Assembly (NCBI GenBank): GCA_030435675.1
Contig: CM059622.1
Span: 15,810,001 to 15,874,000 of the forward strand
Direction of reading: 5' to 3'
Source: Steinernema hermaphroditum
Lineage: Eukaryota > Nematoda > Chromadorea > Rhabditida > Steinernematidae
DNA length: 64,000 nt
Position 1 is the stretch's first letter, and the number at the start of each line of letters is the position of its first letter. Positions 1 to 64,000 of the stretch are shown here, in pieces. The position numbers and the translations under genes were made by a program. The notes beneath the pieces were generated by a model. That model searched no databases. It had not been told where the DNA came from and saw nothing but the letters and a program-made list of their open reading frames with translations.

Positions 1-360
1 CTCGCAACATCGCTCATCTTCCCGCTCAATCTCCTGCACTGCATTGCCTACCTCCCCGTAGCCGTGATCACTCCCATCATCACGGAGCAGCGTCTTGTCC
101 AAATGGAAAGAATCACGCTGTACGCGTCTATCGATTGGGCGCCTGTTTACTACATCGCCTTGCCTCTGTTGTTGTGGTGGAGAAACGGAGTTAAGAGGTG
201 GTTATGGCGTTGTTTCCTCGTGACAAACTGTCATTTCAGGAATGCGGTGGAGAGTCTCGTGAGGAATAATCTGATCGGGGCGAAGTATGCTTCCGCGAGA
301 AGAGAGGGGCACGCCGAGACGGCCAAATATTTTGAAATGTTTAATCAGATGTTGGCATGA
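1..360 (+). CDS. Srab-like 7TM chemoreceptor, 3' part only
   Basis: Partial gene cut by the window edge. Exons are <1-197 and 240-360, with a 42-bp intron (gtggtt...tttcag) splitting an AG|G codon. It encodes about the last 105 residues: TM6 (LATSLIFPLNLLHCIAYLP), TM7 (YYIALPLLLWWRNGVKR) and a cytoplasmic tail ending near ETAKYFEMFNQMLA. The WWRN motif after TM7, the position and phase of the last intron and the tail match the complete Srab-like genes at 4.2, 15.1 and 23.6 kb, so this is an upstream member of the same tandem group. A possible AATAAA poly(A) signal is at 439-444. Family assignment to the Sra superfamily (Sra/Srab/Sre) is by motif recognition; a ligand cannot be inferred. Confidence 0.85.
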   Translation, partial: LATSLIFPLNLLHCIAYLPVAVITPIITEQRLVQMERITLYASIDWAPVYYIALPLLLWWRNGVKRWLWRCFLVTNCHFRNAVESLVRNNLIGAKYASARREGHAETAKYFEMFNQMLA

Positions 361-3300
361 AGATTGTGTCCAAATCATGATAAGCAGATTTTATCTCACG
401 CTTTAGTATGTTGGTGTTTTCAACACTGTCAACACTGCAATAAAATGAATTGACAAATCATGTTATTAATGGTTGTTTTAAACGAGATTTCAGAGACTTC
501 TACTTTATTGGTTCCCGAGGCCAAGGAATATTGTCCACCGGAATATCAATGTCAGTGCTTCTCTCTGCGATTCATAACAGTTCATTTCCAAGTGTACTCT
601 AGGGTTCTTGTGACCTTGCGTCCAGCTTAAGCCAAGGCTGGATGTTAGGCCACACGCAAAATGAATACGGGGTACACTTCTCTGGCCCACAGCCTACGAA
701 ATCCTACAGAACGCACTTAGGAATCGGCAGCCAATTGTATCGGCGCCCAGTTGCATTGCTCGGCATACAGTTAAGTGACTCATTGACAAGGATCTCCTAC
801 AACTTTCTATGGTCATCAAAGCCTGACTATAACCTTCCCTGGGCTACAGTGACGACGGTCCCACCGCGATCACCGATATCCATATTTTATACCAACCCCC
901 TTTTTGCCGTTTTACATCAAATCGATCTATGAAAAAGGACGAAAGATAAAGGCCAGTATGTCACATATGTGTATTGATCTCAGAGTTCTGATTGCTTTGA
1001 CTGAAAAGGATAGACAACCCCCTTTTGATGAGAGAGGCGAAAGGGCCCATTAAAAACTTCCTTTTTTTGGTGAGGTTGAGCCTGCTGGTTGTAGTCGGCG
1101 AGGGAGAGGATCAGGCGAGGTGTAGGGGTTCGACACTGTCATATCCATTGCGTGGACAGAGATGGACTGGTATCCGAACAAGCCTGAATAGAATAAAAGG
1201 CATAAAGACGTTTCAAGCACTTGAAATTTCAACCGTCTCCCTGCGATCCGGACCGACCCATCAGAAATGAGCTGGGATTTGCACCGTCTAAGGCTTTTGC
1301 AGTTTGTAGAGGTTGAGGGTTTGGAGAGGTCCATGTCGCGAAACTGAGCGGTTATAAAAGGTCATATAAAATTGATGGCAGATCCTAGGGGAACGGCCGA
1401 AATCCCAGCTCATTCTTGAGAGATTGAACCGATTGGGGGACGATTGAACCGATTTTATGTTGGAAAAAAAGGAGATCTCCAAGTTCTGGAGCACGAGGGC
1501 TTCGGCTATCAAGCTAGGAATGATTTTTGGCACATACTGCGAGGTCTATCGGATTTACAAATCAATTTAGTTAAGAATCACGTTAATCTCTCAAATTTTC
1601 TATGCGATATTTCGCAATTTGCTGATTTGCCTTTCGGCTTGTCATAAGGGACAGCTGCTATTAGCAATTACAAGGCTCCATTTAATTGCGAGTTAATGAA
1701 ACTGATTTCTAATGAATACAATGTCACTTGTGTAACTCGATGTTCATCCACATTTTTTTGTTCGTTCATCATTGGGTGACTTTTCCAACCGATGATAGAT
1801 GTTGCCATGTGGATTCTTCGTTCGACAATAGGTACATGGACCAGATCTTTTGCACTGACCATCCACAGTGTCATTAGATTGCGCAAACCGGAAGTATGAT
1901 GATGCTAACTGCCACTCTGTCGAGGAAAACAAGGCAATTAGGCGTGCACAGACAAAGTTACCGTTCAGTCGTTTCATTTTATGTGGACAGGTCTGCCTAT
2001 TAGATTATCTAGTGAAGCTGTTGTAGCGCTGTCTTAGCCTTTGTCCTTCTTGCCTTTCAATACGATAGTCCTGCTTCACGGTCAAATTACAGTGTGCCCT
2101 GTTTTCTTTGCTTTTTACGACCTGGAATACACCTTTGTCCCACATAGAGGAACGGTTCTTTATCGTCTAGCGATTTCGGAATCCGACAAACGATTCTGTC
2201 TTAAGGACCATGGATTCCATACAGCTCGCGGGGCTGTCGTATTAGAACACAAAACGACGAGGCTTAAGGGGATGTCAACGCTACAATAGAGTGATGGATG
2301 GGTGTACTCAGAGTTCGTCCATTCTAAACACAAACATCGGCTCTTGTACTTGAGAACGTATATTCGAGATTTGTAGCTCCAAATGTGATTCCAAATGATC
2401 TGTAATCATAGACTTGATTCAAACCACCACATGTTTACTGCTGTCATTACATCGACCGCCAATTACTTTGAGCCTCAATAGATGGTATTGTGATGACGGC
2501 GGTCGTGTACTTGCTATTCGCTGAACATCCTTGGGAATCTCGTCGTTCTGTGAGCTAAATAACAACCCATCTTTCAAAAACAAAAAGTAGAAATGAGCCA
2601 TTTCCATCAAGCACCCAAGTATATCCTTCTTCCTTTTGTTTTCGATCCATCTTTGTGAACATTCTTCGAATGAGAAGGGCCAAATTAAACCGTGGATATG
2701 GGTAGGAACTTATTAAAGGTGTCGTCTTTTTTCAGTTGAGGAAGTTTTTTAAGCTGTGTTCTTAAGAAGGCCAACCCAAAACACCCCGCGGGATTCAGGA
2801 AATCTAAAATGTCGATATGTGCATCTTGCGGAAATCAGCATGCAAAAAAACAATAGACGTTGGTGAGCGGAAAATTCGGGAACCAAAACAGCTATGTAAA
2901 TGCGAACTACAGGTGCGTCTATACTCTAAATCTACAAAGTTCTTTTGCTACAGTTTGAGAAGAGACGTTATCGATATCTCAGTTTCAGAAAAAAATAGCA
3001 CACCGGATGCAAAAAACTCAACCTACTAGCTATCCAACGTGTAATAGTATTCTTATTCGTCATTTCCCAGCATCATCGGAGGTTCTACCTTTGGTAATCT
3101 GACGGAAAGAGCATTCTCACAATTTCAGACATCATTCTCAGACAGCAAGCCTTATGTCTACATTGCGAGCCTTATGTCTATGTCTACATTTGTGTATACG
3201 TTGAGTTCAAAGCATCTTTAAATGATCGCTTAAGTGTGAATCTTAAATAATGTTTTCCATATGATGCCTGTGTACTGTGGAACGCCTCAATTTTCTAAGC

Positions 3301-4210
3301 TTCATAAACACGTTCATTCCTAAATGCATGTAATCCTAGATCTCTAGTCGACTTCCATCCAGAAGAACGACGTTGATGTTTGTTTTGACCGTGGGAAGAT
3401 CTTCACATGCCTCAAGCGGATTGTGAGTTATAAATAGTGATATTTCCGAGATTCAAACGCGTTCCCAAGGCAGCTTAAAAGCAAGTTATTCACTAACATT
3501 ATGTCTTCAAGATCGCTCACACCGACTGGGTAAACGTGATTAAAAGTATTCCATAGCACTAGTAGCATCAATCACCGCTATTATGTCTCCATCCGAAAAG
3601 CTCTCCGGTCTTTCGTATGTTTGGCAGACTCCGGTATAAGCATCACTTTTGGCGTCTGCATCATGGTTACTTGGCCCTAATATCTGAAAAGAGTGAAATT
3701 GCGCGCATCCAGATTTGTGTATTGTTGACAATATACCTGAACGGATAAGGCACTCGTTGTACTTGCCCACAGAATGACTAGGGGCCGTTAATGTTTTGCA
3801 CAGTTACAGATACTTTTCGGAAAGATCTTAGGACGTTAGGCTTGAACCCCCCTTTTGTTAGTACAGTTGAATCCGAAAACCACTTTTTGCAGCACGGACC
3901 AATTCTACAGTCCGATCCAGAAATTTTCGATTGAGCTAGCCCATTCGCCTCATCGTCAAGGTCCAGCACAAAACTTCGGGTTTGACCGCTGGTTGTACCT
4001 TGTTTTGATCTTCAGTCCTCAAAAACCAATCCCATCTTCGATGACCGACTGCGAGATGTTTGTTGAGAATTGCTGTTTACCACAGTTTCAATAAGTAAAT
4101 CAATTTAATGGTCTGGCTATTCCTATTGTTTCTCGACGCAACCGCCATTTCGTTTGAAGAACCGCTTACTCGCCTATACTCTTCTATCTCGTTTATACTT
4201 CAGAGAGGCC
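361..4210. other. Gene-poor interval, 3.85 kb
   Basis: I see no convincing gene; reading frames here are short and lack family motifs or signal peptides. A 15-bp perfect inverted repeat (AATGAGCTGGGATTT) occupies 1266-1280 and 1400-1414 around a 119-base loop. The segment near 1213-1290 resembles one near 55640-55710, so this is probably a dispersed foldback repeat. A short direct duplication (gccttatgtctaca) lies near 3148-3190. Confidence 0.5.
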
Positions 4211-7133
4211 ATGTCAACCTTTCAACAACTCTGCGACCAAGCCGAAGCCTACGCAGACAACGTAAACTTACTGATTATATTGGCTGTCAAGTCGGCAATG
4301 TCAGCAGTTGGATTGGCTGGCTTCATTGTCGTTTACAAAAGACAGGTACGGTCGCTGAATTTAGTCGGACAAGATGGAAATTAAACCGTATATGTCCAAA
4401 TCAGAAAGGGCTACAACGCAAACAGGAAAGCGAACTGACAACCATCCCAGGCGAGCTGGCAATCCAAGTCGGGGCAATGGGAGCCATTCTAGAGGGGCCT
4501 CCAACTCCGTCTTGGATTTGCGATTTTGACAGTATCGGCTTCACTTTGTGCACTGCATATTACCACCTTTATCGAACGCCTGTTTCCGGAGGACCAAGGA
4601 GAACTAAGGGAACCCAAAACGCTCAAAAAACCGTACATGTCCAAATTGGCCACCATTTTAAGATTCTTATGTTATCCTCCATTATTTACATAGAGCTCTC
4701 TTAGCTCTATCTGATGATCGATCACTAGTGTGTCATACATATAACGACATGGTTAAAACAAGGGTGATATGGCTTGGCTCAGGACAAAAGCTCTCTATTA
4801 TGACTACAGAATCCATTTTAGCGTCTCACCAACACTTTCCACTGCAACGCTCGTCTCCTTCTTCGATTTCACATCGCTTTCGTGATCCTTAGCAGTATGG
4901 GAATACTGATACCCGACGGCTACAACTTTATTCACTACACAGTCGTTCGTTGGCTTAGAAACCACAAGGTTTGCACCTACAGTACTTCATCCTTTTCGTT
5001 ATACAGTCTCAGGACTGCCCTGTTACCCCTATGAGCCAGTACTTCACCATCCTCCGAATGCTGAAACTCACCGGCTATGATGGCTCAACATACACGGCTG
5101 CAGCGTGGGTTCTGGAAAGAGTTTACGCGACGATGTTTACACACTCCTACGAGAAGAAATGCAGCGCTCTTGGCTGGGCTCTTTCATGCACAGCGACCGC
5201 AGCCGCCCTCATTGGCACGGCTGTGCGAATATCGCTCGGAGACTACAGTATGCCCATTCCTGTTATGATGATAACTGGCAGCTCGTACAAGTTCAACATG
5301 ACCGTGAGATTGTGGTGATATAATTGGTGATTACGTTGAGTGATTTTAGGTACAAACCGTGGCAGCCTGCGTTGAAGTCTTCAACGTTTTAATACTCTTA
5401 ATTCTGTTGGTGATAAACAGAAGAAGACTGAGAAAAAGTGCCGGAATTGCAAGGTCTCTTACCACGAAATATCAGGTATCAATCGCTCAACGTGTAACAA
5501 AAAAAATCCAATAAAAATTATTGCTGACCGAACTTATCCCCTATATAAATGGAGAACCGACGGGTCCGTTGGTCTGTGTGTGTGTGTTTTTCCGTGCGCA
5601 CGGCGGAAACACCCACACAAAATAAGGACCCCGAGGGGAACCGAACCCGACACCGCCCGCTTACAAACAGAGAACGTTCGCAATGAGCCACAAAGACAGC
5701 TGAGATGGTAGCGCTCTACTTCCTCTATCTCTCTGGCGATGCTAGGCTTTGAGTTTTTTTGCTGTTTTTGAGTGATTTTTTGCCTATTTTGTAACCAGCA
5801 GTGTTTTCGGTTCGAGTTTCCTGAAACTTTACAGTTTGTTCGCCCGCTTTAGCCGTTTTTTCATTAGCGCCAATCTTGCCGCCCGCAGGGCTATGGTGCC
5901 TTGCCGCCCGCAGGGCTATGGTGTCTTGCCGCCCGCAGGGCTACAGTTTTTGGCCCCAACTTCAGCCCTATCCACGAGCGCCAATCTTGCCGCCCGCAGG
6001 GCTACAGGCTAATTGGCTTTTAGTACCTCTAGGGCGCGAATTCGCGCGCAGCCGGGTTTATTTAAATAACATGAAGTCCGTACCCGGACCAGGTGAGCAG
6101 GTCTGTCATGGCAGTGGCATGAGAAATTTAAAAATTTAAACGTAAAAAAAGTCTACGTTTATGATAATTCAATTTGCTCATATCCGTTCAAAAAGGAACG
6201 GTACCCGGTTACTACAAAAGCAACCACAACCACTGAACAACAAACAATAACGAGAGTAGAACCGCCGCGCGGATGGCACTCGCTCGCGCGGTCGGGGCTA
6301 CGGTATAGGGACTTCATGGTGGGAGCCCGGGGCATCTTCTCTGCACAAATGCACAGCTGAACTCCGTATTTTTACGCTTTTTTTTTTGAGATTGCTCCAT
6401 CGTACAATAATCATGAGCAGGACGCACTTATAAATCTGATTATCGATTAAATATATCGTGTTGGTTAAGATGTATAGTTGTGCCTTTCATTCTTCTCTTA
6501 ACGCTAGCCCTGGTCGCTCAAGTTCCAGTTGGTTTCTATCAGCTAAACTGTTTAAAGATGAACTATAAGATGATAAATGTGTTACTCGCTAAAATGAACG
6601 AAAAGAAAAAATTTCGACCGTGACAGGACTCGAACCTGCAATCTTCGGATCCGAAGTCCGACGCCTTATCCATTAGGCCACACGGTCACGCTGTTGACTT
6701 AACACTATTTACATAAACCTGCATTTCAAAACTTCTCAAATTTCGGCACTTTTAGATCCGCGAAAACGTGCTTGCCACATCGTTGATCCTTCCACTGGCC
6801 CTGCTCCACTGCTTGCTCTACTTTCCTGCCGCCATCGTCATGCCGCTCGTTACGAAACAAGGACTGTCACCCTACGAAAGAGTCATTCTCTTTGCCAACA
6901 GCGAATGGCTAGTCGTGTACAGCTTAGCGTTGCCTCTACTGCTGTGGTGGCGAAATGGAGTCAAGAAGTAGAAAATGCTATACATATATGCTCAGTTATT
7001 CTACTCTTTCAGGAGTCATGTCGAATCGCTGGTTAGGAACAACCTCATCGGAGAGAAGTACAAAAACGACCGAAAAGAAGGGAAAGTCGAAACGGCGAAA
7101 TATTTTGAAATGTTCAATCAAATGTTAGCGTAA
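4211..7133 (+). CDS. Srab-like 7TM chemoreceptor, complete, 6 exons
   Basis: Exons 4211-4345, 4822-4968, 5013-5303, 5350-5475, 6756-6967 and 7013-7133 join in frame to 343 residues. The product is a predicted G-protein-coupled chemoreceptor of sensory neurons. TM1 lies in exon 1. Exon 2 carries the family signature FHCNARLLLRFHIAF (TM2). Exon 3 starts DCPVTPM and holds the TM3 end WVLERVYATMF plus SYEKK. Exon 4 ends TTKYQ, and exon 5 starts IRENVLATSL (TM6) and ends with LLLWWRNGVKK (TM7). The tail repeats the ETAKYFEMFNQMLA motif. Intron 4 is 1,280 bp and contains an antisense tRNA-Arg, a tRNA-like repeat and short tandem repeats. The exon that is split in the 15.1-kb paralogue (WAL...TATAA) is fused here. 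Sra-superfamily membership is firm; Srab rather than Sra or Sre is less so. Confidence 0.88.
5624..5697 (-). repeat. tRNA-like (SINE-like) element
   Basis: On the minus strand this reads as a degenerate tRNA. An A-box-like TGGCTCATTGCGAACG is followed about 30 bases later by a B-box-like GGGTTCGGTTCCCC. The cloverleaf does not close well. It is followed by a tail with GTGCGCACGGAAA and a CA run (to about 5566), which resembles the tail of the element at 57962-58072. The best reading is a tRNA-derived SINE inside intron 4 of the chemoreceptor gene. Confidence 0.5.
5873..6010. repeat. Short GC-rich tandem repeat
   Basis: Four imperfect copies of a unit built on CTTGCCGCCCGCAGGGCTA, three of them nearly adjacent and the last after a 40-bp interruption. 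It lies inside intron 4 of the chemoreceptor gene and is much more GC-rich than its surroundings. Confidence 0.7.
6615..6687 (-). tRNA. tRNA-Arg (anticodon TCG)
   Basis: 73-nt tRNA with no intron. The acceptor stem GACCGTG pairs with CACGGTC and the discriminator is G. The anticodon stem TCGGA/TCCGA encloses the loop CTTCGGA, giving anticodon TCG, which reads CGA codons. The T arm contains GGTTCGAGTCC. It is antisense inside intron 4 of the 4.2-kb chemoreceptor gene. Identical tRNA sequences occur at 52597-52669 and 54745-54817, and the 3'-flanking sequence is shared with the 52.6-kb copy. Confidence 0.97.
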
Positions 7134-7699
7134 TTGATGAAAAAATATAAGCTCAGTTAGTGAAAATGAAAAAGCTAATTGAAATCACTTACAAGGGAAC
7201 ACTTAAAGGTGCCACCAGGCGATTCGACTAAAATTTTGGCACAGAATAGTGGTACCTTTAAGTCGTCAAGTCATGCTAGTCGTGGGACACTATGGGATCC
7301 GCTTAATGCAAATTAATGATTCGGAATGAAGTTATAAGTTAAATTAAAACGGATCTTGCACCTTATCTCCAAAATTGCATTTGGATGGCTAGTGGCTTAG
7401 ATTCGTACCTTTAAAGTTCTCATACAGGGGCAGCTCGCTTCAAGGTGACGCCAATGTCGTCTACAAAAATCGCCCCTTCAAGTCTAATCCTCAACTTATG
7501 GAGCGTCATCCTGAAGATGGGTCACTACTTGATGGCCAGAAGAGCTTCTTTCCGATTTTAAAACCGTCGGGATATCGGTGATAGAAGAAAAACATTGCAA
7601 ATCACAGAAACCGAAGCTCCGGGAGGCATCGCTTTGCCTCCCATAGGGGCGTATTTAAGGTCATATTAAAAAGAATGTTTGTTTGTAGCACAAAACGAT
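7134..7699. other. Intergenic interval without recognised gene
   Basis: No gene is recognised. A near-perfect hairpin GGGAGGCATCGCTTTGCCTC at about 7620-7642 and a TATA-like GTATTTAAGG at about 7650 lie upstream of the small reading frame at 7700 and could belong to its promoter. Confidence 0.4.
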
Positions 7700-7903
7700 A
7701 TGGACTCCCAACCTCATTCTTCCACCTTGAAGGACGTTTCTCCGGGAGACAAGAAATCAAAAAAGACATCGACCAAAAAGAAGTCCCTGTTGGTCAATCT
7801 CTTGCTTTCAATCTTCCGATATGGACTCAACCCAGTCTCATTTCGTCGTCCCTGCTCTCAACGCATGGCTTACCTAGCTTCAGTTAATGCACTGAATCTT
7901 TAA
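7700..7903 (+). CDS. Possible small single-exon gene, 67 aa, unknown
   Basis: The frame MDSQPHSSTLKDVSPGDKKS... runs 67 residues to TAA at 7903. It has a lysine-rich middle (KKSKKTSTKKK) and a hydrophobic stretch (SLLVNLLLSIF) but no N-terminal signal peptide. An AATAAA lies 31 bp after the stop (7934-7939). A TATTTAA element and a GC-rich hairpin lie upstream. These support a transcription unit, but length and lack of homology leave it doubtful. It could be the last exon of a longer gene or noncoding. Confidence 0.35.
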   Translation: MDSQPHSSTLKDVSPGDKKSKKTSTKKKSLLVNLLLSIFRYGLNPVSFRRPCSQRMAYLASVNALNL

Positions 7904-8514
7904 ATCGACGTTTGAATTGTACCGTGACAGAACAATAAAAGCTCTATTGTGAAATCATTCAGTAGCCAGCGCAGGCATTAGTACCGTGGAGGTACTAGAC
8001 GCATAGACAGCTCTTTCATTTGAAATCACGTTGCCTATGGAATCAAAATCATCCACCTCTTGTCATGCTTCTTTTCAACGCAGCGTAGATCGATGTCACT
8101 CAGAATTCATTGTGTACCGTCTTACATTCGAAGTGGCGGCGACAAGTCAGTGGTACAAAAAGAGCTTCGCATGGAAGGTCATTTTCTCGGTCAGCACGTT
8201 CACGATATCAACTTCTACGCGCGGTAACGTTTTGCCTATGATTTGACACGCAGAAAAAGGCATTACAATTCGTGGAATGCACTTACCCACCTGCAGGCAA
8301 TTTTCATGTTTTCGTCTTTTTTCGTTTACTCTTAACGCAATTAACTCAGGTGCAGTTATTGCTCGATAATTCATCTTTTCGTTTTCCTGCAATACTAGTT
8401 CGCTTTTAATGGTACCATGGGTGATGTCAAAGTTCTGGTGTTCTTGATGGTATTCCATTTCGCCCCAATCCGGATTTTGTTATTTGCCTGGAAGCGTCCT
8501 AAAATGGTCTAAGT

Positions 8515-9015
8515 TGCCGTAATTCCATAGATGTGGCCATGAAGGTTGTAACAACCTCGCCACAACCTGCGCCGTACCGAGAAGCAAAAAAGCGCTGCAA
8601 CTTCGAAGTCATCTGCTGCTGTTGGCGCAATCTCGCGCTCCATCTCCTAGAAGGGCACGAACACAATGAACCGTAGTTCGACCATCTCGCTAAGAAGACC
8701 GTGACTGCCGGTCGATCGCGCGCGCCGCCGGACACGCCAGAGAAGCGCTACAACTCCGAAGTCAGCTGCTCTGATATTGCGATTCCACTTCGCCTGCTGT
8801 ACCACACCGCCGCCCCTAGCTAGATTGATCTCTTCGTCAAGGAAGCCGCCGAAGATGCTCTCAAACGTCCACGTCTGCTCGGCCAGCCGTACCGAAGTTT
8901 CGATCCGTCTGTGCCCACGGAATAAGCTCTTGGTCTCCCCAATGCCCACGAGAACTAATAGGATCGCCGTCTTCAGCTCTGATGCGCTTTCTTCGCACCG
9001 CTCCGAATAGTCGGA
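8515..9015 (+). repeat. Dispersed retroposon-like repeat R1, diverged copy
   Basis: It aligns by eye with the R1 copies at 34.5, 39.8 and 50.3 kb through AGTTCGACCATCTCGC, AAGAAGACCGT, CAACTCCGAAGTC and GCCCACGAGAACTAATAGG. It lacks the 5' CATTTGTG... segment. It has no coding capacity and runs into a foldback-transposon remnant at about 9030. Confidence 0.6.
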
Positions 9016-9029
9016 ATTATCCTTCTCAT

Positions 9030-9085
9030 CAAGGCCTATTATACTGCAAATTTCATTTCAACCGGCGTGGGACACTTTGTGGGGG
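9030..9085 (+). repeat. Terminal remnant of the 20.4-kb foldback transposon family
   Basis: It contains TTTCATTTCAACCGGCGTGG followed by GACACTTTGTG, which matches the right end of the complete element at 20431-20927. The other end is not seen nearby. Confidence 0.6.
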
Positions 9086-9867
9086 GTGCAGTGGCCGGAA
9101 GCCAGCCCAATTTGACTTGGAGCCAACCGAGCTGAGCAAGAGCCGGCTTGAATTACAATATTTCACAGAGTCGGCATCTCTGTTCTTAAGCTCGGCTTGC
9201 CTAGTGCACTTTGCATGTCTAGACCGCGGAAGTGGTTTGGATTTAGATTAAGATCCGTGACTTTGAACGGAGCAGAAAAGTTTCTTCAAGAACCACCTTA
9301 TCCCTGTACTGCGAACTCGGTCATCTAAACGGATCATTGACCTGATACGTGAGCACATGAATATAAAAACACCCATTATAAACAGTTAGACAAAGACGAC
9401 GGCTGCGAAAGCTCATTATTTGACAGATGCGTGTTATTCCAGTCTCTTTTTTTGTTCCTGATCACTGACATATGACATAAATGTTTTTATAGTCAGATCG
9501 ATGAACATGCCACTAATTAAACAACTTGTATTGGGTTGTGTTAGTGCATGATTTTGAAACGTAAACATGTCCTAACCGTGAAGTACGATTTTGTTCCGAA
9601 CGTTAGGGGTTTCAAAACATTCTCCTCAGGCTCAATCATAGTGTTTGCGTGTACTAGACCAGTCAAATAGTAGGCTATTGCCAGTTTCTACCTCTCTAGG
9701 GTGATGATGTGTCATTGACGGCAAATTAATTGTCTTGTTTCTTTGTCCTTTTGAATTGACCATTTTTTATAATTTCTTTGTATCTGACATTTTTCTACGT
9801 TTTCCGATACTATGAAACATTTCAATCTGTGGTGACAAATACTGTACCTAAATGAGGTCAGAAAGTT

Positions 9868-9981
9868 TGGGTCGTGCCACGACTGCCCTGGGGTTTTCTT
9901 GTTCTCATCAAGTCATATCGTACTAAACATATTTCATTTCAATCGGAGTGGGACACTTTGTGAGGGTCCCCTGTCAGTATT
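9868..9981 (+). repeat. Right-end fragment of the 20.4-kb foldback transposon family
   Basis: It carries GTCGTGCCACGACTGCCCTG, TTTTCTTGTTCTCATCAAG and CATTTCAATCGG...GGGACACTTTGTGAGGGTCCC in the same order as the right arm of the 20431-20927 element. It ends at GGGTCCC, so this is a solo arm. Confidence 0.65.
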
Positions 9982-9999
9982 TAGCAATCCGAGCCGGCT

Positions 10000-12532
10000 C
10001 CGGCTATGGTGGTTCCAATACTTTCGGTTTCGAAACTTAGATGGTTCTTCCGACTCTTCCGGAGCCAGAGCCGGCTCCGGCTCGGCTAAGATGGTTCCGA
10101 CTCGGCATGTACCGGGAAAATTGCGACAATAAATTATACGGAACCCATTATAAACCATTCGCCAAGTTATATTCGGAAACAAACTTCAGCATTAAACATT
10201 TTAAACAATTAAACTCTCTTATGGAACAACATTCTGAACAACATGAAAACATAGAAAGACATTTTGTATCTGACCTTAGTGAAGGTATTTCATCCGTCAA
10301 ATACAAATCATAGGTTGTCCCACAATTTATGTCGACTTTTAGAAGTATCCTCTATTCTCGTAATGTTTACTCCCAGGGCATAATCGATGGGCGCGTTGTT
10401 CAATGTAGTGAACTCTCATCCCATCCTATGATTTATCGCTTATTCATTCTATTACTCCTGATCCCGAAGATCAATTCTGTCCTGACGGTACTTGGCCTTG
10501 CTTTACATGACATATGATTCGCAAATCCACAATAATTAATGGCCGTAAACAGCAGGCGTCACTTTAACTATTGCCTTCAAAATTGAAGTGTTCCTCCCAT
10601 CAATGAATGGTCGTCCTGCTGGTGATCATGAATTAGAGTCAAAGGAACTGAAGCCAATCTGCGCGACGGTCTTTTTATGATTCACAGCTCGAGTGAAAAG
10701 GCTCTCAGAAAACCGAAGATGTTTGGTGTTAGAAATAATTCTAAAACTGTGGCAAAGTACGATAACCACGCTGTTCATGCTTCCTTTATCTGCTTCATTT
10801 TCTCATCGGCGGTTGTTTCGGTTTCGGTTGAGCTGTTATTGTCGCGTCCAACAGGAACTCTTCCACGTTCAACTCCACCTTCACAAGTGAACTATAAATA
10901 TTTACCGATGTTCTATTTATTAATTGCACTACGTTCGTTTTTAAATGAATTCTTATCTGTAAACAGCAGCATGTCATCTGTGACGTTATACACTACGTGT
11001 CGTGAAACCGGCGCATACTCACGAGAATAGAGCGCTTTTTTTTGTATGTAGCTGGGTGCGAGTATCCTTTGGAGTGTGCGAGTGTCCGCTTCAGTCCAGT
11101 GGGTGTATGAATGAATACCAAACTCGGTAGCGATCCTGCATCGATATCTTGCGCTGAGGGCTGGAGCGAATAGAGCTTGAATAGAGCTTGGTAGAGTGGC
11201 GCTTCTTGTCGTTTAATTTTTGGATTCGGAAAGCTAGGAAGGCAGATAAAATGCGCCCTGAAACGTGTTCGTTCTCTCTGTTCGACTGCGCTCTCTCATA
11301 TCGCTCCTTCCGAACTGTCAGAGCGAAAGGTCATCCATAATATGAAGGTAGTTATGCTCTTAGATGGCACTCGTGTCCTTTCGCCTTTGGCACACTCTCC
11401 GACATCTTAATCAATTAGCAGTAGTTAAGGTGACCCCTAGTTGCATCGGATATGTCGCATTAACAAAAAAGAATGCGACATATCCGAAAAGGCAACATAA
11501 CAGATGTTGTCTTTTATATGACTATAATCAACTTCACCTTTTATTAGATATCCCTAATACTTCTTTTTTTCAAACTCAATGACATCATGTCGCATGTTCC
11601 AGTCTATTTTTTACCAACTTCGGGCGGCGCAGAAAATGTCACGCACGTAAACGTTCCGATTTCCACGTTGGAGATACAAAATTCAAAACTGAAGACCAAT
11701 GTCTAACGAGTTGATTTCCTTTACATGCCTCACTGGCTTCCATGAACTTCCTATTTCCAATCGCTTTCTCTTGTAAGTTAGAATCGGAATACGGTTGTTT
11801 TATAGTTTGTACTCACGGTACTAACTCAGACCCCAGTCGACGTTCTATCTGTTCGTTTTTGACCATTTTCATTCATGTTCAGCGAACAAGGGAACCTTCC
11901 GAAATAAAATCGAGCTGGAAATTGGCACACAAGCCAGCATACATTATTGAACGCTAGTCCCCAAACTCCTACCGGATTACACACATCTGAACACGTAAAC
12001 ACACTTAGAACGTTACGTTCAAATGACTAATGACTATAATCAACTTCACCAGTACAACACCAAATGCCTGTGTGCTCAAAGTAATTAGAGTTTTGCTTGT
12101 CATTTTTTGAGTTCCGGATTCGATACCCCCCTTCCTAACCAATCCTTTTTAGCTTCCACCATCTCGCGTCCTAAGAAGATTGATAAAAGCACATAACAAA
12201 GATTGACATGACTGAGATCAATAACCTCCGGGACAGGATTGCTGCACATACTGGCTTGGACGTCATTTTTAAAAGATGTTTACAGGTGCACAGTGCATTC
12301 GATTAGTGGGCCTAATTTTGCATACTAAATCCCAAAAATTCAGCGGCCCCTTTGGAGATATGTGCGAGAAACGGCACTTGCATATCGCCTTGAACGGGCA
12401 AGTATGTCGTTTCAAACAAGGAGAGGTCCCAAACTGTCCCACGCCGATTCGGCTGAAATTTGGCAGGGAGGGAGGTGCTAGAGTGTAGCAAAACCTGATA
12501 GATTTCATCGGTGAATGGGGTTTGACCTCTTA
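10000..12532. other. Gene-poor interval
   Basis: No gene is recognised. A GCCGGCTCCGGCT-rich patch lies at about 9990-10095, and 12430-12465 has a diverged stretch of the foldback-transposon terminus (TGTCCCACGCCGATTCGGCTG). Reading frames are short and start arbitrarily. Confidence 0.4.
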
Positions 12533-12768
12533 ATTGTAAGGTCTCCTGGTGCGATGTCCCTGACGCCTCAAAATATACGGTATTCCTGTCAGTCTTTGTC
12601 GGTTTTTGACGGGTTTTCTAAGGTTTTCGGAATTTAGAGCCAAAATCAACATTGTAACTTAACAACCATGTTCTTGTAGCAAGAAAACTGGTCAAAAAAC
12701 GACAAAAACTGACACAGATACCGTATATTTTGTGGCGTCAGGGATATCGCACCAGGACGCCTTACAAT
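12533..12768. repeat. Foldback (MITE-like) repeat, 236 bp
   Basis: The left arm ATTGTAAGGTCTCCTGGTGC (12533 on) is mirrored by the right arm ending GCACCAGGACGCCTTACAAT at 12768. The inverted arms run about 85 bp and include TATACGGTA and CAGTTTTTGTCG on both sides around a short centre. There is no coding capacity. A clear target-site duplication is not visible. Confidence 0.75.
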
Positions 12769-15115
12769 GACAGAGGACAAAATCACCTACCTTAAAGATT
12801 ACTAAAAATATGCAAACGATCTGCTGTTCGCCCTGGGAATTGATCCACAGTTTAGGGACACATCAGGAGATTCCTTTGCCTCCTATCTAAAACCAGCACA
12901 AATCCATAAAGTGTCAGTGTCACATTTGTACTTCAGGCCAGATGTATTTTTATATGAGCACTGGAAAGTGTCGCATTGCAGATACAAGCGTTTCAATTGT
13001 AGTCCACTGTCTAGACCCTTTTGTTTCCAAGCACATTCGATAACCTGGATATCGATCCAAATAAAGATCGTTGAAATATGTGTTTCATATGAAACCACCC
13101 ATTGAGTGGCTGTGTAGCTATTGTTATCGAGAACGACGCGTGCACCTTCGCCTCCCCTCCCCCCGAAACCTGGGGGTGGGGGTCTATGACTGGTCTCATT
13201 ATGCCGCAAACACAGTATGAAGTTCATTTGCACAACAGATGTTTTCTCCGAACGCTATTTGGGAATATTTGAGTTGATGAATAAGAAATGCGTCTACGGG
13301 AAAGCCCACTGGGTTTGGGAAATGCACGTACCGCACACATTCGGGCGATTTTATGTCCAGGCTCACGAATGCAATCTTAAAAGAACCGTGACTCCCAAAA
13401 ACCAATCGGAAGTTGTACCGGTACACAAGGTGGCATGGCCAATGATGGTAGATTGGTTCTGAACCAATCGAAATGCCAATTGTCATTCCGGGTTCTGGCT
13501 TTTGAACTTCTTACAGCAACAGTCATTTCCTGGACGGCAATACAAAAAAAATTAAGAGCCTATTTATGGCGATTGTATCGCCGTTTACGTTCTTTCATTT
13601 CAGCCACTTCCTCTTCACTTAACTTGGGTCACTTCCTCTTTATAAATAGTACTCTACAGCAAAGTATTCCCGAGACCTCACAGAAAATCACATGAACTGT
13701 TTTCGTCTGTGAGAATATAGTCGTGGGAATGCGACATTTGGACTCCAGTGTCTTAATGGATTCAGAACACTGGAGCGACTGTGGGATGACCTAAAAATGC
13801 CGCGCCATTAAAGACCCCCTAAATTTTTGTATGGCCTGCTGAAATCCGTCGTTTTCTAACCCCATAATCCAAAAGATATGAGTTTTTTGAACTTACATGT
13901 CAACCTTCCGCTTTGTCCGCCTCAGACCAAGCAATTGAAATTTGACACACAGGTGCACTTCGAGTCGAGTTCGAGTCGCCTTTTTTGACTTTGACTCGAA
14001 TGCCAACTCTATACAACCGCAAAAGCTTGTCGGCTTATCCTCTCACCTGACCATATAAACACCCCTCAAAAAGTTACGTAAAAAGTGGGTGTGGGTATAG
14101 GCATGTTAGTTCTACCTAAGTGCTTGACCCGATTTGAAGTGTAGTTCATATACATATGCGTTGCAACGTTGTTTGGCTTTGGTTGCTTCTTGGCTTTGGT
14201 TGGCTTTGGTTGACTTCTGGCTTTGGTTGCGCATGTCCTATTGAGCACTAGTTCATCAGCATACCTTGTCAAGCGTTACGTAACTTCCATGCATCGTTTC
14301 CTTGACGACCATCAGTAACTGTAAACAAACAATTAATGTAATTGTCCAACCGCGATATGCCTCAAAATCTGTTTCTTATATTGTTCTCTTAAATCTAACT
14401 TTTAAAACGAAATCTTTTTTCGTGTTTCATAAATCAAAGTGACATGGTGTCACTAGTCCTCTAGTGTCCTTTTTCATTTTTGGAACGGGCCTAGCACGGC
14501 TTGGCCTAGGCTCATGTCTATGGTTTTGGACGAGCCCTGTGGTCTTTAGAGCTCCGCACATTTCCTATCACCGTCAGAGACTCCACCTCTCATGCAATCT
14601 TATGTATTTTAGAAACATTTCTGTAAGAAATGGAAGTTATGGTTACAAAGATAATTGGTCGCAGCGAAAATCCGTCCGGGATGAGCTAGGTAGTGCCCAT
14701 AAAACGTGGATTTAAGGCCGTTTTAATGTTATTTCATTGCTGAAGACCTTCTTGGTCCGCCATCATTCTTACAACTCATATCATATCATATACTACGATT
14801 ATGTGTCATCTTCTTCGTCGAACGATCTCTGCACAACCACATAGTGCGTATGCCCTTATCCAGTGCGATATTCCCTCACCTCATTTTTCGTTCCCAGCCC
14901 ACATTATACATGCGTAATTCCCATCCCCAGAGAGCGTTCGCTCCATCGAAGTTGAACTGTCGTCTGTGGGAGTGTGGGAGCCCATTTGCTCACTCATTAT
15001 TCGCGGGGCAATTTTCTGTACCAGGCGATCACCTGCTGCTTCGGCAGATGTTTTGACGTTCGCAAATTGAGTAGACAGTGCCCACGTTTTTTCTGACCCA
15101 TATGAAACATTTCAG
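12769..15115. other. Gene-poor interval
   Basis: No gene is recognised. A degenerate tandem run of TGGCTTTGGTTG lies at 14170-14232. A GAGTCGAGTTCGAGTC patch lies near 13965-14005. Short frames at 13.2 kb lack motifs and have no splice-compatible neighbours. Confidence 0.4.
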
Positions 15116-16550
15116 ATGGCCGCCGAAGAGAGCGTTTGTGCCGATGGGCTCAGCTACGGTAACGATATTGTGTTCGTGGTGGTCATGGCGGTCAAGACCA
15201 GTTTGGCCATGGCCGGCTGTCCCAGCTTCCTATTTATCTATGCGAAGCAGGTGAGTCCCTCAGGGATTACTGTAATCGGCGGATCTTTGCAGAGGCTAAC
15301 AGCAATATTTCATCCTAACGCACGCTTAATACTAACATTTCACATTGGTTTTGTGTGCTGCTGCATGATAGGCATAATTTTTGGGGAAGGCTTCGATCTG
15401 TTGAGGTTTACGGTATTGAGATGGATATATCACGATTCAGTAAGTTTCAATCCCAGATGAAGACCATTTCGGACTTTTTAGGACTGCCCAATACCTGGAA
15501 TGTCTCCGTACTATTCAACTCTTATAAAATTGTTGAAAATTTTGGGTTACACTGGATCAACATATACAGCAACTGGGTGGGCTCTGGAAAGAGCGCTGGC
15601 TACCGTATTCATCAACTCCTATGAGCAAAAGAAAAACTTCCTCGGATGGGTCCTATGCGTTCTGGCGGTATCTTGATGCATCTAGTTCGTAACATCTCGA
15701 CTTATTTCAGACCATAATCGCAATGCTCTTAGTTGCCGTTCGATACGTCCTCGGCGAATACGATAAGCTGCTTCCGGTCACCATGATAACCGGTCATTCT
15801 TACTACTTGTCTATGCTGGTTAGTACAACTTCTGCATTCTTATATACACGACAGTGTGGATTATAGAGCCAATTTGTATCAGCTGGCCTAGAAGTTTTCA
15901 ATGTTCTTGTCTTTTTCATCATCTGGATCATCACCTTCCGACGTTTGAAAGATTCCGAAAGGATCATGTCATCTTTGACGTACAAGTATCAGGTACTCTC
16001 ACATGTTCACACTATATTCAAATGGGCTGCATCAGTGTCACTTCTTGTGAAGCTTACAATCTGCCTATCGAATGATCAGGCTTAACCTTAAGGAAAACGT
16101 TTTCCAGAAATAAAGACCGGACGGCTAAGGATGCTTAAGGTGGACTGATTTCTCATTTTTCAGCTCAGAGAGAACATCATCGCCACGGCGCTCATCTTCC
16201 CATTGGCCCTTCTCCACTGCATCGCCTACTTCCCCACAGCCCTCTTGATGCCCGTCTTCTCGCTTCGAGCACATAACGAAGTGGAACGTTTCAAAGCGAT
16301 CGCCTACACGGACTGCATGCCCATCTACTTCGTCGCCCTTCCCGCGCTGTTGTGGTGGAGAAACGGAGCCCAAAAGTAAGCATTCCTTCTCTGCCACTTA
16401 ATCTCTGACGCCATTACCTTAAGGAACTCGATCAAGAAAATGGTCCAGTCCAACTTCCTGGGCGAAGAATTCGCCAACAAAAGGAAAGAAGGCAAAGTAG
16501 AAACGGCGAAGCATTTCGAAGTCCTCGACCAGATGTTTCAAGGCAAATAA
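15116..16550 (+). CDS. Srab-like 7TM chemoreceptor, complete, 7 exons
   Basis: Exons 15116-15250, 15293-15439, 15482-15667, 15711-15818, 15867-15992, 16164-16375 and 16424-16550 give 346 residues with no stop. All introns are GT-AG and most are 42-48 bp. Family landmarks in order are the N-terminal CADGLSYGND, FHPNARLILTFHIGF in TM2, EGFDLLRF, DCPIPGMSPYYSTL at the start of exon 3, GWALERALATVF with SYEQKK, SSLTYKYQ before the fifth intron, LRENIIATALIFPLALLHC (TM6), LLWWRNGAQK (TM7) and an ETAKHFEVLDQMF-type tail. This copy keeps the most introns of the seven family members and so serves as the reference structure. AATAAA lies at 16610-16615. Confidence 0.92.
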
Positions 16551-16673
16551 TAGTGGTTTTTTAGTTATTTATTTGATTCGTATCTATCTAAGTTAAGGCA
16601 ATAAAGAGTGCTATTTTCAAGCTTTTTCTCCATTCAAAACAGTACACTAGAAATTATATGCATACCGCTGCAG

Positions 16674-16975
16674 AAAGTACGGTAACTATGGTAAGCATGT
16701 GAGGAAGAAACTCTCCAAGGCGTTCTCCGCGGCGATTATCAGTTCCTCACGCTACGCTAAGTATTTTGACCTGCAAAGCGAAGCAGCCGTATGTCTTCCA
16801 GTCGTAAAAGGATTTCTACGAGTAAAATGTACCCCTGGAGGGATTTCAGTTTTGGTCCCGTCTCGGTGAGACTTTAAATTTGGACTCGGTCTCCATTTGC
16901 ACGACTTTGCTCCTTGGCGCACCTTTTCAGACCGTTGTACATAGTGTGCGTTCTTTAAAGTTGCACAATAAAGGT
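16674..16975 (+). pseudogene. Possible gene remnant with 3' UTR, unidentified
   Basis: After a TGCAG that could be an acceptor, an open stretch reads KYGNYGKHVRKKLSKAFSAA and then SSSRYAKYFDLQSEAAV. An AATAAA lies near 16968. The fragment has no start codon. Its basic KYG...YG...RKK spacing weakly recalls ribosomal protein L37a, and its YAKYF recalls the chemoreceptor tail; neither link is convincing. It could be a decayed exon or processed pseudogene. Confidence 0.25.
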
Positions 16976-19900
16976 CATTTTAGTCACAAAACAGCCTAGC
17001 GGCTACGAAGCCGCCTTCTTTTAACAGTTTTTGGACCGAAATATCTCATTTTCCTGTTATTCAATTCACTTGTTGTTAGTTATAGTTGTCTTGTATGTGA
17101 AGGTTAAGATGATTACCAGCTCGTTGGCCGGCTTGGGTACTTTCTTTAGTCCATTACTTTTAGCTACCTATAGCAAGTACCTAAATTGTTTCTCATATGA
17201 CTCACTGTTGTCGTGCACAAAATATGGCGAACTTTGTGACATGTTTTTTTCTAAGGACGATGAACGTTCTAAGGTGTTTCAAATGCGTCAGTAGCTGGTG
17301 TTTGGCAGTGTCCATACATTTAACCAGCTAGTGGTTGTGCCGTGTAAGGTCAAATTACCCAGATATTCAAAATATAGGTATTCCGTTCGAAGGATTTGTT
17401 AGGTACAGAAAAGTTTCAATTAAACAGGAAGCTCTTTTTATCGTTGTGCTCTTCATGAAGAGTCTTTTGAAGGTTGAGCCCGCTAGAATCTACAGACTAT
17501 GAGCCCTTTAATAAGTGCAACTATGGAAAACGTACTACGTGTCAAGCGCGGCTCAACTGCCCTGAGCTAGAAAAAAGGTTTGATGACGGTTACTTGGATT
17601 CGTTTGAAGGTGTGCGTGTCAGAAACAGTGCATATAACGAGAATTCAATGGTTGCGTGCCAGAGATTTTCATTGTTTTTTAAATCTTCGCCTTGTCAATC
17701 TGGAACTAACCAAGCATCTACTTTTTTCTGCTAATACCCATTGCTGTTCGCAATTTGAAAGTTCCCATGTCCTTAGGTGCCTTCAGATTTCCTTGCATAC
17801 ATCTTAACGCATGCATTTGTCGAACATAAGCATGTGATTTTGTACATAAAACTGAGCGCATACACCCTGCTCAAGGGTACCGACAATTGCCGGAAGTCAA
17901 GGGTTCGCTTGTCAACTTTTGTTAAATCCTACTTGGAGTGCCATTAGATGAGTGTGCCGACCTATTTAATTGGTATTATCAGAAGAGTGTGAATAAATGT
18001 GTACGCGGCAGTAATGTCCTCTTAAAAGTGGCATTCTCTAATCTCTGTTATTGAAATGTGGAAATCGGCAATTGCATACCTTTGCCTTTTGAGCGAAATG
18101 ACCGTCAACAAACATGAGCAAAATCTGAAGTCATTGGCTACTTGTATCGCTGCTTACGGAACGGAACGGATCACGATCAGTGTGAGCTGATGATGTCCGC
18201 GTAGCCAATCCCTCAAACTGGCGCTGGTCTCACGGCGATTCGCTGTTTTCAATAACCGTAATACGCTTTTCGAAGAAGCGCCTTTTTCTGCTTTGTCCCT
18301 TGTCAAGTCCTCTTTGATATTGTTACATTATTTTCATTTTGGTTTTTTAGTCGTCACTTCCGCTATAGAACATAAAACTCATTCATTAGTGCCAAATAAT
18401 GAGCAGCAGAAAGAAAACATGGTCATGTGTTGGCCGGAATGTGAATGAGACATGATGAGAAGGCTTGTAATTAAACTAATTAGACGCGAGGAAGTTGCTT
18501 CTCCAAGAAAACTAGTGATCGAGTCCGTCGTTTTGATTATAATCTGTTACCAGTCCGCCGCAGTTTTGTATTCAAACGAGAAGTGTTATCCCCCCACAGA
18601 AAAAAAACTTTAGTAATACGGCATTAATTAATTAGTAGGTTGTAACAGTAGGTACTCACTGTTAGCCAAGCATTCACCATTTAAGAAATCCAATTATGCA
18701 TGATGAAGAACCGTATATCACATAAGTCGCTAGTTCTCTTCTTTCTTTGGCGCAGAGCGCGACGTCCGAGTTAAAGGCAGCTAGCTAGCCAAGTCACCCT
18801 AGTTATTTCTTAGTTAGTTTCTGTGGATTTTTTTTGGATTTTTCGTTTGAAACCTATCTGCAGCATGCACTTAGTTCTTTACACGTAATATCCAGTTCCT
18901 AGCGCAACTCAATCCACCTTTGTAGTTCCACGTCTGTCTATAAATGCTCGTTCAACGATCGGCATCGCAAGTATGCTCATGCGTGGAATGTAAAGGAGAT
19001 GAAATTTAATCCTATTTGTTGAGAGGAGGAAGCGAGTACCGGCCTACGGTAGATGATTTTTCACTACTTACGCTTTATATTTACTCCTATTGCTGAATGT
19101 TCTTCGCAGCCACGACTTTAAAGCCAAGTTACTGTCTGTGAAACTACGACTCGTGGAGTCCGTTGGTCGTGGCTGGCTTCTTGACAGGAAGGTGAAACCA
19201 CGGTGAAACCAAAACCAAACCCCCCCTGGTGATCTAGACCTTCTTGAAGCCGAGATGTTCATTGCGCCAAGAACGACCGCTTACTCAACTCACTTTTGAG
19301 GAACTGAATACCCGCCACAAATCAAAGACCGCCTACTAACCAGAGAATGGAAGATTTACTTGCCACTGGTTTGCACTGAAGCCTTTAATCGACCACTGAT
19401 TTCGACTGACGCCGTTTTTCAAAATTCATCGCTCATGTCTTGCAGACAAAAGTCTATTTCAACGTCTGTCTAGGAGACATTGTCTACAAAGTCTTTGCAA
19501 ATGTACTTGCGTCACTTCTTAGTGGCCTCTGTCCGCAGTCGATCTCTTGCATAGGAGGTGCATAGGCCCAATTTTGTTATCTTTTTCCTTGAACAGGACA
19601 ATTTAGAAAATAATTGCGTGTCAGGTGCTCAGCAGAAGTGCATTTATAATAGTTCATATGGATTATGCATACTGTTAAGAATGACTCGTTCCTAAAAAAT
19701 ACAGTGCAGTGACTAACTATAAGTACGCTATACACGTGCCGCGAAAGTACGATCCCAAAATGACATTTATTTCTTTCTCAATCTCTTTCATTAGTGTACC
19801 GATAAGAAGCATTCATTAATCACGTGTTTTTAGGTTCGCCGACTAAACTGAGATAAACATGCTGTCAGGTAGCTGAAGTAGAGACCGATCTTCTCATTTT

Positions 19901-20430
19901 CCCACGCAGGTTCCTTGTTACGCTTTCTAGATGACCTCGTTGAATGGCGGACATGTGAAAGTCGTTTGTCTCCCGATACCCCTAGGTCTCAGAGAGCTCT
20001 GCGTCTCTTTTGACGTGATACTCACGAGCGATCTGCTCATATTCTCACCTCCATCTTTGACCTATCAACGAACTACTTGAGTCATTTACCCAATTGTTGA
20101 CGTGCAAATTCTGAGAAAGAAAAACAGCGATTATTCTGTGATTCACATTAAGAGTTCGCATCGTGGAGCTATAATTGTGGATTACGCCATATTTTGGAAG
20201 CAATTACATTCGAGAAGTGCAATTGGTCAGACGAGTTTTAAGAAGGGATTTGTGCTAAAATCGATATGAACGTCATTTGTGTTATAAGTCTATTTCCTGC
20301 TCTTATTAGTCACTGTTATGAAGCCGGTAGAGGTCTACCTGTTCGTGTTATTTATGACTTTTTGAACTTGGATAGCAAGCTGGTCATCCGTTTTGTAGTT
20401 GACCTTCATTTCACGTAGTTGATGCATTTA
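16976..20430. other. Gene-poor interval, 3.4 kb
   Basis: No gene is recognised. Frames reach at most about 87 residues and show no family motifs, signal peptides or matching splice sites. I see no long repeats. Confidence 0.45.
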
Positions 20431-20927
20431 CAAGGGACCCTCACAAAGTGTCCCACGCCGATTGAAATGAAATTTATCCAGCATGATAGGCCTTGATGAG
20501 AACAAGAAAACCCCAAAATATTATGTGCGTATAGGGGTACTAGAGTAGAGTTTGGATTATCGCCTTATCGGTCCTGCCACGACTTCCCTGGGGAGTGCGC
20601 GTATTCGTCGTTCTATACAGTTTCAAACCGTGAAAAACAATAAGAAGAAAAATAGCAGCGAAGAAGACGACCGCGGTGCTGTAGGGGGGGGTGCATCGAT
20701 ACATCTGTACATCGATACGTAATACCGAGCGCGATGAGTACGCGCACTCCCCAGGGAAGTCGTGGTAGGACCTATAAGGCGATAATCCAAACTTTCTGAC
20801 CTCGTTTAAGCACTGTAGTACCCCTATACGCACATAATATTCTGCGATTTTCTTGTTCTCGTGAAGGGCTATCATACTGCACAAATTTCATTTCAATCGG
20901 CGCGGGACACTTTGTGAGGGTCCCTTG
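20431..20927. mobile_element. Foldback DNA transposon (MITE), 497 bp, TTA target site
   Basis: The ends CAAGGGACCCTCACAAAGTG and CACTTTGTGAGGGTCCCTTG are perfect inverted termini flanked by TTA on both sides (20428-20430 and 20928-20930). The arms continue inward for about 200 bp as an imperfect palindrome, sharing ATTTCATTTCAATCGG, TTCTTGTTCTC, GTACCCCTATACGCACATAA and GACTTCCCTGGGGAGTGCGC in opposite orientations. There is no transposase. A TTA duplication is typical of PIF/Harbinger-mobilised elements, though TA (Tc1/mariner) cannot be excluded. Solo arms lie at 9.0 and 9.9 kb. The 114-residue frame across it is a by-product. Confidence 0.85.
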
Positions 20928-20930
20928 TTA

Positions 20931-22927
20931 AATTCACGTCAAAATGACTTCAGTCCTGATCGCTCTGCTCGGCTCGGTCAACCGGCGACTTTCTTCATAC
21001 AGGTCATTAGAGATGGGCATCCCAGTCGCATATCCGTATCGGTCGTTCAACCGGTTGGCCAACCAACTCAGGTTGACGCCTGACGATCCGTCGGCTGAGC
21101 GAATCAGACCGGCTGATCTGATTCGTCTCTGCATTTCACCATATTATACTGGTTGTACCTTCTCAATAATCATTTCCATTGCGAGGCATAAGCAAAAGTC
21201 GAAAATTAAATGGATTTTTAGATGAATTCCTACTGTAGGCCTGCTTTACGCCAGTTACTGCCAACCAACACACCTCTGTTTATGGTCTAGCGGTAGCCTG
21301 CTAATTTTATGCTTAATTTAACTCCCATCCCGGAAACATAAATTACAACAGTTGACCTTCGTGTGGCATTTCCTTATATCGTTCTTCCGCATAGATGTAC
21401 TTGAACTCACGTCAAAATGTGTTTCGTCCCAATCGTTCAGTCATTCACCCGGCGGCATTTTTGCTCTTGACTCCATGTCTGCCACAATTCTTCAATCTAA
21501 ACTCTTGACTTCACTTAACTCTAATTTTCAGATCTGTGATTGGACGTACCTTACTGCAGGTAGCGCCAGCCCATTGTCTATGTACTAGTATGGCCATGGT
21601 CTGCAAATTTGATGCTTGATGTAACTCTCATCCCCGAATGGTCGTCCTTCATTTATGTTCCCAGCGATCGGTCGAGTCGCCCACTCTCTTTTGCTCGAAT
21701 GAGTTAAGTGAGCGGTCATACATAGCCTTTCCTGTTTCCCGCAATGATCGCCCCGGCTCCCAGAAGGCATGGAACACTAGGGTTCCTGCAGTTCCGATGA
21801 TGGGGTGTCGATCTCCAAAAAAAACCCAAGCAACGCTTACACCGAAGATGAGACTTCACTTCATCTAGCGCCAGCCATCAGCTCTTTATCTATATAGATT
21901 GTTCATGGCCTGCAAATTTTATGCTTCATTTAACTCCCATCCCAGAAAGGATGTAATTTTTCAGTTGTTACATTTCCTAGCTATCCAAAGACTTTTCGCA
22001 GTTAGTGTTGCTGTCCTCAAATAATAATTCAAAGTTATAGATTTCTGGAGAATATTAGTACAATTGTTATTGCATCAAACAATTACAAAGGACATTCATC
22101 TGCATATTCGCTGAATGCTCTCTTTGTGTGCTGCTATGCTTATAGATCTCGCCCACACAAAAGGTCAGAAGATTGCCGAAAGGACCAAAGATGTGATGAC
22201 GTAAATCTCAATTAGTTGCAGTCGCCCTTAACATTTCCATATTCCCACGATAGAACTGCATACTATGTGTATGTAGTTTTACGGCCATAATTATGAGATC
22301 TGTGACCACAATTTCTATGTCACAATATGCACTTCTTTTTATCTATAGCTGGCTTGTACCGAAACGCATCGTATTATATGCTTTTGGCTAAAAAGAACTG
22401 ATATGTTCATGTCCAACAGTACTAACTGCCTTAATGTGTGGCGCCCAATAAAAAGTAATTAGTGTGATTTTTGTGGCCACTTACTCACGATGTCGCGTGA
22501 GTTAGGCACAATTTTTCTGATATCACTCTTCCACTTCAGCGCTCTGATCCTCAAAAATCGTTCTCTCATGTTTGATTCGCTTTTCTGCCAATCCAAACCG
22601 GTTCGCTTGGGTGCAGACCAGCCGGCAATTGTGATAGTTCATTCCCACAATATTGGGTTTAGCCAGATCGCCCCGTATCTCTTCTTAAATTTCATTAGAC
22701 GAGTGCTCCTTCACCTCCATTACTCGGCTTTGTTTGCCCTATGATGACGACGTCAGCTGCCGCGCATTAACCATTCCCTCTCGCTGCCGCGGTCGATGAA
22801 AAGCGATAACATTGTGGCGTTGTATTCAGGCGCAGGTGAGGGTGGTGAGGCGCGACTTACTTCCTTGTCTGCCTCTGTTTAGAAAAATTACGATTAGAGA
22901 TAAGAAGGTCCTAGGGAGAAAAATTTC
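20931..22927. other. Gene-poor interval with partial repeats
   Basis: 21640-21780 carries a 5' part of repeat R1 (CAGCGATCGGTCGAGTCG, GAGTTAAGTGAGCGGTC, CCGGCTCCCAGAAGGC). A short phrase (CATGGCCTGCAAATTTTATG or close variants) recurs near 21290, 21595 and 21905. No gene is recognised. Confidence 0.45.
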
Positions 22928-23011
22928 TGTCATCCGCAGGATTCGAACCTGCGCCCTCCGAAGAGGACTGCGACCTGAACGCAGCGCCTTAGACCACTCG
23001 GCCAGAATGAC
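22928..23011 (-). tRNA. tRNA-Leu (anticodon CAG), copy 1
   Basis: 84-nt class II tRNA. The acceptor GTCATTC/GGATGAC has one wobble pair and discriminator A. The anticodon stem CTGCG/CGCAG encloses TTCAGGT, giving CAG. A long variable arm (TCCTCTTCGGAGG) and T arm GGTTCGAATCC are present. A second identical gene lies 171 bp away; their shared flanks show that a segment was duplicated. Confidence 0.97.
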
Positions 23012-23182
23012 ATGTAGGACGCTCTTGTCACATTCCATGTAGTCATCATATTGTATATATTTTTTTATGTTCACTGTTTTCAAGAAGCTAGAACATAGGT
23101 CCACAGATCCGATGGATTCTCTGAAATTATATGCCCAGTCAAAAGTATTTTTTCTAGAAGGTCTTTGAGGGAGAAAAATTTC

Positions 23183-23266
23183 TGTCATCCGCAGGATTCG
23201 AACCTGCGCCCTCCGAAGAGGACTGCGACCTGAACGCAGCGCCTTAGACCACTCGGCCAGAATGAC
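23183..23266 (-). tRNA. tRNA-Leu (anticodon CAG), copy 2
   Basis: Same 84-nt sequence as copy 1, same strand. Both copies are followed on their 3' side by the same AGAAATTTTTCTC run, so the duplication includes the terminator (T-run) region. An apparent 153-residue frame over both genes is the result of this duplication and is not a protein. Confidence 0.97.
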
Positions 23267-23631
23267 ATGTTGAGCCGTGCCTGTCAAATCATATGTGACA
23301 CATCAACGTCATATTTCCATCTCCCACCTTTACGATACAGCTTTGCTTTTTTATGTAAGTTTTGTTAAGTCTGAATAGGATTGGTTCCAAATTTTCCACT
23401 TTTATACACACCTCAAACAATGGTCATATTGACATATACCGACAGTGTGATCTTTGACATATCTATGTACATGAAGTCCAGCCTTCCTACCCAACCTTTT
23501 TAATGTTGACGTCTGTATTATTGTTATCGTGTAATATTCACTTCTCAGAACAAGTTTGCAAGACTCTCTCAAGCACTTTATTTTCAGCGAATTCAGCTTT
23601 ATTGACATCATCTACGACGTCTCAGATCACC

Positions 23632-25980
23632 ATGAACAAGCTCTGCGATGAAGGGCTTATGCTCTCTGAACACACGGGATTATTGGCCGTATACGGTATC
23701 AAAACACTAGTCTGCTTCCTGGGTCTATTCCTCTTGGTCTACGTCTATATCTATCAGGTCGATATGCATCTCACCTATTGGTTTACTGACTTAGGAGCCT
23801 TTAGAATCCAACCAAAAGCTTTCACATCAACTCTCAGATCATCTTCCAGTTCCATTGCTGCTTTGTCGTTGCGGGAATTGTTGGAACGTCTCTATCCGAC
23901 GGTTTCGACCTGATGCGCTTTACGGTGGTGAAGGCCATTCGGGCTGCAAATCCACAGTTTGAGGTGAGCTTCCCTAGCGATCTTTGCTTTGATGGGATAT
24001 CCTTTTGGAAAAGTCGTAAATTCGATTTATTGTTAGACCCAAATGGGCATCGTCATGTAAATTATTGCCTTGTTTTTTTTGGTGAAAGACAGCCCGCTAT
24101 GCAGATAGAACCCAATAGACCAAGGTTCTTGTCAAACAGAGTGCATCGATGCTTTACATAGCAAAGTAAACTTGATGTCAGTTTTATAAATTTTTAATTT
24201 TCCACCCGTTAGCTATAGGACGTGAATGAAGAAAGTGGCATTAGACTATGTAATCTGGGCTTACCATGAGGTGAGAGTTGACGCAAGAGCACAAGGGTAT
24301 CATGGGCAACTTCACAGGGTTGCATCATCATGAACGAAATCACGTAGATACGAACAGGGTATCCAAGCCGGATGAGGTCTCCTGTCAATTCCTGTATGCC
24401 CTTAAGGTGCCCCAGGTATTATATTCTATCATAACCGCCCAGTTCTCCGGCAGCCTCGTGGAAAGATAAGGTTTTAGGACTGCCCGTACCCACAAGCTGC
24501 TTCTGAAGAACAGTGCATTTAGCGCAATCTGACCGTGATCTACGGAATTTTCTAAATTCCTATTCGCCAAACAATACAAAAATACTATGTATACATAGCT
24601 CTCAGAATCGGCATGATAAGCTCGTTCATCGTTCAACTTTAGGACTGCCTCGTTCCACCCATGTCTCCGTACGTCGGAGTCGCTCTCAAGTCCATAAAAG
24701 TGTTTGGAAACAACGGAGTCGTCTACACAACTACCGCGTTGGCCATCGAAAGAATCGTTTCTTCTTTGCAGCTGGAGTCTTACGAGCAGAAAAATTCGAT
24801 CCTGGGATGGACTTTATCCGCTATTTCAGTAAGTCCCACTGATCCGATGAGAGTTTACGCCCGTGCCACTGCAACTCTTGATTTTTACACGCCTGCATCG
24901 TGTTTTCCTGCTACATAATGGTCCCAAACAGAGTTGTCCGGGTACAAAAATCAGATCTCCGCGCTTGAAATGGCCTAAACCACTGGGGACAGGGCTGCAT
25001 ACAGTCTTGATTCTCTACTATCGACAAATGGTCTAGATTAGTAGCCTTGGTCCCACGACGAAAATTCTGAAATTTTGCCACGCGAACACTGTGTGGTCGT
25101 TTTTCCTAGTTGCTACTGTCAGGAATTCCGTGGTGGGACCGGTGGATAAAATTGGATGATTGAGAAAGGCTGTCCTAGACGAGACTTTTCGATCTTGAGA
25201 TTAAAATTTTGAGACTAGACTCGAGATTCGAGACGAGGGGCCTCGAGCCTAGAGGGAAGTGACTTCATCGCCAGGGCTGGGTCAGCGCGGCTGCGCAATT
25301 TTAAGCCTCACAAACTTAACATTTTCCAGCTCATGGCAAGTGGCGTCTTGGTCGCCATTCGAGTCGGGCTGGCCGACTACTCCAAAGACTTGTCCATCAC
25401 AAGTTTCACCGCTGCTGCCACTGGTTTCTCCATGAGGGTAACTCACGTTTCCTGCAGCACTGCACACAAGCACTCATTCCAGCTGCAATACAGTTGTGCT
25501 GCGGTCGAGGTGCTAACCGCCTTTCTCCTGTTCGTCCTCCTTGGACTCAACATCCGTCGCCTAAAGAGAAGAGAGCGAATTGTGAATTCTCTGGCTTACA
25601 AAGCCCAGGTTGGCTCATAAATCAAGTGTTTCATGATTATCCTCCTTCAGATTCGCGAAAATGTAAGTGCCACGGCCTTAGCCTTCCCGTTGGCCTTCCT
25701 CCATTTCGTCGTCTACCTCCCAACCGGAGTCGTCATGCCCACTTGGGCCCTTTCTAAGACTGACCTCTCCGAGCGCATGCAGGCGGTCGCCATGAGCGAC
25801 TTCATGCCTCTCTACTTTGCTTTCTTTCCGCTGGTTCTTTGGTGGCGGAACCGTGCCAAGAAGGTCAACATCGCCAACTTGTTCGTGAACAATCTGATCA
25901 GAACTGGCGACACGAAAGGAGAGAAGGATGGACTGGAAACGGCCAAGTATTTCGAGATCTTGAACAAAATGTTGAAATAG
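23632..25980 (+). CDS. Srab-like 7TM chemoreceptor, complete, 6 exons
   Basis: Exons 23632-23757, 23805-23963, 24643-24828, 25330-25437, 25483-25608 and 25651-25980 give 344 residues. Landmarks are MNKLCDEGLMLSEH, FHINSQIIFQFHCCF (TM2), SDGFDLMRF, DCLVPPMSPYVGV, TTTALAIERIVSSLQ with SYEQK, NSLAYKAQ, IRENVSATALAFPLAFLHF (TM6), LVLWWRNRAKK and ETAKYFEILNKMLK. The last intron found in the 4.2- and 15.1-kb genes is missing, so TM6, TM7 and tail are one exon. Intron 2 (679 bp) holds a decoy acceptor plus GACTGCCCGTACCCAC at 24478 that mimics the start of exon 3. The stop is only 53 bp from the convergent gene at 26034. Confidence 0.92.
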
Positions 25981-26033
25981 AGCTCACGTGGTAAAGGCGC
26001 AAACGTTTACGTACGTGCGAATACCTATACAAT

Positions 26034-27435
26034 CTACAATAATACCAAAGCCAGGGACATAAAGACAGAAAAAATCACAAAATGTCCACGCTCGGCTCCG
26101 TCCTTGAGCAGCTTAACCACCCACACCTGGTTATCGTCATCAGTGTGCAGCAGAAGCTCTTCCTCCGCTGGTGGATTGTTCATAGGTGATACTGGAGTTG
26201 TGGAGTTCTGCGGTGGATTAGAAGTCGTAGTAGTAGTAGTCGTTGTTGTTGTGGTGGTAATTACTCTCGTTAATTTCCTAAAACATCACATTACCACAAA
26301 TTCATGCCGAGCTCCACATACACTCCTAAATGCGGGTTGTCCTTTGGAAGAATGACCATTCGACGTGATTCTGCACTATGCGTGCTAAATTTACGGATGT
26401 AGCACCACGAAACTTCACTGATAGAGTATCGCTTGTCAAGTATCACCAAAATATGATATAGATAATCAGGATCGCTGGAATTGTATCATATAAAAGAACA
26501 TTCGTAAATGCATAGACATACTCATCGAACACCTCGGCGGTCAGTTTGAAATTCCCGGCTTTCAGTTGATTCAGAAAATACGATTCACGGGTCCAAGCAG
26601 GCGCCGCCGCATAGACCCTTCCCGTTGGCAGAACCTTCCCAGAAAAGTTGTTTACTATCTCAACCCACTCCTTGTCTTTTCCACATGACCGCTGGCGGTT
26701 CTCCTTGGAATATACCATTTTATACTCATAATAAGGGTCCTGATTGTCCCAGGAGGGTTCTGTGGTCTCTGTGAAGTTAACCAGCAATTCTTCCATCGGT
26801 CAAAAATGACTGTGTTCCTCTTTTGGTCAAACCTAGACGAGCTCACATCACAAATAAACGGTCCACGACCGGGGTCTGTGATTGGCAGATAGTCGACTGA
26901 TGAGCCCAACTCGGAAGAAATGTTGATTTTTGGTTGTTCTCTAGCCATGTCGCCAGCTGTGCGCTCTTCACGTCTAAACAATACAATGCAGCACAACAGC
27001 CCACCACTAACACTTACACATGATCACGAAGATTTTTCCAGCTCTGAATTCCAAAGTGCGCCTCGTTCCATTCGTTCGCCCACACGTAAACGAGATGCGA
27101 GTATTGAGACGTGTAGAAGACCTTCAGGCTCGACGGTATCATCAGAGAATCGCGTCTTCCATGTTCATATTGATCCAGTTTACTGTTGAACTCGTCATAC
27201 GTTGTGTCGCCGTTGAGAACGTGGTAATTGCCACCTGGGCTCTGAAATGAGCCATCGCGAAAGAGCACAAAGAAGCTGTCCTTGAACATTCTGAAGTCGC
27301 ATGGTTTCACTGAAACAAGACGATAGGTAAGCAATGATGAAAAGTAGGAAACTGCTTACAGTGTGTAGGCCTAGATATGGTGCTGACAGCGGTTATGGCA
27401 CAGAGCAGCAGGGCGAGATGAACGCAGCCGATCAT
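26034..27435 (-). CDS. Secreted or GPI/TM-anchored protein, unknown family, Thr-rich
   Basis: Proposed minus-strand exons, in order, are 27435-27360, 27309-27018, 26973-26847, 26766-26447 and 26277-26034, which join in frame to 352 residues. A signal peptide MIGCVHLALLLCAITAVS is followed by a region opening KPCDFRMFKDSFFVLF. The last exon contains a run of about a dozen threonines (encoded near 26229-26262), a Pro/Asn/Thr stretch and a hydrophobic C-terminus (GHFVIFSVFMSLALVLL), which fits a mucin-like stalk with a GPI or membrane anchor. Exon 4 ends in a second hydrophobic stretch (IPAILIIYIIFW). The exon 3/4 junction (CACAGAG acceptor) is the weakest. Exon 2 is 292 nt with the same phases as exon 2 of the divergent gene at 28032. 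No known domain is recognised. Confidence 0.65.
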
Positions 27436-28031
27436 TGCCGACTCCGGAATACGGAATGGCACAGGACCGGTCCGTGGACCCGATCGTTGAAGACTAGCGC
27501 TTCGAGCGAGACATCAGGCTTCTGCAAAATGAGACAGTCATTTTGCAGACAAAATGAGATAGTTACTTTGCAGACAAAAGACAAAATGAGGCAGTCACTT
27601 TTCAAACAAGAGACAGCACAAAAAAAAAGAAGAAAGCAACAAATCCTTCATGGACACAGCCAGTCGGGGTTTTCGTGTCGAGACCGAAGCTAGACAGCGT
27701 GCAAGAATGGTCCATTGAAACAGCGCTATTTCTGAGATCAACCCATTTCGGATTACTCACTATCCTGCAAGATTCTACTTTTTACACCGTTTCCCGTGCT
27801 ACTTTGTCGTTGTCACAGAACGATAGCAGCTCTACTGTCCGTTTCTTTGTAACCATTGGAAAAATCGCACGCCTTGAGATTATGACACTGTACACGTGCA
27901 TTTTGAACAATTCGATCCGTTTAATGTCTACTTTTGCAGGCGGTAGACTAAATGTCTACTTATGCCCGGCCAGTTCCTTCAAAAGAGAGTTCATTGAGCG
28001 GTCTACGTCACTCCGGAAGCTGAGCTGAACG
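27436..28031. promoter_or_regulatory. Divergent spacer between two paralogous secreted-protein genes
   Basis: The 596-bp spacer separates the start codons of the head-to-head genes. Between 27519 and 27615 it carries three imperfect copies of GCAGACAAAATGAGACAGTC. No promoter motif is identified. Confidence 0.4.
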
Positions 28032-29298
28032 ATGCACGGTGTGACGGCTCTGCTGTTGCTCGGGATCGCCGTTGTTGCTGGTAGTCCGGACAGTGAGCCA
28101 TGTAAGTTGACTGTCCTTATGCCTATACTTCTAATCAGATGATATGTTCAGATGAGCCATGTGATGTGCTGCTCTTTCGCGACAGCTACATCGCTTTCGG
28201 CACGGAATACGGACTCGTCTACGTCAGCGGCAACCAGTCGTCGCTAGAAGTGCTCAACGAGAAGATCAACTTCCTAGCCCGCAAAAAGTCCATCAAAAGT
28301 CCTACGCTGAAACGCGATCGGGTGGCCATCTTTAGTGACTTGAAACGCTCGTCGATCCTGTCGACTCAATTCGCTTTGGATGAGGACGGGGAGCTGAATG
28401 AGCTGCGCGTTGGAGTTGTTCGCATGAATGATCTCACGTCGAAGTTAGTCACATTGGTTTTTTTTGATCGAGTAAATCTCTTTTAGAGAAATGGGATTTC
28501 TTCACTACGACATATTCGAAGAGCATGAGATGAATCGTACAACCGGTGTGCCATATGCGAACAAAAAGAGCACCAACGAATTCGGTATATGTCTGCCAAA
28601 CACGAGGAAATTTAGATCTGAAGAGAATGTGTTGGAATACGATTTTAATCGAACAATTTCGTTTCGCACTGAAATATCACCAACACAACATTTCAAGTAC
28701 TTTGAACGGTATAATGGGAGCGCTGCGAATTGTACTGAGGTGGGCTTCCCACTATGTCATTTATCATTTCTTTTGTTCTTATAGTTTGACGATGATGTGG
28801 AGCCGATTCCTTTTCAGTCAGAAGATGGAAAGTTCTCACTTACGCTTCATGAGGATAATTCGACGCTAAAGTGAGATATCTATTTTTAACGGTTATCTGC
28901 TTACTGTGTGTTCTTCTTCTAGCGCGTTGTTCTACGTTTTGGATCGCTCTGTTAGCAATAAGTCTAGCTGTTACTTCCGAAAAGCACTTCTCGAATGGAA
29001 TGAAACATGGGTTCCAGTCATTATCCCGACGAATAGTATTAGTTCCTTGGGCGTGTAAGTGGAAATGCTAGTTCGTGGCGCAAAAGCAGTTTGGTGTTGT
29101 AGGCAATTTGTGGAACCACAGGTAGGTGCCGGTGCCGAAATCAGCGGTGCCGAAGCCACAAGTACGGAAACCCCTGATGACGACACAGAAGAGGAAGCCC
29201 CTGATATGGACACAGAAGATGTAGCCCCTGATGACGATACAGAAGAGGAAATGCCGAAGTTTGACGTTCTTCCTACTTTAATAGAGAGAAAAAAGTAA
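28032..29298 (+). CDS. Secreted protein, unknown family, acidic C-terminus
   Basis: Exons 28032-28101, 28152-28443, 28487-28739, 28785-28870, 28923-29052 and 29122-29298 join in frame to 335 residues. The signal peptide is MHGVTALLLLGIAVVAGSPD, and the mature region opens YEPCDVLLFRDSYIAF. The C-terminus holds an acidic repeat of the type PDDDTEEEAPDMDTEDVAPD and ends LIERKK with no membrane anchor. The first intron has the same phase as in the head-to-head gene at 26034-27435, and both second exons are 292 nt, so the two are diverged duplicates. An alternative reading of exon 5 without the last intron would stop at GTG TAA near 29057. The function is unknown. Confidence 0.7.
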
Positions 29299-29522
29299 AG
29301 CGGCTCAAGTGTGATCGAATCCTCAGTTTTACAACTTGTGCTACTGTACTGTTCCATTTGTATGAGTTCCAGGCTCTGACGAAGTTTCGATATGTGGAGG
29401 ATGACAGCCGCGGTCCGGCTCAGGAATAAAGTTGGAGTATCCGTCTCGTTGTGTTGAAGAACTTTCCCCCGGTTAATAGTTGATGCAGCTCTGTTGAGAT
29501 ACCTCTGGAAGGCATTTCTACT

Positions 29523-29528
29523 TTTATT
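29523..29528 (-). terminator. Poly(A) signal AATAAA
   Basis: AATAAA on the minus strand, 6 bases past the stop codon of the gene at 29534-31390. Confidence 0.5.
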
Positions 29529-29533
29529 TGCGT

Positions 29534-31390
29534 TCAGTTAAACAGTTTACGAAGCATGACAAAATGTTGATTTAGTGAATCCCGGCGAACTTGCAGCTCT
29601 AGCACTCTTTTTGAATTTCTCCTAAAAAAGCTCATATAAAATCATCGTAATTTACAAAACGTACAAACACACCTTTTAACGTAGTTCCTCCAGAACAGCG
29701 TAATCGGGAGCACTACGTAGTATAGAACCACAAGATCAAACTCTGCAATCGATTTCGCCTTGTGGAGAGGATCTTCGATGGAAAGCGCGATGGAGGGCAC
29801 AATCAGGGCGGCGGTGAGTCCGAAGAAGCAGTGGATGAAGGCCACTGGGAACATGAACGACACGGCCTCGATGTTCTCTTGGATCTGAACGTTCCTGACT
29901 GCCTGGTAAAGCTCTCTGCACGACGAACCTGCGACTTATAGGCTAACGTCGAGAATATCCTCGACTTTATAGAATTGTAGCGCACATTCATGATCCAAAT
30001 GCAGCCCAGAAGGAGCACGGCGAATATGTCGATAGTGGCGACGACGTAGTAGCTCTTCATGGATATGTCGATGGCCGCTTTCGTGACGGAGACCATAGCC
30101 AGAGTTGTCGAAAAGTCAACTTTGACCACATGCACAATGAGGACCATAGTGCAAAGGCTTATAGCAACGCCGCACAGATAGATGCCAAGTCGGCATCCCT
30201 TCTTTTCATAGGATTTGGCGCGGACGGTAGCACAGAAGCGCTCAAGAGACCAAGCGAAAACGGTCCCGACGATGCCTGCCGTGCCGAAGATTTTGAGCAG
30301 TTTGAAGGAACTTCCAACACGAGCGGAGAAGGGATGGACGGGGCAATCCTAAAAGGGTACCATAAGCATAGTGCTAAGGACAAGCGTGAAAGTAGCTGAT
30401 GTAGCTCTCACTTTTTACTCGATAACGACAATGTGTTTTCATTTTTGAGAGTGAGAATCATTGAATCAAACGGCTATTTACAGTACTCTGGTGTAAACTT
30501 GCTCAGTGATAAGAAACACAATAATGACTCCCACAGAGCTACTAAAATCAACCACATCCATCTGTGTTACATGATCTCGAGGACATAGCGGCAGTGAATC
30601 GGTATACTACAATTGTCTACGTAGCTCATTGCGAACGTGTCTGGTTTGGAAACTGGTCGAGGTCGGTTCGATGCCGGCCTCAGTCCCTCTCGGAAACCGA
30701 CCGCTCCTCGAATAATCGAATGCGGCGAAATGTCTGCTGTTTTTCAAATGCGCTAAAGCAAATTCTAAGTCTCACGACGCGGTTACTGATCGCTTTTGTG
30801 GACTTCAAAAAATAGACCATAAGCGAATGCGGAAGGCCTCCAAACCAATCTCCGACCTAACCCATGTCAACGTCAATCCTATGCCCCCAGGGTTGTGATG
30901 TCTTTATCCTAAAAGCCGCTAGGCCTACCGTGTTAAAGTTAAAGTCTTAAACAGATTTCCAAAATTTGCGAATGTACAACGCTCAACCCTATATGTTTGA
31001 CATTGACATAAACACTAGTTCCTGTTATCGATGCATGAAATTACCACAATAAAGGCAATGTTTCTGAGCTTACTTCTCCCATATTGATAGCCTTGACGAC
31101 TGTAAATCTCAAAAAGTCGTAGCCATCACTTAACAGTGATCCCGTGGCACTGATGACGACCATAAAAAAGTGAAGCCTGATAATTATTTGGGCGTTTTTG
31201 TGGAAGGACCGCGTGAAATTCTGAAATATATCGACTTATCCTCTGTCTCTATTTCTGCGCTCACCTCACAGAAGACAATCAACAAAAGAGAAATAATTCC
31301 GGCAATGGAACAAAACGATTTGAGTCCCATGATGCCGACGAAGACGTAGTCTTCCGAAAGCGACAGGCCATCGGCGCACAGTTGCTCCAT
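29534..31390 (-). CDS. Srab-like 7TM chemoreceptor, complete, 5 exons
   Basis: Minus-strand exons 31390-31265, 31220-31074, 30348-29929, 29884-29673 and 29621-29534 give 330 residues. Landmarks are MEQLCADGLSLSEDYVFV, FHKNAQIIIRLHFFMVV (TM2), SDGYDFLRFTVVK, DCPVHPFSARVGSSFKL, FAWSLERFCATVRAKSYEKK, STLAYKSQ, IQENIEAVSFMFPVAFIHC (TM6) and LFWRNYVKR. The tail ends FVMLRKLFN. Exons 3-5 of the 15.1-kb reference are fused into one 420-nt exon. Intron 2 (725 bp) contains a tRNA-like repeat. It is a close paralogue of the gene at 36175, and the block around exon 4 is nearly identical between them. Confidence 0.92.
30605..30690 (+). repeat. tRNA-like (SINE-like) element
   Basis: It contains GTAGCTCATTGCGAACGTGT (A-box-like, sharing GCTCATTGCGAACGT with the element at 5.6 kb) and, about 35 bases on, GGTCGGTTCGATGCCGGCC (B-box-like). 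It lies in intron 2 of the 29.5-kb chemoreceptor gene, antisense to it. The cloverleaf is poor, so a functional tRNA is unlikely. Confidence 0.45.
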
Positions 31391-34300
31391 GCCCTGAAAA
31401 TAGCGAGAACTCGTGGGTGAGACGCAGTACTACGAAACGGCAAAGTTTGTTATTAACGAAGCCAATGTCAGAGAATGTCAGAAACTTGTAAACAGACGAA
31501 GGTGGAAAAGGATAAACAGGCGCCGTTTCGTCGATGAACTCGCTGGGAAATAGTTAAACAATTGCATTAACCTTCTTCTTGTTTCTACAGGTGGTTCTTT
31601 GGCGAAACAAACGCTCCGGGACGGGGATAATTTATGGGCGATCAGGAGGAGAAGAAACAACAAGTATCTCGGTAATTTAAGGTAATTGAAGATGGGTATA
31701 AATTCATGGCAATTACCATATCTAACGTCAGAAATCTATAGATGGAAATCCAGTTTGTTGACGTCTGATGATCTATGCGAATGAACCAAAAAGCTCGCTT
31801 TGGATACGGTAGAGTAATCGGTAAACATATTTGCAAACAAGTATTGGAAAGTGCATTAAATTTCCTAGCAGAACCTAAAAGCTTCGTTTCACACAAAATA
31901 CGAAACGAAAACACTATTATTCTACGAATAATTGCTACTCAACATCTGAATTATTTGGTGCTGGTGCACTACGGTGATATACTCCAAGGTTCAAATCGGT
32001 TTGTTCGCTCAAAAGTCGAAAAAAGGTCTGCAATGTTGGTTGCTATTCATTCGATTTCAGCGATGTGTGTGGGCCGAACTTTCGACTAAATCACATGCGA
32101 ATGCCCACCTACTTTGAGGTGCGCTGCCTTTAGAAAGCCTTGGTTGGGTTGCCAACAGAAACAGCCAAGGGCAAATTGAAGCTAACTACTAGAAAGGGAA
32201 AACATATGAACTCGTCGTTACCGTGTCAGGCAGAGTTACAATTATGAAATATAAATTTTCGGAGTCTTTGAACACAGTGACCAAATCGCTTTCTCAATTC
32301 TCAGAAAATGAAAAGAAATAAACAAAAAAAATGTACGTACTTTGTTCTCTAGCGCGGCACCGTCCAATATCCGATTCGGAAATCTTTCTGTTTTTGAAGT
32401 CGCTCGAAGTTTCTCGGAAAACCTCATAGTTTTTAAGAAACAGACCTCAAAAGGCAGTATGAACTTTACTAGATCGTAAATTGAAATAAGCGGTTAACCA
32501 ATAGAGGATCATTCTACGTGCCAAAGGCTGGTAATCTAAGCTAAGACACCCGTATTTCGCTTCAAAATAAAGCGAAGCTAGGCGTGTCAGGACCATTTTA
32601 CCACATCGGAACCAAACGATAGATGAATAATCCAGAAAGTAAATGCAAAAAAATGATGCAGCATGAATGAGAAACAATCGGCTGAACGGTTTTTCCTCAA
32701 CCTGAACTTTTTCAAAATTTCATTCACATTGTTCGTTTCATACAATAGCTTTCACAATAACTAAATAAACAAAAGTTCGGCTTCGAACTCGTGACTAATA
32801 GGACGCTTAACTGGGAAAAGAAGAAAACAAGTTCAACGAGGGTTCTGGCCATAAGAGTGATCTGAAAATAACAACAAAACGAGTCAGAAGAACAGTATAA
32901 TAGCTGAACATGTTTTGACTACGGAAGTAAAGCGTTCATTCAACTAATACTCTCTGTTCAACCGCACATTGTAGGGCTGGCCGCCGTTTCCACTTCCCGG
33001 GTCCAAATGCGATGCCCATTGACGTCAAACCCACTGTAGTAATACTACATTTCAGACGACATCTAATGACAGCTTAAATGGTGGTGCTTCCGGGTAGTTG
33101 TACAACTTGAGTTCAGCATTAAGTTTCGATTTTTGTTTCGCAAAAAAAAGTAGAAAAATAGGTGCCAAATGAAACGAAATTTCGGCATCTCTGGGTAGGA
33201 AGTCTTAAGATCATCTAACTATAAAGTGGATCCTGTGTAAGGCGTGCATCAGGGTAGTTGTACAACTCGAGTTCAGCATAAAATTTCAAAGCTTATTTCC
33301 CAAAAAAGGTACGAATCGACATGTTAATTAAACCGAAATCTCGAAATTCTAGAATTCTGGGAATTTCGACTCGGCATCTCTGGGCAGGAAGATCTTCTAC
33401 CTATAAAGAAGATCCTGTGTAAGGCGTCCAGGCTGGCGTTTCTCGATGGCAACCACTAGACAAGTGCGAATGTGAAGCTTGTGACTAAGCGGCAAAATGT
33501 GAGGAAAAACAAAAATAAAAAACAGGAATACAATTAAACTACGAAGGCGATATTCGAATGCGTCTATCGTTACAAACTTCACACATCCCCATGATACAAG
33601 AAGAGAATTTAGACGGAAACAAGCAGATTTCATTGGAACAACCTAACAGAAGTAGTGTTTCGTGTACTGTACTAACTTGGGTTATTTATCGCTTGGAAAT
33701 TCGTTAATTGTGTACAGTTGAGTTACCAAGAACAAAGCATTATAGTATGAACAGGGGAACAGATAATTTGATTTCAGAAAGAGCAAATGACAAAGGAGGG
33801 GAAGAGGGGATAATTGATCGATCCAGCAAGGAAACCTTTCGAAGTGTTCCGCCTCAGATCGAGCTAAAATTGTCAAAAAGGTAGGCATACATTATTGAAT
33901 GTTAAACCCAAAAGTCCGTCAGCACACTTGACCATATGAAAGCCCTCAAAAGTTACGACTAAAGCCATATGACCGATAGTGTGATACCTGCCAGGAAGAG
34001 CTCGGACTTTTCAATATTTCAATTATATGCTTGTTGGTAATCATAGCAGGAGAAAATTAAAAAAGGATTGTTGGGGAAGGAAGTAGAAGCCGAGCCCGAA
34101 AAATGGCAGCAAAGGCATTACCCGGTTCGACCACGTAGGCATGCTGGCAAAGTTGACTATAATCTGGACACCGTACCAATTGGAACCATTCAAATTAGTT
34201 CAAAGAAATTGACTCCAAAACGAATGAACAAAAGACCAGACGAATGAATAGGATTGTATCGTGACCGAGGAGTGGGACAGAGACAATGAAGTCTCTCATG

Positions 34301-34455
34301 GTGGAATGACTTCGTGCCTCCTATGCTCGTTTCCTACCGCCTTATAGGTGTGCCTAATGAACACTCCCAGCGAGGTCGTTCAAGCTAAATTCGCAAAGCA
34401 ATAATTAACAAATTGAGAGTTGGAACATTTGCTCAGAATCTCAAAAAACAGAGAT
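31391..34455. other. Gene-poor interval
   Basis: No gene is recognised; the frames at 31.6-32.7 kb are AT-rich and featureless. A two-unit tandem repeat lies at about 33090-33430. TTCGGCATCTCTGGG occurs at about 33181 and a similar string at about 33370; its complement recurs at 37.8 kb as CCAGAGATGCCGA. Confidence 0.45.
33090..33430. repeat. Two-unit tandem repeat of about 165-180 bp
   Basis: Both units contain, in order, AGGGTAGTTGTACAACT (or GGGTAGTTGTACAACT), GAGTTCAGCAT, GGCATCTCTGGG(T/C)AGGAAG, CTATAAAG and GATCCTGTGTAAGGCGT. The units differ by small insertions and substitutions. Confidence 0.75.
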
Positions 34456-35080
34456 CATTTGTGCCCCCAGCGATCGGTCGGGTCGTCCGCTCGCTCTCTC
34501 TGAGGCTGTCTGAGCCGATTGAGTTGAGTGAGCGGTCGTTCTCGGCCGTCGTTGTCGGCGCAATGATCGCCCCGGCTCCCAGAAGGCCTGGAACACCAGG
34601 GAGCCGTAGTTCCACCGTCTTGCCAAGAAGCCCGTCACTGCCGCCCGACTCCACTCGCGCCGCCAGAGAAGCCGAAGAACCGCCACAATTCCGAAGTCCG
34701 CGTCGCCAGCTGCCCTGATGGTTCCCGGTTCGCCTGTTGTGCTCCGACAACGCGTTTCGCCTGCATGCCTGTTCTTCACTCGTGCCGCCCGCGGAAGCTG
34801 CCGAAGAAGCTCCTCAACTCCGACGTCCGCGCCGCCACCTGAGCTGAAGATGGGTTTGCTGTGCTCCACCGTCTCCGGAATCAGCTCTTCGCCTCTCTGA
34901 TGCCCGCGCACACTAATGGGATCGCCGTGCTCTACTCTGATGTGCCGAAGTCAGAAGAAGACCGGCGACTACGGAGTGATAATGTGTTTCTTGTGCATAT
35001 ATATGACGTCTCGCAAGGCGTAAGCCTTTGATACGAGAAATAAACTCGTAAACTCGTAAACTCAAAAAACAAAAAAAAAG
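34456..35080 (+). repeat. Retroposon-like repeat R1, long copy
   Basis: It begins CATTTGTGCCCCCAGCGATC and contains GAGTGAGCGGTCGTTCTCGG, CCGGCTCCCAGAAGGCCTGG and CGTAGTTCCACCGTCT. It ends in a simple tail (ACTCGTAAACTCGTAAACTC, then an A-rich run). The variable simple-repeat tail and lack of coding capacity suggest a non-autonomous element copied by a LINE. Other copies lie at 8.5, 21.6, 39.8, 46.8, 50.3 and 56.3-56.8 kb. Confidence 0.7.
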
Positions 35081-36174
35081 TATTTACAGGAAACAGAGAG
35101 ATCTACGGGATTTAAGGAATACGCACAACGCAGGATGCAGCGCTGTTCGGAGTGCTCTTAAAAGGTACACTTCCCCATGCACACGCACACTAATAACATA
35201 ATAACCGTGCGTTTGCGGAAACCGTATACCGGGACGTAAGCTCAACATTGTAGTTAATCTTTAATAAGCGAATTTGCGCAGATGGAACCCTTCGAAGGCG
35301 TACGTACTTTGACCCGACAACAAGGCCAACTCCCTAATCAAATAGTCCTCTATCTCAATTAGTGAGTGCGACGTCGGGCAGGTGAAATCAGCGGTCGACA
35401 TGCGTTCTTAGAAAACACTCTGAAACTGGGAAGGTCCCTGTGTCTTCGCAGAAACAAGCAAATGTCGCCTCAGATGACTCACAAGGGAAGGCTCCCAAGA
35501 GCCACTCCATTGAGAGTCGAGTTCAAAGCCCTCGAGGCGGCAAAAGTCATCGAAAATTCTTCGGAAGGACTGGGAGAATCCGTGTGAATACATCTGAGCC
35601 ATGTTTGGTCCTTAGGTTTCAATGGAACATAGCCTTGTTTTCACGCAACTTGTCAGTGCATCTCACCTAGGTATACCTCCAAGCGACGTTTCATAGGACC
35701 GAGCCACAGAAGAAAAAGGTTTCTTCAAAGTTCTGGCTTTCGTATTCCCCGCGATATTCCCCGCGATGATCCCCCTTTCGTATTCCCCGCGATGATCCTC
35801 GCGATGATCTTACCCACTGTCTTAGACCTTCTCTTATGCCATCTCTGCCCATGCCACCTCTGGTTTATACCGCATTCAAAGCCTAATCCTATGCTTTGTC
35901 CATTCCTTACTCTGCTCCATGCTCATTCCACTCCCGATCTCTGTTTCAAGTTTATCGCTTATCAGTCTCTTCCCCAGATCGTGCCTTCCACATCGAAGTG
36001 AACAATAAGGCTCTAGAAAGCCTGAAACACCACAGCTGCTCGACATCCGGGAAGGAAGGAAGCGATTTTTTATTATTTAAGGGTGCAACTGAAGATCGTA
36101 TTGATTGGTCCTTAGATGTTGTCTCACATTATTGTTTTGCTTTATGACTGTTTTTTTTATTATCCTAATTTTTC
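35081..36174. other. Gene-poor interval
   Basis: No gene is recognised. A small tandem repeat of TTCCCCGCGATGATC-like units lies at 35744-35810. Confidence 0.4.
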
Positions 36175-37422
36175 TTAATTAAACAATTTGCGCAGCATAG
36201 TAAAATGATTATTCAGTGAATCGCCGTGAACTTTCAGCTCAACCACTCGTTTGGCGTTCTTCCTAAACATAGCTATAGATCACAGGAAGCCGCATTCAGT
36301 GCACACCTTTTAACGTAGTTCCTCCAGAACAGCGTAATCGGGAGCACTACGTAGTATAGAACCACAAGATCAAACTCTGCAATCGATTTCGCCTTGTGGA
36401 GAGGATCTTCGATGGAAAGCGCGATGGAGGGCACAATCAGGGCGGCGGTGAGTCCGAAGAAGCAGTGGATGAAGGCCACTGGGAACATGAACGACACGGC
36501 CTCGATGTTCTCTTGGATCTGAACGTTCCTGACTGCCTGGTAAAGCTCTCTTCACGACGAACCTGCGACTTATAAGCCAGCGTCGAGAATATCCTCGACT
36601 TTATAGAATTGTAGCGCACATTCATGATCCAAATGCAGCCCAGAAGGAGCACGCTTACGATCTCAATTGCCGCCAGGCCATAGTAGAACTTCATGGATAT
36701 GTCGATGGCCGGTTTCGTGACGGACACCATAGAAAGTAGAGCTGAGAAGTCGATCCTGGAGAGGTGAACGGACACGTCGACTATTGCAAGGCCAATCGCT
36801 ACGAGGCAAAGGGAAGCTCCTAGTTTGGAGCTCTTCTTCTCGTACGACTTGGCGAAGATCGTTGCACAGAGACGTTCCAGAGACCAAGCGAAGATGGTGC
36901 CTATTATCCCGGAAGTCCCGAAGATCTTGATTAGTTTGAATGAGGCACCCACTCGAGCAGAGAAGGGATGAACTGAGCAGTCCTAAAAGGGCATGAATTT
37001 CGCACATTATTTGGTCACCTAATCGTTTTCAGTAAACAGCATTACGCACAGATTAGCTATTAAATTTATGGGTTGAGTCACCGTATTTTTCCTGCTTACC
37101 TCTTCGATATTCATTGACTTGATAGCGGTAAACCGAAGAAAATCATAGCCGTCACTTAGGAGCGATCCAGTGGCACTAATGGCGACCATACCGAAATGAA
37201 GATACACTATCATTCGGGCGTTTTTGTGGAAGGACTTGGTCAAATCCTAAACTGTTCCCATCAGAAGATGTCTCTGTGTTTGCGGCTTGCCTCAAAGTAT
37301 GTGATGAGTAGGACGGAAATAACTCCAGCAAATGCACAAAACGACTTGAGTCCCATGATGGTGACAAAGAGGGAATCTTCGGATAGGGATATCCCTTCGG
37401 CGCAAAGCTGTTCGAGGTCCAT
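36175..37422 (-). CDS. Srab-like 7TM chemoreceptor, complete, 5 exons, GC-AG intron
   Basis: Minus-strand exons 37422-37291, 37246-37100, 36982-36563, 36518-36307 and 36262-36175 give 332 residues. The product opens MDLEQLCAEGISLSEDSL and has FHKNARMIVYLHFGMV (TM2), DCSVHPFSARVGASFKL, FAWSLERLCATIFAKSYEKK, STLAYKSQ, IQENIEAVSFMFPVAFIHC and LFWRNYVKR. Exon boundaries and phases equal those of the 29.5-kb gene. The first intron begins GCAAGC instead of GT, a recognised minor donor type. About 350 bp covering exon 4, the third intron and the end of exon 3 match the 29.5-kb gene with only four differences, while the rest has diverged, pointing to gene conversion. Confidence 0.92.
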
Positions 37423-39848
37423 GGTGGACTGAAAAACAAAATAGCTGTGAGACATGAAGGCAATTATGAATAGTGGTTGGTGTCTAGTGACAATAAACGC
37501 GATGTCAAGTCGGTTGTAAATCGTCAAAAACAGTCGCGGAAGTCAGTATGTAATGTGATGAGGACAATAGGCAATATAATCCGATCATCAACTCAAATGA
37601 AGAACCGCTCATATAATAGGCTTATAATAGCCGGGTTTGTAATTGTTAAAGTCTCAGTTCCATTATGTTCGTGTTTGAAGCGACAAACAAAACAAATAAA
37701 CAACAACACCCAATAGTCGAAACACAGAGTTTTCCCGGTCGATTCGAAATTATTCGCAGCACGTGGCTCTCATCGTGAAGGAAGCGAATTCAAAAATATT
37801 CCAAACACGTTAAAAGAATCGCTCCCACCAGAGATGCCGACTCGGTGAAATTTCACTCCGGATGGCTCCGGCTCGGCATAGATGCGGCATCTGATGCAAG
37901 GCAATTGACGCAGAGACTACGACGATCACTATTCGTTTAATACGAATTGGGTCATGCATAGAAAGAATTCGTGGATTATTTCTGTTATAGCTCCTAAGTG
38001 AATTACCGTCGCCACTCCTAATTGACGCCTTTCTGGAACGAAGGAAATCGAACGCCTAATAACGGGTTCGAAATGTTTTGACAAAGTGTAAGAAATAGTT
38101 TTTCAGAAAAGATACGCTATGTGGATGAGATCAATGAACCCTGAAATTCTCAATAACAATGAGCAAAATATTGGCGCACTTTAGCAGAATTTTAGTACTA
38201 AACCGACTTCTTAGAATAATCTAGCACCATAGATCGATGCAAAGTAGTCTTCAATTACTTTCTTAGTGGAAGGCAGAAACTATGAAGTTCATACAGGGCG
38301 TCGTCTAGACGAGAGCGTGTGACGATGGCAAAGTATATAATTCAACCGAATCCATTTAAGTTTACATGAGTGAATTCTGTTTACACGTGTCTTAGGTGAC
38401 GGAAAATGAACGCATTTCTTGTGAACTCATTATGAGATTGGAAATAAGACATGTACACCAGATGAGCATTGTCAGAGTCAATCGAATCGTTGGAAATTCA
38501 GGTCATCTTGAATTATCATCATAGGTATGGAGCAGAGGCCTCGAATAGATCGGATCTGATTGGCCAGTCGATCTGTGTGCCAGTTTATAGCTGATATGGA
38601 TATGGGTGTGATCTTGTCCGCAACATAGATGAGCATTCTTAGATTCTAAGCATTGTCGGAAAATGCACATCCCGGTCAATCCTCATCGTGGAACATCATC
38701 ATAGGTACGGACCTTTTCAAAGTCTAGTCGTGCTAACCATATAAATGAACAATTCAGGGCAGTACTTGCGAACACAAGGATAGTCCTTCCCCGAAGAAGC
38801 TACAGAACATAATAACAGGTTTAATTGTCTTAGAACAGGGGAAAGACAAACAAAGTCGCAATAGAGAAAACATGTAAATCATACAATCATGACACCAGAG
38901 TACCATAGGCAAGTATCTGACATGGCTAGCGACCGATACACATGTTTTCCGCATAAATTGATTTATATGAATGTGTAATTATCTCGCTGTCCTAGAATCA
39001 ACCCCTGAGCAAACAAACAATACAATTCAAAGAAATGCCTTATCATCGCAGGTCTCATTCTAGGCCATTCGAAACGAATGAAAATCATTATTTGTGGAGA
39101 GAAGTAAGGAAAACATATGGGAACTGAAAGTGGAAAAATGACATCGGAAAGGAAAAGAAAGAATGGGACGGACTGCTGTCAACGTCAGCTTCAATGCCTG
39201 ATGTGATGTGTGAGTCAGAAAAGAAGGTCAAGAAGCTAAGCTCCGTCAGCGTGTATGATGATGAAGAATCTTCTGTTGTAAAGTAGACAAGACGAAACAT
39301 GAAAGGGCCTAGTGCTCATGTTGTTGCTACGGGAATAGTCAGATTTACGGAGTCTATGACGGATGTTAACACTGCGTCAAGGAAGCTGACTTAGGGTTGT
39401 TGTTTAGCTCTGTTTTTCTTCAAATGGAACAGAAGTCATATTCGCCAGAGTAGCAAAGACAGGAAAAACGATAAGACTGTTCGTCATGTCTTAAGAAGTG
39501 TTGACATGACGTGACATAACCGCGAGAACAAAAACGTAAAGGAAGCGGCTCTATTAGGGAGAAGTGACCAAAATGGTATTTATTGACACGACTTTTTCGA
39601 AGAAGTGCAAATATTTTGTTTTTCAAATTCTCAGATCTAAATTTAACTTTTAATTCAATTTACCACGCACGCCTCACGGGTCCCGACCGATAACCAGGGC
39701 ACATAAGGGGTTGTTGTAGTTGTGTTTGGCGCGGAAAGTGTGTTGGGTGAGTGTTTAGAGAAGTGATGCAAAAGTACTATCATAGAGAGAAATTGGACAC
39801 TAACTAGCTAGTGCAAAAGCATGGAATACAACTGCAACTGGGTTCTTT
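37423..39848. other. Gene-poor interval
   Basis: No gene is recognised. 37828-37895 holds ACCAGAGATGCCGACTCGG and GGCTCGGCATAGATG in opposite orientation, a possible short foldback. Confidence 0.4.
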
Positions 39849-40315
39849 CATTTGTATTCCCAGGGATCGGTCAGGTCGTCCACTCGCTCTCTCTGAGGCT
39901 GTCTGAGCGGAATGAGTTGAGTAAGCGGTTGTTCTCGGCCGTCGTTGTTGGCACAATGATCGCCCCGTTCCAATCCGTCGTGGTTGGCGTGGAACGTAAG
40001 CCGAATTATATCTCGCCAAGAAGACCGTCAGCATCGCCCGACCACCTGCGCCGCCCACTCAAGCCGAAGAATCGCCCCAACTCCGAAGTCTGCTCCGTCA
40101 ACCGCACTGAAGACGGGATTCAACGTCGCCTGTCATGCTCCACCACCGCGCATCTTCTGCATACAGCCTCTTTGTCGCTTAGAAGCCCGCGCACACTGGT
40201 GGGGTAGCTTCCTTCAATTCGGACGTCGCGCTCTGCGCCGAAGAAAGAATATCAGCAGCTACTACGGTGATATACAGTTCTCCTTTGAGCATTATGAGAT
40301 ATCTTGCATGACGAA
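39849..40315 (+). repeat. Retroposon-like repeat R1, copy
   Basis: It begins CATTTGTATTCCCAGGGATC and continues with CTCTCTGAGGCTGTCTGAGC and GTTCTCGGCCGTCGTTGTTG. Later it has AAGAAGACCGTCAGCATCGC and GCCCGCGCACACTGGTGGG, collinear with the 34.5-kb copy. The 3' tail is diverged. Confidence 0.65.
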
Positions 40316-40481
40316 TGTCATTGATTCAAGAGTAAATGTAAATATAACAACTGCAACTCACGAACATCAGGTCAATGAGATTAGTGCTTTCAAAGATCGC
40401 GTTCACACAAAAAGCTATTTCTTAAGTTTCTGTGATATATATCGTACTTAAACATGTTGACCTACATCTCGCTACGTCACC

Positions 40482-41240
40482 ACCAGAGTTGTCCGGGTAC
40501 CCGAAAGTTCGGGTACCCGAAACCGAACCCGAACCCGAAACCGAAACTTTCGGGTACCCGAAACCGAAACCGAACCCGAAACCGAAATTTTCGGGTACCC
40601 GAAACCGAACCCGAACCCGAAACCGAAACCGAAAAAACCGAAACCGAAATCGAAACCGAAAACCCGAAGTTGTTTTTGAAGTTGGGGACATTTTTTTTCC
40701 TTTTTTCCCGCAGTCCTTTTCGTGCGTCCTTCAGTTTAAGACTAAACTGTCTATCAACGTGAAACTCTCAGAAAAGGTGGACGTCAAACTGTCTACAAAG
40801 GTTACGAAGTTAATACGCCCAAAGTTTGCACTAGCACGATCAAAACGGCGACCGAACGTACGAAATATCCTACTTTCTCTGGAGATCTCGATATCTCAAA
40901 GCGCTAATATAGGTTCTGGGTCTCGCCGCGCTGTGACTGATCGCTTTTATGGGGTTAGAAAAAATAAAATCGCGGTTCGACAGTTCCAAAACACCGAAAA
41001 TCAGGGAAATCCAACCGGGAAGTTCGGGTACCCGACCCGAAACCGAACCCGAAACCGAAATTTTCGGGTACCCGAAACCGAACCCGAACCCGAAACCGAA
41101 ATTTTCGGGTACCCGAAACCGAACCCGAAACCGAAACCGAAACTTTCGGGTACCCGATCCGAAAAACCGAAACCGACACCCAAACCCGACCCGAAAACCC
41201 GAAAAACCCGACCCGAAAACCCGAACCCGCCAACTCTGGT
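40482..41240. mobile_element. Minisatellite-filled element with inverted ends, 759 bp
   Basis: The ends ACCAGAGTTG (40482-40491) and CAACTCTGGT (41231-41240) are perfect inverted repeats flanked by CACC on both sides (40478-40481, 41241-41244). Inside are two arrays (about 40493-40670 and 41023-41225) of CCGAACCCGAAACCGAAA-type units. They are punctuated by eight copies of the palindrome CGGGTACCCG, often extended to TTTCGGGTACCCGAAA. A 350-bp non-repetitive middle separates the arrays. The 341-residue frame through it is low-complexity (repeated GTRNRTRNRN) and has no start context. I read it as a non-autonomous DNA element carrying an expanded satellite. Confidence 0.7.
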
Positions 41241-42408
41241 CACCACTACCCGACTACCTGCGCGTCCTTCTCAAAGCAAAGAAATGGTCCAACTTCGATA
41301 TCAGAGCGGCCTGAAACGCTATAATGGAATCCTTCCAACTAAAGATCTTGCTAAATTCTTTCGAAATCTTAGGTTCGAAACCCAAACAATTGCCACAGGG
41401 ACTCTCCAGCTGAAGGCGATAAGACGCGCCAAGCCTGAGAGCCGATCAGCTGAATAATGCTTCCGGTGGAAGCTAATAAAAGAGAGGTCAAGACTCTGTG
41501 TGAGCTGCGACTAGACCGAAGCTGAGCTTCGACCTAGCTCGTTCTGTATTCCATTTCGGCCGATATGCTCCTCCACGACACTGCAGATCTCCACCGCTTG
41601 GAAGTCTGCACTGGATCGCGTCACCTTTACCTCAACGTCGTGCCCTGCGCCGAAAAAAAAGAAGCGAAGAAACGATTACAGTGGTCGGTTCCAGGTTATA
41701 ATGGCCATTTTTGCTTGGCCATTTCGACCTTCTCCCACAGTGATCTACGTTTCTTCACTGCTTATTGAAAGGTCCGTAAACGAAATTAAAATACGTCAAT
41801 GTAATATAAGCAACCAAACAGGCAAGGAGGGTGTGGGGCGTTAAAAACAAGCTCGTGGGAGCCTTCAGGTTCGTGAGCTAAAAAACAGGACTAAAGTGTA
41901 TTGATATTTAATAAGCTGGACAAGGACGCTGGACAATACAACAAATCAAGGACGACTGAAAAACGACGCCCGTCAAAAGGTCGCACAGTTAGGTTACGAA
42001 CGTGCGAAAGTCAGAATTGAACAAGGAAGCACTTCCAAAGAACCTAGGTTAACAGATTAACGAGATTTATGGAGTATTTAATATGTAGTGTGGCAAAACA
42101 ACGATTGAAAGGGAATGTGCCTCAGTGGGAGTAAACACCGCCGCCTGAAAACATGTGTGAAAAACATGAAATATACAATATTTTTTTTACATATTATGTG
42201 AAGAATAGGAATACGAATACTTACGACCAATTCGACCATTCCCCCACCCCGGGGTATGCACCTATTCGTCCGGCAACATTTCTCTCTTTAAATGATTTCT
42301 TCGAGCAGTTTCTTTGGGCAATAGGAAAGCGTGGTATTTCGTTCCCCTGTACGAATTGATAACAAGCATCAGATTATAAGCAGCTGCTTATCATTATGGC
42401 GTCATTAT
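41241..42408. other. Gene-poor interval
   Basis: No gene is recognised. 41540-41700 (CGATATGCTCCTCCACGACA... GCCGAAAAAAAAGAAGCG) may be a diverged R1-like repeat. Confidence 0.35.
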
Positions 42409-42572
42409 GCGGAGAAGCGCGAACGCTGTCCCCTGACTCAAAAATTTAGCTGTTGGCCAACTCCAACTCGGAGCTGCCACACGGGTCAGCCGGGAGCGAA
42501 AGTGCAATGTCCCAGCCTCGCCATGGATTCCCCGCCTTGATGATCGCGGGGAGATCCCAGCCAGGTAAGTTT
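42409..42572 (-). ncRNA. U1 snRNA gene, copy 1
   Basis: 164 nt. The minus strand starts AAACTTACCTGG, whose ACTTACCTG pairs with 5' splice sites. Stem-loop I holds GATCATCAAGG (U1-70K site) and loop II ATTGCAC (U1A site). Stem-loop III is rich in TCCGAGTTGGAGTTGG. An Sm site AAATTTTTGAG and a terminal hairpin GGGGACAGCG-TTCG-CGCTTCTCC follow. The length equals that of human U1. The promoter element is at 42593-42612. It is head-to-head with the SL1 gene at 42784. Confidence 0.95.
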
Positions 42573-42783
42573 ATGAGCCGTCCAGTGCTGGTCACTTATG
42601 TGGGGCGCGACCTTTTTGTTGCAACGGTGCGCAGTGTCCACCCCAGAGAAGCAGAGAAGAAGATGCTACACACAAAAAGAACGCTCGGTCGCATAGCTCT
42701 CTGCGCGCTCGCTAACCGCGACCCGCGCCTCAGCAGAGAGACGGTCGCTCCCCACACAAGTGCCTCCACACCACACCATCATC
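42573..42783. promoter_or_regulatory. Bidirectional U1/SL1 promoter spacer
   Basis: The 211-bp spacer carries two copies of the shared element GGTCGC(T/G)CCCCACA(C/T)AAGTG in opposite orientations. The copy at 42593-42612 (minus) ends 21 bp before the U1 start, and the copy at 42743-42762 (plus) ends 22 bp before SL1. The position and its sharing between RNA types fit a proximal sequence element (PSE) of snRNA genes. Confidence 0.85.
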
Positions 42784-42879
42784 GGTTTAATTACCCAAGT
42801 TTGAGGTAAACAATAGATCCGCTCTTTCAAATGGAAGTGGCGAGATAAATTTTGGAACTGCGTCTCCAAGGAGATGCTC
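42784..42879 (+). ncRNA. SL1 spliced leader RNA gene, copy A
   Basis: The first 22 nt (42784-42805) equal nematode SL1 (GGTTTAATTACCCAAG through TTTGAG). They are followed by a GTAAAC donor, a middle region with ATCCGCTCTTTCAAATGGAAG, an Sm site AAATTTTGG and a 3' hairpin GCGTCTC-CAAG-GAGATGC (42860-42877). It is trans-spliced to mRNA 5' ends. The 3' end is placed just after the hairpin. The donor-side sequence differs slightly from the other copies (GTAAACAATAG). Confidence 0.96.
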
Positions 42880-42976
42880 ATAATAAAATCTAGCGAACAT
42901 ACATATCTATCGATCCCAACAATCACTTCCGCCAACGGAGAATGCCATCTCAACTTCTTGTCATGAGCGTCTTGGT

Positions 42977-43007
42977 TATAAGCATCTCCAAAGAGACGCA
43001 GTTCCAT
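42977..43007 (-). pseudogene. SL1 RNA 3'-end fragment
   Basis: The minus strand has TGGAACTGCGTCTCTTTGGA then GATGCTTATAA. This is the Sm-site end, 3' hairpin and downstream flank of SL1 RNA without the leader or promoter. It lies between copies A and B. Confidence 0.85.
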
Positions 43008-43073
43008 TCAGCAACGGCAACAATTACTGCGATCGCCGACAGCTTTCAGCTCGACGTCTTCTTATCACATTAT

Positions 43074-43169
43074 AAGCATCTCGAAAGAGACGCAGTTCCA
43101 AAATTTATCTCGCCACTTCCATTTGAAAGAGCGGATCTAATGATTACCTCAAACTTGGGTAATTAAACC
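43074..43169 (-). ncRNA. SL1 spliced leader RNA gene, copy B
   Basis: An exact 22-nt SL1 (43148-43169) is followed by GTAATCATTAG, one base changed in the donor region (GTAATC rather than GTAAAC), which may weaken the donor. The Sm site AAATTTTGG and hairpin GCGTCTC-TTTC-GAGATGC are intact. It is divergent from copy C across a 218-bp spacer. The promoter element is at 43191-43210, 22 bp from the start. Confidence 0.96.
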
Positions 43170-43387
43170 GACGACGATGTCGTGTGGAGGCACTTATGTG
43201 GGGAGCGACTATGTCTTTGCTGCGGTGGGAGGTCCTACTCCTGAAAAGCAGAGAAATTTATCGCACTGTGGAGAGTGATCGCGTCACTTTCACGTGCACA
43301 CATAGAGGGGTGCCGTCGGCCACGATTCGCACCGTTGCAGCGGGACAGTCGCTTGTCACACAAGTGCCTCCACACCACATCGTCGTC
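43170..43387. promoter_or_regulatory. Bidirectional SL1/SL1 promoter spacer (B/C)
   Basis: PSE-like copies lie at 43191-43210 (minus) and 43347-43366 (plus; AGTCGCTTGTCACACAAGTG, the most diverged plus-strand copy). In the middle, 43291-43308 has CACGTGCACACATAGAGG, an E-box-containing block also found in the D/E spacer and, inverted, in the F/G spacer. Confidence 0.8.
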
Positions 43388-43483
43388 GGTTTAATTACCC
43401 AAGTTTGAGGTAAACATTAGATCCGCTCTTTCAGATGGAAGTGGCGAGATAAATTTTGGAACTGCGTCTCCAAGGAGATGCTT
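43388..43483 (+). ncRNA. SL1 spliced leader RNA gene, copy C
   Basis: Exact SL1 at 43388-43409, GTAAACATTAG, Sm site AAATTTTGG, and hairpin GCGTCTC-CAAG-GAGATGC as in copy A. A TTATAAGTAAAA flank follows. Confidence 0.96.
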
Positions 43484-43609
43484 ATAAGTAAAAATTGGAG
43501 AGGCTGCGTGGTGCCAAATTTGAAGGAGTTGAGAGCAGTGCATTTGACTACCTCTTAGTGTGTAGTTCGTTTCACTAGCAGAGCTTACTTGTGGGATTAT
43601 TAATTACAG

Positions 43610-43662
43610 GCATCTGTTCGGAGATGCTTATGAAGCAACTCTTTGATACACATTCTTTCTGA
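43610..43662 (+). pseudogene. Degenerate SL1 RNA 3' end and flank
   Basis: GCATCTGTTCGGAGATGC resembles the SL1 3' hairpin. It is followed by TTATGAAGCAACTCTTTGAT and TTCTTTCTGA, which matches the sequence downstream of copy E (46677-46715). It is probably the relic of a lost SL1 gene. Confidence 0.55.
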
Positions 43663-44112
43663 TAAATTTTGGGACAGAACTCAACTAAACTCAAAAGTAC
43701 GTCAAACGCAAAACTCAAAAAAAGAATGTTAAAACTCAGAACTTTTTTGATAGAGTCAGACCCAAAATCAAAACTTAGAGCCATTTGCGACGTGGAACAA
43801 CAGAAATACACAAAAAGTTTCTTTGACAAAGCCTTCCAGAAGGCCATTTGAGTTTAAAAAACTTTTTGGTGTCATCGCCCATCGGGCCATTGCATGCATA
43901 ACGCTGCACAGGATCCACCGCAAATACTGCCTTCGCTCACCTTGGAGCGATGACGCAAACTCAAGTTTCAGAGACTACAATGATTCAAAGACCTTATGCG
44001 TTCTTCTAATTTGCTAACATATGGTTCATTCACTCAATTTGCGTTCTTTATCATATTCATACGGATGAATCATGCTTAACCCATAAAACAAAAGCAGAAG
44101 TCTGTCCGGTTA

Positions 44113-45489
44113 CTAAGGCAGCGAAAAGATGCGACCTGCCATCTCAAGCTGGTCGCACTTCACGCTACCTTCGATCTTCACTCGATTCTCCGTCGCTCTG
44201 CAGATAAACGCCGCGTAGTTCCAGGTGCTTGTGAAGTAACTTGTGAAGTTGGTGTTCACGTCCTCTCCATCTAGAACGTGTAGGTTATGCAATGCTCATG
44301 AAGGAACTCTATTACTCTCTTTCCTTTGAAGATTCTGTAGCATCTTGAGGCAGCTGGTCCCGTACACAACTACTCCATGGATAATCATGTGCCCTTTGGA
44401 TCGACCATTTGCTGAAGGAACGATTTCCATAAGTCCACTTCCACTGTCGCCTTTACAAGCGTTTGAGTCTTTTACTTCAGTGCAGACGGTGTCCAGAAAA
44501 TTTGGGCGACATTGCTCGATTTTGACATCGAGCTTGTTCAAATAGAACTTATGCCGAGACACTTTAGCTAAATGTACGAGGTTTAACTGTAACCATGCCT
44601 TATGCCTACGGTCGTATCCGAATCCTGCGAATGCAAGTGAAGCGTTGGAAGATTGGATCTTTCGAGTAGTTGGAATGCGAATGTCGAGGTCTGATGTCTT
44701 TTCATCGTAAATAGGACGTTTTAGTCGGATGACGGCGATGTCAGTTCGCGTATCCCCGTGACGCATAACAACGTAGCGCTTCGGCATGTAGACCTCTTCG
44801 ACAAGGTCGTGATGATCAGTCAGTGGAATGTAATCGTCTTCTCCAGATACGCATCCAGCGCAGTTTCCTCTGTATTGGATGACAATTTCGTGACGATGGA
44901 ACGTTGTGTTTGGGCACCACATAAAGCAAAATTAATTAGCTTTTGTTTAGTGCTTTGCCTACTTGATCTTGTGAAAGCAGCCGGGCAGTTCGAAGAAACA
45001 GTGAGCCGCAGTGAGAATGTGACGACCATCAAGCAAGGTTCCTCCGCAGAATGCACCTGAAATTTAACTTTTTTAAATAGGCTTTCGAGCAATTGATGCC
45101 AAAACGTAATTGGATTTCTACATGTGCATGTAGAGGAGGGTTTTCACAAAGTTTTACCTCCTTCTCAAAAGAAAATCTTACGTCCTGGAATATTGATCCT
45201 GACAACATGATCCAGAATCCCTTTCACGCGCACTCCATTGAGTATTCCCTCCGAATCGGCATTAGATGCCACGTTCCAAAGTCCAGATCGGTGAGTGTTC
45301 CCAGTAGAGTTGCGGCCGTCTAGACATAAAGTTACAGCGCTTTCCACTCTTTGTGCAAAAGTTACAGGCGGGATTTCCAAGTCGACTTTTGAAGGAGTGA
45401 ACATCCTTGACGTCTGTCATTTTCTTCGTGGTCTCTCCATTGCAACATTGCAAGGAAAGGAGTAGAGCAACTGTAGCGAGAAGACGCAT
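44113..45489 (-). CDS. Trypsin-like (S1 family, DUF316-type) secreted serine protease
   Basis: Minus-strand exons 45056-44963, 44869-44316 and 44270-44113 and the segment ending at 45182 join in frame. The catalytic triad is visible: His in GRHILTAAHC, Asp in RTDIAVIRL and Ser in CKGDSGSGLM. An ILNGVRVKG sequence stands where the activation site lies, and the C-terminus (YFTSTWNYAAFICRATE) is typical of the nematode DUF316 trypsin-like group. A signal peptide MRLLATVALLLSLQ at 45489 is in a different frame from the downstream exon. Either a 61-bp intron with weak splice sites (GTTGCA...CAAAAG) or a frameshift links them. The product is probably extracellular, for digestion or defence; the substrate is unknown. 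It sits between SL1 pairs, antisense to copies C and E. Confidence 0.85.
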
Positions 45490-46271
45490 CCAGAAGAGGT
45501 GTCGAATGTTGAAACGCGGCAGCTTTTATAGGAAATTTGAAACCTATAATGGCATGTAATAAAGCCACTTGTTCGAGCGAACAGCTGGACAACATCCTAT
45601 TGTATTCCTTGGTTGGATTCGATTTTTTATGGCTTTGCACTAACAACGGAGCTGGCTCTGCTTATCATGCAAGCCATTTTATTGGAGGCAGAACTGACCG
45701 TGTAATTCCGTTCTGTTTCCGTTTCGAAACAGGTGTTCAAAGCTGTTTAGATCCAAAATATCGAATATCCCGATGTTTCGCACAGTCTTGCGGATTCAGC
45801 AAACTGTCCTTATTGTAACTTTGTAGCGCCAGATGCAATGTTGGGAACCAAAAAGTGCCAAATTTGTCAACAAGACATTGTCACATTTCTTTCGAAGATG
45901 GCCTTCTCCTTAACGACTGAAACGCTGCTTCACATTGTAATATCTGTCAATCGAACCTCCTCTTGGCTGGGATTTTCACGCTTTGTAATGTTTCTCGTCA
46001 ATGGGGCAGTCGTAGTCAGTTGTACGACCCTGTATCAAAATCGGCCTCTATTTGCGAGAACTCGAAATAGATTTGTGGAGTGATCAGGACAAGAAGTCAC
46101 CGAGATATCGATAGGCGAGTTGAGGCACCTTACTATATTCCCTACAGCGACGGAGTTTCTCTGATCACAGTTACCTTTTCTTAACACAATCGACTGCGCG
46201 CGGGTGCTAAATCTTCTCTTCGTTTTGGGTATCGTCCCCCATTCCACAGATGACTACAGTGTGATGCTTAT
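45490..46271. other. Intergenic interval
   Basis: No gene is recognised. Frames of 81-94 residues overlap the protease 5' end or are featureless. Confidence 0.4.
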
Positions 46272-46365
46272 AAGCATCTCGAAAGAGACGCAGTTCCAAT
46301 TTATCTCACCACTTCCATTTGAAAGAGCGGATCTAATGTTTACCTCAAACTTGGGTAATTAAACC
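46272..46365 (-). ncRNA. SL1 spliced leader RNA gene, copy D, shortened Sm site
   Basis: Exact SL1 at 46344-46365 with GTAAACATTAG and hairpin GCGTCTC-TTTC-GAGATGC. The Sm site reads AAATTGGAAC instead of AAATTTTGGAAC, a 2-nt loss, making the gene 94 rather than 96 nt. It may be poorly assembled into snRNP and could be a pseudogene. The promoter element at 46387-46406 is intact. Confidence 0.9.
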
Positions 46366-46580
46366 GGCGACGATGTGGTGTCGAGGCACTTATGTGGAGA
46401 GCGACTGTCTCTCTGCAACGCTGTGGGGTGCCTACTCCAGAGAAACAGAGAGATCTCTCGCGCTGCGGAGAGGTATTGCGTCTCTTTCACGTGCACACAT
46501 AGAGGCCGCCGACCACGACTCGCGCCGCAGCAGAGAGACCGTCCCGCCCAACACAAATGCCTCCACACGACATCGTCGTC
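46366..46580. promoter_or_regulatory. Bidirectional SL1/SL1 promoter spacer (D/E)
   Basis: PSE-like copies lie at 46387-46406 (minus, 22 bp from D) and about 46539-46559 (plus, ending 22 bp before E; diverged to CCGTCCCGCCCAACACAAATG within this span). The E-box-containing CACGTGCACACATAGAGG block is at 46488-46505. Confidence 0.8.
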
Positions 46581-46676
46581 GGTTTAATTACCCAAGTTTG
46601 AGGTAAACATTAGATCCGCTCTTTCAAATGGAAGTGGCGAGATAAATTTTGGAATCGCGTCCCGATAGGGATGCTT
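46581..46676 (+). ncRNA. SL1 spliced leader RNA gene, copy E
   Basis: Exact SL1 at 46581-46602, GTAAACATTAG, Sm site AAATTTTGG. The 3' hairpin is GCGTCCC-GATA-GGGATGC (46657-46674). Relative to copies A-D a T-A pair is replaced by C-G, a compensatory change shared with copy H. This supports selection on RNA structure. Confidence 0.96.
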
Positions 46677-46784
46677 ATAATGTTGAAGAACTCTATGACA
46701 CGCTTTCTTTCTGAGGAGTTAACGTCCTCTTACGACTTCCCATTGAACAAATTATTTTCTCACAACTTTTTACATTGTACTTCA

Positions 46785-46885
46785 TGAACCACATCTCGCC
46801 AAGAAGACCGTCAAAACCGTCCGACCATTCGCGCCTCGCAAGCTCAAGATGCGCTCCAACTTCGAAGAGTGCACCTGACATTATT
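46785..46885 (+). repeat. Retroposon-like repeat R1, short fragment
   Basis: It contains CCACATCTCGCCAAGAAGAC and CGTC, then CGCTCCAACTTCGAAGAG, matching the middle of R1. Confidence 0.5.
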
Positions 46886-46939
46886 GCATTCGTGTATATA
46901 ACAACAAAACGCTAAAGGAATCAGTTAAAAAGAGTCAAG

Positions 46940-47923
46940 CTAATCGTCATCCTTTCTTCTCATCCTCGTCACGGCCATTCCAACGGTCATCGCTAACGTA
47001 TCTTTGCTGCTCGGCTTCTTCACGTGCAGCATCAGCAGCAGTTCTCTTCGATAAGGCTTTGTGACCCACAGAACCAAACAGCACGACACAAGAGAGTGCA
47101 GAGAAACTGACATAATGGAGATCTTGAATAGTACACTTCCAAGTCGGTTGTGGCCAATGATCTCATATCCAATGGCCACCACAATAGGCACAGAGACTAA
47201 TACCTGAGGGATAAGACTCTGAATAAGGACATTTGTGAAGAACATCCTCTGAAGTTGTATAGTCTTCGGTGCTGTTGTACTAGGTGGATTCTTGAGCTTC
47301 TTGTGCACCTTTAAAAGTAGATAACAGGCTACAGAAATGAAGGTGATTATGTAGATGAAAATGAACCCTATGGCGTAATTAACCAAGCCATCTGCTTTCA
47401 AGTCAGCTACGAAATAGCAGACAGGCGAGACAAAGCCGTTCAACTTAAAGGGAACGTGATGTTTGGCATAAGAATCGGAAGAATTTGAATGATATACGAT
47501 GATACCAAAGACTATAGCAGGGACAAGTACGAAAACTACATTCCATATGGCTCTTCTTCTGGTGAACAGGTCAAAGGAAAAGTAGTTCATCTTGGAATAG
47601 ACGTAAATATAGGACGACAGCAAAAGTTGGATATGCTGAACCATTAAAGCACCGCTAAGTGCTGACATGAGTCTATTGCTGAGAAACGATTTGAAGATCC
47701 CCTCCGTGTGAATACAGATCGGATGAGTCGTGAATTCAGGTTGCCATATGAAGCCGGTGACTACGCTTAGGGCTGTACTGTTGAGGCAGAGGACGCCGAG
47801 ATATATCCTAAAAGTTCGCATGGAGTGCGGAGATCGGAAAATAATCATGTAGAGCAGAAAGGCCTCGAGGAAGAGATCGAAGCTGACGATAAGGTAGGAA
47901 ACGACAGCCGTGAATGGCGCCAT
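46940..47923 (-). CDS. Str-superfamily (Srh/Sri/Srd-like) chemoreceptor, intronless
   Basis: A single 327-residue frame from ATG at 47923. Seven hydrophobic segments are apparent. Motifs are FRSPHSMRTFRIYLGVLCLN after TM1, QLQRMFFTNVLIQSLIPQVL leading into TM6, and the TKPYRREL motif after TM7, all typical of the Str superfamily (Srh, Sri, Srd, Str). The C-terminal tail is basic/acidic (VTRMRRKDDD). Most members of these families have introns, so an uninterrupted gene suggests intron loss or retroposition; no poly(A) tract is seen downstream. It is flanked by the SL1 pairs D/E and F/G. Confidence 0.92.
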   Translation of the reverse strand: MAPFTAVVSYLIVSFDLFLEAFLLYMIIFRSPHSMRTFRIYLGVLCLNSTALSVVTGFIWQPEFTTHPICIHTEGIFKSFLSNRLMSALSGALMVQHIQLLLSSYIYVYSKMNYFSFDLFTRRRAIWNVVFVLVPAIVFGIIVYHSNSSDSYAKHHVPFKLNGFVSPVCYFVADLKADGLVNYAIGFIFIYIITFISVACYLLLKVHKKLKNPPSTTAPKTIQLQRMFFTNVLIQSLIPQVLVSVPIVVAIGYEIIGHNRLGSVLFKISIMSVSLHSLVSCCLVLWVTKPYRRELLLMLHVKKPSSKDTLAMTVGMAVTRMRRKDDD

Positions 47924-48291
47924 TTTTAGAGGAAGTTGAAATGAAAGGTGTGATTTTAGTATGTGCCCTCTATCCCCGTTGTTTTGACTGAAAGGGTGAC
48001 CGACAGGTGACTTTCAAAACGTCACCTTTGGGTACATATGAACAAGATCATGGAGTTTCAGCGATCATGGATCTTTGAGACCTAACAGAACAGATGTCTG
48101 TTTGGCGCAACGAAAACAAAACTTTCCAGAATTTCAGGCAAAGAATAATGGAATGTAACCAGTTAGACAAAGACTTGAAATCTCACATGCAATAAAGAGT
48201 CCCCACTGAAAGATTAGGCGTAATTTCGAGCGAGGCCCATTACTGATTAAAGGCATCGTAGAGCCACTACAACAGCCCCTGTTATAATTAT

Positions 48292-48387
48292 AAGCATCTC
48301 GAAAGAGACGCAGTTCCAAAATTTATCTCGCCACTTCCATTTGAAAGAGCGGATCTAATGTTTACCTCAAACTTGGGTAATTAAACC
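48292..48387 (-). ncRNA. SL1 spliced leader RNA gene, copy F
   Basis: Exact SL1 at 48366-48387, GTAAACATTAG, Sm site AAATTTTGG, hairpin GCGTCTC-TTTC-GAGATGC. The PSE-like element is diverged at its end (AGTCGCTCTCCACCCAAGAGC, 48408-48426). Confidence 0.96.
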
Positions 48388-48606
48388 GGCGACGATGTGG
48401 TGTGCACGCTCTTGGGTGGAGAGCGACTGTATCGCCGCAACGGCGCGAGTCGTGGTCGGCAGCGCCCCTCTATGTGTGCACGTGAAAGCGACACGATCAC
48501 TGTCCAAAGTGCGAGAGATTTCTCTGTTTCTTTGGAGTAGGCACCTCACAGCGCTACGACGAGACGGTCGCTCCCCACACAAGTGCCAGCACACCAGATT
48601 GTCGTC
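48388..48606. promoter_or_regulatory. Bidirectional SL1/SL1 promoter spacer (F/G), inverted type
   Basis: PSE-like copies lie at 48408-48426 (minus) and 48566-48585 (plus). The central CACGTGCACACATAGAGG block is present at 48467-48484 on the minus strand, opposite to the B/C and D/E spacers, so this whole asymmetric spacer is inverted relative to them. Confidence 0.8.
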
Positions 48607-48702
48607 GGTTTAATTACCCAAGTTTGAGGTAAACATTAGATCCGCTCTTTCAAATGGAAGTGGCGAGATAAATTTTGGAACTGCGTCTCTTTCGAGATGC
48701 TT
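48607..48702 (+). ncRNA. SL1 spliced leader RNA gene, copy G
   Basis: Exact SL1 at 48607-48628, GTAAACATTAG, Sm site AAATTTTGG, hairpin GCGTCTC-TTTC-GAGATGC, then TTATACTTTATAG. Confidence 0.96.
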
Positions 48703-48866
48703 ATACTTTATAGTGAAATTAGTAAGCACAGGATCTTTCCTGTCGCTCACTGGTGTTGTACGCCCCTCACGTTTTTCTCATGGTCTGAAATTCGCTATCA
48801 TTGATATAAGGGATGTTTCGTGTAGCCCACGGTAGCCAAATTAACTGTTCCAAACATTCTCATTAT

Positions 48867-48962
48867 AAGCATCCCTATCGGGACGCGATTCCAAAATTTA
48901 TCTCGCCACTTCCATTTGAAAGAGCGGATCTAATGTTTACCTCAAACTTGGGTAATTAAACC
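48867..48962 (-). ncRNA. SL1 spliced leader RNA gene, copy H
   Basis: Exact SL1 at 48941-48962, GTAAACATTAG, Sm site AAATTTTGG, with the alternative hairpin GCGTCCC-GATA-GGGATGC and preceding GGAATC as in copy E. It is head-to-head with U1 copy 2. Confidence 0.96.
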
Positions 48963-49149
48963 GACGATGATGTGGCGTGGAGGCTCTTATGTGGGGACCG
49001 ATTATCTTGCTGCAGCGGCGCGAGTCGTGGTAGACGAGCGGTCTTTTTGTGGGTCACATGTTTTTCTCTGCTTCTCTGTGGTGGACACTGCGCGCCGCAG
49101 CAAGCGAACGGTCGCGCTCCACATAAGTGTCCAGCGTTGGACGACTCAT
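48963..49149. promoter_or_regulatory. Bidirectional SL1/U1 promoter spacer (H/U1-2)
   Basis: The 187-bp spacer has PSE-like copies at 48984-49003 (minus, AATCGGTCCCCACATAAGAG, 22 bp from SL1) and 49110-49129 (plus, GGTCGCGCTCCACATAAGTG, 21 bp from U1). The middle shares TCTCTGCTTCTCTG and GGTGGACACTGCGC with the U1-1/A spacer, so both U1/SL1 spacers derive from one ancestor. Confidence 0.85.
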
Positions 49150-49313
49150 AAACTTACCTGGCTGGGATCTCCCCGCGATCATCAAGGCGGGGAATCCATG
49201 GCGAGGCTGGGACATTGCACTTTCGCTCCCGGCTGACCCGTGTGGCAGCTCCGAGTTGGAGTTGGCCAACAGCTACATTTTTGAGTCAGGGGACAGCGTT
49301 CGCGCTTCCCCGC
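49150..49313 (+). ncRNA. U1 snRNA gene, copy 2
   Basis: 164 nt starting AAACTTACCTGG. Loop I has GATCATCAAGG, loop II ATTGCAC, and the terminal hairpin GGGGACAGCG-TTCG-CGCTTCCCC is perfect. The Sm region reads ACATTTTTGAG instead of AAATTTTTGAG in copies 1 and 3. Confidence 0.95.
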
Positions 49314-50314
49314 CAAAAAAAGGAATCGAATAGCATCACAGGGAGGAAAGTATATTCTTTATTAACAGCAGAGTGCTAATTGCATGAATGTCATGCATTT
49401 GGACGGACAAATTGAAAGTGTATATTCAAAGTCAATGAGAAATTCAAAGTACTTCTTCTTTGGCTAAATTTTAACACCTTATAAACAGTCATTTTCAGAA
49501 AACGGACATAACGGGCGAAATCCATCGTTACAAGGTTGTTGCGTTTTTCGTAAACGTCAGTGCAGAACTTTGGTCTAATGACTCAACTTCTGAGAATTCC
49601 TAACATAATTGGACGGCCATAATGATCATCAAAATTGCTATTTTCTTAGTATATCTCACCCTAAACTACTGTGTGTAGGTGGTTATTCGTGTTTGTTCTG
49701 AACTTGTGACATAATTGTCGTCTGGAAATATCTGAAATCGTGTCACCGTGAAATCGTATTGCTTAAAATTCTTCATATAAGGTTGAAACCTTTTCTCTGT
49801 CCACGTTTTATTTCTATGCATTGTGTCTTTTGGGTTCCATATTTCAGAAGAGATATTCATGTGGTAGCTTCCAACATTTGGCAAAAAGCTTGAAAGCTTG
49901 ACTTTCGTTGTATCCTGCCGGCCTACTCGAAGTAACTTGGCAATGTTTGTGAATGTTTTCGTACCCGCTGAGCTGACTCGGTTTGATATTAGCTTTTGAT
50001 AATGGGAGCATCCGAACCACCAGATTCATCTGGAATGTTAAGCTGACGGATGAAGACACCTGTGACTCAGTACTTTGATTTTGTTTGTGGTGACAGTGCT
50101 GCGCATCCAAAGTTCATGACTTAATATAAGCTATACATAATGTCCGCGATTTCAGTGTTCCTTTTGAATGTTCCTTTTTTTGTTGGTTCTTTTTCAATAT
50201 TTCGAATGCTACATCGGTTATTCGATGACTTCCAGTCGGTCCCCGGAGACCTTTCCAATTACTTCCTATCGAAATTTGAAATTTTGAGGTAAGTAAGTTC
50301 TAAGGAAGGTCTTT
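49314..50314. other. Gene-poor interval
   Basis: No gene is recognised; short frames at 49.7-50.1 kb are featureless. Confidence 0.4.
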
Positions 50315-50835
50315 CATTTGTGCCCCCAGCGATCGGTCGGGTCGTCCACTCGCTCTCTCTCTGAGGCTGTCTGAGCCGAATGAGTTGAGTGAGCGGTCGT
50401 TCTCGGCCGTCGTTGTTGGTGCAACGATCGCCCCGGCTCCCAGAAGGCCTGGAACATCAGGGAGCCGTAGTTCCACCGTCTCGCCAAGAAGCCCGTCATG
50501 ACTGCCCGACTCTACCCGCGCCAGAGAAGCCAAAGAAGCGTTGCAACTCCGAAGTCCGCGCCGCCAGCCGCACCGAAGATGACTCTCCGCTCCGTTGGTT
50601 CTACTCCACCGCTATTCCACTTCTGGAATCAGCTCTTCACGACTTCGATGCCCGCGCAAACTAATGGGAACGTTGCACTCTATTCGGATTCGTCTGCTCC
50701 ACCGAAATCAGAAGAAAATCAGCGATCACGGTGTGACTATGTTCTTCTTTGTGCATTTATGAGACGTCCTGCACGGCGTAAGCCGTTGATTCGGGAAGAT
50801 AAATCGTAAATCGTGAAATCGTAAGTTCTAAAAAA
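50315..50835 (+). repeat. Retroposon-like repeat R1, long copy
   Basis: It begins CATTTGTGCCCCCAGCGATC, nearly identical to the 34.5-kb copy through CCGGCTCCCAGAAGGCCTGG. It ends in a different simple tail (AAATCGTAAATCGTGAAATC) after GGCGTAAGCCGTTGATTCGG. The differing tails at the same place support retroposition. Confidence 0.7.
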
Positions 50836-52596
50836 TCGCACTCCCACTTAAATTCAAGTGGTTCGACACAAAAACGTGCCTTAATTGCCTAGTTCCTTAT
50901 GACCGACGATTGACCCGCTGCACTTTATTGGATGAAATAATGATTGAAATAATGGGTTCTGGGTGAATTTGCCGCCGAATATGTTCGAGCAGATTCATAG
51001 GGCGATCGTTAATACTCCAATGAGGCAACAGATTTACGTCTGCACGCCTGCTATGCAGTCGGGCCCCTGGTTGTCTTCAATGGTTCAGGCATCTGTTCAC
51101 CTTCAAATTTGGTCACAGATATTGTCCATCTTTGCTCGTTCGTTTAAGTTTGTCCTAAGGTTAATTTACAAATCAATACATGGATATTTGAAAAAATGTG
51201 ACTCCTAGCAGTGATGCCGATCGAGGCGAAAATCCAAACGAGTCCAAATCCGGACTCCGCCCAAAAACCCATCGAGTCCGACTTTCAGTCTTCGAGGACT
51301 CGTCGGCATTTCTGATTCACAGCACGTTTCGATCTTTGCCCTTCTAGCCGCTTCGTCCACTGGAACATGTTCACTCTACATGCCTGACTGAATCATATAA
51401 AAGTATATTTTAAGAGACTTGATGCGAAAGCGACTTCCGACCAGAACTTCCCACAAACACTGCTTTCAAACGTATAAAAATTAAGTGCGGAGGTGTGCAC
51501 ATCTCATCGTACGCTTGACGGCGCACTTAAGTAAGTATCTAGACGACTGATTCATATAATTGTTTTCTCCGAGTACCCTTTCAAATGGGCTCTTCACTCC
51601 CATTATCTCTGTAGCCTACTCACAACTTGATTGTCTTGTTTTTGCTTCTCTTTTCACTTCTTTTCAACTTAAAGAAGCTTCAAGAGGATTGGACCATCTA
51701 GGAGATCTCAAGTTTTACGTTCTTCGACGTGGGTTTTCCACAAGTTCTTATGCCGTCTGACTAGTGACTAACGTGGGAAGGTGGGTGGCCGTGCCTTTTT
51801 GAATGTGGGGTCGTGTTGGCCACATCCAGTCACCAGGTGTTTGTTAGATTTTCTCAGGCCACAGAATTTTTGAACGTAAGCAGCATTTTTGCACTATTTG
51901 CAAATATTTCAGACTGGGCGTTCCAAGTATTCGCACGTACATACTATAAAAATCTTTTATTACTTCCAACCCAAGCTTGGTATTCAGTCGAGACATTCGT
52001 TCGCCGCGTAGGTGCCTGGAAACGATACGCAGTGACTTAACCTTAGATCAGATCGATGGATCCAAGAGTGGCGAGTTGTGCGTGTTTCAAATCAACTTGA
52101 ATCAAATGTCAGCCATTGTATTGTCTGTTAAACACGACGCTAATCGATCCAGTGGTGTCAAAGGCTTCATATTCGGCTGCATAAGGACACCTCATGTCCT
52201 TTAACCGAAATCCCGTCCTTGACCGAACTGCCCAAGTGCGCTTTCAGGGCTGGATACATGTGCATAGGTCATTATATTCAGGCTTACGAAACCCTGTCAG
52301 CTTTCGTAGAGAATCGTATCATTCAGCTGGCCCGGAGCAGTTATATTCCGTATTTTTAAGCTTTTTTTGAGAATGTTTCCTCGGATGATAATCGTTAGCA
52401 GGGAATCATAACTCATAAATCTGATTATCAATGAAAATAAAAAAATCGCGTTGATTAGAATACATCGTTGTTCATTTTCTTGTTCGCTTTGCACTGACAT
52501 TTTCCGCAAGTTCCGGTTACATTCTATCGGCTAGACTGTTTAAAAATGTACTGTAAAACGAGAAATGTGCTACTCGTTAAAAGAAGAAAAAAATTT
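50836..52596. other. Gene-poor interval
   Basis: No gene is recognised. A short foldback with GATGCCGA/TCGGCATTTC ends lies at about 51213-51313. From about 52315 the sequence matches the flank of tRNA-Arg copy 1 (6350-6614). Confidence 0.4.
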
Positions 52597-52669
52597 CGAC
52601 CGTGACAGGACTCGAACCTGCAATCTTCGGATCCGAAGTCCGACGCCTTATCCATTAGGCCACACGGTC
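52597..52669 (-). tRNA. tRNA-Arg (anticodon TCG), copy 2
   Basis: 73 nt, sequence identical to the 6.6-kb gene, same strand. The 3'-side flank (about 260 bp, with AAATCTGATTATC, TCTATCGGCTAGACTGTTTA and AAAAAATTTCGACC) is recognisably the same as at 6350-6614, so the two are a segmental duplicate. Confidence 0.97.
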
Positions 52670-54744
52670 ATGTTTGCTCAAGACGTCAGATCGTATATGC
52701 CCCGCTATGAGTGACCTTAATCGTCACCGATCCCAGCACATCAAATGAATAGCCACTGATTAGCCAAATTATCACTGTTTTCCATGGGACTACTTATAGC
52801 TCCAGTCGGTGAATCTGCACTTTAACATCAGAAGTCTTTCTAAAATTGTTGCATTCTGTTAACCTACGCCTATTTATAGCCTAATCGTCCTGATCTCAAT
52901 TGCGACTGTACTTATCGGCGCGAACGGAAGTGGGACCGTTACGCAACGTCGTGACGGACGTGACGTTGCGGAAATTCAGCAATTATCTTAAATTTACGAT
53001 TCTTTGAAGACGGTTTCAATTTGTTTTCGCTTCTTATCTCCAGCTGTTAGCTTTGGTTGTGCTTCACATCACGTAGTCCAGTCTCAAGGACAAGTAAACA
53101 ACAGGTGAAGGCCGTCTTAGGCAGGTGTTCTTAATATGTGCTCTGATCCGAGCTGGCATATATTAATCTGGGCCTAATAGCGCGATATTTAAATATGATT
53201 TCATGCGGAAGTCACCGCCACCGGTAAACATGTTTTGACACATTCTGTGAGTTGTCCATCTCTGGAAAGGCTATTTTTAGCGCGACGGTCTTCCTGGTTC
53301 TCCCAAGATCAATTTTTTGGATGATGTTCTATGGGAAGATCCTTGATCTTTTGATAACGATGAGTCTAGTCTATTTAGTCAACAAAAGTAAAGCATTTTC
53401 AGTAATTTTATAACTTATACCATCCGATGAGATCTTGAACCGATGGAGTTCGAACACTTGGAATCCATAAGGCGACAACACAGCCCTTATGGTTCCAATC
53501 GACTGTTACGATTGATTGAATTGTCAGCTGAATCCTGAATCCTAAATTCTTGAGTCGGATGCGTCCAAAATGTTATTTGGATATCATTGGAACTGCTGTT
53601 AGAAACCTAACCACTTTCGTACCTTTATCCTTACCTAAGGTGGATAGGATTGAACATTCTGGTCTCACCGATCCTGACGCAATTTAATGAGATCGACGAG
53701 GCTTTTGTTTTGCTATGATTTTCCCGCAAAAACGATTGAAATTAACAAAACCGCGAGAGCAAACACCGACAAATTCATTAGTTTTCTCAGCGGACTATGT
53801 GAAAGTGAACGTGGCTGCTTTGATGTATTCCGGGACTACAAGATTTCGTGCTAAATATGTCTCTGTATCTTAGCTAAAGGTGGCTGTTGAGAAGTAGGGA
53901 ACGACCGGTCGAGTGGGGTTCATCTTTATCAACAATCATATGCACAATTGTAGACATAAAAGGGCTTCTAGACGCCCGTTTGTCCTGGAGCGGGACTACT
54001 ACCCAACACCTATCCAGGAAGTACCAAGGACGTAGACATTTTTATAGAATCCAATTTTGCTCGTCCAAATCCAATTCCTCAGCCAAAAAGTGGCATTTGC
54101 AAAGTAATATCGTTGAAATATCGCTCGTCAAAACGACTACCCTTTTTCCACTCATTTCGACTGTGATCTCGATCATTGTTTGGTCAAAATATCCGTTCGG
54201 ACAACGGAGGGAATGTTTCAATTGCGTGAATCACGCCATCCTGCGGAAAGACGTCAGTGTCGACAACTTCTCAGAATGGATTCTGTGCTGCAGAGCGTGA
54301 ACTCAGTTCTCTGAACTTCGATGCTCAGAGGCCGTTTTGCATCGATGCTGATAGCGGTGCAGGTCTCAGCACAAGCAAAACCTAAGAACTTGTCGTTCTT
54401 AGAGTGGGAAGTGAATCTAATACAGTATCCAATACAGGTGAAGTGGCGAACGATTAGTTATACGCATTCAAGGATACGCCTATAATAGGCATCGTATAAT
54501 CTCGTATGACCTTCGTGCATTCACTTTATTGGCGGGACCGATATTGGTTCTCACAAGCGAAGACAAAAATTACGTCCGTTTCTTTTTAAAAATATTATTT
54601 TTCGACGTTTTCATACCAAAGAACATTTATTAAAATATCTCAGAAAACGCACTTTTAATACTCAGGTAGGAAATTGAGAAAACTGAAATGAAATCAAAAG
54701 ATTAAATCCGAGGCATATGTACCTTGACGTTAGACAGTAGACAT
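52670..54744. other. Gene-poor interval
   Basis: No gene is recognised. A 137-residue frame at 53887-54300 has no motif, signal or splice context and is not called. Confidence 0.4.
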
Positions 54745-54817
54745 GACCGTGTGGCCTAATGGATAAGGCGTCGGACTTCGGATCCGAAGATTGCAGGTTC
54801 GAGTCCTGTCACGGTCG
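54745..54817 (+). tRNA. tRNA-Arg (anticodon TCG), copy 3
   Basis: 73 nt, identical to the other two copies but on the plus strand. It shares little flanking sequence with them beyond the run after the gene (AAACTTTTTCTT), which serves as a Pol III terminator. Confidence 0.97.
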
Positions 54818-57530
54818 AAACTTTTTCTTTACAATTTGTTCATTTTAATATATAGTGGCGGTTATAAATTGCGCCGAATTTGAGCTGACTGAATGCTTTA
54901 CTTTTCCTGGTGACACATTAGGTCCTAAGCTGAAAATAAACAAATGTGCGCTCTGAAGCCATCGTCGAAGACGCAACTTCTGGACCAAGGACCCACCTGT
55001 CCGAAGCAGATGTGAGCTCCTAAGCTACCCCCGAAGGGGAAATTCTGTCATCCTTTCTGGAGGTTCAAGCCTTTAAACCCAAGTTCTATCATATTATAGT
55101 GACCTTCCCGAATCGCAAGCAAGTGTGCTATTGCACCGAAATTTCGAAATTTCTTTACAAATAGTACATGTTTTGTTTACAAGGATGCAAACAAGGCTAA
55201 CATGACAGATACGGATGCGAACAAACAACCTAATCCAATCGAATTTTTGAATCATCGATCCCAATCATGCTGATCCCTGTGGAGCATTGTCGAATCAGTT
55301 AAAAATGACGTCGAGAACTTCATGGCCTGCCGCACGTGAAAATATGACATTACGGGGCTAATACGGCGGCGAACATTGCAACAAATTTAGTGCGACTACG
55401 TGAGCGCCTGGGGTGTGGCAGCTGCTCCAAAATGCTCCTCTACTACCGCCTAGGTAAGACATTCTTCTGATTAACAGTGACGGAAATTACGTATCTTGAA
55501 TGTGAATACAAGTATTTACATGAATGGGTCCATAAAAATTCAGTTTTCACCTTAATTGTTGTGTGGTTCGCCGCCTTTATGAGCGATATAATTAAGATGA
55601 TGCACCGCATTTGAACTGGATATGGTATACATAAATTCCTGGTTGAGATTTCAACCGTTTCCCTGAGATCTGTGGACCGTCCTCTCTGGAATGAACCGTC
55701 CCCGGACTCACTGTTGAGATCATTTCTGTTAAAGCCTTCGCGATTACGTCACAGAGGCCACTCTTAGTTGCGCTGTTTTGAAATCCCAAAGTGGACGATC
55801 CAAGTATTAAGGGGGACGGTTGAGATCAAGGAGGACGGCTGAGATCAAGGGTTGAAACGGCTTTCTGCCACAACTGGACCTTAAGTCATTCAACTCGGAA
55901 GATCCTAAAAAAAAGGTCACCAGCGTGATATTCATTTCTGATCAGTGACTAGTACATGCCCAAAAACATTCTTAAAGTATATCCTGTAGCCGGATCGAGG
56001 TGTCCCAGTCTACTGTCTTCAGGAGTGTAAACAGTTTTCAACCAAAATAAGATTGTGAGTTTCAGTTGTACTTTGATATCTCCTGTTGGAAAAAAATATG
56101 GCCAGCTATTTTTATGCACATTTACTATTATTAGAGTGCCAAATGTCAGCTAAATCCATAGAGGTCGTCTTTGAGCCTTCCCTTGTTAGTTTCTCGTGTA
56201 AGCTATCATCCAAACGTCATTAAGATGACGCTCCTTGCTCAACGCAATCTTTTAAACGCGCACACAAACCTGCTCTCTTTACATACCCTGGTGTTTCATG
56301 CCTTCTGGGAGCCCGGACGATCATCGTACCAACAACGACGACCGCTCAACATCTGCTTAGTTGATGCATTCAGCGAATTTCAGAGGGAACTCTTAAATCA
56401 ACGGCTTCGATTGCCGAGAACGACCGCTCACTCTGAGACAACGACCCCACCGATGGCCACACAAATAAAAGATTCTTAATCCATCTTAAAACTCCACCAC
56501 AAATTTCGTATATCTAATTCATGAAATGACATCCAAATGTCATTAAGATCACGCTCCTTCCTTGATGACGACACAATCATTTAAAAGCGCTCCTAAACTT
56601 GCTCTCTTTTCGTCCCTCTTCACATACGGTGGAGCTATGGCTCCCTGGTTTCAGGGCTTCTGGGAGCCTGGGCGATCAAGAATGACTGCTCAACCCATTC
56701 GGCGAACGACCCGAGCGATCGTTGGGGACGCAAATGAAAGACTTTGTCAAAACGAGCCACCTCGGGCAAACGATTCCTGGCTTTCCAGTATACCTGAAAA
56801 TTGGGTGGTTCTTAATTCTTTTAATTCTAATAGATTCTTAATCCGTTTTGAAATTCCACCACAATTCCACCTGAAATCGCCCCACTATGGACGGGTCATA
56901 TCGATCGCACAAGTATCCGAACGTTGTGACTAGAAACAAAAAAAATGGATAATTGCAGCCATTAAAATTATTGTTTCCTCCCCTGCTAGTGCTCCGCCCA
57001 GTTCCTCATTGAAATTGAAATGTTCTAATGCCCAATTGTAGAGCTCTATTCAGATAACACAGTGGCCACAATACGTTTGTGTAGTCGGATGCCAAGTTCT
57101 CGTAATTTTGAACAGTTAAATCTGGATCTGGAAAGCGGCGTAATTGAGAATTTGCCTAAGAGCTATGTTGTACTTTCTGAGCTTTTGTGCCTTTCGACCA
57201 CCCATTTCTGTGTAATCCACTCTGCGAAGTGCGCCTAATCCCCTTAGCCTCGCTTCCTTCCATCGGCTCACCTGCTGTTTACCCCTTCCTCGTCACCGCC
57301 TAAAACCAAAATTAGCATCGAATTGACGTGTCGCCGCGATCGTTGTCCCCTCAAGCGCACTCCCGGAAAGCGAGCACATGTTCACGTCGATTAACAGCCT
57401 ACTAATTACGGTATTTAGCGATAATTTGCCGTCTACAACGTATCTAATTAATTGCCGCGCGCGGAGAAAGTGGACGTTGAGCACAGAATGAGTCGTTGAG
57501 AGACTCAGCCTGACAATTGTTCTTTCAGAG
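54818..57530. other. Gene-poor interval with repeat fragments
   Basis: 55640-55710 resembles 1213-1290. Two R1 fragments lie on the minus strand at 56290-56475 and 56630-56745 (complement of CATTTGCGTCCCCAACGATC). No protein gene is recognised. Confidence 0.45.
56290..56745 (-). repeat. Two minus-strand R1 repeat fragments
   Basis: Both contain the complement of the R1 5' region (CTTCTGGGAGCC, GAACGACCGCTCA or similar, and a terminus near ACAAATAAAAGATTC or GCAAATGAAAGACTTT). The flanks CATCCAAA(A)CGTCATTAAGAT... precede both, suggesting tandem duplication. Confidence 0.55.
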
Positions 57531-60500
57531 ATGGCCAACCAGAGCTACGTGGAGATGTGCAAGACGACCGAGAGTCTCGCCAACAACTGGGGATTCGTGC
57601 TGAATCTGGCGTTGAGGGCGTTCATCGGAATCTCCGGTATCGCCTGCTCGCTGATTGTGGCCAAGTTTGCGGTAAGTGGTCCAAAGAAAAGCGTACTAGA
57701 CCATTGTATATTCATGTTATAATTTTCAAAAAAAGTCTTTCAAATCGGGTTACCTTTTAATCCAGCTGACAGTTGAAGTCATTTACTTAAAATGACCCAA
57801 ACATTTTGGGATATCGAGAACACGATCAAAGCCGCTTGGATAGGGTACTTCTTTCCTTGCTAAGAATCCATTAGAGCGTAGGCAGTAGCTCTAACTAGTT
57901 AAGTTAAGCTCTAGGCCATTATACAAATGTGGCGACCAGCGACCACAATACAAACAGTTTCCGTGCGTGTTTTGGCTGTGAATAATAGAAGAGCCCCTTT
58001 GGGGGTCGAACCCGAGCCCTTAACCTGGGGAACCAGAGCACTACCCCTCGACCACAGAGACACAGCGAGCAGCGGGTATTTCAATCTACTAGACTAGCGT
58101 TGACGTAGAAGGACACACATTGACCAACTAGGCCTTGCTTCTGTTCTCCTCTTTGAGTCATTTTTAGATTATTTCATAGAGGCCAATAATTTTTCTTCTC
58201 TGCTTCTCCACTTCTTCTCCAAACGATGATTCTTCATGTGTGACCTGAGTTTGTAGGTGCATGAAATCGGCCGATTTCCATTTCGTAGGCGACGATTACA
58301 TCCTTTTGCAAGTTTCGCGTCAATCCGAAGGGAAGGCCTTCTCCCTTTCAGCCTTTGTACCCTAATGCACGCGGAACGTAGTTTTTGCAAGTTCGTTTTT
58401 TGTTCCCAAGTGGGGCACTTCCAATAAAATGTTCCGAGTTCCGACACAAAAGAGTGTCGTTTCTGTTCTTTCGGTGCTGGAGTACAATGGTGCGTCACTC
58501 ACAGAACAATTGAATCACCCTTTGAGTTTCTATCGGAGAGCGAACCTTCAAGTTGCAGCAACATTTCAAGATAATGTGGTTGGTCCCATTACATGACCGC
58601 AAGAGCTAATTGTACTGTGTAAGCTTTAAGCACAATGGTTAAATGACTTTGGCTTTTGAACGCTACATTACCCTAATGGAGATCCTTTACTATAATGGAT
58701 CCTCTAATGGACTTTTCGTGGTGTGAGTCAGGGTAGAGATAACAGACGCATCGCCAGGCAGTGGTTCAGATTCAGTGCTTGAAATAGATTCTATTAAAGT
58801 TTAAAACACAAAAAAAAACGGCTGAAAATGTGGTTGGTCGTATAACCTGATTTAGTATCGCAGTAGTAGCCTAGTACAACCCGACTAGTATATTAAATCT
58901 TGAGCATAAATGTTCCAAATTCATAAAACCCAAGATCACAAATGTGTGTGACTAATGACACAAATCTATAAATCTGGATTTTAGTGGTTTGTAGCCTAGC
59001 GCCAAGTGTAAATCATTGATAGGACAATGCACTAAACTGCATTTATAAACAGGTTTTCAGTCCCCAGTTGTTTTTTATATATGTTCGTAGTTCTGTATGA
59101 CCTTTAGCATCCTTCTTTAGTATTCCTGATCAGCAAACACATAAGCATAGTACGGCATGGTGCCACTAGATAGCCGCAATCTCGCTCGGGTAATTGGGTC
59201 GCTTCCGTAATTCAAGGTATTAGCCTTGAAAAGAACATCCTTATCGATCAGTAACAAGAATACGGTAGACTCACAACCACACTACACCGGATGCAGAGCT
59301 CAAAATTGTATCGGGATGGCGAATCTGAGTTTGCCCCGAGCATCAGTGGACTCGGACTCGAGGTCTTGGCAAGAAATCGGTCAGCGGCCGGAGCCGAAGT
59401 GCCAGATGCCGATCGCGCTAGAATGTACTGGACCGGACTAGCGGCTGGACAGTCTCACACACATAAACTTCCGTACATGCCCTCGGTCAATCTTTACATA
59501 CTAAAATAGGGCTCCGGGAGATGGAGCTCGAAATAGGGCTCGAAATTGACACAAATCTTCGATATTCGTTACTAGAGTCGTCAAGACGGCCACCTTGTAG
59601 TTAAATGATAGTGTTCCCGACCACCATTTTTGAGAATCGGGTTCGAACTTCGAATCCCTTAGGTTCCTACGTTCTTCTTCTTATGTAGATCTTTTGCATT
59701 CGGTATTGTGTAGAACATGCTTGAAATACCATACTGTAGAATAGGACGTTTTTGACATCATAGCTTTCCTGACAAAGGACAAATCAAACATGAATTTCAG
59801 TAGAACTTTGTTTGCAGGTAGCCCTTGGTGTCCTGATTGCTTTCATTGATTGCAAAATACATGGACCCACCGCTTAAACTGTACCTACAAAAACCAACCT
59901 GCATTGTCCTCGTTGCAGAACCCGACTGTTTCGTTCCACCCTAACGCCCGCTTCATATTGAAAGCCCACTTCTGCGCGGTGATGCTAGCCTGTTCGGGGC
60001 TCATCCTTGGCGACGGATTCGATTTCTTGAGGATGACTGCCTTCAAAATCGCCCGAACTGGAGGCGGTGAACTTGAGGTGTGTTTTCAATCTTCTATTCG
60101 CCAAAAACTTTGAATGTTCAGTGTCCCGTCCCGCTGATTAACTCCCATCTCGGCTGTGCATTTCGTCTTCTGCTCCTCTTCGGAAACATGTGCTCTGTCT
60201 TCACTATATTCTCCCTTGCCATAGAGCGCATAGTGGCCACAGTCAAAGTTGGATCGTACGATGGCAAAAAGAGTGGATTAGGATATGTCATCGTTTCGGT
60301 CATGGTTGGTCATTCAATGAGAAGATGAACAATAGCGTTGGACCTTCAGGTATTCGTCGCGATATGTCTCATCATCTACCAGGCGCTATCCATCGAAATC
60401 GAGCCCTACGTGGCCGTGGCTTCTTTTAAAGGCCAACGAGCGACATCCGTCTATTCCTCAGTGAGTGTTGCTTGAAAGGAGTCCTTCGACAGCCCTTCCT

Positions 60501-61014
60501 TTAGCTCGTGAACATGCAAATTGCGCTCGACGTCATCAACAGCTTCATCTTCTTCGTGCTTCTCATCGCCAACAACCGTCTCAAGAAGCAGGTCACCCGC
60601 TTCTCCGTCTCGCTCCCATTCAAGTACCAAGTTCTCGAGAACATCAGCGCCATCTCCGTCATCCTTCCGCTCTCCGTCGTCCACACGGTCATCTACGCCG
60701 GCACATTCATCCTGCTTGGCCAACTGGCCGTTCCTCAGAAAGAGAGCGCCGTCCGCGTGAGAATGTCCATCTTGCTGGACCTCATGCCCTTCTACGACAT
60801 CCTCCTTCCGGTGGTGCTCCTCTGGCGGCACTTCGTTCACAAGTAGGATCGGAATTTTTATATCTCTCCATTGACTCCTTTCAGGCGTGCTGTGGAAAAG
60901 ATGAACACAGTCAACTTCATCGGAAAGCTTACGTCTCCAGTCCGTCAGAAGAGAATCAAAGCCGAGCAACAGACACATTTCGCCATGCTCGATAAGATGT
61001 TCAGTCGCCAGTGA
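57531..61014 (+). CDS. Srab-like 7TM chemoreceptor, complete, 6 exons, large first intron
   Basis: Exons 57531-57671, 59919-60077, 60122-60304, 60350-60460, 60505-60842 and 60885-61014 give 353 residues. The protein opens MANQSYVEMCKTTESLANNW and has FHPNARFILKAHFCAVM (TM2), GDGFDFLRM, CPVPLINSHLGCAF, LAIERIVATVKVGSYDGKK, SLPFKYQ, LENISAISVILPLSVVHTV (TM6) and VLLWRHFVHKR. The tail ends HFAMLDKMFSRQ. It is the most diverged of the seven: the intron after KYQ is lost and the Asp before the exon-3 CPV is missing. Intron 1 is 2,247 bp and full of repeats and a decayed reading frame. Confidence 0.9.
57962..58072 (-). repeat. tRNA-like (SINE-like) element
   Basis: The minus strand reads TCTGTGGTCGAGGGGTAGTG (A-box-like) and, further on, GGGTTCGACCCCC (B-box-like), then a tail with ACACGCACGGAAAC, similar to the tail of the 5.6-kb element. 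The acceptor stem does not close, so a functional tRNA is unlikely. It lies antisense within intron 1 of the 57.5-kb gene. Confidence 0.5.
58169..58498 (-). pseudogene. Possible decayed zinc-finger-like sequence
   Basis: A 109-codon frame antisense in intron 1 of the 57.5-kb gene. It reads FYWKCPTWEQKTNLQKLRSA and ends CTYKLRSHMKNHRLEKKW. KLRSHMKNH has the look of the His half of a C2H2 zinc finger, and KCPTW of a Cys half with one Cys lost. No complete finger exists. It is basic, with no signal peptide. It may be a relic of an inserted gene. Confidence 0.3.
59581..59670 (+). repeat. tRNA-like (SINE-like) element, weak
   Basis: TTGTAGTTAAATGATAGTG (A-box-like) is followed about 30 bases later by CGGGTTCGAACTTCGAAT (B-box-like). 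It is also in intron 1 of the 57.5-kb gene. Confidence 0.35.
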
Positions 61015-61255
61015 TTCGATGAGGAAATTCGTATTTTGGGCTTCACTATTTATCTGCTGTACCAAAATGAAAATTTTATGTTTTGATGCCATAAGCTATT
61101 ATTGCTTTCATATAAATAAGGCCGATTCGTTGAGTAATGAGCCGGCAAGAACACACAAAAGCTGCGCCACCCTTGTTTTCAAACTTACAGCATATCATGT
61201 CCAAATAGATAATTAAACCGTCAACTGTTTACTATTTCGAAAATTTTTCTTGGCG

Positions 61256-62242
61256 ATGTTCGTCCTGCAGCTGATCCACGTCTTCGCTGCTACAGTCCAG
61301 CTCACCACAGGACTCCTGTCTACCTTACTTATAATCTTCAGGACCCCTCCTGTCATGAGAGGATACAGTATCTTCCTCCTCAACATCAACTTCTGGTTTC
61401 ACAATATAACCTTCTTTTGCTCGACTATCGTCAAAGCCACATTTGCCATAATCGACTCATCGTTTTGTTTCTTCTACGTCGCATACATTCCCTTCCTTAA
61501 GTTCAATCCAAATGCGATCTTCTTCGCCTATACGGTCACCTCGTCAATGTTCAATTGCTACGCAGCCCTATTTCTAGCCTTCGGTTATATCTACTACCGC
61601 ACATCGACTTTAATAGCTGTTTCTGAAGCTCCTGGATTCGCTTCTTGGCAGATATGGGCCGGGTCCGTAGCTCTGCATGTTGTGCTGACCCTTGGAAATG
61701 TGAAATTTCTGTCGAATATTCACATTCCTTCCCCTCCGATTTACAACGGCACCTACGAACTCTTCTGCATAGCCTCCACAGAGAATCATATCGGACTCAT
61801 CGTGTGGTCTGGCTACTATCTTGTCGTCTGTGTCGGCCTGACCACACCCATAATCGCATTCATCGTCGGAATACGGAAGAAGATCCTCCACTTCTCGACC
61901 ATGGTCAATCAGGACACGATCAAAATGCAGAAATCCGTCCTGAAGGCCGTCCTTCTGATGGCCGCTTCTCCTCTGCTCTTCTACGTCATCCCCATGACTG
62001 TCGTCGCCATTCTCTTTGCCGTCGACATGTCCTTCATGGACGTCCTCGTCGAAATCATCATAATTTGCTTCCCTGTCCAAGCCAGCTTCAATAGCCTGAT
62101 CGTCATATTCACCATAAGGCCATACAGGGAAGCGCTCCGCTTCAGAGTGACCAAGTACCAGGCCAGGGTCACAAACTCGAAGTTCGAATTGTCGTCCGTT
62201 TCCAGGACGAGAACCTGTAGTACCGTACAGCCATCATCTTGA
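61256..62242 (+). CDS. Str-superfamily (Srh/Sri/Srd-like) chemoreceptor, intronless
   Basis: A single exon of 328 residues starting MFVLQLIHVFAATVQL at the ATG at 61256; the frame is open two codons further upstream but from TTG. Seven hydrophobic segments are apparent. Motifs are FRTPPVMRGYSIFLLNIN after TM1, TIKMQKSVLKAVLLMAASPL before TM6 and IRPYREALR after TM7. It is 241 bp downstream of the Srab-like gene on the same strand. AATAAA lies at 62278-62283. Like the 46.9-kb gene it lacks introns. Confidence 0.92.
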   Translation: MFVLQLIHVFAATVQLTTGLLSTLLIIFRTPPVMRGYSIFLLNINFWFHNITFFCSTIVKATFAIIDSSFCFFYVAYIPFLKFNPNAIFFAYTVTSSMFNCYAALFLAFGYIYYRTSTLIAVSEAPGFASWQIWAGSVALHVVLTLGNVKFLSNIHIPSPPIYNGTYELFCIASTENHIGLIVWSGYYLVVCVGLTTPIIAFIVGIRKKILHFSTMVNQDTIKMQKSVLKAVLLMAASPLLFYVIPMTVVAILFAVDMSFMDVLVEIIIICFPVQASFNSLIVIFTIRPYREALRFRVTKYQARVTNSKFELSSVSRTRTCSTVQPSS

Positions 62243-62648
62243 TTGAATTTGATGTAGTTCCTGATCATCTGGCGATTAATAAATCATCATTGTGCGGCTT
62301 GTAAATGACGCCTATCATTAAGCATCATGACAAGAAAACGCCACTTAGATGTCTATCTGACGGACAGAAACGAGTGACAATAACAAATGGTTTGAGCGAG
62401 CGGAGGGGAACAGAAAAATAAACCGATTCCACAAAAGACTGCTCTACAAAATGATTGTCACTGTATGCAGAGTTTGTCTGTCAGACAGACAACGAAGTGG
62501 GATTTATGTGGACAGACAAAAAACAAAATAATGCTGTGGAAAAAAAAAAGTTTTGTCATTATACTTTAGAACAACGAACAAGCTTTAGTCAGCAGGTTGC
62601 TTATAGTCCGAAAAGCGATCTTCGACCATGCCCAGGCGATCTGTTTAT

Positions 62649-62812
62649 GCGGGGAAGCGCGAACGCTGTCCCCTGACTCAAAAATTTAGCTGTTGGCCAA
62701 CTCCAACTCGGAGCTGCCACACGGGTCAGCCCGGAGCGAAAGTGCAATGTCCCAGCCTCGCCATGGATTCCCCGCCTTGCTGATCGCGGGGAGATCCCAG
62801 CCAGGTAAGTTT
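62649..62812 (-). ncRNA. U1 snRNA gene, copy 3
   Basis: 164 nt starting AAACTTACCTGG. Loop II ATTGCAC and Sm site AAATTTTTGAG are intact and the terminal hairpin is perfect (GGGGA/TCCCC with an inner AGCG-TTCG-CGCT). It differs from copy 1 in loop I (GATCAGCAAGG instead of GATCATCAAGG) and by a G/C change in stem II (CTCCGGGC for CTCCCGGC). The promoter element is at 62833-62852. It has no SL1 partner. Confidence 0.93.
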
Positions 62813-62885
62813 ATGAGCCGTCCAACGCTGGGCACTTATGTGGGGCGCGACCGTTCGGTTGCAACGGTGCGGTCGCTTCACTCCA
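62813..62885 (-). promoter_or_regulatory. U1 promoter, truncated divergent spacer
   Basis: It carries the PSE-like GGTCGCGCCCCACATAAGTG (minus, 62833-62852) and upstream CCGTTGCAACCG as at copy 1. Homology to the U1-1/SL1-A spacer stops by about 62885, so the SL1 half is missing. Confidence 0.8.
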
Positions 62886-63229
62886 GAGAAACAAAGAAAA
62901 CTGCCGCATTGCATCGCAATTAAAGTTTGGGTCGTGCTGATCTGTCGATTAATAAGTTTGAATGTAGTCATATAAAGGAGGCCGATTCCTATGCATTTTA
63001 AGCCTCATGCGACACATTCCCAATCTATGGATCACAGCCAAAATCCGCGTTCATTTCAGAAGTAATGGTTCAATTCCTTAAGGACATCGTGAAAGCATTG
63101 GGGAGACGGTCGTGGTTAAGGTGAGACCGTTATTGAAACGGTATTATGCCAAAGGGACATTCGACAAATCGATAACGAACGCTGAACAAAACGTTTTATC
63201 GCATAGCTTCACAGTTCACAGCAACACAG

Positions 63230-63412
63230 TTAGATAGGACCACGGCCACTTTTCCACGGTCTGCGACGAGCTCTTCCGCTTACAAGTCCAGAAGAGGCTC
63301 CTGTGATAGTAGATAGATGGGCGGCGCCAAGGATGCCGTATGAAGTATCAAAGCTTGACACGATGCCGTTGGCGCATACAGCAAAGAAGAGGAGTATGAA
63401 ATTGAGGTTCAT
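63230..63412 (-). CDS. Small secreted peptide, 60 aa
   Basis: Single-exon frame with a signal peptide MNLNFILLFFAVCANGIVSS. The mature part contains YGILGAAHLSTITGASSGLV, an SGRARRRPW basic site and an SGRGPI end. RARRR could be a furin-type cleavage site, so a processed peptide is possible. No family is recognised; neighbours give no clue. Confidence 0.5.
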   Translation of the reverse strand: MNLNFILLFFAVCANGIVSSFDTSYGILGAAHLSTITGASSGLVSGRARRRPWKSGRGPI

Positions 63413-63584
63413 ATTCGATCTAGGTAGTGCTGATCAGTAACAAATCTCTACAAGAGTGGGAATGTACGACGGTGGACACCCTATCGACTATTCTGCAAGG
63501 AATGGACAAATTTATAATGATTATTCATTTGCATGTGTCGGATTATCGGAAAGTGGACCATCGACCTGTTATTATCCAAAGTCG

Positions 63585-63914
63585 ATGCAAAACACGTCTA
63601 TAAAAAGGAGTATCCAGACCCTAAACCGTCATTTTCTCTGGACGTCAACTATAAAGACCTTCTTGGCACTCATCCTCGTCAGCTTCTTCGCCTCCACCGT
63701 CGGTCAATTCCTAGCCGTGAATGACGCTTCACCTGATGGTATCCTCACTACCGTCCTTCCCCTCTCTAGCCTCACCTCATCTGGTCTACCAACGGATTGG
63801 TCGGCGGACTTTTGAACGAACTGGGACAAGTTTTCGGAGGTGTCCCCATTGGCGGACATCTTGTTCAGCTCGTTGTCATGAAACTCCTTGGCAATCTCCC
63901 TCTCCATCTCCTTT
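63585..63914 (+). CDS. Possible small secreted protein, two exons, start uncertain
   Basis: The hydrophobic segment TIKTFLALILVSFFASTVGQ (signal-like) ends at FLA near 63717. A 53-bp intron (gtgaat...ctctag, about 63718-63770) then joins in frame to PHLIWSTNGLVGGLLNELGQ and VFGGVPIGGHLVQLVVMKLL, stop TAA near 63914. The start may be the ATG at 63585 or in an unseen upstream exon. Glycine and hydrophobic residues dominate. The family is unknown. Confidence 0.4.
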
Positions 63915-64000
63915 AATGGGGCGGAAAAGCTTCTTACTTAAAAGCTGATGTTTCCTTACAGTAATCTATGGCATCGGATATTCATGGTTCAGATCCTTTT

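Follow-up and report, generated by a model that had tools for sequence, protein, structure and literature searches.

The window analysed here (the whole 64-kb stretch of DNA) contains eight SL1 RNA genes and two U1 snRNA genes that together form five head-to-head pairs (Table 1). The window appears to belong to a dispersed superlocus of SL1 and U1 genes on its contig (C2), where two thirds of the listed genes lie in such pairs, and sequence features lead us to favour, with a probability of about 0.6, the reading that the SL1 genes of C2 are working genes with U1-type, probably bidirectional promoters. The gene anatomy, the pairing, the sharing of promoter elements in a sample of genes and the presence of other SL1 arrays are directly established.

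The exact SL1 22-mer occurs eight times in the window (mean of 0.00 in 100 shuffles), and no copies with one or two mismatches were found in the 64 kb beyond these eight. The five divergent pairs U1-1/A, B/C, D/E, F/G and H/U1-2 are as named in a sequence-only reading of this DNA, with start-to-start gaps of 187–219 bp. That reading had also credited all eight SL1 genes with the exact exon, a splice donor, an Sm site and a hairpin at the 3′ end; the exon followed by a GT donor and the hairpin are indeed present in 8/8, but the Sm site is intact in only 7/8. The Sm region of gene D is AAATTGGAA, compared with AAATTTTGGAA in the other seven, and is damaged, as two T residues are absent. This damage, together with a truncated SL1 3′ fragment nearby, indicates that some copies decay. 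Rfam model RF00198 matches all eight genes over model positions 1–103 at 32.8–37.8 bits (E = 0.0007–0.009; cut-off 75), so that it is the exon, the donor, the Sm site and the terminal hairpin that identify the eight as SL1 genes, and not the Rfam score. A whole-genome search with the Rfam SL1 model gave no match and is uninformative on absence; genome-wide SL1 finding used exon, intron and Sm-region patterns instead.

Three U1 genes in the window pass the RF00003 gathering cut-off (118.4–120.4 bits), with the Sm-like stretch of U1-2 differing by one base from those of U1-1 and U1-3. U1-3 lies beyond the region covered by the sequence-only reading (42409..49313) and has no divergent partner within 600 bp among the genes listed. 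No 5S rRNA match was obtained at the gathering cut-off in the whole 64-kb window or at E ≤ 5 in positions 41800–50000, in agreement with the earlier statement that the locus has no 5S-like sequence, and the protease and chemoreceptor placed between the pairs correspond to one trypsin-like and one Srh-type frame recognized by Pfam.

Table 1. SL1 and U1 genes, spacers (start-to-start gaps) and protein frames in the window.
Feature	Position	Strand	Evidence
U1-1 (U1 snRNA), divergent partner of SL1 A	42408..42572	-	Rfam RF00003, 120.4 bits
Spacer U1-1/A, 211 bp; -88 element on U1 arm	42573..42783	.	
SL1 RNA gene A	42784..42883	+	exact 22-mer; gene body
Truncated SL1 3′ end (remnant)	42976..43013	-	
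SL1 RNA gene B; basal stem with one unpaired position	43070..43169	-	exact 22-mer; body; fold
Spacer B/C, 218 bp; -88 element on B arm	43170..43387	.	
SL1 RNA gene C	43388..43487	+	exact 22-mer; body
Trypsin-like open frame between pairs	44296..44922	-	Pfam Trypsin 1.3e-7
SL1 gene D; Sm site without two T, probably defective	46268..46365	-	exact 22-mer; body
Spacer D/E, 215 bp; -88 element on D arm	46366..46580	.	
SL1 RNA gene E	46581..46680	+	exact 22-mer; body
Srh-type chemoreceptor frame between pairs	46940..47923	-	Pfam 7TM_GPCR_Srh 3.1e-26
SL1 RNA gene F	48288..48387	-	exact 22-mer; body
Spacer F/G, 219 bp; -88 element on G arm	48388..48606	.	
SL1 RNA gene G	48607..48706	+	exact 22-mer; body
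SL1 RNA gene H	48863..48962	-	exact 22-mer; body
Spacer H/U1-2, 187 bp; -88 element on U1 arm	48963..49149	.	
U1-2 (U1 snRNA)	49150..49313	+	Rfam RF00003, 120 bits
U1-3, third U1 gene, promoter type as other window U1	62649..62812	-	RF00003, 118.4 bits

A three-stem fold, specified by us, was applied to 21 chosen copies from across the SL1 pools, in which 99.5% of 420 cells are paired. In helix 3, both sides have changed at two of the seven pairs, in five cells; five cells were reached in 0/500 shuffles and two pairs in 16/500, and the count of further pair types in this helix was not above chance in these 21 copies (286/500 shuffles). Since SL1 copies were found by exon, intron or Sm-region match, likeness in those parts is partly by construction.

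The pairing extends along C2, which among the places listed carries at least 70 SL1-like places, not every one of them read as a whole gene and 7/70 resting on a single pattern, and at least 42 U1 genes. An SL1-like place was defined as an exact intron, or an Sm region with at most one mismatch, among the matches listed. The U1 family search scored the best 42 of 1437 candidates, all of which match (42/42), and counts of U1, U2, U5 and 5S are minimum values. The listed C2 genes form 37 divergent pairs (22 SL1/SL1, 11 SL1/U1 and four U1/U1) that account for 74 of 112 genes, and the gap is 178–261 bp in 35 of the 37. Listed neighbours up to 700 bp apart number 50, of which 38 are divergent, eight convergent and four tandem. 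Strand shuffles (n = 10,000) gave a mean of 12.2 divergent pairs and a maximum of 23, compared with the 37 observed; this does not show selection for divergence, because pairs could multiply as duplicated units. The SL1 genes of C2 lie mainly at 15.3–16.4 Mb and the U1 genes continue to 17.35 Mb, with divergent pairs found from 10.9 to 16.3 Mb, plus one on contig C1. Spacers of different window pairs are 58–80% alike and their 3′ flanks 46–60%, from which we conclude that the window pairs are not recent or assembly duplicates.

Promoters were compared in 15/70 C2 SL1 genes, 8/42 U1 genes, five SL1 genes from C7 and C4 and two U5 genes, a sample that leaves out the U1 gene at 16.87 Mb, two C1 SL1 genes and one U5 gene; for each other class up to five registers were tried and the best one taken, against a single register for the shuffled control. 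The core (-59 to -36) is similar in all classes, the C2 SL1 genes scoring 0.71 against themselves, 0.60 against U1, 0.66 against C7/C4 SL1 and 0.55 against U5 (shuffled mean 0.28, maximum 0.32). The proximal element (-35 to -21), which is CCCCACAYAAGTG-like in the SL1 and U1 genes of the C2 neighbourhood, separates the classes: in this chosen sample C2 SL1 scores 0.69 against U1 and 0.73 against itself, and is unlike C7/C4 SL1 (0.36) and U5 (0.29; shuffled maximum 0.35). In the start-adjacent stretch (-20 to -7) there is no likeness between C2 SL1 and U1 (score 0.39, equal to the shuffled maximum of 0.39), and C2 SL1 scores 0.43 against C7/C4 SL1. The proximal element is absent from the U1 gene at 16.87 Mb and may therefore mark the neighbourhood and not U1. 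By eye, the C4 and C7 SL1 promoters are alike and seem to be of a non-C2 type.

An element near -88, its consensus derived from the very promoters scored, is present once in each window pair and once at U1-3, and a search of the 64-kb window at up to four mismatches found nothing beyond these; weaker versions occur at the same position in U5 and C4 SL1 promoters. Typing of the arms separates them imperfectly: in four of seven SL1/SL1 pairs one arm is U1-like and the other SL1-like, both above their nulls. The SL1-like arm of a fifth pair falls below the null, the 10.9-Mb pair is under the null on both arms and the two arms of the C1 pair are each U1-like. SL1 16.11, which is paired with a U1 gene, scores U1-like.

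The genome contains two further SL1 arrangements. A 9.9-kb rDNA unit on C7 comprises 18S, two 5S, U2 and two SL1 genes, and at least 34 exact SL1 copies lie next to 5S in this array; 5S adjoining SL1, as in a 5S–SL1 tandem unit, is thus a feature of C7 and not of the window. C4 carries 43 SL1 genes in a head-to-tail array, near which no 5S match was listed among the best-scored candidates. The pool sizes (at least 70, 43 and 34 for C2, C4 and C7) are lower bounds, that of C7 counting only the readable part, which excludes 52.5 kb of this contig. The proposal that SL1 genes are organized unlike those of C. elegans holds at this locus, outside 5S rDNA and in divergent pairs with U1, but not genome-wide, given the C7 and C4 arrays. 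The assembly-wide SL1 and 5S search suggested with it returned many C2 SL1 genes and also the separate 5S/SL1 array, which by the wording of that suggestion would make the present locus secondary, yet C2 is the largest pool among the places listed. An intron/Sm-region variant, GTAAATATT, is found in C7 copies and one C3 copy and another, GCGATGTAAAT, in all 11 C4-array copies printed; these variants would let RNA data tell the SL1 pools apart.

Exact 22-mers number 265 genome-wide, and the intron pattern with at most two mismatches occurs at 167 places. At least 64 further exact 22-mers, preceded by ATAAA and followed by GT, appear to be the starts of LTR elements, one of which was examined. 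Equating every exact 22-mer with an SL1 gene was rejected, since the 265 include these 64 and the intron pattern gives 167.

The head-to-head genes here, with a core at both ends of a short spacer, have the layout of a bidirectional snRNA-type promoter. In the reading that we favour, each spacer, usually 180–260 bp, carries at both ends the core (-59 to -36) and the start-nearer proximal element (-35 to -21), and would serve as a bidirectional RNA polymerase II snRNA promoter, with SL1 RNA made in one direction and U1 or SL1 RNA in the opposite direction. SL1 RNA would then be supplied by three pools under two promoter types, U1-type on C2 and another type on C4 and C7. We infer transcription of these genes, shared control within a pair and each pool's share of the supply. 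More tentatively, and less likely than not, C2 SL1 genes may have come under U1-type promoters such that a single spacer drives both U1 and the trans-splicing donor and the two are regulated together. On this view one arm of several SL1/SL1 pairs retains the upstream element of the U1 side, as would be expected had an SL1 body taken the place of a U1 gene, and the SL1 pools would be driven from separate promoters, one pool lying within an 18S/5S/U2 rDNA unit.

Alternatively, the C2 genes may be expressed while their layout is functionless, an ancestral divergent unit having been much duplicated and its spacing inherited. This explanation carries real weight, if short of even odds: the B/C, D/E and F/G spacers are 79–80% alike in one register, as duplication predicts, and the core is common to every class compared. 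It fits less well with three pair compositions at similar gaps (35/37 in the range given above) and with the unrelated 3′ flanks in the window, and in all but young copies a spacing that was inherited should have drifted. A further reading, in which C2 holds mostly silent relics and the rDNA-linked and/or C4 arrays make nearly all SL1 RNA, is improbable. Both a 5S-linked and a head-to-tail array are present and the Sm site of gene D is broken, but both the Sm site and the hairpin persist in seven of the eight genes in the window despite unrelated 3′ flanks, and some hairpin changes are compensatory, although gene conversion could mimic part of such conservation. SL1 is a repeat family assessed here from assembled sequence alone, and one pair or cluster might have been repeated by mis-assembly; the divergence of the window spacers and 3′ flanks, and the spread of pairs over more than one region of C2 and onto C1, make this extremely unlikely.

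Three SL1 pools whose promoters seem to fall into two types, one of which has promoter elements and spacers in common with U1, pose the question of which promoter feeds trans-splicing. Two further questions arise: whether the RNAs of cis- and trans-splicing are produced jointly, and by what route SL genes pass from an snRNA setting to an rDNA setting or back. No earlier report of U1/SL1 head-to-head pairs or of an 18S/5S/U2/SL1 unit was found in the literature searched, although either may exist. In Brugia malayi, SL1 sequences are described as flanking Pao retrotransposons (PMC7181701), which resembles the exact SL1-like 22-mers found here outside SL1 RNA genes as same-strand couples round an LTR element; the parallel concerns these retroelement-like copies, whose element class is unsettled, and not the C2 genes. 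The SL1 genes of Oscheius tipulae are reported not to cluster with 5S (PMC8022731), a precedent for SL1 away from 5S; the relevant passage is silent on U1 pairing and divergent promoters, and here linked and unlinked pools coexist. The C. elegans SL2 genes are scattered, and ATTF-6 binds their promoters as it does at U1, U2, U4 and U5 (PMC11822377), so that dispersed SL RNA genes are there too grouped with snRNA promoters; these are SL2 and not SL1 genes, and head-to-head pairing is unmentioned in the passages concerned. C. elegans SL1 is described in a tandem 5S rDNA–SL1 array of about 110 copies (PMC1657053, PMC11822377), with the identical SL1 22-mer, an RNA of about 100 nt and SL1 beside 5S, as on C7. 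The C2 copies differ from that array in being dispersed, divergent and paired with U1, and in the window no 5S match lies close to them; the 5S-linked SL1 genes differ in sharing their unit with 18S and U2.

All eight exact SL1 22-mers of the sequence-only reading were confirmed by exact search, and the five head-to-head pairs that it named (U1-1/A, B/C, D/E, F/G and H/U1-2) are present with starts 187–219 bp apart. Its claim that 5S is absent from the locus also stands: the 5S model gave no match at the gathering threshold in the whole window and none at E ≤ 5 in 41800–50000. The Rfam SL1 model matched all eight genes along the whole model, yet under its cut-off. The Sm site of gene D lacks two T's, one position in the basal stem of gene B is unpaired and an isolated SL1 3' end lies at 42976–43013. 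Nematode-type chemoreceptor frames are also present in the window and, together with SL1, suggest that the source is a nematode; the window further contains five tRNA genes (6615–6687, 52597–52669, 54745–54817, 22928–23011 and 23183–23266) with scores that are identical inside two groups (71.6 and 53.9 bits).

SL1 genes (A–H) and U1 genes of the window; for SL1, the start of the exact 22-mer is given
Gene	Position	Strand	Identified by
SL1 A	42784	+	exact search
SL1 B	43169	-	exact search
SL1 C	43388	+	exact search
SL1 D	46365	-	exact search
SL1 E	46581	+	exact search
SL1 F	48387	-	exact search
SL1 G	48607	+	exact search
SL1 H	48962	-	exact search
U1-1	42408-42572	-	Rfam match
U1-2	49150-49313	+	Rfam match
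U1-3	62649-62812	-	Rfam match

The genome (90.65 Mb in 60 contigs) includes the 17.7 Mb contig C2, which carries the window (15,810,001–15,874,000) and contains at least 70 SL1-like places and at least 42 listed U1 genes, 58 and 39 of which lie within 15.3–17.4 Mb. The best 42 candidates of a genome-wide U1 search were scored, and all 42 of these listed matches are on C2. Among the listed genes, 74 of 112 form 37 divergent pairs, defined by a distance below 600 bp between starts (22 SL1/SL1, 11 SL1/U1 and 4 U1/U1), whereas shuffling the strands over fixed positions in 10,000 rounds gave a mean of 12.2 pairs and a maximum of 23. The gap is 178–261 bp in 35 pairs and 317 and 365 bp in the other two; one further SL1/SL1 pair, with a gap of 276 bp, is found on contig C1. 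The 38 unpaired C2 genes among those listed comprise 15 SL1 and 23 U1, 13 of the latter beyond 16.5 Mb, and in seven of these 13 a same-strand U5 lies downstream at a distance of a few hundred bases. Across C2:16.2–17.4 Mb, U1 and then U5 are seen in succession on one strand, and U5 genes are clustered at C1:16.76–17.11 Mb, with one close divergent pair among them (L049).

In 21 SL1 bodies, chosen by pattern matches so that exon invariance is uninformative there, the named fold is kept in 99.5% of cells and two pairs of the 3' hairpin have changed on both sides. The likeness between the pairs of the window is 58–80% in the spacers and 46–60% in the 3' flanks. Gene conversion could be an alternative cause of the likeness of the bodies; the fold, the spacers and the flanks together argue, at the sequence level, for genes that are maintained and against an origin by mis-assembly.

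Promoters were compared for 15 of the 70 C2 SL1 genes, 8 of the 42 U1 genes, five SL1 genes from contigs C7 and C4 and two U5 genes, leaving out a U1 at 16.87 Mb, two C1 SL1 genes, one U5, U2 and a copy on contig C3. All four classes have a core from -59 to -36 in common. The stretch from -35 to -21 is shared between C2 SL1 and U1 (0.69, with 0.73 among C2 SL1) and not with C7/C4 SL1 (0.36) or U5 (0.29), where shuffled controls reach at most 0.35; between -20 and -7, C2 SL1 is little like U1 (0.39) or C7/C4 SL1 (0.43; shuffled maximum 0.39). By eye, the proximal stretch of the C4 copies is like that of the rDNA copies and unlike U1. Because the proximal stretch differs in the U1 at 16.87 Mb, the element may mark a neighbourhood and not U1 as such. 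An element near -88 occurs once per pair in the window and once at U1-3; where U1 is paired with SL1 it lies on the U1 arm in both cases, and every SL1/SL1 pair has it on one of the two arms. Arms were typed by their likeness to the window's own two U1/SL1 pairs. In five of seven SL1/SL1 pairs a U1-like arm stands opposite an SL1-like one (with one SL1-like arm scoring below its null), the pair at 10.9 Mb has both arms under the null and both arms of the C1 pair were typed U1-like; SL1 16.11, whose partner is a U1, was also typed U1-like. This arm typing is at most suggestive.

The exact 22-mer occurs 265 times in the genome (177 +, 88 -) and the SL1 intron pattern, at up to two mismatches, 167 times. 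The excess is owing in part to copies in which ATAAA, the 22-mer and GT follow without intervening bases (64 exact, 87 at up to one mismatch genome-wide), which are dispersed, with places on C1–C5. This arrangement looks like a built-in leader with a predicted splice donor. At eight such places read, all on C1 (L001–L008), the 22-mer is preceded by TATAAA or TATAAAA in five and by near variants in three, and is followed immediately by GT in seven. Comparison of six surrounding frames with Pfam gave gag/aspartyl-protease domains after L003, integrase domains before L004, an Srt chemoreceptor match at L006 and no family for the other three. As L003 and L004 share a strand and are separated by 4.66 kb, they are taken as the two LTRs of a single element. 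Neighbouring couples within 12 kb among the 87 are on the same strand in 12 cases and on opposite strands in two, and we infer that the majority of the 87 are LTR elements.

Once these LTR-like copies are set aside, the SL1 RNA gene loci are of three kinds, on C2, C4 and C7. The C4 array contains 43 SL1 genes head to tail (13,375,647 to 13,392,981; L040, L052 and L053), counted with up to two mismatches in the 22-mer, at steps of 365–429 bp in 40 of 42 cases (468 and 539 bp in the remaining two), and no 5S is found there among the matches listed. C7 (189,945 bp, including 52.5 kb of N) consists of tandem units of ∼9.9 kb with 18S (-), 5S twice (+), U2 (-) and SL1 twice (+; e.g. L022 and L023), the SL1 copies lying between the 5S genes. 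Both C7 stretches scanned contain 18S, cut by an N stretch, two 5S and U2. Its readable part holds 34 exact SL1 and 36 exact 5S; no 28S was seen in this part, and 28S may lie inside the N part. The array also accounts for 19 of the 20 U2 matches listed for the genome. Since SL1 adjoins 5S in this enlarged unit, the earlier statement that SL1 lies outside 5S rDNA is valid for its own locus on C2 but not genome-wide. On C3, a lone 5S adjoins a mutated SL1 with two exon changes (4002950–4003950; L047), and more 5S matches and one rDNA-type SL1 are located at 4.05–4.19 Mb; these copies are possibly relics of the rDNA array, or near it.

Judged from sequence, the C2 copies are most likely to be working SL1 genes with U1-type promoters, which are probably bidirectional, and to constitute one SL1 pool out of three. 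Of greater interest than the lack of 5S, for which SL1 without 5S clustering is already a reported precedent (PMC8022731), are the link between U1 and SL1 promoters and the coexistence of the pools. In Brugia malayi, SL1 is reported to flank Pao retrotransposons (PMC7181701), and the SL1-bearing LTR-like copies are therefore not new in kind.
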